From Clytia hemisphaerica (taxonomy: Eukaryota > Cnidaria > Hydrozoa > Leptothecata > Clytiidae), in assembly GCA_902728285.1 (NCBI GenBank), contig CACVBU010001147.1:969466-1033465 (forward strand): 64,000 nucleotides of DNA, given 5' to 3'. The notes under the pieces were generated by a model. It searched no databases and was not told where the DNA came from. It worked only from the letters and a program-made list of their open reading frames with translations. Position numbers and translations under genes: made by a program. Shown here piece by piece: positions 1 to 64,000 of this stretch. Each line of letters starts with the position of its first letter. Position 1 is the first letter of the stretch.

Positions 1-50
1 AAATACTGTAACTTTCTGTATAGAATCTCGTTTGTAATTTTGTTTTCAAG

Positions 51-1263
51 CTATTGTACGATTTGATAACCTGCTTCGTGAGCTCGCTGATACATCTGCT
101 GAACAAGGATGTGACTACATCGTTGAAAGAGTTATTGGTTGGATTTGATCTGCTGGCAGGTCACGGATTTCAGATTATCTTAGAACCGATTTACAATACA
201 CTCTTCCTACGAAACCAAGTTAGTTTCAGCGGAATTCTGAAAAATTATGGAAATGCTGACGAATCTCAAGACTTGAACTCCTTAATGACAAACTTTATGG
301 CTTTCGAACTTCAAGGTTTGCTTTACTCGACATTATGGAAGACACAAGATCAGACTTGCGACGAAAATGAAAACTTACTTCGAAATATCAAGGAAAAATA
401 TAATGATGAAAATATTAGTTCGATACTTCATCATTCGAGCTCTATTCTTTTGAGTGCCACACATTTTCATTACTTTAATTTGGAAGATCAAATGCAATCG
501 ATCAAAGAACGGAACATGGAATTAGAAATCAAGAAGCGATTGAAGGAGCATTTAGCATCAAAACAGAACGCCAAAAAGCCTGTGAAGGTCAATAGAAATA
601 AACGATTATCGGTTGAAGAAGAGGTTCGTGAATTTTTAGGAGAAATAGTGGACAATGTGGTACGTTCCTTTCCAACGGAAGAAGAGCTAAAGAAAACAGC
701 ACTCGAAGAAGAAATGAATCATGTGACGGCTGCACTTGACAAAATTCCTCAGTACTTTAAGGTAAGTTTCCTTTACATTTAAAATTTTTTAGTAGTGGGC
801 AAACTCTTAGGACCCGTGACATTTTTTATGAGACGCAACCAAGTATTTAAAGATTGCGTCGCGTGAAAGATGTCACGGTTCCTAAGGGTTTGTCCCCTAC
901 TAGTATATAATTATTCTAGAATCATTGACAAATTCGTTGTCAGTGCATTTGAAATGTCTAATTTACTTACCAACCAATATTGGTCAAATTTTGAGCTCCT
1001 GAAAAACAAGTCGACATAATTTAACAACAGTTTTAAAATTTTCAGTAAATTTGCTTTCATTTTAGGATTTCAAATTTCCAAAAGTTGCCGATTCCCTGAA
1101 CGTGATGTTGTTAATTTGCTGTCAACATGCTCACGTGAACAAAAACCTTGCTACTTTTTGTAAAGAACTTTTAAAATGGATGGACAATCAAAATATTGAA
1201 CACACATCCAAATACGTTGAGCAAATGGTCCGAAATAAAGTGTTAAAATTGTCCGAAAATTAA
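51..1263 (+). CDS. 3' end of an unrecognised helical protein (two exons, 5' partial)
   Basis: Two exons are visible. The first, 51-761, follows a pyrimidine-rich acceptor ending at 50 and stops at a GTAAGT donor. The second, 1066-1263, follows a TTTTAG acceptor and ends with TAA. The join is phase 0 and gives about 302 residues. The protein is mostly predicted helix, with leucine-rich helical stretches first, then a charged Lys/Glu segment (about residues 145-220) and a short helical C-terminal exon. I see no signal peptide, membrane segment or catalytic motif, and I do not recognise the family; a HEAT/ARM-type or other all-helical protein is possible. No start codon belongs to this piece, so the gene begins left of the window. 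It converges with the F-box gene. That it is coding is well supported by length and splice phase; identity is unknown. Confidence 0.75.
790..903. repeat. hairpin MITE in intron
   Basis: An imperfect inverted repeat with arms of about 48 bp lies inside the intron between the two exons of the first gene. The left arm starts TAGTAGTGGGCAAACTCTTA and the right arm ends with its near complement (...CCTAAGGGTTTGTCCCCTACTA). It has no coding capacity. The form fits a small foldback or MITE-type DNA element. Confidence 0.65.
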
Positions 1264-1912
1264 AGAAATTACGGCTTGGCTAGAAATGAACTTTTGATGA
1301 TGATAGATATTCTTTTGTTCATTTTTTCTACCTACCTACCTTTATTTTTCTTGAGTTTTTTAGATTTTATAATTTTTAGATTTAAACAGATAGGATATTT
1401 ATTGAGTTTTATATTATTATTGTAAGCCTTTTCAAGGAATCTATGACGAATCTAGCTATGAAGTTAAACCTGAAAACTTCGGTCCTGAAAACTTCAGCTT
1501 TGTTTCACCGATCTCTATTAATTTAGTTTTCTTTGGATAGGTTTACCATTATCGAGTTTTGTTCACACATGCAAAAAAAGATATCTTTTTAAATTCATAT
1601 TATTTTCAAATTCAAATTTCGTACTTCAAAATGTTCAAATTCCTATTTTACAATCAAACCAAAATGAATTAACGATTTTTCAGTTTACAGAAATTTTAAG
1701 ATATTACAACCACCCCTATGTCATTCACCATGAAATGGTGATTACTTGAGCCTAAACCAAATGCTATTGATAGTTCCCGCATTCCTTTGTTAAGACCCAA
1801 GGCTGACGATGCAAACTAAAAGCTAATTTAAAAGGAAATGAAATCTTCTACTCTTTGGTTGATTACAGTACTAACGGTATCCAGTTACTCGATCATTCCC
1901 AAAGTAGCCATC
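1264..1912. other. convergent intergenic stretch
   Basis: AT-rich DNA between two genes that end towards each other. It probably holds both 3' untranslated regions. I see no coding stretch, repeat or RNA gene. Confidence 0.5.
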
Positions 1913-3610
1913 TCACATGACTTGTCTCAACAACACAGCGCTATTCATTCTCTGTATACCTGATTGATAAAAGAGTTGACAATCATGAGTTTGTTGTAAA
2001 GCTGTTCTCAATCCGTAAGCTTTATAGGTTGGAATACTAATAACACGATGCAAGTAGTCATCAAAAGATCCAGAATGCATTGGAATGACACGACGTGGTC
2101 GTTTAGTGTTGATGTTTATGTTCATCGACGAAGCAATTGTGGAGATCAACTCCTCAACTTCAGCACGTTCCTTATGTGGATAACCACCGATGAAAAAATT
2201 CTCCAATTTCACCAATGCTCCAAACAAATTCTCTAAAGCTTCCTGGACCTGTCCACGATCTGTCAAATCAAACTGCACATTGTAAAGGTAAAGTGATTTC
2301 AAATTCTTCGATTCGTTTGTAACATGTTGAAGCATTTGAATAGCCGTGTACGAACAATCACCCGCTTGAAGACTAAGCTCTGAGATGCGTGGTACACTTT
2401 GTAGAAAATTGACGACATCTTCGTTTGTTTTTAGGATGGTGCCGATACGCAGATTCTTCAGATTGGGACATCGAGAACAAAGGTGTATCAACGAACTTGC
2501 TGACATGTGGAAGGTGCTTTGCAGATCCAGATATTCGATGGAGAGTTTAGATTCGATATTAACCAGATGGTTAACTACATCATTGCAGAACGACTTTCCC
2601 CAACCAACAAACGAAGCTTGTAGATGTTTCAAATAAACGAACCTTGGCAAGACAGCTTTCAAATCGTTCGTAGTAACTTTACAACAAAAAGAAATACTGA
2701 GAGATTCCAATTTACATTTGCTCCAGTTAATTCTGCTGAGATATCGTCCTTCCAATCGAGTACTGTTCACATCGATATGTCGAAGATGTGGCAACTCATC
2801 CACAGCTATGCGCAAAAATTCACCATTAATGTTCATGCAACCTTGAACGTTGATCGATTGAAGAGACGGCGAATTCTCAATGATTCCCTTTAAGAATTCT
2901 TCGCTGACACATGGGTTGTTTTGAATATGAATGATACGAAGATTTGGCATCCAAGACAATGATAAAATACTCAGCCAGTTATTAGGTAAGGTTTGCGAGA
3001 AAGCAACAGCTTCGATACATAAAAACTTTGCTGGGAAGCTGTATTCGTCAAACCAACGATCTTGTACGTTACGGACATCTAAAACTTTTAAGTGGGATGG
3101 AAATTTTTGTCGACATGACGATCGCTTGGTCACAGATCCATCTTTTGAGAAGCGACAGTTTTGTAATAAAAGTACTTCTGTCTTAGGAAACGCTCTCAAA
3201 ATTCCTCGAAAAGCTGACACTGAGATAGAGCTCCACATTAAATTCATAACACTAGCGTGATCTCTCACAGATTTCGGTAAGGAAAAGATCCATGATTTCT
3301 CTATGATTCTCTTACATGAAAAGTTTGTTGTTTTCCATAGTTGGCGATCTTCGGCAATTCGTTTCCATTTTCTGCACACTCTCCTGGAATTGAGCAAGCT
3401 CGGAAGATCAAGAAACTGAAAGATGTGGAGCAACAAACTCTCAGGAAAAGACGACAACAATTTGAAAGTAAGTTCATTATTTGACTTTGCTTCTTTCTTT
3501 GGCTTGTAAGCCCAATTACTTCCTGTGCATAATATGTTTCTTCCACGACAAAACATGCATTTGGAGTCCATATTTCCTCTTTTGTTTTGAAAGTGAAGAG
3601 AAGGCATCAT
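1913..3610 (-). CDS. F-box/LRR protein (FBXL-type SCF adaptor)
   Basis: A single uninterrupted reading frame on the minus strand ending in TGA at 1913. It stays open to 3646, but that codon is TTG. The first ATG is at 3610, giving about 565 residues. Near residues 50-95 is an F-box with the usual pattern (FPESLLLHIFQFLDL then a VCRKWKRIAEDRQLW core), which in the family binds SKP1. The rest is a run of leucine-rich repeats of about 26 residues, with phrases such as PSLQSINVQGC, CKLESLSISFCCKV and PNLKNLRIGT. F-box/LRR proteins use the repeats to choose substrates for SCF ubiquitin ligases; the substrate here cannot be told. Lack of introns contrasts with the neighbours and could mean retrocopy origin or simply an intronless gene; no frame damage is present. 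The upstream region to about 3820 is probably 5' UTR. Confidence 0.85.
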   Translation of the reverse strand: MMPSLHFQNKRGNMDSKCMFCRGRNILCTGSNWAYKPKKEAKSNNELTFKLLSSFPESLLLHIFQFLDLPSLLNSRRVCRKWKRIAEDRQLWKTTNFSCKRIIEKSWIFSLPKSVRDHASVMNLMWSSISVSAFRGILRAFPKTEVLLLQNCRFSKDGSVTKRSSCRQKFPSHLKVLDVRNVQDRWFDEYSFPAKFLCIEAVAFSQTLPNNWLSILSLSWMPNLRIIHIQNNPCVSEEFLKGIIENSPSLQSINVQGCMNINGEFLRIAVDELPHLRHIDVNSTRLEGRYLSRINWSKCKLESLSISFCCKVTTNDLKAVLPRFVYLKHLQASFVGWGKSFCNDVVNHLVNIESKLSIEYLDLQSTFHMSASSLIHLCSRCPNLKNLRIGTILKTNEDVVNFLQSVPRISELSLQAGDCSYTAIQMLQHVTNESKNLKSLYLYNVQFDLTDRGQVQEALENLFGALVKLENFFIGGYPHKERAEVEELISTIASSMNININTKRPRRVIPMHSGSFDDYLHRVISIPTYKAYGLRTALQQTHDCQLFYQSGIQRMNSAVLLRQVM

Positions 3611-4528
3611 CCTCTTTCTGCTACCGTTTTTGCAAAATGTAAACAAAACAATGCAATGACATCTTTAAAGGGACATTGAAGAAAAAACAACAACAGTGTA
3701 ACGTCTTCTTTTCGAGAGTGGAAAAAAATGTAAATAAACACTACAATGTCATCTTCTGTTTCAGCGCTTTGTTCTATGTGCGCGCGAAAAGATTGGGTGT
3801 GGCGTCGGGGGATAGACAGCAAGGATATGGGAGGTCTGAATTATAAAGTGAAACTTCATAAATTTTGCGTCATTTTTACATACAAGAAACGGGTCAAAAT
3901 GTTTTATTGATTAACATTTCTCGAAATGTAGCGGAAGATATATACAATTCAGCGTTTGAAAAAGGGGTTACTTAATTTCTGTTACCTACGTATGCTGTCT
4001 TTAAACTCAGAAAAATGTTCCATATTTATTGAAAATATTTCCAATAATAGGAGTATGACATAGCGAAAGACAGTGATTATCTCTATGTCAACTCAATTTA
4101 GCTTAGCAGGTGCACCTCAGCAGATGATTTACTTACAATCTATATCTGTCACAAAATTAAATTGTGAGAGCATTACATTTAATTACTGACCCATCAATAA
4201 CGATTTCCTTTTATGTGGGCTATCTGCAACTAGAGTAAATTTGTGTTCAGTGAAAGCTGTTTTCAAGGTTTCCTCTTGCCGTTTATTTCTTATGTAAGGT
4301 GTCATTAGAATTTTGTTTTTTTACAAAAAAATAGCTAGAAAATTAATTATACACCATTATACAATAAATAATTTGACTGGTAAATTTAATTACACGTGTT
4401 TCTTTTAATAAACGAAAACGAAATTTATGCACCTAAGATATTTATAATTTACATAAAACAATCTTATCATTTTTCCAGAAAAATACAATTTACAGTAGAT
4501 ATTTATATCATCGTCACATCTTTTTGAT
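3611..4528. other. intergenic, UTRs of flanking minus-strand genes
   Basis: Between the F-box start and the ankyrin gene stop. It likely contains the F-box 5' UTR and promoter and the ankyrin gene 3' UTR. Nothing else is recognised. Confidence 0.4.
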
Positions 4529-6126
4529 TCAAATCATGTTATAGTGGTCCGTTTGTGATATTGAACTTAACTTCCTTTTGATGAGCTGGTCCGTCAAACT
4601 GTCCATGTCGGACTCGTCGTCAAAAACACCAGAGTCACGTGACGTTGAGACTCGCTTACCCTCTTGTTTATAAAATCGAGTCAAGCTCGGCGAATTCTGT
4701 TCCGAACTTTCGGAAGAACTCTCAGATCTACGAGTATTGGGTGATGTTTTTTGTATGGGCGCTGAGTTATGCCGAACTAGATAAGTTGTATCTGTGTTGA
4801 CGGGCTGTCCGGGAATTTGTAATAAACTTCGTCCGGTGATTGGTAAAATATTCGAATGATGTTCCTCTATTTCTCTCGCTTCATATGACGTAGTAAAAGC
4901 ACTTGTCGAACGTGAAATGACCATATCGTTCGTTTCGAATATAAGAGTGTTCCGTTTACTGCTTTGTTCCACAGCTTGTTGTCCGGCAACTCGTTCTAAT
5001 TCTCGTCGTAAATTCAATTCATTAGCGTATCTGTTTATGGTTTTGAGAATGTCACTATCCATGGTGAGGTCGGAAGCGACGCACCCCATTTCGTCCTTCG
5101 CAAGAGGATCTGCTGCACATTGACTCAACAAGTATTCCACTACTTCTAGTTTGCCTCCTGGAAAAGAAAATTTTAATGGGTTAGTTGGTTCTAATGTTTT
5201 ATAGCTAGGAAATTGGTCTTTTTTATGGACCACCAGTCGGTATGCTACCGGCACTCTATTTGTCAACAGCGAAAGATCTGTTTTGACAAGTATGACCTGT
5301 CTTGAAAGGTCAAATGTATTCACACGTGACTCTTTGGGAAAATTGATACAATTCTCGACATTTTTTCTGTTTGATTTCTTCTCAAATTAAAACCCTTTAA
5401 GAGTGCGTGGGCTTGTTAATCAAAATTGTCAAGATATTTTTCTTTCGAAGCTTATTTCTTAATCACTGTATCTCATCACTGTATCTCATTCCGCTACATC
5501 AGAGAACAGAAAAACGGACAGTTTGTTAAAACTGATTAGTGCACAAATACAGTGATTCTGATACTTTTTGTGCTTAGTCAATGAACAAAAACCCGTGTTA
5601 GCACGTCCCCTGTTTCTCACGAATTTCAGTAATAATTGCCCCTAAGTAAAAGCTTCCTTACAAAGACATTTACGAGAAACTCGATAACCTTATCTTTTAT
5701 TCTCCAAATTTAAACAAACTGAAAAAGGTCAGAAAGGGTAAATCGACAAGGTCAAGATTTTTGTCCTTGAAGAGAATGTTTTGTGTTGGTCACGAGATGA
5801 AAATCATGTATGAGCAAACACATGTATGAGCAAACACAGTGTTTCAGGAATAGTTTCTTACCTAGAGTAGCTGCATGCAAAGGCGTCCAACCGACTGAAC
5901 TTTGAAGGTTTACACTTGCTCCATTCTTCAAAAATTCTTCCAAACATCTGACTTGTCCTTCAAAACAAGCGATATGAATCAATGTCAACCCTTCGTCATT
6001 CTTTAGATCGAAAAGCTCGTCCTTCCGATGTTCCCAGCGTAAAACATGTGCGATGCTTGTGTAGTCATCACAATGTATAAGTTGTTGTAGTCTTTGAAAT
6101 AAATATTCTCTTCTCGTCTGCTGCAT
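4529..6126 (-). CDS. ankyrin-repeat protein, PPP1R12/PPP1R16-like repeats
   Basis: Two exons, 6126-5862 (starts ATG, ends at a GTAAG donor) and 5157-4529 (follows TTTTCCAG, ends TGA), joined so that ...ATLG continues as GKLEVVEYLL. The product is about 298 residues. After a short basic and Gln-rich start there are two to three ankyrin repeats (about residues 45-125; EGLTLIHIACFEGQVRCLEE, GWTPLHAATLGGKLEVVEYL) resembling the repeats of myosin-phosphatase targeting subunits. A short helical region with an RRELERVAGQ motif and a long Ser-rich, probably disordered tail (SESSSESSEQNSPS, DSGVFDDESDMDS) follow. I see no clear RVxF phosphatase-docking motif, so a role in PP1 targeting is only a suggestion. 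Gene structure is well supported; exact orthology is not. Confidence 0.8.
5805..5836. repeat. 16-bp tandem duplication in intron
   Basis: The unit CATGTATGAGCAAACA occurs twice back to back in the intron of the ankyrin gene. It is short and exact, probably replication slippage. Confidence 0.7.
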
Positions 6127-6865
6127 GTTGACCTCCTATTTTTCTGTTTTAACTTAAAATTCTGAAATGAAAAAAAAGTCAATGGTCAGTTAGTTTTGTA
6201 CATGTAAATTTTCACATACGAGTGTTCATTCATCTTTTAATACAAGCACTCACACTACACTTCCCTCATGAAAAATAATATCAAAACAGCAACAAAAACC
6301 TTCCCTCAAACACTCAAAGTCACTGCTTCCGTCCTTTCGTTTACATCTGTGTATTTTATGGTCAAATTTACTATACCAAGTCAACATAAGTGTACAAAAA
6401 ACAACTTTGACAAAGTAAGTTTTAAGACCCACTTAGCTTTGTTTTCTTACACTGTACAAACAATATTTTGATAGTATTGACGCTGTCCTTAAGTCAAAAT
6501 ATCTTCTCATAAATGTCTTAATTCAAACATTATATCATACCATAGCCGTAATGTTTTGTACTAAAGGCGATTTAGATGTATTCGATTAATCCTCCCCTTT
6601 TCTTGTATAAATGCAATGATAATAAATTTCATTGATTGCATCACAGCGAGGTTTTACTGAGAGGTTTAATAAACGAAAGCTGATTTCAGCTAAACGTTTC
6701 CTGTAGTTTCACTGTGTCTCTACTACCCCTGACTCTCACATGTCCTCTTTCACTCCTAAAAAATATGGAATCCAAATCAAAAGTCATTTAATCAAACAGA
6801 ATAACAGTAATTATCAGAAGAATGTTAATGACCATCTTCAAAACAAAACATAATGAGGTAATTGC

Positions 6866-6984
6866 TTAAATATCGAAAAAACCTTTCGTTTCTCGATCGC
6901 AGAAGATACGTTTCTTTTTACCACGCTGCCACAAACGGTTCTTCGGACTGAAGGCTCCTTTATTTGCGCCTTTCACCTCAATGT
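6866..6984 (-). other. possible terminal exon, unrecognised
   Basis: On the minus strand a pyrimidine tract ending TTTTTAG is followed by about 38 open codons rich in Lys, Arg and aromatic residues (phrases SPKNRLWQRGKKKR and IFCDRETKG) and a TAA. Composition looks more protein-like than the surroundings. No partner exon joins it in frame, so it may be chance or part of a decayed gene. Confidence 0.2.
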
Positions 6985-8173
6985 CTAAAAATCACTAGAC
7001 TAGAAATCACCATTTTTTGTGAGACATAATAAATTAGTTCATCGTTAGTCTTTATCTCTCATTCTCTTCTAGAGCTCATCCCCTCTAATGAGACTTATGT
7101 AAAAGAGAAAGTTTTTGATAGCTTATAAGAAGGGTATTACTTTGTTTGATCAGCCATCAGTCATCATCAAGTCTTTTCATCTTATCTCAGATCCTTTTAA
7201 GACCCTTCTTCCGGCGTTTAGGACACCTTCAAATAAACGACCAAAGGATGACAAGAACCCAGTTCACCACCATTGGGCCGATATCCGCTTATTTGTACCC
7301 TTTTTCTAAAAAAAAATGAAACTTTGGTTGTCTAGGTTCTCTCTCCGTCACAAACTTCAACAACACAAGAACGAAGACGTTTCTTCACATTTTTCGATTT
7401 CAAAGGAAATCGTTGACTCCAGATAATTGCTTCCTCTCCACTCCATCAATTTCATAAACCCACTCTTTTATGACTTTCGAATTCTGCTGATCTAAGCCTT
7501 TGATGCCAAAATTTTCCCTTACTTACTACAACATAAGTAAACAAGTTGTTAATAGCCTATAGCCCTGTCCATATTGCTAAGTGAGCCCCTGCAGGTGGTT
7601 GCTGGTATCTAGGTATCATTCACAGGCTTTTTATGAGAATGTAAAACCTTTTTCCACATTCAATATATTGGTTGACGTCAAAAGGAACTCTTTTGTACAT
7701 TATGCACATGTGAATGCTTTGGCATCGTACTGAAGCACCCTCGGATTTGAAAAAAGCTATCAATCCTTCTGTTTCCAGATATTTCTAAATCAATCAATAA
7801 AACATACCTGCAGAGCTGAAATGACTTAATTTAGACTGAATTATCTTCTAAATTTGTTACACTAAAAGACAATCCATTCGTTTTCTAGTCGCTGCCAGGG
7901 CATCGCCTCTCTCTGTAATAGTGCAAAAGGACCAGGAAACAACCATTGCAAAAATGAACATTAGACATACTCTCTAATAATTGATGAGGATTAGTGAAGG
8001 TTTATCAACAGGAAAAGTGACCTTATTCAAAGAGGAAATCCTTGCGTATTAATGATAAGATTCGATAATCACATTAAAGATTCCATGGAGATACTCTATC
8101 ATCAAAATGAAAAATGTAGTCTCCAGTTTCCATAACTCTCAATGAAGTGCTCCTTGACTGAACTGGGACTAAA

Positions 8174-8476
8174 ACATCCCCTTCTCACAGACCCACTGGG
8201 AACCCTTCCCACTGGAAAAATTGGCCGAAATATCGTCCCCAATGGAAAACTATACTCTAATTTTTGTCCCCGCTCAAAATAATCAGATAAGCCAATCCTC
8301 ACTGCAAATTCTCGTGCTATTGTTTCCATCCCCACTGAATTTTCTGGCCCGAAAACAATGGAATTCAAATCCCCAGTCAAAAGACAACATGGGAATATCG
8401 ATCCCCATCGAGTTTTGGTCCGTTGTTTTTACCCACTGGCTGATAAAATCCCACCGGGTCTGTGAGAAGGGGGTGT
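8174..8476. mobile_element. MITE with ACAYCCCCTTCTCACAGACCC ends
   Basis: The ends are inverted copies of about 28 bp, beginning acatccccttctcacagacc on the left and the complement of ...tctgtgagaagggggtgt on the right. The interior has several CCCACTGG-like phrases and no coding capacity. Flanks share ACTAA, a possible short target duplication. A related copy lies at 14157-14356, a shorter derivative at about 13544-13627, and one end at about 37717. Confidence 0.65.
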
Positions 8477-9309
8477 ACTAACCTACAAGAACCTATTCGT
8501 ACTTTAAATCCAAGAGATAATTTGCTGAATTCGAATCAGTTATGAACTGACCGTAGACTGTAACTCGATAACCTTTCGATAACTTTTCTATTAACACTTT
8601 GACACTACGTGACCTTTATAATTGATTGCTTTCATAATGCAACGACAATCAAAGTGATCTTCCTTTTGCAATATCCTTTACTCAAAACCTTTCACCACAT
8701 TCCTTGTAGCGTGTGAAAGTATCTTCTACTATTGACAGGAATCTATCTTTCCTATCTTTCATCCGTATAAACAACATCGCAACACTTCAATTACGTTAAA
8801 AGATCTTTTCTCGTTCACCACACAAACTACCATAAATAGAAGAAATTATGGTTTAACTTTATAAATACAGTCTTCACGACTTCTTCATGATAGGGAGAGG
8901 ATACTCGGCGGATACTTTTCAACCCTTGTCACAAAATTTCGTGGAAAGGGATTGGGTTAGAGTCAACCAGTGTCGAATGACCACATGCTTTGTTCCGTTG
9001 CATGGGCTTTTCCAGAAATGTATTAGGATATTGATATCCGCGAGTGTATACACATAACCCGGGACTAATCAAAAAGGCAGGTGGTTTTCAAAATACATAG
9101 TATTTTCTTATTTTGTAGAAATCCAGAGGATCATTGGTCAAAAGCTTTTGGATAATCAAGGGTAAAGTAGTTTTAAAAAGAAAATAAAAAATAACGAAAA
9201 ACTGAACATGTAAACTTTTAACCATTCTCGAGAATGAAGCAAGCCTAACTGTGTAAGCAAGATTTAATGCTAAATCTATCAAATTACCCATTTTAACTTC
9301 AGTTACTTT

Positions 9310-9428
9310 GGACCCGGCGGAAGCAGGAAAAATGGGGAGACTTCAGCCGCTTTTCTCAAATTCCTATCGAATTTTATCTCAATTTGAGTCTTAAGCCTCC
9401 CCAATTTAACGGTTGTTCCGCCGGGCCT
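9310..9428. repeat. hairpin element with GGCCCGGCGGAA-type ends
   Basis: An inverted repeat of about 119 bp. The left end reads ggacccggcggaag and the right end ttccgccgggccta, with a second matched block (ggggagact / agcctcccc) further in. It is non-coding and MITE-like. Confidence 0.55.
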
Positions 9429-9454
9429 ATGGTCTCTTTCTTATCAAGAGACCC

Positions 9455-9821
9455 TACACGTTTCTTTTTATTAGAACACTTAAAATTTGGCTGAGCCTGG
9501 ACGTGCTTATTCTTTTGGCAGTTTTCAGCCTAAAATGTTCTTAAATGGGTTCTTAATTTTTTAGACTACTCTAAATCGACAATATCATGCAAAATAAAGA
9601 GCAATTAAAATTGGTAAAATTTGGACAATATTTGACTCTCGATTTTAGAAAATCCATCTCTAAGTTTGGTTAAAACTGCTTGAAAAGAGAAAAAATTGTA
9701 GTTTCTTGTCACTTTTTTCCAAACTGAGGCTGGGCATGTTCTTACAAGTTTCTTAATTTTTCGACGAATTTCAGCCTCAATGTTTTTATAAACTGGGTTC
9801 TAATAAAAAATAAAACGTGTA
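9455..9821. mobile_element. MITE with TACACGTTT ends, copy 1
   Basis: The terminal inverted repeats begin TACACGTTTCTTTTTATTAG and end with the matching ...CTAATAAAAAATAAAACGTGTA. The interior repeats phrases such as gttcttaa and cagcct. The same ends flank 12857-13095, so this is a family. Confidence 0.65.
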
Positions 9822-11180
9822 CTATCTAGAAAAGCATCTTACATCACCTCCTCGTCACCTGCACTGGCCAAGTACTAAAAAAACTGCAACAAAACTTGCT
9901 TCTCTCCTCTCAAACTAAGCGAATCCAAACACTTTCTCCTTCTCACTGTTTCACCGGCTATCACAAACAACCATCGACATCAATTATTTCAATCTTTTCA
10001 TAATTCAAGTAACAAATTGCAGTAATTACGATAAGAATAACGACCAATTAAGAATTTCCATTGACAAGATAACGATGGTGCTCCTTTGTTTTTCAGCTTC
10101 ACAAATTTGTACTTTTTATTTCCTTTATTTCAAACATCATTTTCTTAAAGTATACTTCTTGTCTTCTTCGACCATATTTCGATTTCTCATGTACCAAGTC
10201 CGAACAAAATTCAACAAATTTAGCAATCTCTTCTCTCAATAAAAGCGATGCTTAGCAACTGAATGAAGACTTTTATGTTCATGCAAATTGCTCTTACAAA
10301 TATCTTCTCAAACATAGAATTTGAATGTCTCCAACACTTAAAGTATAAACGTCCTCCGAAATGACGCACAATTTTTCTAACTCAGTCAAACAAATCAACC
10401 TTTTTCTACCATATAACGACTCAATGTAGGTGTTCTAATATATTTGTTTTACTTTCAAGAAAACGAGTCGAATTTCATGTTTATATCTTCATGAAAGCCT
10501 GTATTTGTTTAACGGTACTAGTAAGAAAGTAAGAAGATCCTGAATTCTTTTTTTCATCGTCATTTCTATAAAGAAAGGTCGTACTATCCAACTATCATAT
10601 TATGTTTTTGTAGCAATATTTTTGTCACACGAATCTCATGCTTGCTATATTCTATTTTTATTAGAAACACTGTATTTACACTTCCCACTCGTTCGAAAAT
10701 CGCTTCTTTCACCAACAGAAAATTTTTTCATTTCCTTGATGTTTTTGATATTTTCCTCTTCCATTTAGCTTCCTTTATTGAAAATTCAGTATATGGAGAC
10801 AAGAAACAGAATAACAGAGACAATCTGCAGTGGGTGGTATCTATCTATCACCAACTATATTTGCTAATATTTACTTTTTGCTTTTAATATCCGATTTCTC
10901 TACCTCTCCGACTCTTAACCATCCCGAGTTTGGTCATTTCCATTGATTGTAAATCCTAACCTTACATCCCTGTCTCGTTGCACCGGTAAGCATCAATGAA
11001 AACCGCGAAGAAGAAATGCGTTAAAACAACCGGTATTGAAGTAGGCTGTAGGCATCCGTCTTATATGTTTTGATATAACAAAACTTTAACGGTAACGGAT
11101 TCGTGCTCCTATACTACCTGGGGTTTTGTAGAGGTCTGCGATTCAGACTAGAGGATGCCTAGATGCCATCACACCTTTTC

Positions 11181-11855
11181 TTAACCTTTCCAGCGCGCAA
11201 CATTTTTATATCTTCAGCCCGTCTGCGCGCAACGTTTTTTGATGAAAATGCAATTTTCACGATAACCGTTATAACTTTTTAAAAAATTAACTTCAGAAAA
11301 AAACCCTTATATTTTTGGAAAGCCCTACCTTTCCCCTTTCTAAATATGTTTAACTGAGTACTTCAAACAATTTTGGACAGAAATTATGAAGCCAGACAAA
11401 AGGTATATGAAAAAACAATGTGGTGCAAAACTTCAAAAAATTATAGAGAACTGAAAAATTGATAAAAACACTTACTTTTTTCTTTAGAAGGTTTCTTTAT
11501 AGTTAGGTAATACAATTCCATACTTTTGAAAAGCCAAATAAAACTCTAAAACACTTTTATAAACCCTTACTTTTATAGCTAACTTTCTGCCTCCTCCAGT
11601 TTCACAAAATCACGCAACACAGCTTGGTCTACCATTTCTATTTTTGAAAAATGTTGCGTCATACCAAAACAAACCCCAATTGTTTCTTATCGGAAATTTC
11701 ACGCTGATTCCGATTTTTTAATCGGTTTTACCTTACCTCTGACGGTTGGGGCGTAATCCGACCAAATATAAAGGTCACCTTAAAAACGTATCAGATACGT
11801 CTTTCGGAACGTATGGCGAACGTATCAGATACGTCTTTCGGGGCGGAAAGGTTAA
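11181..11855. mobile_element. piggyBac-like non-autonomous element (TTAA ends)
   Basis: The left end reads TTAACCTTTCCAGCG and the right end GGCGGAAAGGTTAA, so inverted termini of about 12 bp sit directly inside TTAA on both sides. TTAA target duplication with a CC-initial terminus is the hallmark of piggyBac elements. Both ends carry subterminal direct repeats: GCGCGCAAC twice on the left and a 15-bp palindrome, ACGTATCAGATACGT, twice on the right (11786-11800 and 11820-11834). There is no transposase, so it would need one supplied elsewhere. Confidence 0.6.
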
Positions 11856-12856
11856 AACAAATAAATAATTATCTTTTTGCTACAAGCCGAATAACTTTTT
11901 CAAATGAAGCTATACTGTATAACTGGCTACATTTGACAACATTGTAAACTTCCACGTAAAAATTTCCTTTTTCAATTTTCGATATTATTTGCTATATTTT
12001 TCATTTTTAACTTTTTTAACAAGTAAACGAAACAAGCTAAAATAAATAATATTAAAAGAAAAAACAAAAGACTTCGGCGAAACAAAATCAATAGAAAATA
12101 TAGAAATTCTTCCTTGTGAACTTTTCATTAAAAAATCTTTACACTCTTGTACAAAATATTAGTTCAATATTTTAGCACCATGTTGAAAATTATACGTCTC
12201 CTAGATATAAGCTCAGCAAAGATTGAGTCTGTCTCCTTGGGACTATCTAAAATCCCCCTAAAATCTTTCAATTTTAGATAAATGAAAATTAAAAAAAAAC
12301 CCAAGGCTAAACACAAAATGACACCTTGGTGGCCGCCAACCGCCTGCAAAATATCAGCTGATTACACGACGACAAATGAATTATTTGAGTAGGTAGTAAC
12401 GTAGCAGCTCGCAGTAATTTGTATAAATGAAACAACTGAAAGTTTGAAATATTAAGATTTGCGCAAAGCCATATGGTCTGTCATACAATGATTGATACTC
12501 AATTAAAAACATCCGTTTTAATCACCACAAGGAATCTCATCAAACCTGACCATTATCATCTCAAACATCACAGCTTTGGCAGACCGCTGTTGTCTGTGGA
12601 ATAGATTAAAAGGATTAAGAACCTACTATTTCGACACATCTTCATGTTTAATTATAGTTATTACTTTACAACAAGTCATTATGAACCTAAATTTAGCCTC
12701 TTCAGATGTTCTTAACTTTTTGTTCTAGAAACATAAACATAGAGATGGTCGACAGTCGTTCTTTTCAGCTTTGATATAGGAATGAAAGAAGATAGTTTTA
12801 CTGCTTAAATCTAAACTCTAAACTAAAATAACCAAAAAGTAATTAAAACCTCATCT

Positions 12857-13095
12857 TACACGTTTTTTTATAAGAACATAAGGCTTCAGATGTTCTTAAC
12901 TTTTTGAGTTTCAAGCCTAAAAATGTTCTTAACATGTTTTTATTTTCCCCATTTTTTATATATTTGTCCATTTTTCTAAAAAATTGGCTGTTTTTGAATC
13001 CGCGAGGCCTCAAAATGTTCTGAACTTATTCTTAACATTTTGGCTATCGAAGCCTTATGTTCTTATATAGTTTGTTCTTATGAAAAAAACGTGTA
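12857..13095. mobile_element. MITE with TACACGTTT ends, copy 2
   Basis: The left end is TACACGTTTTTTTATAAGAA and the right end ...TTCTTATGAAAAAAACGTGTA, with a second matched block containing ataaggctt / aagccttat. The outer ends are shared with 9455-9821. No coding capacity. Confidence 0.65.
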
Positions 13096-13543
13096 CCGCA
13101 ACACTAACCCAAACTCACCATCGTCAACTGTCACATCCTAACAAGAAAACAACATACATTGACCATTAAACGAACCATGTTATAAATCAAGTCATCTAAT
13201 CGAACATCCTGATGAATGACCACAAAAAGCTGTAGATCTGGAAACCAATTTATGGATATCTTTCAGATTTTCACTTCATAATATCTTTCCAAATTGTGTC
13301 ATTCGAGCTGATTAATTTGGAATTAATGTGTGGTGATTAAGATGATTTATTCGCCTAAGATCATACCACAGAACAGTATAGTATCTGGCCTAGTAGTAGC
13401 TTTGTTAAATAATATGCTCTAAAATTGCGAATCTGAGACCATGTTTGGTCTATAGGCCCTTTAGCAGACGCTCAAATATGTTTGATAACCATTCTATAAA
13501 TGATGTCCTTGATGAGCAAGACTTAATATGCCTGAAGCTTTTT

Positions 13544-13627
13544 ACATCCCTGTGTCACAGATCCACTGGAAATTTTTATCCCCGCTGTGGGAAGAAGTTG
13601 TACCGGGGCTGTGAGGTTTTTTGTTAG
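13544..13627. repeat. short derivative of the CACAGACCC MITE family
   Basis: Contains acatccctgtgtcacagatcc followed by CCACTGG and, at the other side, ggggctgtgag. It resembles a shrunken copy of the element at 8174-8476. Confidence 0.35.
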
Positions 13628-14156
13628 TGTAGACAAGCTACACCACACTTCTCGGTGAACCCTACTCGCAATTTCTTAGACATTCACACAACACAACTCC
13701 AGTATCAGGGTTTCTTCATCGTACAACCAAAAATGAAAAAACTTTTGAAAAGTACCAGTATGAAAGAGGGTAGAAGTTTCATAAAAGCCCTTTTACTTGA
13801 CTGGTCTCAAAAGCTTTTCAATGAATATTTTAAAGGTTACTTTCCGAAGACTAACCACAGTTACCACGATAGCAAATTGTGTCTCGTTTCTGAAATTCCT
13901 TCTTTTCTCAATGGGTCGAGACAAAAGACTTCTAGTAGGGTTTTACCACAAGGAAATAAAATCTGAAAAATACGTTCTAAATACAAGTCAGAATCACAGG
14001 CTAACAATCACACTAACTTTATTAAACCAAAACACGAAACAAGACTTCGTGAAGTTCCTAACTCCTCTAGTTTCTTATACTATGGTTTGAACATTCAAAA
14101 TGCAATAGAACTATGAAACTATTATCCTGTTCTGGAGGTGACTTTCATAACCAAAG

Positions 14157-14356
14157 ACACCCCTTCCCACTGGAAAAATGGCTATATGTCCAAATATTGT
14201 ACTAGTTTTCCATCCTCATTGAATTTTCTAACTTAAAAACAATAGAATCCACAGCCATAAAAAAAACATGGGAATATCAATCCCAATCCAGTTTTAGTTT
14301 GTTCTTTTTACCCCACTGGTCGAAAAAATCCTACTGGGTCTGTGAGAAGGGGGTGT
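14157..14356. mobile_element. MITE, second CACAGACCC-family copy
   Basis: Shares the interior phrases of 8174-8476 (cccttcccactggaaaaat; acatgggaatatc; gggtctgtgagaagggggtg) with about 100 bp missing from the left half. Flanks read CCAAAG and TCAAAG, a possible target duplication. Confidence 0.55.
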
Positions 14357-14735
14357 TCAAAGTCACCGTACATCGCCCCTCTTGATAAAATATCTGCTAC
14401 GGCAAGATTTTCTCCCATCATCAACTTTACATGCTTCTCATATCTCATCAGCTTAACATTTTTCATCGAATACTATAAACTTTCATTTAAAAATAAAATT
14501 CTATTGACTCATCTATTTTACACATAGATCTCAATTTCTGTTACCTTTCATCTCTTCGCACACTTATATTCGCAGAAGGTCTTTCACTACATTGCAACTT
14601 TACAAATTATTCTCTCACGGTCACTCAGAGAGGAAGTATTGTTAACAGTCATTTATTGCTTGACCCTTCAATGACCTCGTGTGAGTTAAATCTGAATATA
14701 TGAATAAGAAGTACCATCTTTACTACCAGGCCAAT

Positions 14736-15154
14736 CTCGCACTTATTTCTACCATATGTACGTAGATATGTAAAAATCCATAAATCTACTATATTAGTAG
14801 TTACGGTATATAATCTAAAAAGAATGACAAATAACTATTAAAAAGCGACAAAAAGAACGACAAACCTTAACCCTAACTATAAAAGAACGACATATTTCAA
14901 AGCCTAAACCCTAACTATGTAACGTTTCCAGAAAATTTAACATTACTTTAACCCTAAAACTCTAACTATCAAAGAACGAAACGACATATTTTGCCGTCCA
15001 CAACCCCGAAAAGAACGATAAATTACGCATGCGCATAAGTCTTTATGTTAGAGCATTTACCGTATCTACACATATGGTAGATTTACAATATCTACACATA
15101 TAGTAGATTTACGATTTTTACATATCTACACATATGGTAGAAATAAGTGTGAGG
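14736..15154. mobile_element. inverted-repeat element with ~60-bp ends and telomere-like internal repeats
   Basis: The ends are inverted copies of about 60 bp: ctcgcacttatttctaccat on the left and the complement of ...atggtagaaataagtgtgag on the right. The interior holds three imperfect repeats combining aagaacgaca with TTAACCCTAACTAT. It is non-coding. The CCCTAA phrases recall telomere repeats but are too few and degenerate to be one. Confidence 0.6.
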
Positions 15155-16241
15155 CTGTGTTGCAACTACCATGATCTACAGAATGACAAACCATTTCAAT
15201 TCACCCTAACACCCTAATACATCAAGAAGCTCATCCAAAAAAGCTGACCTTCTTTCTAGTACTCGTTCAAATTCAACCATCCATATAGGGTCATTGAAAT
15301 TTAAAATTTTTTACAACATTTCCATTCAGAATGTTCAAAACACACTTTCATTCAAGATTTCTTTTTGAAAGCAGTTTTTGTTTCTAAACTGCTATGACGT
15401 AATTTCATCTTACGCTCCATTAAGCATCGCTCGATTTCAAAAGCGCACGAAAAATTCTATGTGCGTCCGTCCGAAAAATGAAGATTTTCATTTAGTTGGA
15501 AACTATTATGTTTTTTTTTGGTTTGTTTTAACGATATTATACTGTGTAACTTATTTCTTCAAACAAGCAACTAACATCAATTTTATGCCTTGTTGGTCAT
15601 GTATAACATTATCTTTTTTTAAAGGAAAAAATTCAATAATTTCGATAGATATAAAACGAATTCTATAAAAAAATTGTGAGTTGAATAATTACAAATACTA
15701 CAAGAAAAATAATTACTGCATAAAAATCACTGTGAACGCCTACTTAACCCTTTTATCAAATCCCTCCTTATCTCAATTCGATTTTGATGATGATGAGTTT
15801 CTTACAAGAAATACAGATCAGTTTACCCTGAGAGAGTAACCCGAGATGATTAGAAAAATCGGACAAGTTAATGAATATGGCCTCCTGATTTTGCTTACTC
15901 TCTTTGGTTATTTATCTTCCAAAACCAGAAATGACCATAAGAATCATTGTCACTTTAAATCTGGTAGAAATTATTAAGAAATTACAGACTCAAACCGATT
16001 TTTAAACAGTGTTCAGTTTTAAAACATTTAAGCCTAAAAATTTCCAAAATAAAGAACAACCCAGCCTGAACCAAAATTTACTGAGGTGTATTATGAGTAT
16101 CTTGCTACGCCTCGTAACCTCCAGTAAGAAAGGGTTTGATAAAAAACTTTCTAATTAAAACCACTAATATAAAAACAACAAAATTTACTACCTCAAAATG
16201 TTAAAAAAAAATTACAGCAAAAAGATTTTTTATTCCTCTGC

Positions 16242-19200
16242 TCATAAAGTTTGTGTACGTGTGTATTTTCTTAAATAATGATTCTTATTAATCTCTTTCA
16301 TAATTTCATCCACTGTCGGTTCTTGATAATCCGATCGGAACCATTCATGAACACGGAAATGTCGACTCGTCTAAAAAAAGAAGGTCGAAAAAAAAACGTC
16401 CCTTGATTTAGAATTTCAATAATTTCTTTTCGTTTATTTATCCGGTCAAAGGATAATGGTGAATGAAAAATCCTGGCAAAAACATATTTTTCGTTTTCAT
16501 TGAAATAGCTTACTTTAAAATCCCGGACGTCCGAGAAATGTTAGCCATTTCAATTCTTATCATACTAAAATTATTTCTACTCCATCCTGATTTCATGAAA
16601 ATGCTTCCAAGACTATTTTACCTCTTCATTTTGTGCGAATTTTCTTCGTTTACTTCTTTTGATTTCTGAGATTTGTCTTCGTTCCCTTTGGGATATAAAG
16701 GCCTACAAAAGAGAAATAATGCAACTATCACAATTCGATGAATCTTTTTACAACATAGTCTCTAATTTAGAAGATCTTATCAAGAGTTAGAATGGGAGTT
16801 GAAATAAGAATAACCAGTGGAATATACAGTAAGTTAAAGAGTGAGTATAATGAAAAAATTGAGCTCTCCGAAGATAATGATTATGAAACAGCACTTGTTG
16901 ATCCATTAAAACAACTTACCTCGATAACTAATGCAACAAAAAGATTGATACAAATAACAACAGAAACCAACCACCATACCACAAAATATAATTGTGCCCA
17001 TCTAAAAATAAGTAGAGCAAAAAGTGTGACATAGTCAGAGATGATCAGAAATTTCAGCCCCATTTCAACACTCCATTGCAAGATTGGACACACAGAAATA
17101 AATGCGTCATGAAAGCTGAGAATTTTTAGCGTACTGCAGCTTTTTCCCGTGTATTTATGATGTAACTCTTGTGCGCAAGAATTGAAAAGGAAAAGAAAAT
17201 CACATTTGCTATTCACAGCGTTAAGACGCCAGTTTTGTTAACTATTTATACCTAGTTTTCATGGTTTGATTATATGCATCCAAGAAGACGAACCAGTTAT
17301 TGACAACCAGTACATCCCACAGCACCACTATTGATGCCTGGAAGAATAATTTACATGGAAGTGTAACAAATAAGCCTACACAATAGTTATCGCACGGTAC
17401 CGAGTACAATGTGGGATATATTTTTCGAGTTCAGATTTTTCGTCGAAAACTCTGAACGAGAAAAATATCCTACATTGTACGGATAAAAGTGTGATAACTG
17501 GTTTATCGTCAACTTGAAAAGTCATTAAAATTATCAAAACATTTTTGAGGATAAATTTCGGGAACAAATCGCACAAACTATGTACTCTCGCTTACCAGAC
17601 CCCTTTTGATGAACGCGGTCTCGTATTTTTACGGTACAACATGAGATACATCATTTATGTACGCGTTTTTAGCCAATCAGATTGCTCATATTTTTCATGT
17701 TGACGATAAAAAATATTGATATTCCAGAATCAGTTCTTTCAAATCTAGCTACTTTATAAAGATTTAGCCAAGAAAACTGCCCTCATTACATTTACAGTGC
17801 AAAATATTTATTGAAATAGTTTTCGACTTTTTGACTTACAGCAAAATCATCGAAGTTGTTTGCGTAATATTCTAACTGTCTGTAACTACCGCAAGATATG
17901 TTCAATGATGCAGCACTAAAATGGAAAAAAAATAATGTGAAATGAAGGTTTTACAAAAATTAATTTTCAACCCTTATTGTTCAGAAAACTCTATCAACAA
18001 TCCAGTTCGTTCAAAAGAAATTTCACAAAATAGAAAATTTCAAATCTTTGAGAGGTATAATATGTCATAAAAGCTAAATGTTAATCGATCTTTTGAAACT
18101 AGGGCTTTCGAGTTGTTTCTGCTGGAGATTGAAGAATTCTAAGCGTAATTGAAGTCTAGGTTCCGATGACATAATAATAAATCTGCTTACACGTGCACAT
18201 CGCTTGTGTCAGTGGCATTAACAGGTGGTTGAGGACTTTTACCGCTAAACAACATCAACCCCCATATTCCAAACACGTAGAAAATGAGCTGTGATAAAAC
18301 AGAAGATGAAAAAAAACATTAAAATCCAATATTAATACAGTGCAGTCTCTTTAAATCGACCACCTCTGTGACTCGAAGTCTCCTTAACTAGAACAAGATT
18401 TCTAGTCCCTTCAGTTAATATTGTCTTATAAACTTTACTCCATAACTCGAAATTTCCTTTTAATTTGAAAATTTTGTGTTCCCCGTGTGTGTTCGAGTTC
18501 TAGAAATTCCACTGTACACTTTCTCGATCAATATTCAAACACAAAATGATGAAATGTTCGACTTACTATAACTATACCACCAAAAGCTCGCATATTTTTC
18601 ACCAAGTCAACCAAAGTACTTGCCACCATTTTCAACGGCTGAAACACGAAATAAATTTCCATAAAGCACATAGTCATTTGTCACTACTCAATTGAAAGTA
18701 AGTGGTCTGAACTCAACATTTAAGTGCAGTGAAAAATTTGAAAATCAAGAGATTTATTTTTTTCAAATCGATGAATTAGAATTTTAGGTTGTTTCAGCCT
18801 TTTTTCATCATTACCGAAATTGACATTTATTTGTAGCGAAAGAATACCTTGATACTCGGAATAATCCGTAACAATCGAATGATGATCAACATGTTCGTTA
18901 TACGAAGAATATTATACAAAGACATGGGTGAATATTTGACGCTGCGTCTCATAATTTCCTTCCTGCAAAGAAAAGTTGAAAGGTTGAACAGGTTAGAAAC
19001 TAAAGATGCAAGCTAAAATATCTATTGGTTTTTAGATCTGGTGAAGTCACTGGAACCTTGACAACAAAGTCAACAGAAATTATTTTCATTCAACAAAGTA
19101 TACAAATTGAATCTCATCTCTCACACAATTCTCGTAAATTTGGACCAAGATTTCAATAAAATTGACCGCTGATGAAAAATCCTCTAAAGATCATTTGGCT

Positions 19201-22200
19201 AAAAAATGGGATACAAACAAGACGTTGTTTACTTACTGTGTTAAATATGGAAATGGTCCTCCATAAAATCCAATACAAAGAATTTCTAAAATCTGGAAAA
19301 AAGTAGATTGAAATTTTTGGCAGGTTTTCTATCTGAATTTATACGCGATTTATACATTTTATACTTCGATTTATAAATTCGAGCATAGTAAAAGTTACAT
19401 ACAAGGCACAGGGTGAAATAAAAAACACTCACCACAAGAAGCCAAGTAACAAAACTCTCAAACCAAACATTCTATAATAAAAAGATAAAATTTCTAGTTT
19501 CTTGGTTTTGAAATCTTGTTTTTATTTTCGATTTACCAATAATGCTTAACACCAGTCATGAGACATACATCAGAAAGTAGCACCAACACTTATGAAATAT
19601 AAAACATCACCCACCTTATGTGAGAAGTATCTCTTTGGACCGATGAAATATATCATCAAGACTTGCTCGATTGCATAGTAGACGATAAAGCAGAAATTGA
19701 AAATCTGAAATGATAGAGCAAAATAAGACATCACAACATATGCAACATAAAATTAATATAGATATGGTAAGAAACTGGTAATTGGGCAATCCAAGAAATA
19801 ATTCACCGCGTTTATAATGAGGTAAAAACATATAAAACATAACCAGTCTTCACTCAGACAAAACTTACAGCCAGTAGAGAATGACCATCAAAAGCTGTCT
19901 TCATCGCTAATTCCAGCTGAAAAATACAAAAAAAATAAAATGATTTTGATCAGAAAGAAAACACATTGGATCACAATTTTGACCATTATTATGAAAATTA
20001 AATACCCTTTAGAAAGTGTTTTTCATTTTTTATAGTATGAAAATTGAAGAAATTTAGAAGTGAACCTCCTTGAACTTACCGTGACAATGAACACATTGAC
20101 AAAAGATACGAAGTCACCAAAATATTGGAAGTAATTGTGTAATAATAATGCTTGTATTTGTTTCAAGATCGGTCGATCGAAAGTTCGACATGGATGTCTC
20201 TAAAACGAGAATGTAATTTTTATGATTATCTAAATTGATAACTCGTTGATTCCTAGGGGAGTTTAATAACCTTAGAAAAGCCCTAAGGCGTAGTGGTATA
20301 GTGGTTATCATCCTTGACTCCCGCCTGTCAGGGCTGGGATTCCTTCAGGAGTAGAACCCATCCCGAATGATTCGGAGGGCTCATATCTATTTTTAGAAAA
20401 GCCCTAAAGCTTGGGCTCTAAACATTCAAAAAGTCGAAAAGTGGAATACTTTAAGGGTAGAAAGTTTCGCGAAGTCAAAAAGTTTCGCGAAGTCAAAAAG
20501 TCGCGAAATTTAGCGAATTTAAGTTTTGCGAATTATGGTTTAAGCCGAAATTTCACAGATAGAACTTTCGCGAATTCATATAAAATTTACCTATTTTGGT
20601 AACAAAAACTTATAAAACACGCAAAAATTTAGCAAACAGTACAAAACTGAGTAAGAAAGTTTATTTTTCGCGAAAAAAACTTTCGCGTTTTTCAGGTTTA
20701 ATTTCTTACCTGGCAGATCAAAATCGCGAAGAACGCGAAAGTTTCTGCCCTTAAAGTAAACGTTTAAGCGTAGAAAAGCCGTGATTTCTAGTACAGGGTG
20801 TCCCGAAAAAAAGTACTGTGTCAGAACACGACTACATTAATATCTCTTGGGACACACTGTACAGGCTGAGGAAAAATTTGAAAAATTTAATATGACTTTT
20901 TGGATGAATTCTGATAACAAAAGATTAAAATAATTCACAGAATAAAGCATCAAGTAGATTTTTTCTATGTAACAGCGTACGTATTTCACAATATTCGTCT
21001 TACTACTATTTCCTACCTTTTTAATAGAATCTGTGAAAACGATATCGAAAGTTTCTTGAAACTGTTTGGCGTTCACAACATTACCAGGTAGGTTCTCCAA
21101 ATATTCCATCATGTAAGGTTTATAACGGTGTTTTTTAGAGAATTTCACTTCATCGATCAAACTTTTAACGGTGAAAACATCCACACAGGAGCTGAAAGAC
21201 GGTGACAATGAACTTAAGGTACGTTATTTTTATAAGTAAAAACGGCTAAAAGCTATCATTCAGCCTAAGAAGCACCCTTGGGATGTGGATACTTGGAGAA
21301 TGCCCGGTAAGTGCGGACCAGAGCTTTGAAAACTGAACCTTAGAGAGACTAATTTCTTGCGAGAAAGTTGTTCTTAGAGAGACAAAATCGGCGAAAAGTG
21401 ATCCTTAGAGAGCTAATTTTCGAGCAATCTCCTAAGCTTAGAGAAATATATATTTGAGTTTTCATGGTTTGGGTACCTTTAAAAGACCCTTGGAGAGACT
21501 AATTTGACTTTTTCTTGTTTTTTTGTAACCCTTAGAGAACCACAGAAAGGTCAAAACACTTATCATTCACCGTAAGAAATACGGGTAAATAAATGCGAGC
21601 TTTTACCTTGGAGATTCTAGAGGTGTTTCATAGAAGGCCATTCCACGTAAGACCTCGAAGGCTGCACGAACACCTACCCGTCTTCGTAAGAAACTGCTTT
21701 GCATCGATTTCTGTAAAATATCAAAAATTATAACACCTTTGGTGAATCTGGACACAACGTCCGAAATTCAGACATCAATGTTACAAAATATCTTCTTCTG
21801 ATTGAGGGAAAAGTTGAAAGATCGATGAAAAGAAATTATCTTTTAGAAAGGTTCAACTTTTATTTGATAGTAATTATAGCCATAATTTTGGTGTTTGAGT
21901 ATAACTTGGCAACACTCACTGTAAAAGATCCTTTGAATTGATTGTAAATGACAGCCAGCAAAACATTCATAAAGAAATACATCCCTAAAACAGAAAAACA
22001 TAGATAACGAATGATAGATTCCCTCACAACTCCACCCCCCTAACAAGCATAACATGCCTCCGTTTTTCGCTGTCGATAAATCTTTTCGAAGTGCATTAGG
22101 GCTAACTTTTCCCAAGATAAAACAATCCCGAGAACCTGATAGACACAAAGAACACTAGAAGAATCAGGAAGAAGAAACTTACCAATTGCCAGGAATAAAA

Positions 22201-25200
22201 TGAAGTAAAGAGCGTAAAACCGGTTGTCTGAATACGCTGGCATCATAACTAAAATGTAGAAATAATGTACGTTTCATGTTATATATCACTTTTTTTCTTG
22301 TAATTTTATGAGATTTTGATATTTCAAAGCATTGAAGTGTGACAAATGAAATGGTTGCTTATATAGAACTACCAACCATCAGGGTTATTTGCTGTTGTCA
22401 ACAAGATAATCAACGACATAATGGACTCTCCAAGATCGGTGAAATATCTTCGACCTTCGTTTTTATCATGTAAGTTGTCCAGTGATTTCTCTTTTGGATG
22501 AATCTTAAAGAAATGAAGAAACAGAGTTTTGATTGAATAAGCAGTGATTCCACGACTTAACATTGATGATTTGTTATGTGAACTTTATGCAAAGTCTCCC
22601 TTTTATGCCTAATTTAGACAGTCGACTGTCTAAAGTCAACGCGATATCTTCTTTCGACGCAAATGCTATGCCTTCAACCTTTTTAAGTAAAATTTAAAGA
22701 CTGCTAACTTTCTATCGACTTTCTGTCGTTTTTTAAATGGAACAAAAGCGAAGTCGACTGTATTAAAGCAAAGAATGGAAGAATTACGTCATTCTTCATA
22801 AGAAGTCGAAACTTACATCACTGTCAGGGATGATTTTATTTCCATACATATCAACAGGACTGAACAAAACCATTCCCAACATAGTGAAGAAGTACAAGTG
22901 TAATGCCATCAAAAACAAAACACTATAAACAAGATGAAATAAAAACACTATAAAAGAGATGAAATAAAATAGTTTGAGGTAAAGGAAGCAGCTAAATGCA
23001 GCATTCGAGAGTATTTTTAGGTATTATGATTTTTAGTATAATGAAACTTTATTGATCAGATTTACAAAGTACTTACCTAAGAATTTGTGAAACTGTTTCT
23101 TGTATACTTTGCACCTGCAGATGATAAAAAAGTGAGCATAAATTTCAAAACATCCTCTGTACCCTCTCCCTATGACCAGGTGAGAAATTCTAATGGATAT
23201 GGGATATGTTGAAGAAGCAAAATGCCAATAGGAAAAGATAATTCTTTTCGAGTTCTATTATTTTCAGTTTCAAAGTTACGTGTATCGATTTGTTGTAGTT
23301 TTGGAATTAGATCAACAATTCAAATATCCATTTAATTTGGAGACTGGGTGATAAGAAAGAAAAGTTACCGTCTTTTTCATGAGCGATGAGCTTTGGATGA
23401 GAAAGAAAGGTCGAAGAAGTCTTCGCATTCTCCAAGTCTAATAATGGACAAAACGAAGAGTATTAATGAGAGTGATATTCTTTTTGTTGGAAATATCAAA
23501 CTTTTCAGTACTAGGACAGTTGTATGCTATTATACCTCTTCGCAAACATAACCAAGTGATACAAGCCAATCAATGTAAGAGATGAACAATACAACAGCAC
23601 ATGCAATCATCCAATTGCTCTTCTTAAATGTCTTCTTGCCAACCATTCTGAACTAAAGACAAGATTGAGGACTCTAAATAAATTCATACTACTCCTAGGT
23701 GTCCAATAAAAGCGTCAAATCTAAAACTTTCAATCCTTCCCGGACCTTATTAGTAACCTCTGTAACACTTTTAGTAAACATTTTCCCAACTCTCCCTTCT
23801 ATCAGGCATTTGAGCGCAAACTCACTTCAAGATCTGCATTAGCCTAACCTTTAGGGAAAACTACGTTTAAAAATATAAAAATTTACTGAAATTAAAAGAA
23901 AAACAAAGCACATACCCTGAATATGAGGTCAGCCGTCAATACAATCAAACAAAGTAGTTCTATCGATTCTAAGACTCCACATGGAAATTCATATCTATCA
24001 AGACGTTTCCGCGGATCTGATGAAATTCTAAGCAGTAAATGAAAATAAAAGATTAGGCTTAACTTGCAATACCAAACAATAGCCAATAATCTAGGCATAA
24101 TTGGTAAAATAAAGTTACTGTACTATATGACTAGATCTACGTAAAGATTTAGGAACAACATTTAGACAATATTCAATTACAGAAGCAATTATATGCCAGG
24201 TCTTTCCTGTATATACAACATCTTATAAAAAATAATACCAACAAATACACATACGTTAAAGATGAAGGAGTTTCAAGAAAAGCCAATGATAGCAATATTG
24301 TAATCACAAGTCTTTTTGCCCTAAACAATAAAAAATACATTGAATTTACATTTGGTGATTGTGTATCCAATTGAGTTTTTATTATTTAAAGGGACGAGTC
24401 TTAAAAAAGAAAAGAGAAAACTATATAAAGTTCAAATGAGCTGTTAAAAGTTATAAATGGAAGGGAGCAATTGGATGAGTTTTAATCCTAGTTTTTCAGA
24501 ATTATTCAATCAGGAATTCTCTCCCATGAAATAATTGAAGGGTGTCAATGTTTTACCATCTTATCGGCTTGGAATGATACATACGATATCTTTCCAAAGA
24601 AACCACGTCCACTTTGTGGCATATTGATCGATGCTGAAAAGCAAGAAAGAGCCATTTTACTGAAGTTTTCATTTAAGGATAATGTAGTAGTTAAAATTTC
24701 AAATTCTTCCCTTTTTTCAACGGCCATTGATTCTATGGTGAAAATTTTTGTCATGACTAAATATAACCTCAAAATATTACCTCAATAGCATCTTCAATGA
24801 AAACAGCTGCCTGCAACAAAGCATGTGTTTCTCTTCCACCTAAGAGGGGAAATATTCATTAAACCCAACCAATCATCTAAGACTTTCATATTATGTAATT
24901 ATGAGCTCTAGTTTTCAATATCATCACTGACCTGCAGTTAAATCTTCATCAGATTGATAGAGTTCATTATCCGTTCCTCTGTCATCCATTGAACTGTACC
25001 CTGCAGAAAAACGACTATCAATTGCTGACAAATTTGGACGATCATCCCGATCAGTCCCTGATTCCAAATCAGATGGAAGTGGTGTACTTGTGATGACTTT
25101 GACTGTAGGATTTTGGTTCGAGTTTGGTATGGGCGACAAATGCTGGCTCATTGTGTGATAATGTTCTTTCTGTGAATCACTAAGTAAAGGGGTGGAGACA

Positions 25201-25217
25201 CCACCGGAATCACTCAT
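16242..25217 (-). CDS. TPCN2: two-pore channel, TPC2-type (27 exons, 2-nt frame break in exon 7)
   Basis: Endolysosomal two-domain cation channel (known family role: Na+/Ca2+ release gated by PI(3,5)P2 or NAADP). Exons, high to low: 25217-24932, 24839-24781, 24633-24557, 24320-24255, 24027-23916, 23653-23537, 23439-23369, 23114-23077, 22922-22817, 22503-22377, 22248-22183, 21984-21920, 21710-21607, 21191-21017, 20199-20080, 19916-19869, 19704-19615, 19471-19433, 19292-19237, 18962-18848, 18638-18567, 18288-18191, 17915-17840, 17337-17252, 17001-16920, 16702-16622, 16370-16242. All have GT/AG borders and phases that chain. About 852 residues if the 2-nt excess is ignored. Seen: N-terminal TPLL dileucine; VFIEDAIEHRSICHKVD; domain I S4 MRRLLRPFFL then SLMKKT; pore I LLTTANNPDVMMPAYS; linker SFLRRRVGVRAAFEVL; domain II S4 MLIIIRLLRIIPS; NATD and NISC glycosylation sites; YYANNFDDF and pore II VLVVNNWFVF; final S6 INLFVALVIE; basic tail. 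Exon 7 has two extra bases in TTTCTTTCTCTC, which would truncate the product unless this is a sequencing error. Introns hold a SINE and MITEs. Confidence 0.9.
17384..17500. repeat. hairpin MITE in TPCN2 intron
   Basis: Inverted repeat of about 117 bp. The outer arms are agttatcgcac and gtgtgataact; the inner arms are gtacaatgtgggatat and atatcctacattgtac. Non-coding, between exons 23 and 24 of the two-pore channel gene. Confidence 0.6.
18336..18516. repeat. MITE with TACAGTG ends in TPCN2 intron
   Basis: Ends TACAGTGCAGTCTC and GAAATTCCACTGTA are inverted. The interior contains the phrases aactcgaa and gttcgagttc. Similar phrases (ttcgagttatggaggctctactgta; ttcgagttatagaggttt) occur at about 43363-43382 and 54110, suggesting a dispersed family. 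Confidence 0.5.
20287..20392 (+). mobile_element. tRNA-derived SINE with 15-bp target duplication
   Basis: The 15-bp sequence TTAGAAAAGCCCTAA occurs at 20272-20286 and again at 20393-20407, framing a 106-bp insert. The insert starts GGCGTAGTGGTATAGTGGTT, which matches a tRNA 5' half with the A box, and continues to CCCGCCTGTCAGGG, resembling a tRNA-Asp anticodon arm (GTC). The B box region (gctgggattcc) is degenerate. There is no poly(A) tail; it ends AT-rich. A perfect long target duplication is the expected mark of LINE-assisted insertion. It sits in the intron between exons 14 and 15 of the two-pore channel gene, on the opposite strand. Confidence 0.8.
20447..20758. mobile_element. MITE with TACTTTAAGGG ends and many TCGCGAA motifs
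   Basis: Inverted ends TACTTTAAGGGTAGAAAG and CTTTCTGCCCTTAAAGTA-like border a 312-bp interior with repeated TTTCGCGAA motifs, including a short tandem duplication (aaagtttcgcgaagtc). Related ends occur at 26591-26825 and 43120-43575. It has no coding capacity and lies within a TPCN2 intron. Confidence 0.65.
20791..20863. repeat. small hairpin, GTACAGGGTGTCCC ends
   Basis: GTACAGGGTGTCCC on the left is mirrored by GGGACACACTGTAC on the right with a 45-bp loop. It is a minimal inverted-repeat element in a TPCN2 intron. Confidence 0.5.
21338..21541. repeat. cluster of CTTAGAGAGACTAATT motifs
   Basis: At least six imperfect copies of CCTTAGAGAGACTAATTT are spaced 30-50 bp apart in the intron between TPCN2 exons 13 and 14. 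The cause is unknown; they may be decayed tandem repeats. Confidence 0.4.
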
Positions 25218-26251
25218 TTAGTGAATTCTAGAAAAAAAAAGTTCCATAAGTTGGTCTGATGTCTACTACCTTCTTTTTATTTTTTCACCCTTTTTAAGAG
25301 AAAAACTCTATTGAATATCAACACAAGATTATCAAAGAATCTTCTTGTATCTCCAGGTCTAGTGGAAGAATAATAAAAAAAAAAAACATCTATGATGGTA
25401 CTGGGTGGTCAGAAATAAGTTACCCTCTTAGGATTGAGATTTTAGATCCCTTTTTAAAGAATCAAACCTCCCTTGTTAGAAAAAGGAAAGATAAACTTAA
25501 ATTTTGTTTGATATTTCATTTATCAAATTTCAATCATTAGAACAAAAGTTATCCCGAAATAAAAAAGGTCATTTCATAAAAAATCATTTTCTGAAATGGT
25601 TAAAAAGGTGAAAAATTTGACATATCAAATCTTTAAAGAATCATGATTTTTATTGTTAATGTCATTGAAATAATGACAAATACGAATTGCATTAAAAAAT
25701 AAAAAGAATTATTTGGTTCATTTCAGGATAATTTTGATCTAATGGCCAATGAAAATTTGAATTTTTTTGAGGTTTAATTCTAAAAACATTTATAGCGCTC
25801 AAAAAATCTCAAGGAATGTGTTTCATTCAGATCCATTGGACTGATTGTCCTGTCCCTTTCTACTGAGATTTTTCTACTTGTGAAAAATTATTCATTTTTT
25901 AATGAATTAAATTTGGACATTCTGAAAGCATTTTTCCTGACTTGCTGCATTTCTACTAGATTTAACTTTTTCAATCAACACTTTCAAGAGATTATATATC
26001 ATTTTGGCTGTCAACACAGGGTTAAGTTTTCGAAGTGCCGGGTATGTCAAAAGTAAAGTTTGATAATCAATTAAAACTTCAATCCAAATTATGAGAATTT
26101 ATAAGGGAATCGATTTTGATAAAGGGAAGAAATTTTGGTGGGAAGAAAATTAGGCAGGTTTTAAGTTCCTGCCAAATTGAACTCCCACCAAATGTAATTC
26201 ATTGTGCTATTTCAGCCCTTACCACATGTTTTTTTTTTATTTAATAATGTT
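25218..26251. other. upstream of TPCN2, nothing recognised
   Basis: AT-rich DNA that should contain the promoter and 5' UTR of the two-pore channel gene. No coding stretch, repeat or RNA gene is seen. Confidence 0.4.
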
Positions 26252-26493
26252 TTAGCCAAAAATAACCTTCATTTGCCAACTTAAATCCCCTTTGAAAATT
26301 TTTTCACGAGGCAAATGTCCGGGGAACAAAACTAATTTTTCTATCCCTGTACAAAAAATCACGTTGCATGGACCGCTTTCAGTCCAGAGGAAGTCTGCAA
26401 AGGTAATATTTAAATCACTGGAGTCCGGGGCATCGACAGGGTCTATATCATAAAATCCAAAGACCGCAACGTCCAACCAACTCACTTTTTTAA
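26252..26493 (-). other. possible coding fragment, unrecognised
   Basis: About 80 open minus-strand codons follow a plausible TTTTTAAG acceptor and end in TAA. Wording such as DVAVFGFYDIDPVDAPDSSD and LWTESGPCNVIFC is balanced and unlike the low-complexity frames around it, and the local base use is richer in G and C. There is no ATG near the start, so it would be a terminal exon or a fragment of a mobile-element gene. I do not recognise the family. Confidence 0.35.
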
Positions 26494-26590
26494 CTTAAAA
26501 ACAACACAAATGCAAGTTATTTTTGGTCGTGGCCTTACTGATTTCCGAAACAGAATTCCAGAAAACATCATTGTATCATTGCACAATGAC

Positions 26591-26825
26591 TACCTTATTA
26601 AGGGAACTAATACTATCAGTTTTTATGTGATAACGTGAAAATTAGAACCCGCAAATTACAAATTTGACCATATTTCTTCAAAAATTTGAAATTTCTTTAG
26701 GAAAAAAAAAAGAAATGTGTCCAAAGTAGAGCAAAACTGTGGAAATTAATTCCCTTGAAATGCACTTTTTTTTCGACTGCAAAAATTAGTTCCAGCTGAA
26801 ATTAGTTCCCTTTAACGTTAAGGTA
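26591..26825. mobile_element. MITE with TACCTTATTAAGGGAACTAAT ends
   Basis: The left end TACCTTATTAAGGGAACTAA is mirrored by ATTAGTTCCCTTTAACGTTAAGGTA on the right (about 25 bp). Same family style as 20447-20758 and 43120-43575. No coding capacity. Confidence 0.6.
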
Positions 26826-27031
26826 ATATTCCTTTAGGCAAACGCGACGGTCTATCGCATAACTAACTACCGTGAAGTCGGATAACTTGCATCAGTGAAG
26901 GCCCTAAAATGAATGAGCTGTCTGGTCATTAAAATACAAACTTAAATCAAAACAAAAATGGTAGAGTAGAGCTGTGAGCGGAGCTGTGTAGTCCATTTGT
27001 TTTGAAATTTTGCTGCTTTGATTGGTCAGTC

Positions 27032-27215
27032 ATAGACCTTTTTCAAAGAGGACGTCCTGTTGAATAATTATGTAGTCCAGCCATAAATACAATGATAGAG
27101 CCATGCATAATTACTGTATCATGCATATTGTAATAATTATGCATGGTTTTATCATTGTTTTTCTGCTGGACTACATAATTATTCAACAGGGTGACCTCTT
27201 TGAAAAAAGGTCTAT
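27032..27215. repeat. 184-bp hairpin MITE
   Basis: Almost the whole stretch is one palindrome. The left arm starts ATAGACCTTTTTCAAAGAGG and the right arm ends CCTCTTTGAAAAAAGGTCTAT, and both contain gaataattatgtagtccagc or its complement. The centre is a second AT-rich palindrome around atgcataattac. It lies about 40 bp left of the MITE that carries the LTR element. Confidence 0.75.
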
Positions 27216-27468
27216 TTGATGGCTATGCATGTTTGCCTCCTCTGGATGAACATTACCGTCAACTGCTCCAATTTGGGACGAGTGTGCGCAACATGGGACT
27301 TGTTGATATCTGGCCTATATTTTCATTTACTGTTAAATCTCTTTGACAACAAATTTGCTTTGATAACTCCACCAAGTTTATCAATCATACTTTCGGTCAT
27401 AACATGTCACGATAACTTACTGATAGGGCGCCCTTTTTAACTTTAGTTTTCATTCAAAATGACCGGAC

Positions 27469-27998
27469 TGTTGATGGAGAGAGAGTGCTCCATCGTTATG
27501 AACATTTTATTGGCCGTGTTGTTAATGTTTCTGTGTTTTGATTAGTATTCCCTGTAGAGTTTTTTAGTTTTCATGTGTCTCTTGAGTCCTCTTTTGTTTG
27601 GTGTCTCTTTTGTTTTAAGTGTCTTTTGTATCCCCAAGTTGCGTTTTATACGTTTTATATGTCATTTGTAATTCCTCTAGGGAAATTAGGATATGTTTAT
27701 TAACTGTAAATTTTGTAGATAGAAATTAGTTCAACACTGAGAGACGTGAGTGAGTGTCTTGTGTGTGAGAGGTGCGTTTTACTAAAGTTTAATTTACTGT
27801 CGTTTTATTTCGGTTCTTTTTTGTTTTATTACATTTTAAGTTGCTTTAAGTTCAAGAATTGGTGTTTGCATTTTACATTTTCTGTTCTCCATTTTCTGTT
27901 TGGTTTCCTTAGGTTACACAGGTTCCTTTTTGTCCATTAAGGCTGAGATATTTCGACCAGTCAAATTATTCAAAACATCGTCGTTCTCTCCACTCACA
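27469..27998 (+). repeat. left LTR (530 bp)
   Basis: Starts TGTTGATGGAGAGAGAG and ends CTCTCCACTCACA. It differs from the right LTR at about four sites. Preceded by CGGAC. Confidence 0.85.
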
Positions 27999-29057
27999 AG
28001 TAAATTAAACTAGTATCTGTATTTCTGTTTCCATCTGCATTTCTGTCTCCTATTCATATGTTTGAGTAGTGCGTGTGTGAAAGTGTTGAACTCCTCTTGC
28101 GTGTGCTAGAGTGTTTTGAATTTTTTTTAAATTTTCTGATTTTGATTTTTTGTTTTTCTCATATGTTTGAGACTTTCTTTTGACTTTAGATTCTTTTGAA
28201 TTTTGTTTCCAGATTTTTCGCTTGCCGTTTTTGAGATATTTTGCATTTTTTGTCGAGATTTTTTTTTTATTTCTTTGAACTTCCTGTCACTTTTTTGAGC
28301 TGAGTTTTGAGTCCGTATACTAACGTGGTATCGTTGTCCGCACACTAGACGTAGTGTCGTTTGTTCCGTGCAATAGACGTGTTGCCGTGGGGTTTCCATT
28401 GGTTGGAAACTATTGTGAAGTCTTGTTTTTAGCACAAGCATTTTGTGGCCAAATTATTCTTCAGAGAGCGAGAATTGCTTTGTTCCTGTGTGAACACGCG
28501 TTGTAACTCAGTAAAGTGACTTTGGTTTGTTCGAGATTTTTGTTTCGTTTTTTTTTTTTTTTTTTTTGACTTTTTAATTTTTATTCATTTTGCATTTTGG
28601 TATCGGTTTGATCTTCGCTAGAAAAGAAATTTGAAGTTTGATCATTTTTTGCATTTTTTGGTCTGTCACCATAGGGAGAGTGTTTTGAAATTGTTTTGTC
28701 TCTTCAGAGATTTGTTTTATTGGTTTTTATTATAGCCATTTCTCCTTTTTCTCATCCTGAGAAGAGTTTTATGTTAATCATCTTTTAGTTCGCACGGTTT
28801 TGAGTGTTGATTGCCATATATGTAGTTGTCATAACATAATTTTTATTAAGAATTTTGGATGTTAATCACTTAAGTGTGAAAATCCACCTAGATTTTATAT
28901 TGAACATCATATATAATAACAATAATACAATTTTGGTTTCTGGATGTTAATCACTTAAGTGTTGAAAATCCAGCTAGGTTAGGTTTTCGCCTGAAATTTT
29001 GTCATCGTTTATAATAAGAACATTATACCATCCTTGTTCCACAAATTTTTATCTGTC

Positions 29058-29837
29058 ATGTCTGCCCATGGAAAATTTCATGCTGAAATATTTGGCAAGA
29101 TTAAATCACTTGAAAGGTTGTTATGTCATGTGTCATCTGAGTTGAAAGCTTTGAAAAATATTTATGTTAATTCTGCTTATAACCATAGTACCAATTTTCC
29201 ATCTTGTTTTAAATCTCCGCAAAAATCAGTATTTGTTCCTAAGCCACCATCTGCATCTAAGCCAAAGCATGTTAGAAAATTTGTTTTTGTAAAGCCTAGT
29301 TCTGGAAAATCTGACATTGGTTCGAGACCTTCTGTTTTTGACTTGGAAAAATCTTCATTTTATAAGAACAAAACTTTGAGGCAAAAGTACAATTTTATCA
29401 TGAGGGAAAGGTTATGTTTTGGTTGTCTTCAGAAAGGTCATGTGTCTGTTGATTGTAAGAGCTCGAAAGTTTGTGATATATGTAATTTGAGTCATCCTAC
29501 ATCACTTCACGAATTTAGTGTGAAAAGATCATTAATTGTTGAGAAGTCAATCTTTGTTGAACGTGATTCTGAAAAGGAGTCTGAAAGTTCGATCGATTTT
29601 GTTGAAAATGAATCTGTTTGTATTACGCCTGATTCTGATCGCCAGTCGCACGTTCAAAAAGATTGTATGAAATCTGAAACGCCATTTGTTAAAGTTTTGA
29701 AAGTAAGTGAAGTATCGTCCTATTCAAAGAAGAGAAGCTCGTCGTCCCAAACCTGGCAACAACGCATTGACGATCCATCCGATATTAATACAGATCCAGA
29801 CCCTGATGTCCCACCCTGGCAAATTGATCCGCCCTGA
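29058..29837 (+). CDS. gag-like protein with zinc knuckle, BEL/Pao style
   Basis: The first ATG at 29058 gives about 259 residues ending in TGA. The middle is basic and Ser/Lys rich. Around residues 120-145 is a CCHC knuckle (CFGCLQKGHVSVDC, C-x2-C-x4-H-x4-C) followed at once by CDICNLSHPTSLH (C-x2-C-x3-H-x4-H). This paired arrangement is typical of the Gag region of BEL/Pao retrotransposons. In an autonomous element the frame would continue into protease and polymerase; here it ends at a stop about 135 bp before the right LTR. The gag core upstream looks short. Likely role: nucleocapsid-like packaging of the element RNA, or none if defective. Confidence 0.7.
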   Translation: MSAHGKFHAEIFGKIKSLERLLCHVSSELKALKNIYVNSAYNHSTNFPSCFKSPQKSVFVPKPPSASKPKHVRKFVFVKPSSGKSDIGSRPSVFDLEKSSFYKNKTLRQKYNFIMRERLCFGCLQKGHVSVDCKSSKVCDICNLSHPTSLHEFSVKRSLIVEKSIFVERDSEKESESSIDFVENESVCITPDSDRQSHVQKDCMKSETPFVKVLKVSEVSSYSKKRSSSSQTWQQRIDDPSDINTDPDPDVPPWQIDPP

Positions 29838-29973
29838 CGAAGTGACGTAACACCCAATGTTCGAAAGTTTGTGATCAAATCGAGAAAGATCAACCAAGTA
29901 TGGTAAAAGATTCCCCACCGAAGAGCCAACGAAATTATAGATCAAGATTTGGAAAATCTTGAGGGGAGCCATA

Positions 29974-30503
29974 TGTTGATGGAGAGAGAGTGCTCCATCG
30001 TTATGAACATTTTATTGGCCATGTTGTTAATGTTTCTGTGTTTTGATTAGTATTCCCTGTAGAGTCTTTTAGTTTTCATGTGTCTCTTGAGTCCTCTTTT
30101 GTTTAGTGTCTCTTTTGTTTTAAGTGTCTTTTGTATCCCCAAGTTGCGTTTTATACGTTTTATATGTCATTTGTAATTCCTCTAGGGAAATTAGGATATG
30201 TTTATTAACTGTAAATTTTGTAGATAGAAATTAGTTCAACACTGAGAGACGTGAGTGAGTGTCTTGTGTGTGAGAGGTGCGTTTTACTAAAGTTTAATTT
30301 ACTGTCGTTTTATTTCGGTTCTTTTTTGTTTTATTACATTTTAAGTTGCTTTAAGTTCAAGAATTGGTGTTTGCATTTTACATTTTCTGTTCTCCATTTT
30401 CTGTTTGGTTTCCTTAGGTTACACAGGTTCCTTTTTGTCCATTAAGGCTGAGATATTTCGACCAGTCAAATTATTCAAAACATCGTTGTTCTCTCCACTC
30501 ACA
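29974..30503 (+). repeat. right LTR (530 bp)
   Basis: Direct copy of the left LTR, TG...CA, followed by the target duplication CGGAC. Confidence 0.85.
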
Positions 30504-31273
30504 CGGACGCCGAATGGAGAATTAGAGAACGCCCGCCGCCTAACCACCTACCGCCCAATGGGATTAACAAATAGCGAGTGTGTAACTTGCCGCGCGAGTG
30601 ACGTCAAATGCTCACATTTGCGTGTGTTGTTCCACTACAGAAATTTTTCATATTTCGATTTAAAAGCCTACTCGGTGCGAAAGAGAAATTGTGTATTTTT
30701 CAATACGCGGTTCATTAAACCCAAATCAAATGACTTTGGAGGTTCGATGAAATGGTGGTGAAATGGCCATCCCATGTTGTGGAAGATAGTCCCAAGTTGG
30801 AGCAGTTGACGGTACCTGACTTCACAGTACTCCACCACTTCAGTTGATGCAAGTGTACCAAAAAGTATCCCTCAGGCTCAGCTGTCTCAGCCACACTGGA
30901 AACCTTTTGTCCAGTGTTCCTTCCGGTGTTAAATTTTTAGAACTTCTGGACACCGGACAAAGTTTGTTTGAAAAATAATACGCACCAGACACACTGGACT
31001 CAAGTCCGATGTTAAAAGGTATCCTCATCCAACACCAGACTTTTCATGTCTGGTGTTTGTAAAGTCTGGTGCATTGTGGGCGGGCAGGGTCCAAGTCGTC
31101 CGTAATACAAAGCAGATAATTTCCGGCCCAAATGGGTCAAGTAATTTAATATGCAGAACTTAGTCAATAGTTCGTCATGTTCTCCCAAACAACTATTTAG
31201 AGAAATCTATAGTCTAGCTTTAGCGGACTGACTACTGAGTGTTTTTTTTTATTTTCAGAGCACCATTCTAAGG

Positions 31274-31675
31274 TCAGACAGTCAGGCACATCCTGGCAAA
31301 TGAACGGGGTGAGCATTTGCATGGGGTATTTTCGTCACCCAGTGTAAATGAGATAGGACGTCTCAGGCTAAAAGCGTGAAAATGAATAAAAATGAACTTC
31401 AAACTGAAAATGGGAAAAAAGGAAGAAAACTGGGAACTTTATTTTTTCGTTAAAAGTTTCTTCAATCTTGGAAGAAAAAATTGACCCCCATGGAAAAAAA
31501 TTTCATCTATGCAGTTCTTCAAAATGAAGCAAAATATTTCAAGCCCAGTTCAATTGCGTGGGGTATTCAGTACTATTACATCACTTTTGTTTTCGACCCC
31601 TTGCATTTACCACCAATCGCAAGTGAAAAATACCCCGTTCATTTGCCAGGGCCAGGATGTGCCTGACTGTCAGAT
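31274..31675. mobile_element. MITE with CAGTCAGGCACATCCTGG ends
   Basis: The left arm cagtcaggcacatcctggca continues aatgaacggggt and is mirrored by accccgttcatttgccaggg then ccaggatgtgcctgactg, with a 6-bp gccagg difference. The interior is non-coding. The flanking stretches 30815-31273 and 31676-32050 hold no recognised gene; a perfect 27-bp hairpin (AACACCAGACNNNNNNNGTCTGGTGTT form) lies at 31031-31057. Confidence 0.6.
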
Positions 31676-32111
31676 TTCAAAACCTACCTCACTCAATAAA
31701 CCTGGACATTATACTAAAGGTCATAGTGTGGTTCTATTATTTACGTACCTTCTCAAGGTAACCTTAGCAATAAATTATAGATGGAAATGAGTCTTCAAAC
31801 AATAAAAGCACCAGACGTGACATGATTTGTGACTACTGCCTTTTTGCTTTTTTTCAAAGATAAATCTGGTTTCTGTGAGTTTGTTTATGTTTCCCGTTTC
31901 GGAATATTATACCTGGTTGAACACGCAAGCTATAAATACAGCAATTCTTGATATAGAAAGTTGAGGGTGTGTTTGACCACGGATATTAGCGCCTCTCTTC
32001 AAAAAGCGCGCGTTTTAACGCACTTTCGTTTTCAGGAACAGAAAAAGCAGATTTTTAATACCAAAAGCAAGCCAGCACCACATTCGTAGCACCACATTCA
32101 ACACCACTTTC

Positions 32112-34942
32112 AAAATGATATACAACATGAGTCAAATATATTAACAAGCATACTTTTGTATAAATTGTAAAAAAAGAGAACAATGAAACACCTGAAAAGA
32201 CCAAAATGATGAAAAACTGAAAAGAAACCCTCGAAAAAGTAGCCTATGTAATCGTCTAACCCACAACACTCAAACATGTAAGGACGTCAAAATTTCCGTC
32301 AGTTTGGAGTCCTTCAGTGCCGCTTGTTCTGGGGTAAACGAACGACTCGATCGTTCACCTCTCAGGCAAGCAACCACTGATCGGATCAAAACGAAGGAAA
32401 TTTTGCGTCGTATGCCATTCACAACCTCACTTTTCGAGCATTTTTGTTTTGCCGAGATTTTATCAGCTAACCTGCTCATAAAAATTGAGCATTCTCGGGC
32501 TACACCACCTGTAGCACCAAATACTAATGGGGTGAAAGTCCCTTTCTCAACTTGAAGAATCCGTTCGTTATATGCTCTCTTCTTTTGCTTTTCAAGGGAA
32601 GTGAATGTAGTGCCAATAGATTTTATGCGATAGCTCGGAGCTAAAAGGTTGCAAACCTTCACGTCAAAAAATGCTCTTTGATACCGCTGCCAAAATCCAT
32701 TAGCACTAACATCCGCCCTAGCTTCATTCCCAGTAACAGATGAGCGTGGTAAATCGACCTGTTCACGAGACAAATCCATAAGCTGGGGCTCGATCGACAC
32801 GTCGTGACAGACTTCATTCATCATGGTTGCCAGAGTATCGCGAACGTTGTTATGTCGATGGATAACGTAGCCGCCAAGATGGCAAGATAGCGCATGGTCG
32901 ATTGTGAAGTTGGCTGAGCAGGCACATTTGATGGGCAGTCGCTTCATTTCCCAGCCATACCTCATGTGGAGTGCGTCAGCGAATTCACGTTTATTCAATA
33001 CAAAATTCTCTTCTTTCAGTGGAAGAGTGGTCAGCCACGAGGAAGCACCTTGAGATGAAGCGATTTCCAAAGCTTTTTGGTTGATTGATGGGAGTTGTTG
33101 AACGATTTGATCGAGTGATCGTTTTTGTTCTCCAATTCGTTTAGCGGCTAGTGATTTCAACATCTTTTTCGATTGACTTGGATCAATTGATTCATTTGAT
33201 TGTGTTATGATGCGCTCGACTAGCACTTTAGTTGCCAACCGACTTGTTTCGTTTTGAAATTTAGCCTCATCCTCGATGTTGATGATTCCAAGGCCTCCCA
33301 TCTTGATCGGAAACGAGAGGATCTTCCTTTCAATATCGGAGCACTGTCTGCCATCACATATGGCTGGTATGAGGTGAAAACGGATGACATTTTCGATGGG
33401 TCGAAGCAATTCTGATATATCGTCTAGAGTTCGGAAGATATAGTTGAATTTTTGCCGGTAGCCAATAACGAAGGCGACATACGCAGCTTGGGGTTGAGTT
33501 ATTGCAATGTCTGACAAAGTTTTGATTTCTTTAACCCAGGTTTCGACTTTATTTGAAACGAATTCCTTCTTGTAGCTTTTTTCCCCAACAGAAGCACCGA
33601 GATGTTTATGCCCCTTTGCTGTGATCTTTATAGACGTACCTTCGAATGTGTCGAGTGCCGTTTGATACATTTCGGGTTTTACTATCAACCATGACTTAGA
33701 AGGTTCTGGGTAGTAGCCGATAGTTGGACCGAGTTGCGTTAGGTCATCCCACCACTTGCGTAGTGCAACAAGTTTACCAGCACCAGTGATGTCGTCAGCG
33801 TACGCGACTTGTTTGGTATCTGGTACGTTTCGTAGGGTGTCGGTCAAGGGAAGCAAACATATGCCGTAGAGAGCCATAGCGATCGGATCTCCTTGTGTTG
33901 TACCTTCAGAAGACGACAGCTCTGCTCCTCCAATCGCAAACAGACGGACGTGGTTCGAATAGCAGTTGGTAGCAAACATCGCCAAGGTTGGACAAAGGAT
34001 GTTAATGTTGTGCATCATAACTTCACGATTTATGCTGTTAAATGCATTTGAAGCGTCGACCAGTAGAACACCGTCTGTGTTCTCGTCGTTGTAGATGTCT
34101 GCCATCGCGTGCACTGCAGCCTCACATCCACCCAGCTGACCAGCGCACAGTTGGAGATTGCCAGCTGCTTCTTGTATTTCATTCCTCAGGAATGTTGTAA
34201 CAGTCTTTCCAACGATGCGTCTAAGAACTTCCCCGATGCCGATCGGTCGAATGCCGGGGTTCTTATCCAAAGGTATCAGGGTGCACGATAAGAACGCCTC
34301 CATGTCCCTACCGGATTCTTTGTTGCATTGTTCAGTGCACATGATTCTCGTCATCCTTGCAATCGCCTTGCACAAATCACTAGAACGATCACCGAAGTTT
34401 TTTGACAAAAGGATACGTTGCCACATTTGTGCATCGATCTTGGAGGGGCCGGAAGAACCTTTTGTTTTAGCTGCCATACTTTTTATGAGTTCTTCATCGA
34501 TGGCTTCAAAAAGCGTGGGGTCGATTTTGTTGAATGGTCCCTGAACAATCAGCTCGTCAATCTTTGGTTGACCTCTAGGATGCTTTTGCTGAAGAATTTG
34601 CAACGTGGTATCGTTGATTGGTACAATTCCGTGTGAATTCGTTGAGTTAGATAAGAGTTTGATTGCTGCGTTTACTTTGCCTTGAAACATCAAATCACTA
34701 AATCGTTTCGATATTGATGTAACTCGATCAGCAGCAGACTTTGAAAATTTTGATTGTAGCATTCGGCTTTCGCGGATCAACGAGTCAAAATCGCCTTCTC
34801 TCCAAAGATCCAGACGTCGCTGTAGATGTTTCGTATGTTCTCTCGATTTCGATGTCTTTGATGGTTTCTGTAAAAGGAGCGATGGTAACACGGACAGGGC
34901 TTTCAAGGCGACATTCGACAAAGGTGACAGATTGTTCCATAA
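32112..34942 (-). mobile_element. RT-encoding non-LTR element nested in the left foldback arm
   Basis: The 16-bp sequence ATTCAACACCACTTTC occurs at 32096-32111 and 34943-34958, bounding a 2831-bp insert. The uninterrupted site survives in the other arm, as the complement at 38738-38753. The insert reads on the minus strand, with about 160 bp of 3' UTR after the stop at 32270 and no poly(A) tail. The 5' end abuts the coding frame with no UTR, so it may be 5'-truncated. Confidence 0.85.
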
Positions 34943-35122
34943 ATTCAACACCACTTTCGCAGCACCACATTCGCACTTTCGTTTTCGCTCCAGCACCACA
35001 TTCGGGACTTTCGTTTTCGCTCCAGCACCACATTCGGCGATTCCAGCACCACATTCAACTTTCTGCCCAATTTTCATACTGAAGGAGAGTATTCCTATCC
35101 TGGAAATTATGATTCCTATCAA
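32270..35122 (-). CDS. reverse transcriptase with C-terminal zinc and PD-(D/E)xK-like motifs, fused to arm repeat
   Basis: An unbroken 950-codon minus-strand frame; the first codon at 35122 is TTG, so the true start is uncertain. Codons 1-60 come from the foldback arm (ECGAG-type repeats translated from the short repeat) and codons 61-950 from the inserted element. RT motifs are clear: VLLVDASNAFNSINR (motif A), EGTTQGDPIAMALYG (motif B) and VAYADD at about residues 439-444 (motif C). A Cys/His motif CACSANFTIDHALSC lies at about 733-747. RADV...FFDVKV at about 802-820 has the shape of the PD-(D/E)xK nuclease of R2/NeSL/Hero-type non-LTR elements. No AP-endonuclease is present at the N terminus. 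Similar proteins are abundant in cnidarian genomes as far as I recall. Clade assignment is inference. Confidence 0.8.
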   Translation of the reverse strand: MIGIIISRIGILSFSMKIGQKVECGAGIAECGAGAKTKVPNVVLERKRKCECGAAKVVLNLWNNLSPLSNVALKALSVLPSLLLQKPSKTSKSREHTKHLQRRLDLWREGDFDSLIRESRMLQSKFSKSAADRVTSISKRFSDLMFQGKVNAAIKLLSNSTNSHGIVPINDTTLQILQQKHPRGQPKIDELIVQGPFNKIDPTLFEAIDEELIKSMAAKTKGSSGPSKIDAQMWQRILLSKNFGDRSSDLCKAIARMTRIMCTEQCNKESGRDMEAFLSCTLIPLDKNPGIRPIGIGEVLRRIVGKTVTTFLRNEIQEAAGNLQLCAGQLGGCEAAVHAMADIYNDENTDGVLLVDASNAFNSINREVMMHNINILCPTLAMFATNCYSNHVRLFAIGGAELSSSEGTTQGDPIAMALYGICLLPLTDTLRNVPDTKQVAYADDITGAGKLVALRKWWDDLTQLGPTIGYYPEPSKSWLIVKPEMYQTALDTFEGTSIKITAKGHKHLGASVGEKSYKKEFVSNKVETWVKEIKTLSDIAITQPQAAYVAFVIGYRQKFNYIFRTLDDISELLRPIENVIRFHLIPAICDGRQCSDIERKILSFPIKMGGLGIINIEDEAKFQNETSRLATKVLVERIITQSNESIDPSQSKKMLKSLAAKRIGEQKRSLDQIVQQLPSINQKALEIASSQGASSWLTTLPLKEENFVLNKREFADALHMRYGWEMKRLPIKCACSANFTIDHALSCHLGGYVIHRHNNVRDTLATMMNEVCHDVSIEPQLMDLSREQVDLPRSSVTGNEARADVSANGFWQRYQRAFFDVKVCNLLAPSYRIKSIGTTFTSLEKQKKRAYNERILQVEKGTFTPLVFGATGGVARECSIFMSRLADKISAKQKCSKSEVVNGIRRKISFVLIRSVVACLRGERSSRSFTPEQAALKDSKLTEILTSLHV
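34959..35080. repeat. outer-arm short repeats (left arm)
   Basis: Successive copies of agcaccacattc separated by gcactttcgttttcgctcc-like spacers. The block is repeated in inverted form at 38617-38737. Read on the minus strand of the left arm it stays open and encodes ECGAGAKTK-type peptide repeats. Confidence 0.8.
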
Positions 35123-36112
35123 GCCTTATCTATTAGCTTCCATTTAAAGCCAAAATGAAGTCTATATCACCATTTCTTTTCATAGCCTCGCATTATAAAG
35201 ACACCTCGGTAGAGTACTGAAAATCTTAATTTTGGTGTTTTGGACTAGAAATTGTACTGAAGGAGAGTATTCCTATCCTGGAAATTATGATTCCTATCAA
35301 GCCTTATCTATTAGCTTCCATTTAAAGCCAAAATGAAGTCTATATCACCATTTCTTTACATAGCCTCGCATTATAAAGACACCTCGGTAGAGTACCGAAA
35401 ATCTTAATTTTGGTGTTTTGGACTAGAAATTGTACTGAAGGAGAGTATTCCTATCCTGGAAATTATGATTCCTATCAAGCCTTATCTATTAGCTTCCATT
35501 TAAAGCAAAAATGAAGTCTCTATCACCATTTCTCTTCATAGCCTCGCATTATAAAGACACCTCGGTAGAGTACCGAAAATCTTAATTTTGGTGTTTTGGA
35601 CTAGAAATTGTACTAAAGGAGAGTATTCCTATCCTGGAAATTATGATTCCTATCAAGTCTTATCTATTAGCTTCCATTTAAAGCAAAAATGAAGTCTATA
35701 TCACCATTTCTTTTCATAGCCTCGCATTATAAAGACACCTCGGTAGAGTACCGAAAATCTTAATTTTGGTGTTTTGGACTAGAAATTGTACTGAAGGAGA
35801 GTATTCCTATCCTGGAAATTATGATTCCTATCAAGTCTTATCTATTAGCTTCCATTTAAAGCAAAAATGAAGTCTATATCACCATTTCTTTTCATAGCCT
35901 CGCATTATAAAGACACCTCGGTAGAGTACCGAAAATCTTAATTTTGGTGTTTTGGACTAGAAATTGTACTGAAGGAGAGTATTCCTATCCTGGAAATTAT
36001 GATTCCTATCAAGCTTTATACATTACCTTCCATTTAAAGCCAAAATAAAGTCTCTATCACCAGTCCCCTACTCAGCCTCACGTTTTAAAGACATCTCGGT
36101 AGAGTACCGAAA
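35081..36112. repeat. 178-bp tandem array (left arm)
   Basis: Five full units and one partial, each starting GAAGGAGAGTATTCCTATCC and containing tcctatcaagccttatctat and cacctcggtagagtac. The period is 178 bp at every step counted. Units nearest the outside are almost identical; the innermost partial unit is the most diverged. Confidence 0.9.
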
Positions 36113-37778
36113 ATGTTTTGCTTTCAAGATTATGAAATACATAGTCGAATGAATATTCATAATATTCATAAGAAATGGTTTGAGAATTTGCCGTATTTTT
36201 TGTCTAAACACTTCATTTTAATGTTACGTGGTAGTGTTAAAATTTCAAAGCCGCCTTACTTTATGGTTATTCGCATATTTTGGATTGTGAGTCGTCTGTG
36301 ACAACGTTTGGGAGCGCTAGTTTTATGATATATTTTATGGTTTATGAATTAATTCAAAATTAATTTCACAGGTCACAAATCAAGCTAGCAAATCAAGTTA
36401 AAAAGTATGTTGACGTTTCTTTTAAAGAAATAATTAAAAAAGCAATTATAAGAGCAATAGCATGGTTTGTGTGTGGTGCACATAGGTGGGCTTCCAAGAG
36501 GCCAGTATTCCGTTATATGACATTTTTCATCTAGACGTCTTCCGGTATTGATCTTTACTCAGTAATCTACCGGTATATTTTCAAACAGACCGGTACAGTA
36601 ATTCGGTATCGTTGTTCAAAAAAAGGCGAAAAGAGGGGCTTAGAAACAGCCACTGATAACTCATAAAGATGACATACATTATAATTGATGCCTTCATCAA
36701 TGACTTCATAAAGAAAATGTTTTCACTTTGTTATTTCAAATTATTGAGACATATTGTACGAGTCTGCTAAATGACGTGCCCTACGTGCCCACGTGCCTTC
36801 ATTTTTTTGACGTGCCTTCGTGCCCTACGTGCCTGGCGTGCATTCGTGCTTGCGTGCCTTACGTGCCCAACGTGCTAACGTGCCCTCCGAAATTTGACGT
36901 GCCCGACGTGCTATGTTTCTAATATTAATAGGAGATAAACATCTTTGAATCACACTAGTTTAACCCTCTCTCTCGAAGCGTTCCTTATGATAAAAGCCTG
37001 GTTATACATAGTGCGTGATGCAGGGCCCAGAGTCATTGCAGGTGGAGGACCCTGGTCTCCCCACGTTTATAAAAACAAAAGGAAATTTTTAATCCCTAAC
37101 GGACTTTCAAGAACCTCTGTTATTTGCAAAATCATTCCAAATTATGGTCGTATTGAAGCAAATAAAAGAGGGTCAAAATTAGATAGTTTTCTCTTCGGCG
37201 TATAACATATGTTTTTTTGTCATTCCATTTTTGGGAGCAAAACAGGGGCATCGATTGGAGTCATCAAACAACATCGGTTATTTCTAGTCAGGTACTTAGC
37301 AAAATCTCACTAGTCATACTCTACAACCTCTGGCCATTTAGCTTGCACAAAAAAGTTTCCAGCGATTCGTTTCGATAGTGCCAGTATTGTCAGATTTAAT
37401 TGACTTTTTGCCAGAACCTGTTTTTGAGAATTCTTTGACCGAGATTAAGGAATTTCAAGAAAAAATTACTGGCATTTCGTACCCCCATTTTCTTAACCCT
37501 CCCCCTCTACTGCTGCGAGAGCAAAGGTATTTTCTTTAGAGTAAACTACAAACTGAGTCGTCCATAATTTGTATCAGAATCAGGGCTTGTTTGTATATCT
37601 TTTTGAGCGTTTTAAGCATGTGAGTACTAAATTTGAACTTATTTTTTTCGCTTTACTTTTTTAAAAAGAGCTCTGGCCATGTCCATATAGTACAGATCAT
37701 ATATAGTACTATCTCACAGACCCGGTGGGAGGTGGGGACGATGGGACCAACAATACATTGAACAAAGCGGGATGCCGA
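36113..37778. other. central spacer of the foldback-like element
   Basis: About 1.7 kb between the inverted arrays. It includes a short ACGTGCC-type repeat run at 36775-36910 and two small open frames (36113-36301, 36945-37205) that I cannot link to a transposase. A single CACAGACCCGGTGGGA end of the MITE family lies at about 37717. No complete gene is seen. Confidence 0.5.
36775..36910. repeat. degenerate ACGTGCC short tandem repeat
   Basis: About 14 irregularly spaced copies of (C/T)ACGTGCC or close variants with TTCGTGC and GCGTGC interruptions. It is a minisatellite-like run within the central spacer. Confidence 0.65.
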
Positions 37779-38620
37779 GGTGCCTTTAAAACGTGACGCT
37801 GGAAAGGGAAATGATAGTAGAGACTTCATTTTTACTTTAAATAGAAGGTAGTATATAAGGCTTGATAGGAATCATAATTTCCAGTATAGGAATACTCTAC
37901 TTCAGTATAATATTTAGTCCAAGGCACCAGAATTAAGATATTCGGCACTCTACCGAGGTGTCTTTAAAACGTGAGGCTGGGAAGGGAAATGGTGATAGAG
38001 ACTTTATTTTGGCTTGAAATGGAAGGTAGTAAATAAAGCTTGATAGGAATCATAAAATCCAGGATAGGAATGCTCTCCTTCAGTATGATTTTTAGTCCAA
38101 AACACCAAAATTAAGATATTCGGCACTCTACCGAGGTGTCTTTAAAACGTGAGGCTGGGAAGGGAAATGATGATAGAGACTTCATTTTGGCTTTAAATGG
38201 GAGCTAATAGATAAGGCTTGATAGGAATCATAATTTCCAGGATAGGAATACTCTCCTTTAGTACAATTTCTAGTCCAGAACACCAAAATTAAGATTTTCG
38301 GTACTCTACCAAGGTGTCTTTATAATGCGAGGCTATGAAGAAAAATGGTGATAGAGACTTCATTTTGGCTTTAAATGGAAGCTAATAGATAAGGCTTGAT
38401 AGGAATCATAATTTCCAGGATAGGAATACTCTCCTTCAGTACAATTTCTAGTCCAAAACACCAAAATTAAGATTTTCGGTACTCTACCGAGGTGTCTTTA
38501 TAATGCGAGGCTATGAAGAGAAATGGTGATAGAGACTTCATTTTGGCTTTAAATGGAAGCTAATAGATAAGGCTTGATAGGAATCATAATTTACAGGATA
38601 GGAATACTCTCCTTCAGTAT
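37779..38620. repeat. 178-bp tandem array (right arm, inverted)
   Basis: Five units in the opposite orientation to the left array, with the same 178-bp step. The innermost copies carry more substitutions and the outer two match the left array most closely. Confidence 0.9.
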
Positions 38621-39045
38621 GAAAATTGGGCAGAAAGTTGAATGTGGTGCTGGAATTGTCGAATGTGGTGCTGGAGCGAAAACGAAAGTCCCGAATGTGG
38701 TGCTGGAGCGAAAACGAAAGTGCGAATGTGGTGCTGCGAAAGTGGTGTTGAATGTGGTGCTACGAATGTGGTGCTGGCTTGCTTTTGGTATTTTTAATCG
38801 TTTTGGCAAGCTCCACAATTCACCATTCACTTTTTGCTCTTTCTCTTTTATCATAACCAATGACGTACTTATAATACTCAACTAACGTAAGTAAAGTCTA
38901 TCTTTATAGGTAATCAAATATATTTAAGGTAAAGCAAGCGTGCCACTTTAGTGTCTTCTTTCCGCTGCTGTTTTTTCTCTGGACATACCATCAGCAGATA
39001 CCAACAGCAAAAATATTCTTTTATGCTTCATACAAATGCATAGAC

Positions 39046-39477
39046 AGTTACATCAATATGCCAAAAACATTTTGTTCAACCACCTTCACTTCGAGATAGG
39101 CCACCATAGAATGAACTTCCTTTTATAGGATGAACCATATTCATGTGGCTTTCAGCCTTGCACTCCATCACAGAGCCTATTTGAGATATTTTATAACTAG
39201 CCCAGAGAAAAATTTTAAACCTTTATTGAATGCATGCCTTTTTAATACATGAAAACGCGCTGTGGTATAGTGGTCATTGACCTTGGTTACTGCACAGGCG
39301 ACTGAGGTTCGATTCCCACTCGCAGCGGTTCACTTGGCAAGTGAATGAACCTTCGTCCGGGTCAACCCATGCCATGTGAGGGGGATTGGGTAGTCAGTCC
39401 AAGGTGCTGACGGGGCACTCATTGAAAGCGTCTATAGTTGCGAAAATAGGCCTCAAAGCCTCCTGCAACTCAACCAA

Positions 39478-39511
<34 letters not shown>

Positions 39512-39622
39512 CCACATGAATACGGTTCATCCTATAAAAGGAAGTTCATTCTATGGTGGCCTATCTTGAAGTGAAGGTGGTTGAACAAAATGTTTTTGGC
39601 ATATTGATGGAACTGATAGATA
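39046..39622. repeat. inverted repeat pair with ~105-bp arms, SINE inside
   Basis: Arms at 39046-39156 and 39511-39622 are near-perfect inverted copies (atcaatatgccaaaaacatt ... tataggatgaaccatattca). The 354-bp spacer holds a tRNA-derived SINE next to the right arm. Probably a MITE that received a SINE. Confidence 0.7.
39256..39510 (+). mobile_element. tRNA-derived SINE with 30-nt poly(A)
   Basis: The head reads cgcgctgtggtatagtggtc (A box) and gaggttcgattcccactcg (B box), spaced as in a tRNA promoter for RNA polymerase III. A tail of about 150 bp of non-tRNA sequence follows (gtccgggtcaacccatgcca; tcaaggtgctgacgg-like) and then 30 consecutive A. No convincing target duplication is seen. 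It shares the GTGGTATAGTGG start with the SINE at 20287 but has a different, longer body. Confidence 0.75.
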
Positions 39623-39696
39623 ACAACCAAAAGCCTTGAGGATGTCCATCAAGTTGAAGTTACCTTGAGTTACCTTGAGCTTGTTTCGTAATATCT

Positions 39697-42600
39697 TTAC
39701 GCATCCATCCTGTGAGGACCGATGTAAATTTTCATATTGATGATGCTGTTTGTTTCAGCTCGTCTCATCATAGTGTAGCCAGTCACGAGTGGCTCGTCGG
39801 GAACTGTAAAGAGATATTTATCCAGCTCAGTTTTGAATTTCAATTTCTTGCACCCAGTGAGATCCCTCAGACGTTTTGGCAGCGAGTTGAAAAGCCTTGG
39901 TCCTTGGACTTTAAAACTTGAGTATATGACTTTTTGCCAGGGCCCCCTTTTCACTAGTGGTATGTGACATTTTCTTCCTTGTCTGGGATTGGCATAGAAC
40001 GTGATTGTCCCAGGATTTGGGACAAGCTTCTCAATAATACACCAAGTGTATATGATAATATATCTTTCACGCCTTCTCTGCAGTGAAAACAGTTTTAATG
40101 TTTGTAGTCTTTCCCAATAGTTTTGGTTGTGTAGGTTTTTAATCCTCCTTGTGAATGATTTTTGGAGATCTTCGATCTGCTGGATCAGATTAACTTCATT
40201 GGGTGACCATAGTTGAGAACAGTTGTCGATGTGTGGTATGACTAAAGACTTCCAAAGAGTGAGCATGACATCATGTTCTCTTGAGCTAAATGTTCTCAGA
40301 ATCCAACCAATGAGTATCTGTACTTTTTCTACAATGGTTAGAATGTGTTGGTTGAATTTCGCATCGTCTGACATGGTAACACCAAGATCCCTTGTTGAAG
40401 ATTTGGTTTGGATTATCTTTCCTTCACCTGTGAAATAACTGGTGGCTGGTCCGTTTCCATAATGGAGATGCTCGAACTTTTTTCCATTTAACATCATTTT
40501 GTTTATGGTCGACCATTGATAAACATTGTTAAGGTCGTTTTGTAGGTGAAACTGGTCAATGATGTTTTGGATTCCTTTCTTTACTCGTGTGTCATCAGCA
40601 AAACTTGCAAGTTCCGCTTTGGTTGTCCCTTCATCAATGTCTGATATCATGATGATGAAGAATAATGGCCCAAGAACCGATCCTTGAGGTACTCCTGATT
40701 GAATTTTTGCCTGGTATGACTTGTGACCGTCTACAAATACTACTTGGTTTCTGTCTTGAAGAAATGACTTAATCCATTTAAGTAGTTTGTCTGTTATTCC
40801 AATAGATTTCAGTTTTGATAGCAGTATCCTGTGGTCGACTTTATCAAATGCTTTTGAAAAATCGAGATATACAACATCTACATCCAATCCTTCTTCTAGT
40901 TTTGATAGGATACTGTCATAGTGGCTGAGTAATTGACTAAGGCATGATCGCCCTTCCCGGAAACCATGCTGTGTTGGGTTGAACAAGTCATTGTTGTTGA
41001 TAAATTCGACTATCTTCTTTCGAACTATTTTTTCAAACACCTTGGTGATATGGGACGTAAGTGATACTGGCCTGTAGTTAGATGGCTCTCCTTGATCTCC
41101 ACCCTTTGATATTGGTGTGATATGATTTCTTTTGTGAATTTCCTCTGTTACTCCATGGTTCAGACAGTTCCTCCAGAATATTGCGAGTGGCTTAGCAAGT
41201 TCTTCTTTGCAATTTTTCAGCAAAATCGCAGGAAATCCATCAGGACCGGGAGCAGAGTTTGGTGACAATGTTGAGATTGCTTCAATGAAATCTTTTTCGT
41301 CAAAGTCTATGTCTTTTAGCACGTTTGGACATATTGTTGGATGAGTGACGTCATTTTCCGATGGTACACTGAAAACCGATGTGTATTGGTCTTGGAGTAT
41401 ATTAGCAATACGGTCAGCATCATATATCAAAGAATTATTTTTGTCACGCAGTGGTCCAACTTTGGATTTTGATTTACTATGCTTTTTTGCATATGCATAA
41501 AAAAATTTAGGATTGTTTTTTATTGATTCTGTTGCCTTCCTTTCCTGGCTTTTCTTCTCTGATTCGTAGGATAGCTTTAGTTTAGTTTCAATGTCTATTA
41601 ATTTTTGTTTGGATTTTGCATTTTTCATTGGGTTTGGAAATTTTCTAAAAATGTTTTTTCTTTTTCTGAATAAAATCTTTCGCTCGCGTGGTATCTTCTG
41701 AAATTTTTTAGTGTTTGGTTTTCGTTTTGGTACATATTCCTTAATTATGTCTATGATCCAGTCTGTGATTGTTGACAATTGGTCAGCTGTCGGTTGATCA
41801 TGAAGGTCTGTCCACAATTTATCCTTCATTTTTTCCTTGATTGATACCCAGTTTATTGTTTTTGAATGAAAATTGTACTCATCAAATACATTACGCACAA
41901 CAAAGGGATCCTCCTTTTGGAAACTTGAGTGTAAATCAAAGTGAATTTTAACATTGATCATTGAGTGATGGGATATGTAATCTGGTGATGGGGCTGATTC
42001 ATAGCTGTGTATTAGTAGAGGGTTATTTGTGAGCATTAAATCCAGTGTATTTCCTGCTTTGTGTGTGGCTCCTCTAATGTGTTGAATCAGGTTATGGTCA
42101 TTCATAAGAGTGAATATTTCACTAGTCATTCTTTGTTCCTCTGTAGATGCCCCAGGGTTTGAGCACTTGCTGTCCCAATTTGCGCGTGGCAGGTTAAAAT
42201 CACCTGCTATGAAGATGTCTGGTGTTTTTCCTTCAGTTTTGTCTAGTTCTGATTTAATTAACTCTATAACTGGTTTGAATTGTTCATTTTTAGATGGATT
42301 CCTGTTTGATGAGTCGTCTGGCTGTCGGTATATTCCCCATATTTGGATATCCAATGTAGTCGAACTCAGACAGATGACTTCGATAACGCCATTTGAGTGT
42401 GTAACGGTCTGTTTGAAGTGTGATGAAATATCTTCTCTCATGTATATAGCGACACCACCACTACATCTTCCAAATCGTGACTTTGGTCTTTTTCTGTCGG
42501 ACCGAAATATTTCATAGCCTTCTATGTTTAACTCAGCATCATTATGGTCTTTGAGCCAAGTTTCTGTTAAAATCATAAATAAAAAGTTATTCTCAATCAA

Positions 42601-42888
42601 CTTGTCTTTGATATATGGTACTGTTGATTGAACTGTTTGTGGTTTAAGTCCTTGAACGTTTAAAATTGAAAATGAATTTAGCGAGACGGGTTGATCATTG
42701 ACGGGTTTATTCCCCAGTTGGTGTTCTGAGGGGACATCATTCGTTGAGGATACTGGTATTGTAGTGGTATTTCCTTCCTCACTTGTTTGTCCATCAGTGT
42801 GGATATTTTCTGATCGATCTCCAGTATTAAGTCTTTTTTGAATTTTTGAAAAATAGCTAAAAAATCCATTTCTTTGTTTGTATTCTGG
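39697..42888 (-). CDS. LINE ORF2: AP endonuclease plus reverse transcriptase
   Basis: The frame is open from 42888 to the stop at 39697 (about 1060 codons); the first ATG is not obvious and the 967-residue part from 42600 begins at TTG. The endonuclease starts with SILNVQGLKPQ at about 42650, then LTETWLKD, GVAIYMRED, GDFNLPRANWDS and a closing SHHSMI block. The RT follows: PGPDGFPA, YLDFSKAFDKVDH, SGVPQGSVLGPLFF and SFADD near 40600. There is no RNase H or gag. The arrangement fits the CR1/L2/Jockey group. No stop or frameshift breaks the ORF, so it may be young. It overlaps ORF1 by about 210 bp in another frame. Confidence 0.85.
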   Translation of the reverse strand, partial: PEYKQRNGFFSYFSKIQKRLNTGDRSENIHTDGQTSEEGNTTTIPVSSTNDVPSEHQLGNKPVNDQPVSLNSFSILNVQGLKPQTVQSTVPYIKDKLIENNFLFMILTETWLKDHNDAELNIEGYEIFRSDRKRPKSRFGRCSGGVAIYMREDISSHFKQTVTHSNGVIEVICLSSTTLDIQIWGIYRQPDDSSNRNPSKNEQFKPVIELIKSELDKTEGKTPDIFIAGDFNLPRANWDSKCSNPGASTEEQRMTSEIFTLMNDHNLIQHIRGATHKAGNTLDLMLTNNPLLIHSYESAPSPDYISHHSMINVKIHFDLHSSFQKEDPFVVRNVFDEYNFHSKTINWVSIKEKMKDKLWTDLHDQPTADQLSTITDWIIDIIKEYVPKRKPNTKKFQKIPRERKILFRKRKNIFRKFPNPMKNAKSKQKLIDIETKLKLSYESEKKSQERKATESIKNNPKFFYAYAKKHSKSKSKVGPLRDKNNSLIYDADRIANILQDQYTSVFSVPSENDVTHPTICPNVLKDIDFDEKDFIEAISTLSPNSAPGPDGFPAILLKNCKEELAKPLAIFWRNCLNHGVTEEIHKRNHITPISKGGDQGEPSNYRPVSLTSHITKVFEKIVRKKIVEFINNNDLFNPTQHGFREGRSCLSQLLSHYDSILSKLEEGLDVDVVYLDFSKAFDKVDHRILLSKLKSIGITDKLLKWIKSFLQDRNQVVFVDGHKSYQAKIQSGVPQGSVLGPLFFIIMISDIDEGTTKAELASFADDTRVKKGIQNIIDQFHLQNDLNNVYQWSTINKMMLNGKKFEHLHYGNGPATSYFTGEGKIIQTKSSTRDLGVTMSDDAKFNQHILTIVEKVQILIGWILRTFSSREHDVMLTLWKSLVIPHIDNCSQLWSPNEVNLIQQIEDLQKSFTRRIKNLHNQNYWERLQTLKLFSLQRRRERYIIIYTWCIIEKLVPNPGTITFYANPRQGRKCHIPLVKRGPWQKVIYSSFKVQGPRLFNSLPKRLRDLTGCKKLKFKTELDKYLFTVPDEPLVTGYTMMRRAETNSIINMKIYIGPHRMDA

Positions 42889-43001
42889 TTATTCCTTTGA
42901 TGGGTTTCTTGAGATCCATACTCCCTGTTGTCATGCTGATAGTGTTGTTCCTTAAAATCATTTTGGTACTGATTTTCTTTGACATCCCATTTGTTTTGAA
43001 G
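42678..43001 (-). CDS. LINE ORF1 C-terminal fragment
   Basis: About 107 codons, rich in Gln and Asn then a possible coiled coil (DFLAIFQKFKKDLILEIDQK), ending in TAA at 42678. It runs into ORF2 with a frame change, the usual relation of the two LINE frames. The upstream part of ORF1 is missing. Confidence 0.55.
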   Translation of the reverse strand, partial: LQNKWDVKENQYQNDFKEQHYQHDNREYGSQETHQRNNQNTNKEMDFLAIFQKFKKDLILEIDQKISTLMDKQVRKEIPLQYQYPQRMMSPQNTNWGINPSMINPSR

Positions 43002-43119
43002 TTACTTTTTTCTTTACCCCAAATTCTTGGTCTTTTTTCTGTTGTAAACTGGGGATTAGAAAAGTTTTACTGGGACAAAATTTAGCCAATCTACAGTGCG
43101 TTAAGTCATTATTTCTTTA

Positions 43120-43575
43120 TACCTTAAGGGTATAAATCTTCGCAGGGATTATATTTCGCGAATTTTGCCTTTTTCGCGAAATACAATCCCTCGCGAAAAT
43201 TTTCAAACTCTCATCTCTCGCTAAATTCGCGAAATTTAATCCTCACGAAAATTAAGTTTTTTAAGCTAAAAATTCTTTCAGCTAAGAAACTCTCTTGAGT
43301 CTCCATTACTCCAATGACTCTATAATTCGAATAAATTTTTATTCCTCGTAGCCGCTTTCGAGTTATGGAGGCTCTACTGTACGGACAAAATCTTGTAATC
43401 AAACGAACGAAAAATGTGAAAATCTGAAAAATTTTGCCAATTTGCAAAATTAAAAAAAAATCGTTGCTAAAATTTACAGTCGAAGTTAGTCACGAAAATA
43501 AGTCCCGCGAAAATTAAATTATTTCGCGAGGGAAGCTGAAAATTAGTTGCCGCGAAAATTAATTCCCTTAAGGTA
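43120..43575. mobile_element. MITE with TACCTTAAGGG ends and TTCGCGAA motifs
   Basis: Left TACCTTAAGGGTATAAATCTTCGC, right GCGAAAATTAATTCCCTTAAGGTA, with many TTTCGCGAA motifs inside and an inner segment reading ttcgagttatggaggctctactgta. Same family style as 20447-20758. Confidence 0.65.
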
Positions 43576-43911
43576 CAATATTAAAGGAGGTGCGTAACCC
43601 TTTGTTTTGCTGGTAGGAAGAATTTGGGAATTTTATCATGTAGAATTTTAAACTTGAAAGTTGAACATGATTGGGTCCTATAAAAAGGTCTATTCCATCA
43701 CAGTCAAAATTCTGGTCTTTTTACAAAAGTTGTTATCATTGATTTGATAAGTCACAACATAGTTTTTAAAAATCCATCACCAATTGCATCACCATGTTGT
43801 TATTGTTGTAATTTTCTAAACATTTATCTACTACAGACTATTAAGGCAAGGCAGATTTTTGACATCATCAAAATGATGCAAAATTGATGGTTTTTGTAAA
43901 TTATGCTAAAT

Positions 43912-43945
43912 ACCATCAACTGCTCTAACTTGGGACTATGGTGAG
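43912..43945. repeat. single end of the TACCGTCAACTGCTC MITE family
   Basis: TACCATCAACTGCTCTAACTTGGGACTATGG matches the terminus of the elements at 27254 and 44262, but no partner end of its own is found nearby. Confidence 0.5.
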
Positions 43946-44261
43946 TGGTCCTAAATCCAACAGCTCTGCCTAAATCCGACCCCCCAAATAACTGCTATGA
44001 AAAAAATTTCTATGTTTACAAAAATTTCCTCTCCAAGTTGAACAATAAATTATTGCAAGAAATCTCAAAACAAAACATCAAACAAGATGACTATAATGTC
44101 AAGATGTCAATTAATGTGATCAAAAAAGTGTGAGTTGTAAAAATAATTACCTCTATTATTCTGAATCTGTTGCTCGTGTTTAAAATGTTAAGAATTTTGT
44201 AATAAAAAATTATGTTTTGTATAAGAAGCAATTATTATTATTTGGTTCAATTGGTTCAATG

Positions 44262-44845
44262 TACCGTCAACTGCTCTAACTTGGGACTATCTGACAAAAC
44301 ATGGGACAGCAATTCGGCCACCATTTCACTGAACCTCCAAAGTCATTTGATTTGTTTTGATTTGAGTTAATGAAAGACTTATTACAAAATACATGATTTC
44401 TCTCTCGCACCGAGTAGGCTTTTAAATCGAAATATGAAAAAAATTCTGTAGTGAAACACTTGCGAGTGTACGCCCGCTCTACAACACAGATATCTACAAA
44501 AGTCCATAAAATCTAGAGTCGTATTGTCAAATCTGTTAACTTTACGCGGGGTTGGTTTCTATGCACTAAATTTCAAGTCTGCTCATATCAACTAAATCAT
44601 AGAAACCAGGCTCTTGCTGACATATATTCATCTCATCGCACGGCCTGTTACATAAAAGCATCTTGAGAGAGCAAGACATTAAAAGATGACCTGAATGGTT
44701 AATTACTTTTGTCAGATGCAGCTTTTGGTAGAAGTATCAAAACAAATTTGTTGTCAAAGTGATTTAACAGTAAGTAAAAATACAGTCCAGATATCAACAA
44801 TCCCATGTTTCGACCAACCATCCCAAGTTAGAGCAGTTGAGGGTA
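44262..44845. mobile_element. MITE, TACCGTCAACTGCTC family, intact copy
   Basis: Ends TACCGTCAACTGCTCTAACT and the complement of ...AAGTTAGAGCAGTTGAGGGTA, flanked on both sides by AATG (44258-44261 and 44846-44849), a 4-bp target duplication. It is homologous over both halves to the split copy at 27254-30814. No transposase. Confidence 0.75.
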
Positions 44846-44899
44846 AATGGCTCAAAACATATTGGGCTAAGTGTTGAAATTTTCTTCTTTATAATACAG

Positions 44900-45138
44900 G
44901 TTATCAAGGTAGGATCCAAAAGCTTGATACTTTTGATTTTATTATTAGAACCTCAGTTAGGTCCTGTCAAGAATCTTTTAAAAACTCAAACAATTTCCAT
45001 CGAAAGGATGTGCTAAATACTGAAAAATTTGTTGAGTTCCCCTTTAAGAACCTGTGGTTGGCAGTCAAAGCTGAGTTTGATAAGTCATCCTCCTCCTCTA
45101 GCAAAATGCCCTCACAGTCACAGATGGAAAAATTTTAA
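44900..45138 (+). CDS. orphan terminal exon, unrecognised
   Basis: A strong acceptor (TTTTCTTCTTTATAATACAG) is followed by 79 open codons ending in TAA. The peptide (GYQGRIQKLDTFDFIIRTSV; KFVEFPFKNLWLAVKAEFDK; a Ser run; MPSQSQMEKF) reads like a genuine C terminus. It needs one base from an upstream exon. No such exon is recognised, and a MITE ends 55 bp upstream. It could be the last exon of a host gene or a fragment of a transposon protein. Confidence 0.4.
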
Positions 45139-48100
45139 TCTGTTAATCATTTTCTTAAGTGAAGAGTTTGCAGAACAATTATAGGTTTACAACAGTGCTG
45201 GGGGTTATACATATATGTGATTTTAATTATATTATCTCTTTATTTTATTTTCTTAAACATTTGCAAAAAATCGGAAAATAGAAAAGTATTATTTCGGGTT
45301 TCATAATCCAAATACTAGATAAAGGTTGCTTTTATGCTGCAATTTTTTGTATTGTCAAAAACTGTATTTTGACCTGCTTTTGTGGGTTATTTTTTTGCAT
45401 AAGGTAAAATGGAAAGTACAGCATACAAAGTCCAATAGATGTGGGCTTAAGTTTTTAACCATTAATTGATTAAATTTTGACGTCATCAGAAATTAGTAAA
45501 AAACGAAAAATCCTATATTTTGCTGACATAATCAGAATTTCGAAAAAAAATTCTTTCAAATGATTGACTTTAGTGAGATACATTTTTGGTGAAAGTTTGA
45601 AGACAATTGGATAAACAATCCTTGAGAAATTAAATTTTTAGTTTTTATGACATCATCGATTAGGACGTCATAATCAGTTTTTGCATTTTTTTGCGAAAAT
45701 CAGCAAAATAACAATTATGTTACACATCAGGCTTTTTTTGATCGTTTTCTATCGGCTAATGCAATCTAAAAATTATGGTAATAAAATCTAAACCTAAAAT
45801 TTTGACCAAACATCTCTATTACAAAAATCTTTTAAAAATTGCCATAAGTAGGGAACAAAAGAACTCAATTTCTTAGTCATGATCATTCTATTCATTAAAG
45901 ATTATTTAGCATATTTAGTGGAATCGGGCATTTTATTTTGAGATCAACTTCAAAGGTCTCATTTGCAATAACTTTGGAGTAAATTTGCCAGGAGAACATA
46001 TTTTCTCTTATAGGGGTATATTGATATCTTTTTATGTTGCTTAAAGGACATTTTTGACTTCAGCGTCTCTAAATGGCAGTTTATATTGAATTTTTTTTTT
46101 ACTAACCATGCTAAATTTGAGTCTTAAATCTGACTTAAGGCTTTAAGATTTATTTGAATGTTTGATTAAATAATGAAGCTCAGGCAAAATCTTGCCCTAA
46201 AATTCTAACCCTAGTGCTTTCTTGATAAATATTTTGGACAAATTAAAAATTTACCATGAACCACTTTTTCATAAGGGCCTTCATTAGAAGTAGGCAAAAT
46301 TTGGCTAATAGGTATTCTTATAGGTACTTTTTGAAAAGTGCAAATTTTAAGTTTTGTTTGTCAGTTCTCCCTTAATATCTAAGAATGGCAGAAAATTGAT
46401 TCAATATACTTCTCTTGGTATGTAAATTTTCATGTCTAGGACCCGCACATTTTGTGACTGAATTATCTTATAGGAGTTATACAAGCTTTCATTCTTGCAA
46501 AACTTTTTTTTGAGTTGTTTTGAGAAGGTTTTTCATGGCCATGACTCAAAAGTCCCAGAATAGGTATTCGTTTTTCTGAGAGTAAACAGCAAAGCAAATC
46601 AGCTTTTCAGAGTTTTAAATTGAATTAAAATTTTACAATTTTGGTTAAGCTTCCCCACTTTTGATCATATTGACCATAGAGTGATAGCTAATATGTAACA
46701 AATAAGATTTCTGTTTAACCTGTGAGTAGAAAATGTTATTCCGAATGTATAGTTGTATATGATTTATAAAAAATGAAGATGTCCATGCCCAATCTTGTCA
46801 GTTGTTTTTTTGTAGTTTTAGTGTTCCGAACTTTGGGGGGTCAGAAGTAAATAGATATCAAAAAGGGGGCTGTTACACAGAACTGTGATATTATCGATGT
46901 GGGTAATCCTAGTAAGATCTTGCTGACTTATCTAATCCAACACTTTAACCGTTGTTAATTCTTTCTTCATTTATTAGAATTGCTGGGAACCTTGCAAAAT
47001 AGAAGAAAAGAGAAACTACAATTTTGATTCAGGCTTTGTATTTTTTTGATTTTATGAAGTTTGGCAATAAAGTTCAGTATTTCTGCTACTGCTTTTGACA
47101 TATTTAATAGACATTTGACTTCACATATTTTTACAATTTGTCACTTTCTTATTCAAATTGAATGAGGTAATGAGAGCTAATTAGCTTTGGATGGCAAGGT
47201 GCTACAATATTTTTTGAATGTATTGACATTGTTTTTTATTTATTTTTCTATTTTATTTTTTGCTAGAAATGATGATCACTATGAACTGTCAAATTGAGAT
47301 GTCACAAAAATGTTTTATCATTTACGACTCAATCAGCTAAACGAAACAAAGCAATGGATGATAATGTTATTTCATGTTTTCTTACATATTATTCTTCTCA
47401 AAAATCTTGATAGCAAGTGTGAAATTGAAACTTCTTTAAGGTCAATTGTAATATGAAAAAAGTTCATACATCAGTGTTAAATCTTTTAGTTCAAAGCCCT
47501 TGTCCTTTCAGATCGATCAAATATTTGACTAATTTTGAACCCATGATTACTTCTCAGGTTCCCTTCTGATGAAAAAGGGTCTTACTTTTTTGCAAACATA
47601 GCGTTTATGAAATTTTGTAATATATATTTTTGAAATTGCTTTTTTATAGATGGGTATAGTGATGATTGTAATGAGCTTCTAATCCTATGGAAGGAAAAAC
47701 TGGTAAGAGTTCTCATCTGAAAAAAAACTTTACTCCCTCAAAGTTAAAGTAATCAAAACCCAGACTCTAGAGACACCAGAGACTCTATTGATCAAGTAGT
47801 CTGAAAGATTAAAAGCAAGCATTTTGTGAATCAACCAAATATTCAAATTTGGTCAAAATAAGTAAAAATGTGTGTGCACTTACCATTCTAGATATTTCAG
47901 AGAAGGCCTCCCAATCTATCTTCTAGTGATGAAATGAATTTATTCAAATGATGATTTTGTCTTTACAAATAAAATCCTGCAACAAATCTCGATTGTTTAA
48001 AAAATAATCATGCCATATTGCCCAACTTTTGTGTCGACTGTTTTAATGTTGGTATTCTTTTTTTTGTTTGTATAGAGATCAACTTGACGGTTACAGACAC

Positions 48101-51100
48101 ACTTGGTCTCGTTCAAGATATTGAAACTGTGGTATGCTACCCAAGTTATTTATGATTATATCCGCTCCTAAAATTAAAGATGGTTTTGAATTTCTGATAT
48201 AAATGAGGGGAAATGTAATGAAGTTATCAAATTAGGGAAATTTCATTGAGGCAATAACCTTGCAATAAGATACCAAACCTTTTTTTTTTGTTTTCGGGTT
48301 TGAAATATGAGAATTTCAAGATTTGGCATGTTTGGTTAAGAAATCTGTTTTCATTGCACACACAATGTTGAAAGTTGAAAAGAATTTTAGTACTTATGAA
48401 AAAAAAGTTGAGTAAAGAAGAGACTTTGGTAAAGAGATAAGAAAAGTGATGACTGCTCAAGAAAGTGTAGGTTTTTTATTTTTGTATTTTTTTGTAAATC
48501 TGGTTCTTATGCCTTATTTTATCATTTTTGGGAATTTTCTAAGGACCTAATGGCCCTCAAATCGCCTGCACATCCAGTTATCCTTAGGGCTTGCCTCAGA
48601 CTCTTTTAAATAATCCATATGGATAATGAATGAATCTGACTATACTGATTTTTTATAGAAGAGTGTTGAAATGGAATAAAAGTGTCTTCAAATCTACTCT
48701 GCAGGGTTTAAGGTTAATCCCATGAAGTTAAAGATTTAGAACTGCTGTGAACTAAATTTAGAGTTATATTAGGATAGACAACGGCAGTCTACCATTTGAC
48801 TTTTTTGTGAGTGGTTTATAGATTGACTTGCTTGTTTTTTGAGTAATCTAGCTTGCAATGGTTTTTAGGTAATCCTATCATATGTAATAAACAGAAATGT
48901 AATTGTTACAAAACGCTATGTTGAGAGCTGCACGATTTAGTCGTTTTGTCTCTATTTCATTGACTTTGCTCTTATTATCCTATGCTAATCTTAGTTCAAT
49001 CTCAATAATTTATGAGGTGAAAAATAAAAACACAGATAAAGCTAATGAACTCTCCAAGAAAATAAAGAAAGAGAGAAATAGAGAAGAAACTGATAACATC
49101 TAGAATAAACGTGAAAATAGAAGAAGACCTTAGATGGCACGACATATTAAGGAATTTCTTCCATGTTTCATCATTGATTAAACATTAAAATTAATCTCCT
49201 TTGCAAATGAAGAATTTCATGTGCTTGAAACACTGATAAAGATTTCATTTTGCATTTTTTATTCGCCACATGGTTTGGTCTGGTTGTTATGGTTTCACAT
49301 TTGTTTTGATTTCGTGTGTGTCACCACAAGGTTGACGAAGATTACTTTTCATCTTGTGATTGTTGTGAGGCTTTTGACTGGAAGAACCTTTGAAATAAAT
49401 CCAAGCATTAATGGTTGCCCTTGTTCGCTTGGTGAGTAATGATAAATTTGAGGCCAAAAAGAAACTGAAAGTGAAGATCCACTTTTTCATATACATGAAA
49501 AGGTTTTGTGCGGCATTTTTAACGGACGGTTTCCTTTTTTTGAGGAGTAACTTTTTTTCAAACCACATGCTATAGATCCTACTTTTAAACCAAAGTTTTT
49601 TTGCGAAGACGAAGAGGAGAGGGCATCTTGGAAATACAGTAAATCAAATGGTTTCTTTTCCAAAAGCCTCGAGCCTGGCGCTGAATGATTTTTGACCTAC
49701 TCTAGACGACGTCGATCACGAGGAAAGTTGTTGTTTGAAAATACCATATTTTAGATTAAAAATATTTTTTAAGGTTGACTTTTCTCAAAAAGTCTCAAAT
49801 TTTTCGCTGAATAATTTTCAAAGGTATTTGACAGGTTGTACAGATCGTTGACTTGTATTAGCATGCGCTGTGGTCTTGTTGTGTTTACTTAAACTGTAAC
49901 TGTGTTTATCTAGCATTTCCCTATAGTCACGAGATTTTTGTAAAACGTTGCCAGGTGATGGATGAGTGTTGAAGTACTTCTACAAGTGTCAAATTCTTTC
50001 TTCATACAGTCAATATTTTAACATCCTGTATATCGAGAAGGACTTGGCGTGACTAATGCCAAGAGAGCTTTTATACTGTTTTCGTTGTACTTACTGTAAG
50101 TACTTCACTAAATTATTTTTTTGATTATTCTGAAAGTTCAAACTACGTGATATGTTTCCCAGGTCAAACCACTCATGTAACGTTTTTACTTATATGAGCT
50201 GAGTATAACGATTTCAGGTGTGGACTAAAATTGTATTTGACCTATCCCTAGTCAAGTCTTAGCTCGAAACCCAACTTTAAAGTAGCGTACAAACTAACAC
50301 TATTGCCACTCTCCATTTTGGATTTTTTTATTCAGTCAAGCTTCTTTTGGTTATCTTATTGTCGACACATAAAAATGTCTTTACTCTATTTTTCCTAAAG
50401 GTCTTGTAGAGCATTTTTTATACAGTTGAGAATAGAAGGTTATAAATGGAGACTCTGTTCTTTCTCCTTTGATTCATAATTCATGGGCTGTACTTTTCCA
50501 CCGAAAAACAACCTGGCTCACTTCGTTACTTTTTATCTTTCGCACTTTAACGCTCTCGATGAAGCTTCTCTTTCATGACAATGCAATATCTTTGTGGTTC
50601 CAGAAAGGATTACTTGAAAATAACAAACTTTTTAATCTTTCTGCTGAAGATGATTTGTTAGAGAGGAGTCTCAATATTTTTGTTTTTCATTTTTGTGAAA
50701 GTTCTTCATTCTTCATTACGTTATTTTCAAAACTAGAAAAATTATGTTTGTAGAATGGTGTGGAATTTCAGCAGGATTTTCCATGTTTCTTTGTAAATTA
50801 TAGTAATAAAAGAAGGCGACCAAAATAGCTCTCTGATTATATTAGAATTATTCTCTCAGATTTTTATGGAGAATTTATTTTTGTTTTCTTCCTCACTCGA
50901 TGTTCCTTTGCATCAAAAATGATATTTAAGAATTACAATCGAAATAATGAAAATGTTATAAGAGAGGCGAAACAGAAGAATGTTTCAAAAAAATGAAAAA
51001 TATTATTCTTCTAAAATTGATATAACCTATTATAATGTAGAGAGATATGATGATAATATAACTGTATATAACTGTTATACTTTTCTATAAGTCCATATCA

Positions 51101-54100
51101 TGCTATTCATAAAGATCTTATAGATTACTGTAATGGTATTACGTGTGTTTTGGTATTAAAAGCTCTTATGATAAGTTGGTCATGTATTTTTATTGATTGA
51201 TTGATTGATAAATGTTATAATGACGAGGAAAACATTGTACATGTAATGTTTTTAAATTGGTTGATGTGCTACAAAGTCAAAGTTTAGTTAGAAGAAAATT
51301 TAATAGTTTAGAGTTTGTGATTTTCAGAGTTTCACCATGGATACTTCACCCAGTATATGGCTTGGTAATGATTTGTATGCAACACTGTTAAAATATGTAA
51401 GATATTTTCTTCGTTTGTTTTCAATCGAAGAATGTCAGGGAAGCACGTTTCAAAATCATAACAAAAGATCTTCCTGAACTCAACAGGCCGTTATAATAAC
51501 AATTCATATTTTTGGAAATATTGGAATACATAATCTTCGGCGTACGTCGCCTCATTATGACGGCATTGTCTTTCAGTTCCGTTCATTATCGTCTACCGGT
51601 TCATAATGTATTCTTTTTTCTTAAGCTGTCTTCATCTCAGAACATTTTCTTGTAGTATCTTTTTGTATTTAATGTTTGTTTGCCTTCATGTGGCAGTGGA
51701 AATAGTTCACAATCACTTCGGTGTATAAATTTTGTTTTGGTGTATTTGCTACTGAATCAAAGAGCAGGAAAATGTTGCTCATTTTTGAGTTGGTTAAGGT
51801 ATTATTTAAATTAAAAGTATCTACTTTCATGAAGTTTTTCTGTTTCTTTTTCTTCATACCATTGAAAGACCATGTGGCAAATACTGCTTTTCTATTCATA
51901 TAGCCTTCAGGTCAAGTCAAAGTTATGAAAATGATCGATTGTTTTAACGAAGCTTATCAAAAGGTTAATGACCAACATCATCGTCAATCTGTTATGACGT
52001 AAAGAGTCAATTCCATTCATTTATTTTTTATTGCTTGTTTGTCGAATTGTCATGGTATTAATTTTGATTACTCTTAAACTGCCTAACCATCATCAAAAAA
52101 TTTGTTTTAAAATTTCTTATTCATTTTCCTCAAATATATTCTATATACCAGAATAACCTGGTCGCTAAATTGAACAATTAACTTTTCGAAAATGCGAAAA
52201 TGATATAGGTTTGATCGGGGGGGGGGCTGAAGAAGGTTGAGGGTGACAGTCAAGGACATTTGCTCCTTCAACCTTACGCCCGAAAATCAGTTTTGAAATT
52301 CTTGTACTTGTGACTTTGAAGATGATCTTTATTAGGTCGTTTTAAATTCACCGTGTTTCCTACTACGGCCCTGTTTCAAGAATCTTCAACTTTATCTTCT
52401 CAAACTAATGAATTTTGAAATAATAATTAGAAGATCAAATTATCAAAACGTGCCTTACGACCACTGGTTAATCCCTTTACTGGAAATAGTCTTCCTATAC
52501 ATCATTCAAAAGTCACAAAGATCGATCTATCAATTTTTTAATTAAACATCGTGGGAAAACGGATTAATACATTATTACACTGGATTTTCATTTTATTAAA
52601 ACAGCGTAAGTTATAATCTCTTACAAGTTGAGAAGTTTGGCCAAAAAACTTGTGCTATTTTCATCTGCCAAAAGCAAAGATTTGTTTTGATTCTACTAAT
52701 GTAATGTGAAATGTGAAATGAGCCACGTAACGACATAAATCATTTCTCAAATTGTGTATGATATTGTATCATCATGACTTTGGTTTATATTTCGGTAAGG
52801 AAATGCTCAGCGAATTAAAATAACTTTTTTTTTTTTTTTTTTTTGAAGAAGTTCCTCCATTCGTGTTTCCATACTTAACTTTTTCGAATATTCGTCTTTC
52901 CTGTGAAAATCTTTCTGTCTCCTGAAATTTTCAGTCTAGATAATCTATTCGTTGAGCCTTGTAAAGAAAGAGCAATCGCTTCAAATGATATTTTTGTAAA
53001 CACAATGTTTTTTTTTTTGAATATTAAAACTTGTCCACTTTTTTTCTTAATGCTATTGAAAGGCGAACGTACTGATTGTTATCATTTTACGATCACATAT
53101 TCGTATTAATTCTCTCCGGTGACGTCATGATTATGACATCACAAAAAAACTTGGAGGGCGGTTTCTCTTGTTTCGTTTAAAAATCTGCCAAGAAATCGTC
53201 TCCTTCGTTGGCATTTTAATTAGTTTGCATCGGGACCAAACTACAGTGTTATTATTTTTAGGCGCAAATCACAGCCTTTATGCTCATAGAATTTTCTTAA
53301 AAAAATCTTTAGTGAAGTGGTGCATTTTCTGGTCAACTTCACTTTTATACTTTCAAGGAGTGCTTAAAAGTGAAAAACATATATGAAACTGTCATATCTT
53401 TTGTTTTCTCAAAGGCCACCATAAACCACAAACATTCAGGCTAATTTCCTTCTAATACAGTTGATGACTGAATTTCGAAACGGGAACCTATAAAAAGGGA
53501 AAATAAAGCTTAAAATATAGAAAGTCTTCATGCAATTCTAGTGACCTTGTTGCGTAGTTGCTTTTGTTTTTTGTTGATCTGTCAACAAAGAAAACGTAAC
53601 CAAAATCACCACACATTTCATTTGCAGTGCGTAACAATTACGAATTAATGAATTCACTAATGGGCCCTCAAATTAATTGATTGTAGGACACATGCTTTAT
53701 TAATGAACTAACCTCATTTGAAAAGACTTTTGAAAGAAGAAAAGAGATACACTTCGAAAGTGGACATTTTGTTTTGTTGTTGATGTGTCTATAGAATGTT
53801 TTGAGTGCGAAGAAGAAAATGTCTTTCAGATATAAATATAAGGTACCTGTGTATTATTTTATTTCTCGGATACCCCACGTATTTCGGACATGTTTCTCGG
53901 ACACCCCACGTATTTCGGACATGTTTCTCGGACAACCTCTCTCTGTAGTACTTGGATAATTTGCTGCTTTTTACAGTTAATAAGTCTCCATAACTTGAAC
54001 ACACAGGGGAACGCAAAGTTGTTCGAGATAGGGAAATCTTGAGCTATGGATAAGGCATTGTTAACTGAAAGGACCATAAAACGTGTTCGAATTAACGATG

Positions 54101-57100
54101 AATTCGAGTTATAGAGGTTTCAGTAAGAGCTTCCACTGTATTGTGGTTATTGTTATGTGAATTGTTGTTCTTCTTACGAAAACTTTTTAAATATCTATTG
54201 CTCGAGATTTGAGATTTTACCTGAAAATCAGTTTCTACATTCTTATACAAACATTTTGTAAACAAGAGATTGATGTTGATGACGTTATTGGTATATGCAA
54301 ATGATAAACTTATTGGAGGGTTGCATTAATCAACTCCTACTTTTATTTTGAAAGGAAATAAGGTAGTAGAGCTAGCTGTATTTACTTGAAATCAATTGAT
54401 GGTATTTTCCAATGTATTGAGTAATTGATATACCCTCAAAGGGCTATTAATTTGTACACTATACCCCTTCCTTTGATGAGCGACTATAAGATTTTTCTAT
54501 TCAACAAAATAAGGTAATCAAAATAACGCTAAGTGATATGAACAGCTTAGTATGATATGTAGGAGAGAAAACTTGTCAAAAATGTGTCGTCACTATTCAT
54601 CACACTTTTAAGTAATCCAATTTGAAAAATTTTTTGGGCTTTTGTAATTGATGATTTGAGGGGAAACTTTTGTGACGATGATTATTATGATAGATAACGC
54701 TGACCATTTGGTGGTATGTAGATTATTTAACGCTTTTCCTTTTTAAATAGCCGACATGAGTCTATTTTACTTGAAGTACATTTTACTGGAAGCGATCCGG
54801 ATTTCACCTCAGAAATTCATATGATACTCTTTTTTTAAACTCGTTTTTTCAGTACTTTGAACCTTATATTGATCTTATCATGCTCTCAATTTTTGGGCAG
54901 AATTGAGGTATTCTAGACTTAAAACCTTATTTTTACTAAATTGACCCTTAATTTGTCGAGAAATAATGTTATTACAGGCTCCCGTTCTTAAAATATTCTT
55001 ACTTTTGGCGTATTTTGAGCCTCATTGCTCTTATGAAATTGTTCTAATAAAAACAATGTCACCCAGAATAAATATGATCAGTGAACAATACAATATCAAT
55101 TTGGTGATATTGTCGAATTTGATTCTTGTTTCTTATATTCAATCTTCTTTATTTTGTAAGTTAAAAAATAACAGCTATGCGATTTAGTTACAAAGGCTGC
55201 AACGGAACCCTTCGTTGTAGGAGACTATCAGAATCAAGGTCTTGTTAATTTTCTCTACTTCCTTGTTCTACTTCCTGGAATAATTGAAAAACATGTTTGA
55301 TTTATGTCATTGATAAAGATCTTCGTTTTGAGCAGAGAGTTTTGATGAATTCTTTTGAAGAACTTTGACATTTGATTAAACCATTTTTAATGAAACTTGG
55401 AAGTATTCTAGATTGCACTTAAATGATAAAATGTACGAATTAATTACATTGAAAATGACATTATATAACGCCTGATTGTAGAGAGGATTCATGATAGCAA
55501 TATTCTTCACAAAAATTTTGCGATGAAATATGGAAAGTGTCTCTCTTTGTAGTTGTAGTGGGTAATTAAAGCTTACATTGTTGACATTTAAGCTAAATAT
55601 TATTATAAGAGGATCCTTGTAATTTTTGTACAAAATGACTTTTTTGTTTACTTACAAATTCCTTAGTTGTCGTGATGCTTGAATTGATGTGATCGTTAAA
55701 GTATCAAACGTTCGTGCTAAGGAGTAGTAGAATAGAGAGAGAATTTTCATCAATATGTATGTATCTTTTTGTGTCGAACATTGTAGATAGATTTATGATG
55801 TGTACTTCTTTCTAACCCTAATTTTTGTAAAGGTTATGCTAACTGATAAGTGTGAATAAGTGAATGTAGAAGTTGTTACTTTCTGAAACTGGTGGCATTT
55901 TTTGATGTTCAGAGTGGTTTGAGTTTCAATGCTGTATCAATATTGCTTATCTGCTTGTCTAAAAGGGCTTACTATTGTGAAGTTTTAGTACTTGAACGCC
56001 TTGTTTCTGAAATAATACTGAAATAGCCTTTGGTTTTCGTTTTCAAACGAGAGTGCTTTGAAGTTTTTTCCTTTTGATTAATTGCATTTTCATACACTTA
56101 TTTCCCTGGCTACCTTCTTATGGTCAACATTGCCATAGTAACCAACTGCTCACCGTGATTTTGGTAATGAGAGTAGATTAATAAATACTTGGAATATTTT
56201 TGGAAAAGAGAAAGTCATTCAAAGTGTAGCAATTTGAGCATAATTAACCTGTACAGACAGATTTTCTTCGCGATAAATAATTAAGGAATCCTATTTTTTG
56301 TGCTGAATTTGCGAATCAGGTGAACACTTTAACTTACATTGAAGAGTGTGGTCGTGCACTTTTAAAAACTTGTACAGACATGTATAAAGCTAACTCTCAC
56401 CGTGCTTTAAGTATTTGAAAAGAGGTAATTTGAAGGTGTTTTCAGCTGATTCTTTACCCATAAACAACCATGAACAATCTGTGGATGTCTTTTGTCAATA
56501 AGGTAGTTGAAATTTGATAAGAATTCAATAATATCAGTATTTCTTTGTTCTGCGCTTGTTTTTCATTTGCATGAGTTCTTATAAGTAGCATTACCTTGGG
56601 AGCGGGCTTAGGATACTCGACTTGAATTGAATTTTTCTCCCAAATTATGTACCAAGATCGAGTTACATTAACTAAATTTTATAAGTTCAGCCACAATATG
56701 TAAAAACGAGTAGATCTTCATTTGCCTCTTTCAAAAATAAAAAGTAAAAGATTACTCATCAAATTGATATCAAAATCTCATCTTCCAAAGAAATATAAGG
56801 TCTTCAAATAAAGAGTTTACAGGCTAAAACAAAATGTTTGCTCTTTTTGCTAATGTTTTGTTTCAATCCTATTTTACTTTTCATTTTCTTAAACAGTTTT
56901 TCAATATCTTTTCGTTATTTTTAGCTCTTGTTTAGATTGTTTTCACAGTCTTTTTCTTCCCTCTATTCTTCCATTTCTCTTTTTCTCAAACAGTTTCTTT
57001 TATTGTGTGATGATGAATTTTGTGACACGAGAAAATTCTTTCTGGTGAAATTTAACAAGCTTTTTTTATTATTTCGTTAAGTTAAGCGAGTAGCGGTTAG

Positions 57101-57617
57101 GGCTGTTTGTAACTGTTATGTTTCGTTGTTCGATGAATGTAATCTAGAGATAATAATAATGGTACAAGGTCGATACAAACAGGTTGACATTATATTTTAC
57201 GTGACTTTTGTTTATGTTGTTGTTTTGATTTCTATGTTATAAGGGTGATGTGATACTTAAGAAACTATTGCTTTTATGAAGTCTGATGTCTTACAAGTTT
57301 TGTACTGTACACGTTTAAACTTTGATTAAAAATTTTAAATAAATCGTTGATTACCCTAAAGATCGTTATCACAGGGGCAACATAAAGTTAAACTATTTTA
57401 TCATTATTAGTATTATTTCGATTTAGTTTGATTTGGTACTTTGGATTTATTTTAAATGAAAATCCTTACCAAGAAAACCTAAGGATGGAGGGTCCAGCTT
57501 AAAATCATTCCCTGCCCATTTTTAAGCAATGATGAATAACGGTTGACGCATGAAGAACGAAAGGGTATGGAATTCACACGAATTTTTAACCAATCCATTC
57601 TTTCCGTTACCTTTCAG
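45139..57617. other. 12.5-kb gene-poor AT-rich stretch
   Basis: No gene is recognised. Two short plus-strand stretches have both acceptor and donor signals and stay open in one frame, 47650-47702 (GYSDDCNELLILWKEKL) and 48076-48131 (INLTVTDTLGLVQDIETV), but their phases do not chain. Also present: an 11-base G run at 52219, a T run at 52826-52844, and a two-copy 29-30 bp repeat at 53867-53934. The right part probably contains the SHANK promoter or early untranslated exons. Confidence 0.45.
53867..53934. repeat. tandem ~29-bp repeat
   Basis: The unit TTTCTCGGACACCCCACGTA plus TTTCGGACATG occurs twice, with a third partial TTTCTCGGAC. The following 180 bp carries aacttgaac and ttcgagttatagagg phrases like those of the TACAGTG MITE family. 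Confidence 0.65.
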
Positions 57618-60600
57618 ACAATATGTGGGGATGAGCGTTCAGTGTTGCCAATAGCAACAAACATGGCGCCATACACAGGCGATGACGAGGACGCACCTTA
57701 CAATGGAAATATTCATCTTCGAGAATTCCAAACGTACAAAGTCACCACACCCAATTTCACCGATAAAATAGAGGTAGGTGGTTTCAGTGTGAGATATAAT
57801 AATTGAGAAGACAGGAAAAGCTTAGGGTATGTATGGAAAAGTAGGCTTGTGTGGTGTTCTTGGGCTGTTATTTTATTGATTAATTTATTGATAATTGCCA
57901 TGAATTTCTTTTTACCCATGATGCATTGGTAAGAATTCAGCAGCATTATATGGATAACATTACAATGCATTACTGTAATACTTTCGATTGGGAACGTGTA
58001 GGCTAGAAAATTTCTTGTGGTTACTAAATGGGAAACTTATCGACACGTGTGCGCATGTGTCGTGTGACTTTATTACTTGGAAGAAAAACACTTCCTTGAA
58101 CTGTATGACCTTTTCATAAGATTTCCCTTTCGTTCGTTGTGGTGTGTCTTAAATCTACTCAGTACTTTTTTCTGTCGTGCAGACTCTAGTCTTTAATGTA
58201 TCGAATTACGATTGTGAAATATTATTTTGATTCTGCTGTGTTGACATATTTTCATATTTCAAATACCGCATAACTGTCAGCAGAAAGTCCGCAAAAATAA
58301 ACAAAAAGTTGAACCCTTTGACTGACCAATTTTTAGCGATTATGAGAGAGTTTATATCTTTTCCCCTTTTAACAAATTTTAACAATTTTAAAATCTTTCT
58401 TTTCAGAAAAACTTCGAGTTTTGTACCAGTGAACCAATATGGAACGCCAAACAGAAAGTGTTAATCGAATTCGCTTCCAACAAAGACCTTGTGGATGCAT
58501 TGAATTTTGGGTTCTATATGCCACCCTCGGGCGGAAGGGCGGGGAAGTTTCTTGACGAACAAAGAACTTTCAAAGATTATCCGATGGACAGAACCAGTGG
58601 CTCGCTAGAGGTAATTTTCATGTTCCTTTATTTTTACGAGGCGGAGGTGCTTTAGTGAGCTTTACTGATGTATCTACAGTTGACGCGCGCGCTCCCTTAT
58701 TTGACGTTCTACTATTCTTCTGTACAATCTTTCTTTACACTTTACACTATTCGATATTATTGAAAACCAACATGAAAAAGAAACGACGCTCCACTATTCG
58801 ATACTCTCCCTTATTCGATGAAAATGCAATTCTCTTTGAATATCGAACTAGAGAGCGTCAACTTTATCATAAAACCTGATGTGATGTCAACCAGAGTTTT
58901 GTTATAGCGGAATTAAGTTCACAATTGTATTTGATTTCCTTGAAAAACAAAAATTTAGCGGAAGTATAGCGATCCTTGAAATAGATTTTGTCGAGTAAAT
59001 CATATTGCATTCAACCAGGTCATGTGATGCAAAAAGAATGCTTTTGAAGATGACCGCTTGCTTAGTTCGTAAAGTTTGTTTACGTTTGAAATCTGCTCTT
59101 AGAGTTGCTATTTAATCTCATTATGATCCATTTATAACGAGGTGGGGTCCTCTAAAATATTCATGATACAGATTCCAAAAATACTTTGTTTCCTTAAACT
59201 GCATCAAATTGAACTTAATTGAGATAAAGGAACAAATAATCGAGATTTTAAAGTAGCCTTGATTTCTTTCAAATCGACTGGTCGAACCATTATTTATCAG
59301 TAAACAATTTCAATAATCTTGTACGTATCTGTCAAAAATTTCTTTTTCTTTGTGTGATTGACATTTTGTAAACTTTTCTACATTGTGTGGGATGTGATAG
59401 TAGTTTTCCAGTAATTACTTTCTTAACTCTGTAGTGAAAAAATGCGGTATATTTTAATTGATCTTTGCGTTCACTGTTTTGCTCGAGAAATTGTGATTTT
59501 TGAGTCAATGCTGTGCTTTTTATAAGCATACCAACCATTCAATTTCTATAAAGAATGTTATTTCTTTAAGTAACTAAACATCCGACACTTAACTGGAAAA
59601 ATATCGACCGGATCTGACCGGATAAATGACGATTCAAATCGAAGACACGAAGCTCGTTCTGTACTTGTGAACGAGATCAACTTGTCATTGATATCACTAC
59701 TTGGCAGAATTTGATTCTTTTCTTAATAGCTCTTACTCTTTATTTTATAGTTCCGCTACAAACGAAGAATCTTTCGCCACCTCCATTTGCAAGATGAGAA
59801 AAAACTACAAAAAATCAACACCAAAAAATATCGCAAGAAATTCTTCGAACACATCTATGCACGTAATTTACCAGAAATGGAAAAATTACTCAAGAAAGGA
59901 CTGGATCCAAATTTCCAAGATGAAAAATCAGGAGGTTTGTTTCAAACAGTTTTATTCTTGGAAGGTCTTATTTGCGCCGTTGGTCTCTACGACGGGGATT
60001 AAGATGGACTAATAAGTGAGGGCTTAAATGGTCTTTCTTAAACATGAAAATACTTCTTCCCCGTTACTTTGGAAACTGGAGACTTTAAGATACATGCTAA
60101 TAATGTTTACGTAAGCTGCAAACTGATTTCTGTTGTCATAGAAACACCACTGACAGCGACAGCCATGTTAGATGATTGTATGGAGATGCTAAAGATTCTT
60201 ATTCAATACGGTTCCTACATGGACTTCCGTACCAAAGCTGGCAAAACTGCTCTTCATAACGTCGCTATCATCGGCAAAGACGTCGCATTAAAGGTATGTG
60301 ATGTAGATTTTCATCTTCCTTCTCCTGCTATAGCAAAGTTAGGCAATGACCGAATGTCCTACCCCAAAATCTTATCGGGGTTCAGGATTTTAAAGGGTGA
60401 TAGATAGGTATATAAGGCTTTTGAGATGTCTATTTGGTTAATTAAATTATTTTTAAACAAAGCTGACTGTTGTTGACACTAAAATGAGGTTGAAGTGTTT
60501 TATCACCTGATACTGTAACTTTTCAGTTTCAAATTTCGAGATATCTTCACTTTGGAGTTTCTTCCCTTCTACATCAAAGCTATATGTTTCTATTACAAGA

Positions 60601-63397
60601 TAAATTGGAGTTCATTTTCCATTTCAAAACGCTCTAGGAGTTCGATGTCGCCAGTTCTCCACATGGGAAATTTTGTTATCATATCGGAAATTAAGAACCA
60701 TCTTCTCATAGATTGTGGTTACTAAGAATTTCTTTCATCGCAACATTCTCTTTTCCAATGGTTTTGCGCGTCTGATGAATAATAAATAATGAATTTCTTC
60801 GGGTCTTCAGTCCTACGTTATTCTACTTTCTACTTTGTAACAATTCCCATTCCTTTGAAACCTTTAAGGAAAACTTTTTATCTCTATTTTCTAAAGCGTT
60901 GGATTGAATAATTTTCATTTTTATGCTGTTTACTATCATTTGTTTACCCTATAAGTATGTTGTATGCTGAGCTGTGCACTTAGCAAAACATTAAAGATGC
61001 CAAGCAATGTTTTTTATATTATGCCGAAGAAATTTGCGATAGCGCGTAAAGTTGGGATCTTGAATTTTGACTCTGATTTATTTGAAGACCAGAGATCAGT
61101 TTTGAGGCAAAAAGTTAAGGAAAACTGCTTGTTTATGTTGCGTTTTGAGGATAAGATTAGGTTTCCTTAGGAACCTCTACAACTTTTGAACACGAGGTGT
61201 CACATGATACATCGATTGTTATCAATCTTTTTGTGATACTTTTGTTCAAATTGATACTAATCAGTTGAAAGCATTGCAACAAAGTGTTTATGAACGAAAT
61301 GAAATGCTTTTCCTTCAAATCTCTCAAAAATACCTCTATCTAATGAAAAAATGTTGTCTATTCAATACGAAATTCAGTGGATGATTGAATCTTGAATTTT
61401 CGTACTTATTTATGTTTTGTGGAGAGCATGGTTGTTTGACGTGAATTGGAGTATCGAGTTTTTGTTCGATTACTAAATATATTGCCCGCTATATTATTCA
61501 CCATTTTTTGACGGGTGAAATAGTTTCTTCACTATAACTGAGGATTGATCGACTTGTTAATACCGAAGCTCTAGATCCTTCTCTTCTTTATATAATTTCA
61601 ACAAAAAAGGGAATTGGATTTTATCGTCTTATTAACAAATCGAAATGTATTGTAGACTACTTGGCCTTTCAATTCTATCGCATGCATGTATTACAAAATT
61701 TTGAATCGAAATTAATTGATTTCGACTAGCTGAGGAGCTAGCTGAATATTTTTCTCTGAAAGAAATATTGTCTAATGATAGATGGATATCGGTGGATTTG
61801 CTAGCTAGTATATTCACACCTTCAATATATCTTCTTCTTTATTTTTCTTCATGTTCATATTTCTTTGTTTATCCTTTATATATTCTTCAATCTTCAAGAT
61901 TCTATCTATAGAAAATTTCTCATTAGTTTTTTACTCTTGTTGTACTCTTGCTAGCCTCTTATGTCTTGGTTATATTTGAATAAAGTGAGTTTCCATGGGA
62001 AGAAATTTTATTTGAGCTTGTGTTTCGTAGATTACAAACGTCAACAATTTTTCACTGCAGTTTTTCCAATAAAGAATATGGTTGAAACCTTGAGATTCTT
62101 CTGACTTGGTAAGATTTAAGTAGAAGCTATGGTTGATAGGCTTTGTTCGTCAGCTGTATGTCAATAAAGGTTTTAACATAAGCAAATTACAATTGTACCC
62201 TCTGGCATTTAAGAATAAGATTTTGACAACTCGTTTGTACATTCAACTTTCATTGATGATGACTCATGTAAGTTGGAGGAAATCTTCTTTCACACATATT
62301 GGAATCAGCTTTGAATGAGAATCCAGGGAATTTAATTCAGAACAAATAATGATGACATCAAAATTGATGACGTCATCTTCAACTGATAATTTCTTCACTG
62401 ATAAACGAGAAAAAAGCATTAAAAGAACAGTCCATATAAACCTTCTATTGTTGTTTTTCAAATGAGGGTTCAATGAAAAACACAAAACCGCCCAATTTTC
62501 GCCCCTCCGCCTTTTTGTTTGTCTAATTGGTGAAAATTTTCTTCTTCAATGGCATTGTTGTTGTGTAAGGGAATTGAATTACTTTTTCACTGATGAATAG
62601 TTTACGTTTCTTTTGGTCTTTTACTGATGATGGAAGAACTATGATTAAAATAGGGGAAGTATTTTTCTCCCATGTTTTTTTATGAGATTACAACCATACA
62701 ATAACTTTTCGTTCTTCCATTTTCATCTTCACTTCTTTTTCCCATTCATTTTTCCTTCTGTGTTATGTATATGACCAGACTTTGATCAAAACCAAGCTAA
62801 CCTCAATATGTTATTTGCCCTTAAGCCTCTCTGATTTTCCACTACTGTGATTACTCCTTTCAGTTTTTGTGAGATGTTGTTGGTTGGAGACATATGCATA
62901 TGATTTATTATTTTCTTCTGCGATTTTGTTGAGAGCTGGTCTAGAATCCGGGTGTATATTTTCAAAGTTCTTTTTCCAAGAAAATGTAGAAACATTAGCT
63001 TCTATTCTGAATAATGCTTCGAAAAGAAGGAGTTTGATTAATTTTTCAATCATGTAAAATACGAAGAAATTATTTTGCCTTTTCATTAGCATTCGATTTT
63101 CTTTCAAATCCTGATGCCAACCCCTTTCCATTTTCCTCTTATCCCATAAGGAATAAGTTGTTACAATTAATTCTGTAATATAAAAATAGGTATTATGCAA
63201 GGCACGTAAATCGTGCTCGATTGAAAGCTCGATTACTTTTTGTATACAATGTATACAATGTTTTGAAAATTGAATTGATAAAAGGTTAAATTCCTCGTAC
63301 GTGAGGATTGAATTGTGGCTTTTCAACAAATTTGATTTTTTTCTCGTTTTAGAATTTACTAGACCTTGGAGCATCACCAAATTATAGAGATTCGAAG
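57618..63397 (+). CDS. SHANK: SHANK-family scaffold, N-terminal exons (3' partial)
   Basis: Five exons chain in frame: 57618-57773, 58407-58610, 59751-59934, 60142-60293, 63353-63397, each with AG and GT borders. The likely start ATG is 57663, though the frame is open to the exon edge. The first two exons encode the Ras-associating/FERM-like SPN domain; WNAKQKVLIEFASNKDLVDA and PPSGGRAGKFLDEQRTF closely match the conserved SHANK core. The third has FRYKRRIFRHLHLQ and LLKKGLDPNFQDEKSG, leading into ankyrin repeats that continue through exons four and five (ETPLTATAM, YMDFRTKAGKTALHNVA, NLLDLGASPNYRDSK). SHANK proteins build actin-linked scaffolds at membranes and, in animals with synapses, the postsynaptic density. 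SH3, PDZ, proline-rich and SAM regions would lie right of the window. The 3-kb intron before exon five is the longest. Confidence 0.88.
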
Positions 63398-64000
63398 GTA
63401 AGCTGTTTTACATTCTTTCGTACTGAACATTGTAATTCATTTGTCGTCTTCAATTCAGTACACTAGAGAGAAAGTTTTCTAGAGCAATTAGAGCAATCAC
63501 CCCTGTCTCAGTGACGTTGCAAGAGTTATCTAGTCAGTTGATAAGATAAAATGTAAGGACAAAAATGTCAAGGGGGTGGAAATGTCTTGTTTTTAATGGG
63601 TGGTGGTTTTAAAAGGAATGGTGAGTTAAAGAGTACATGGGTTGGCTAGTAAACAGTTGTCTACCATTTTGAACAACTATATATACTAGCCATTGAAATC
63701 TCAAAGCTTTTAAAGCAAAGACACTTTAAAAATCTTTTAAGTTTTTGTGTGTGTTTGTATTTACTCCGTATTTGCTATGCAGACTGTATTATTGCTATGT
63801 TTCATGTTAAGGGTTCATCAAAATTTTATGACAAGACAATATTTCTCTCATCTGAATTGTGATGTTTGTAACGAGTTATTTTTGACAAAATCTTAATCTG
63901 TTTAAGGGTGACATGAGGTTGATCCAATAGAATCGCTTTTATTCTTTTCTCGATCAGCTCTCGGTTTTTTCACATACGGAAGTCAAAGGAGTTCGAGAGA
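63398..64000. other. SHANK intron at window edge
   Basis: Sequence after the GTAAGC donor at 63398. I see no further ankyrin-coding exon before the window ends. Confidence 0.5.

What the first reader, a model, noticed from the sequence alone, without database searches (positions are those of the whole stretch)
32051..38798. Foldback-like element whose inverted arms are 178-bp satellite arrays
The termini are inverted (ACCAAAAGCAAGCC), framed by an exact 9-bp direct repeat (ATTTTTAAT), and each arm carries five or more tandem units with a constant 178-bp step. This is a complete, datable insertion that mobilises satellite-like DNA of nucleosome-scale period. It offers a route by which satellite arrays could spread through a genome. 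The outer units are the most alike between arms and the inner ones the most diverged, as expected if exchange or conversion works from the ends. No transposase is visible in the 1.7-kb centre.
Basis: partly seen in the sequence, partly recalled or inferred. Interest (0 to 1): 0.88.

Follow-up and report, generated by a model that had tools for sequence, protein, structure and literature searches.

The report
Foldback transposon with satellite-like arms
This is one copy of a jumping-gene family whose two mirror-image ends contain short satellite-like repeat arrays; at least 28 related places were found in the same genome, the plan closely resembles elements already described in a fruit fly and a beetle, and this copy has itself been hit by a second, unrelated jumping gene.

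Summary
The element is 32060-38789, with ends ACCAAAAGCAAGCC and a 9-bp duplication ATTTTTAAT. Its inverted arms hold 178-bp units (5.8 left, 4.75 right) around a 1.66-kb centre without detectable coding.

The uninterrupted right arm is the empty site, and near-identical copies of this insert lie elsewhere in the genome.

The window's genome (417 Mb) holds at least 28 loci with these arms. Of 20 copies with mapped ends, 13 have an exact 9-bp duplication (one is uninformative poly-A); cross-pairing copies gave 0 of 380. No recognisable transposase was found in any centre scanned. This is a non-autonomous foldback family, probably moved in trans by a Mutator/Rehavkus-type transposase.

The outer-to-inner gradient is mainly inherited family-wide, with little sign of exchange between the arms of one copy. 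No free satellite arrays were seen; every scored array match lies in an element locus. Close precedents are Tetris (220-bp units, Drosophila) and Rehavkus-1_TC (164-bp units, Tribolium). It is a new family of a known kind.

The parts
32051..32059 (.). left 9-bp target site duplication ATTTTTAAT
   Evidence: exact match to 38790-38798
32060..32111 (+). left outer arm domain, first part (terminus ACCAAAAGCAAGCC and the first three motif copies, one of them imperfect)
   Evidence: inverted match to the right end
32112..34942 (-). nested R2-class non-LTR retrotransposon, 2831 bp, probably 5'-truncated, one open frame from its 5' end to a stop near 32270
   Evidence: exact 16-bp TSD ATTCAACACCACTTTC 32096-32111 / 34943-34958, right arm is the empty site; family profile matches solved R2 proteins, best 9.7e-12; genomic copies of 99-100% identity
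34959..35076 (+). left outer arm domain, second part, containing a 31/32-bp tandem repeat
35077..36117 (+). left array of 178-bp units (5.8): five outer-class units, then one inner-class unit
36118..37774 (.). centre, 1657 bp, no detectable coding
   Evidence: homologous to the centres of other copies
36760..36911 (.). 152-bp segment (ACGTGCC minisatellite) in the centre, not matched in the other fetched copies but found at ten other genomic places
37775..38620 (-). right array of 178-bp units (4.75): two outer-class units, a mixed one, two inner-class units
38621..38789 (-). right outer arm domain (169 bp, uninterrupted), terminus ACCAAAAGCAAGCC
38790..38798 (.). right 9-bp target site duplication ATTTTTAAT

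Best explanation
A non-autonomous cut-and-paste DNA transposon of foldback type. Shown: the inverted termini; arms made of an outer motif domain plus 178-bp arrays; a centre without recognisable coding; 9-bp target duplications at many independent insertions; at least 28 related loci in one genome; and a later R2-class retrotransposon insertion in the left arm of this copy. Inferred: a transposase supplied in trans by a Mutator-superfamily (MULE or Rehavkus) element binds the terminus and/or the repeated AGCACCACATTC motifs, excises the element and joins it to 9-bp staggered cuts. Inferred: unit number in each arm changes by unequal exchange or slippage, in this copy among outer-class units, largely independently in the two arms.
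For: Ends and TSD. 13 of 20 copies have exact 9-bp TSDs and 14 of 20 at most one mismatch, against 0 of 380 cross-paired controls; one of the 13 (L014) sits in poly-A and is uninformative. The same arm-array-centre plan recurs at other loci. Outer domains are within 2 bp of 139, 170 or 201 bp in 35 of 38 arms, i.e. steps of one 31-bp repeat, and the two ends of a copy differ by more than 10 bp in 11 of 19 copies, so arms change independently. Neighbouring units L4/L5 (0.6%) and L1/L2 (1.1%) are closer to each other than to any unit of another fetched copy, which indicates local unit duplication. 91 PF10551 (MULE) matches show that MULE-type transposase sequence is present in the genome.
Against: No transposase-coding relative with these termini was found. 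Of the 91 MULE matches only two share a contig with an element locus (C791, C797), and both are over 600 kb away (positions compared by eye). Assignment to Mutator rests on TSD length and long arms, which other superfamilies could mimic. 6 of 20 copies lack a 9-bp match at up to one mismatch: by eye in the same output L012 has 8 bp, L023 7 bp, L033 12 bp, and L017, L020 and L021 none.
Confidence: 0.82

Rival explanations
1. A reverse-transcriptase-bearing element whose own structure includes the inverted satellite arms (RT and arms are one mobile unit).
For: A long RT open frame lies between the termini.
Against: The RT segment has its own exact 16-bp duplication inside the left arm, and the right arm shows the uninterrupted sequence. 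None of the 25 loci fetched matched it. Ten near-full-length copies of the 2831-bp segment at 99-100% identity, plus others truncated at various 5' points, lie at other loci (40 of 158 candidates scored).
Confidence: 0.01
2. A P-superfamily (Galileo-like) foldback rather than a Mutator-type one.
For: Galileo also has long arms with internal tandem repeats containing extra transposase-binding sites (PMC4079207, Discussion).
Against: The commonest TSD here is 9 bp; Galileo makes shorter duplications (recalled, 7-8 bp). No THAP or P-type match in the scanned centre fragments and frames. The genome was not searched for THAP or P-type genes.
Confidence: 0.1
3. An inverted segmental duplication or assembly palindrome of a satellite array rather than a transposon.
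For: Large inverted arms.
Against: Arms differ at 77 of 1015 positions; the same termini recur at many loci with locus-specific TSDs.
Confidence: 0.02
4. Gene conversion after insertion, working inward from the ends, produced the gradient between the arms of this copy.
For: In-register divergence rises from 2.3% to 16.5% inward. Second units show a weak within-copy excess of similarity (0.097 against 0.107; 190 of 5000 permutations as low).
Against: Outermost units: within-copy 0.069 against between-copy 0.068. Innermost unit L6 is 2.0% from unit 5 of L020 but 9.9% from its nearest unit in this copy; R5 is 2.3% from innermost units of L012, L014 and L017. Outer-domain lengths differ between the arms in 11 of 19 copies.
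Confidence: 0.1

Closest known systems
Tetris of Drosophila virilis (Dias et al. 2014, PMC4079207; abstract, first part of Results and first part of Discussion read)
   Same: Foldback with an external arm domain followed by tandem ~220-bp units in both arms, a non-coding centre, TSDs of 8-10 bp, no autonomous partner found, placed by its authors in Mutator on TSD size and earlier suggestions.
   Different: The unit here is 178 bp; no sequence comparison with Tetris was made. Tetris units also form free satellite arrays of up to 66 copies; none were seen here. In Tetris the unit shares 37 bp with the external domain; here no such similarity.
Rehavkus-1_TC of Tribolium castaneum (passages of PMC10218199 and PMC6446971 seen)
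   Same: A 164-bp satellite (TCsat23) in short arrays, mostly of five and eight monomers, in the inverted termini of a DNA transposon; Rehavkus TSD is 9 bp.
   Different: Rehavkus-1_TC is 9.5 kb, and the Rehavkus group has a PHD-finger transposase; none was recognised here. PMC6446971 describes a minisatellite only before the 3' TIR of Rehavkus.
Drosophila FB/NOF foldback elements (recalled)
   Same: Inverted arms of short tandem repeats, including a 31-bp one, and 9-bp duplications (recalled).
   Different: No 178-bp arrays in FB (recalled); no NOF-like gene was recognised here.

Membership tests
Foldback (FB-type) transposons | long inverted arms built of tandem repeats around a middle domain | tested here: met
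TIR DNA transposons | conserved inverted termini at independent insertions with target duplications | tested here: met
   13 of 20 exact 9-bp TSDs, 0 of 380 controls
Mutator superfamily (MULE) | TSD of 8-11 bp | tested here: met
   9 bp is the commonest; range as given in PMC6446971
Mutator superfamily (MULE) | MULE (PF10551) transposase encoded or demonstrably acting | tested here: inconclusive
   none in the scanned centre fragments and frames; 91 matches elsewhere in the genome, none near these loci
Rehavkus | 9-bp TSD and satellite units in inverted termini | tested here: met
   feature taken from passages of PMC10218199 and PMC6446971
Rehavkus | PHD-finger Rehavkus transposase | tested here: inconclusive
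   no PHD match in the scanned fragments and frames; the genome was not searched with a Rehavkus transposase
R2-class non-LTR retrotransposon (the nested insert) | R2-related reverse transcriptase, target duplication, copies truncated at the 5' side | tested here: met
R2-class non-LTR retrotransposon (the nested insert) | C-terminal zinc knuckle and restriction-like endonuclease | tested here: inconclusive
   conserved Cys/His and acidic columns and one weak match in that region to 8ibw (5.1e-5); assignment partly recalled

The most novel reading that the evidence does not exclude
The 178-bp units are a functional part of the mobile element (docking or spacing array for the transposase), kept at about 2-9 units per measured arm across the family. 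Outer units are repeatedly re-amplified, while inner units keep arm-specific identity through many rounds of transposition. The genome would then show a satellite-like repeat confined to mobile arms, possibly a stage before a free satellite forms.
Probability: 0.3. Interest if true: 0.45.

Novelty: new member of a known kind. Interest (0 to 1): 0.36.

Why it matters
It adds a multi-copy example of foldback arms built from satellite-size units in a genome of unidentified host (12 of the 13 relatives found for a host gene are unnamed; the named relatives listed for the nested RT are from the hydrozoan Clytia). With at least 28 loci of one family it allows a direct test of whether such arms seed satellites and how unit arrays expand. 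Here, as far as searched, the arrays stay inside the elements, and the gradient between units is mainly inherited rather than made by exchange after insertion.

Tried and rejected
Searches of viral contigs, genome contigs, plasmids and phages for the arm or unit gave nothing, as expected for a eukaryote. Rfam gave nothing on the window. Derivation of the 178-bp unit from the outer domain or the centre was not supported (scores within shuffles). The RT-as-part-of-the-element idea was rejected. End-directed exchange was tested and not supported. Host identification by the F-box gene found 13 relatives besides the window's own; 12 are unnamed and the named one (a plant) is a remote match. Paper searches: found Tetris; Rehavkus; listing only; two searches found nothing, and searches returned only Tetris. 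Passages only were seen of PMC12628747 and PMC13359780; neither changed the reading.

Left undone: whole-genome pattern searches for the unit and the terminus, and a DNA search with the terminal 60 bp, did not complete, and no MULE locus was fetched. An autonomous partner sharing only a few dozen terminal bases therefore remains untested.

Dropped before counts: of the 26 fetched loci (L009-L034), L024, L026, L028, L030, L031, L032 and L034 were left out of the TSD count because one or both ends were missing, truncated, masked or outside the stretch; L034 was fetched later. One search used 20 copies with both arms and left out L021, L026, L028, L030, L031 and L032 (L034 not yet fetched). One search used 19 copies. 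L001-L008 are cut-outs and were not counted. Centre fragments of the window: 32 of 32 scanned. Frames of 110 aa or more listed for the other loci: 25 of 25 scanned, with one match over its cut-off, an EF-G C-terminal domain in L028 in a stretch that runs past the matched centre, and two sub-cut-off matches in L030 (CapR, rpo132). Frames of L034 were not scanned.

Full report
Observation. The stretch 32051-38798 is an insertion with inverted termini ACCAAAAGCAAGCC at 32060 and 38789, framed by an exact 9-bp direct repeat ATTTTTAAT. Tandem Repeats Finder gives 178-bp arrays at 35077-36114 (5.8 units) and 37775-38620 (4.8 units), in opposite orientation; the inverted arms are 92% complementary over 979 nt. 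The 9-bp word itself occurs at 7 places in this AT-rich window, the two duplications included, but an exact match abutting both ends has a chance of about 9e-6.

Arm anatomy. Each arm starts with a GC-rich outer domain of 170/169 bp, identical between arms except for two mismatches once the insert in the left arm is set aside (the one-base gap shown there comes from an off-by-one join in my script, corrected). It carries AGCACCACATTC six times perfectly and once with two changes, at offsets 14, 28, 40, 54, 85, 117 and 138 in both arms; the window outside the element has no match with up to one mismatch. The 178-bp array follows. The 1657-bp centre has no stop-to-stop frame above 88 aa, and all 32 of its fragments of 30 aa or more gave only three sub-cut-off Pfam matches. 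The unit is not similar to the outer domain or the centre beyond shuffles.

The missed nested element. A long open frame with a reverse transcriptase domain (2.1e-8 for the 892-aa piece) lies in the left arm. Its DNA, 32112-34942, is bracketed by an exact 16-bp repeat (32096-32111, 34943-34958), and the right arm shows the uninterrupted sequence. Of the 17 aligned relatives nearly all extend further at the N terminus, many with a C2H2-like pattern, so this copy is probably 5'-truncated. A profile of the 18 sequences matches solved R2 retrotransposon proteins at best 9.7e-12. The genome holds ten near-full-length copies at 99-100% identity and others that start at various points but share the 3' end (40 of 158 candidates scored). 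This is an independent, young non-LTR retrotransposon.

A family in the genome. The window lies in a 417-Mb assembly of 951 contigs, at C791:969466-1033465. Two outer-class units gave 148 matches (40 of 89 candidates scored), two inner-class units 141 matches (40 of 93), the outer domain 41 matches (40 of 56) and the centre 89 matches (40 of 355). Grouped by eye, these fall in 28 loci with arm sequence, the window included, and one with centre sequence only (C797); the centre search also hit ten further places through its 152-bp minisatellite segment alone. All counts are lower bounds. I fetched 26 loci. Most show outer domain, array, centre, inverted array, outer domain; several are partial, and L034 shows the left half, then a stretch open in all six frames (probably masked), then remnants.

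Target duplications. Of 20 copies with ends mapped, the window included, 13 have an exact 9-bp duplication and one more has a single mismatch; one of the 13 (L014) lies in poly-A and is uninformative. Of the other six, L012 shows 8 bp, L023 7 bp and L033 12 bp of exact match by eye in the same output, and L017, L020 and L021 none. L020 and L021 are two copies that abut each other, L021's left flank is masked and its right end is truncated. Pairing left flanks with right flanks of other copies gave 0 of 380 matches at up to one mismatch. No strong target preference is visible in the 14 targets tabulated there.

Mechanism. Inverted ends plus 9-bp duplications at independent loci show insertion in the manner of a cut-and-paste transposon. 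No recognisable transposase was found: the 25 frames of 110 aa or more in and beside the centres of 25 other loci gave one match over its cut-off, an EF-G C-terminal domain in L028. The transposase is therefore probably supplied in trans (inference). Long arms and 9-bp duplications point to the Mutator superfamily, Rehavkus included. 91 MULE-domain matches exist in the genome; only two share a contig with an element locus, each over 600 kb away. The motif array is the best candidate binding site (inference).

The gradient. Units of this copy fall in two classes with seven fixed differences: outer (L1-L5, R1, R2) 2.4% apart on average, inner (L6, R3-R5) 11.8% apart, and 12.9% between classes. 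The same classes recur in other copies: the outermost unit is of outer class (TATG at the diagnostic sites) in 30 of 46 arms, and the innermost unit is of outer class in only one (L010 right); 14 of 46 arms have no such outer-class unit at all. Innermost units are arm-specific across copies (A-A 0.102, B-B 0.072, A-B 0.142), and outermost units are no more alike within a copy than between copies (0.069 against 0.068; 2831 of 5000 permutations as low). Second units show a weak within-copy excess of similarity (190 of 5000). The gradient is therefore mainly inherited. Local duplication of units is visible (L4/L5 0.6%, L1/L2 1.1%), and the outer domain itself varies in 31-bp steps (35 of 38 arms within 2 bp of 139, 170 or 201) and differs between the two arms of 11 of 19 copies.

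Satellite spread. Every scored unit match lies in an element locus (by eye), and the longest array in the loci is 8.7 units. A free satellite is not excluded, since only the best candidates were scored and the pattern search did not complete.

Known relatives. Tetris of Drosophila virilis (PMC4079207; abstract, first part of Results and first part of Discussion read) has the same plan with 220-bp units and 8-10-bp TSDs. Rehavkus-1_TC of Tribolium has 164-bp satellite units in its inverted termini (passages of PMC10218199), and Rehavkus has 9-bp TSDs (passages of PMC6446971). The finding is a new family of this known kind.

Noticed in passing
window 27469-30494: LTR-like direct repeats (about 520 bp, first 300 at 99%) with TG...CA ends and a 5-bp flanking repeat CGGAC by eye, enclosing a frame with a weak, sub-cut-off zinc-knuckle match (28995-29831): probably a short LTR element, itself inside the inverted pair 27254-27298/30770-30814.
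   Followed up: partly
window 27254-30814 and 44259-44848: Two inverted-repeat pairs share the terminus TACCGTCAACTGCTCYAAYTTGGGAC, perhaps a second DNA-transposon or MITE family.
   Followed up: no
window 39045-39615: 108-bp inverted repeat, 97% complementary, 355 nt apart, enclosing an A-run of about 35 nt at its right arm.
   Followed up: no
window 39697-42600 (-): 967-aa frame with endonuclease and reverse transcriptase domains, a second kind of non-LTR retrotransposon.
   Followed up: no
window 32019-32033: 15-mer CGCACTTTCGTTTTC in the left flank is identical to part of the element's outer arm (1 of 300 shuffles as good); possibly a relic of an older copy, or chance.
   Followed up: partly
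L020 / L021 (C220, about 239.5-248.2 kb): Two family members abut: one lacks the last 34 bp of its right end exactly where the next begins.
   Followed up: partly
window 36760-36911: ACGTGCC minisatellite segment in the centre of this copy, found at ten other genomic places.
   Followed up: partly
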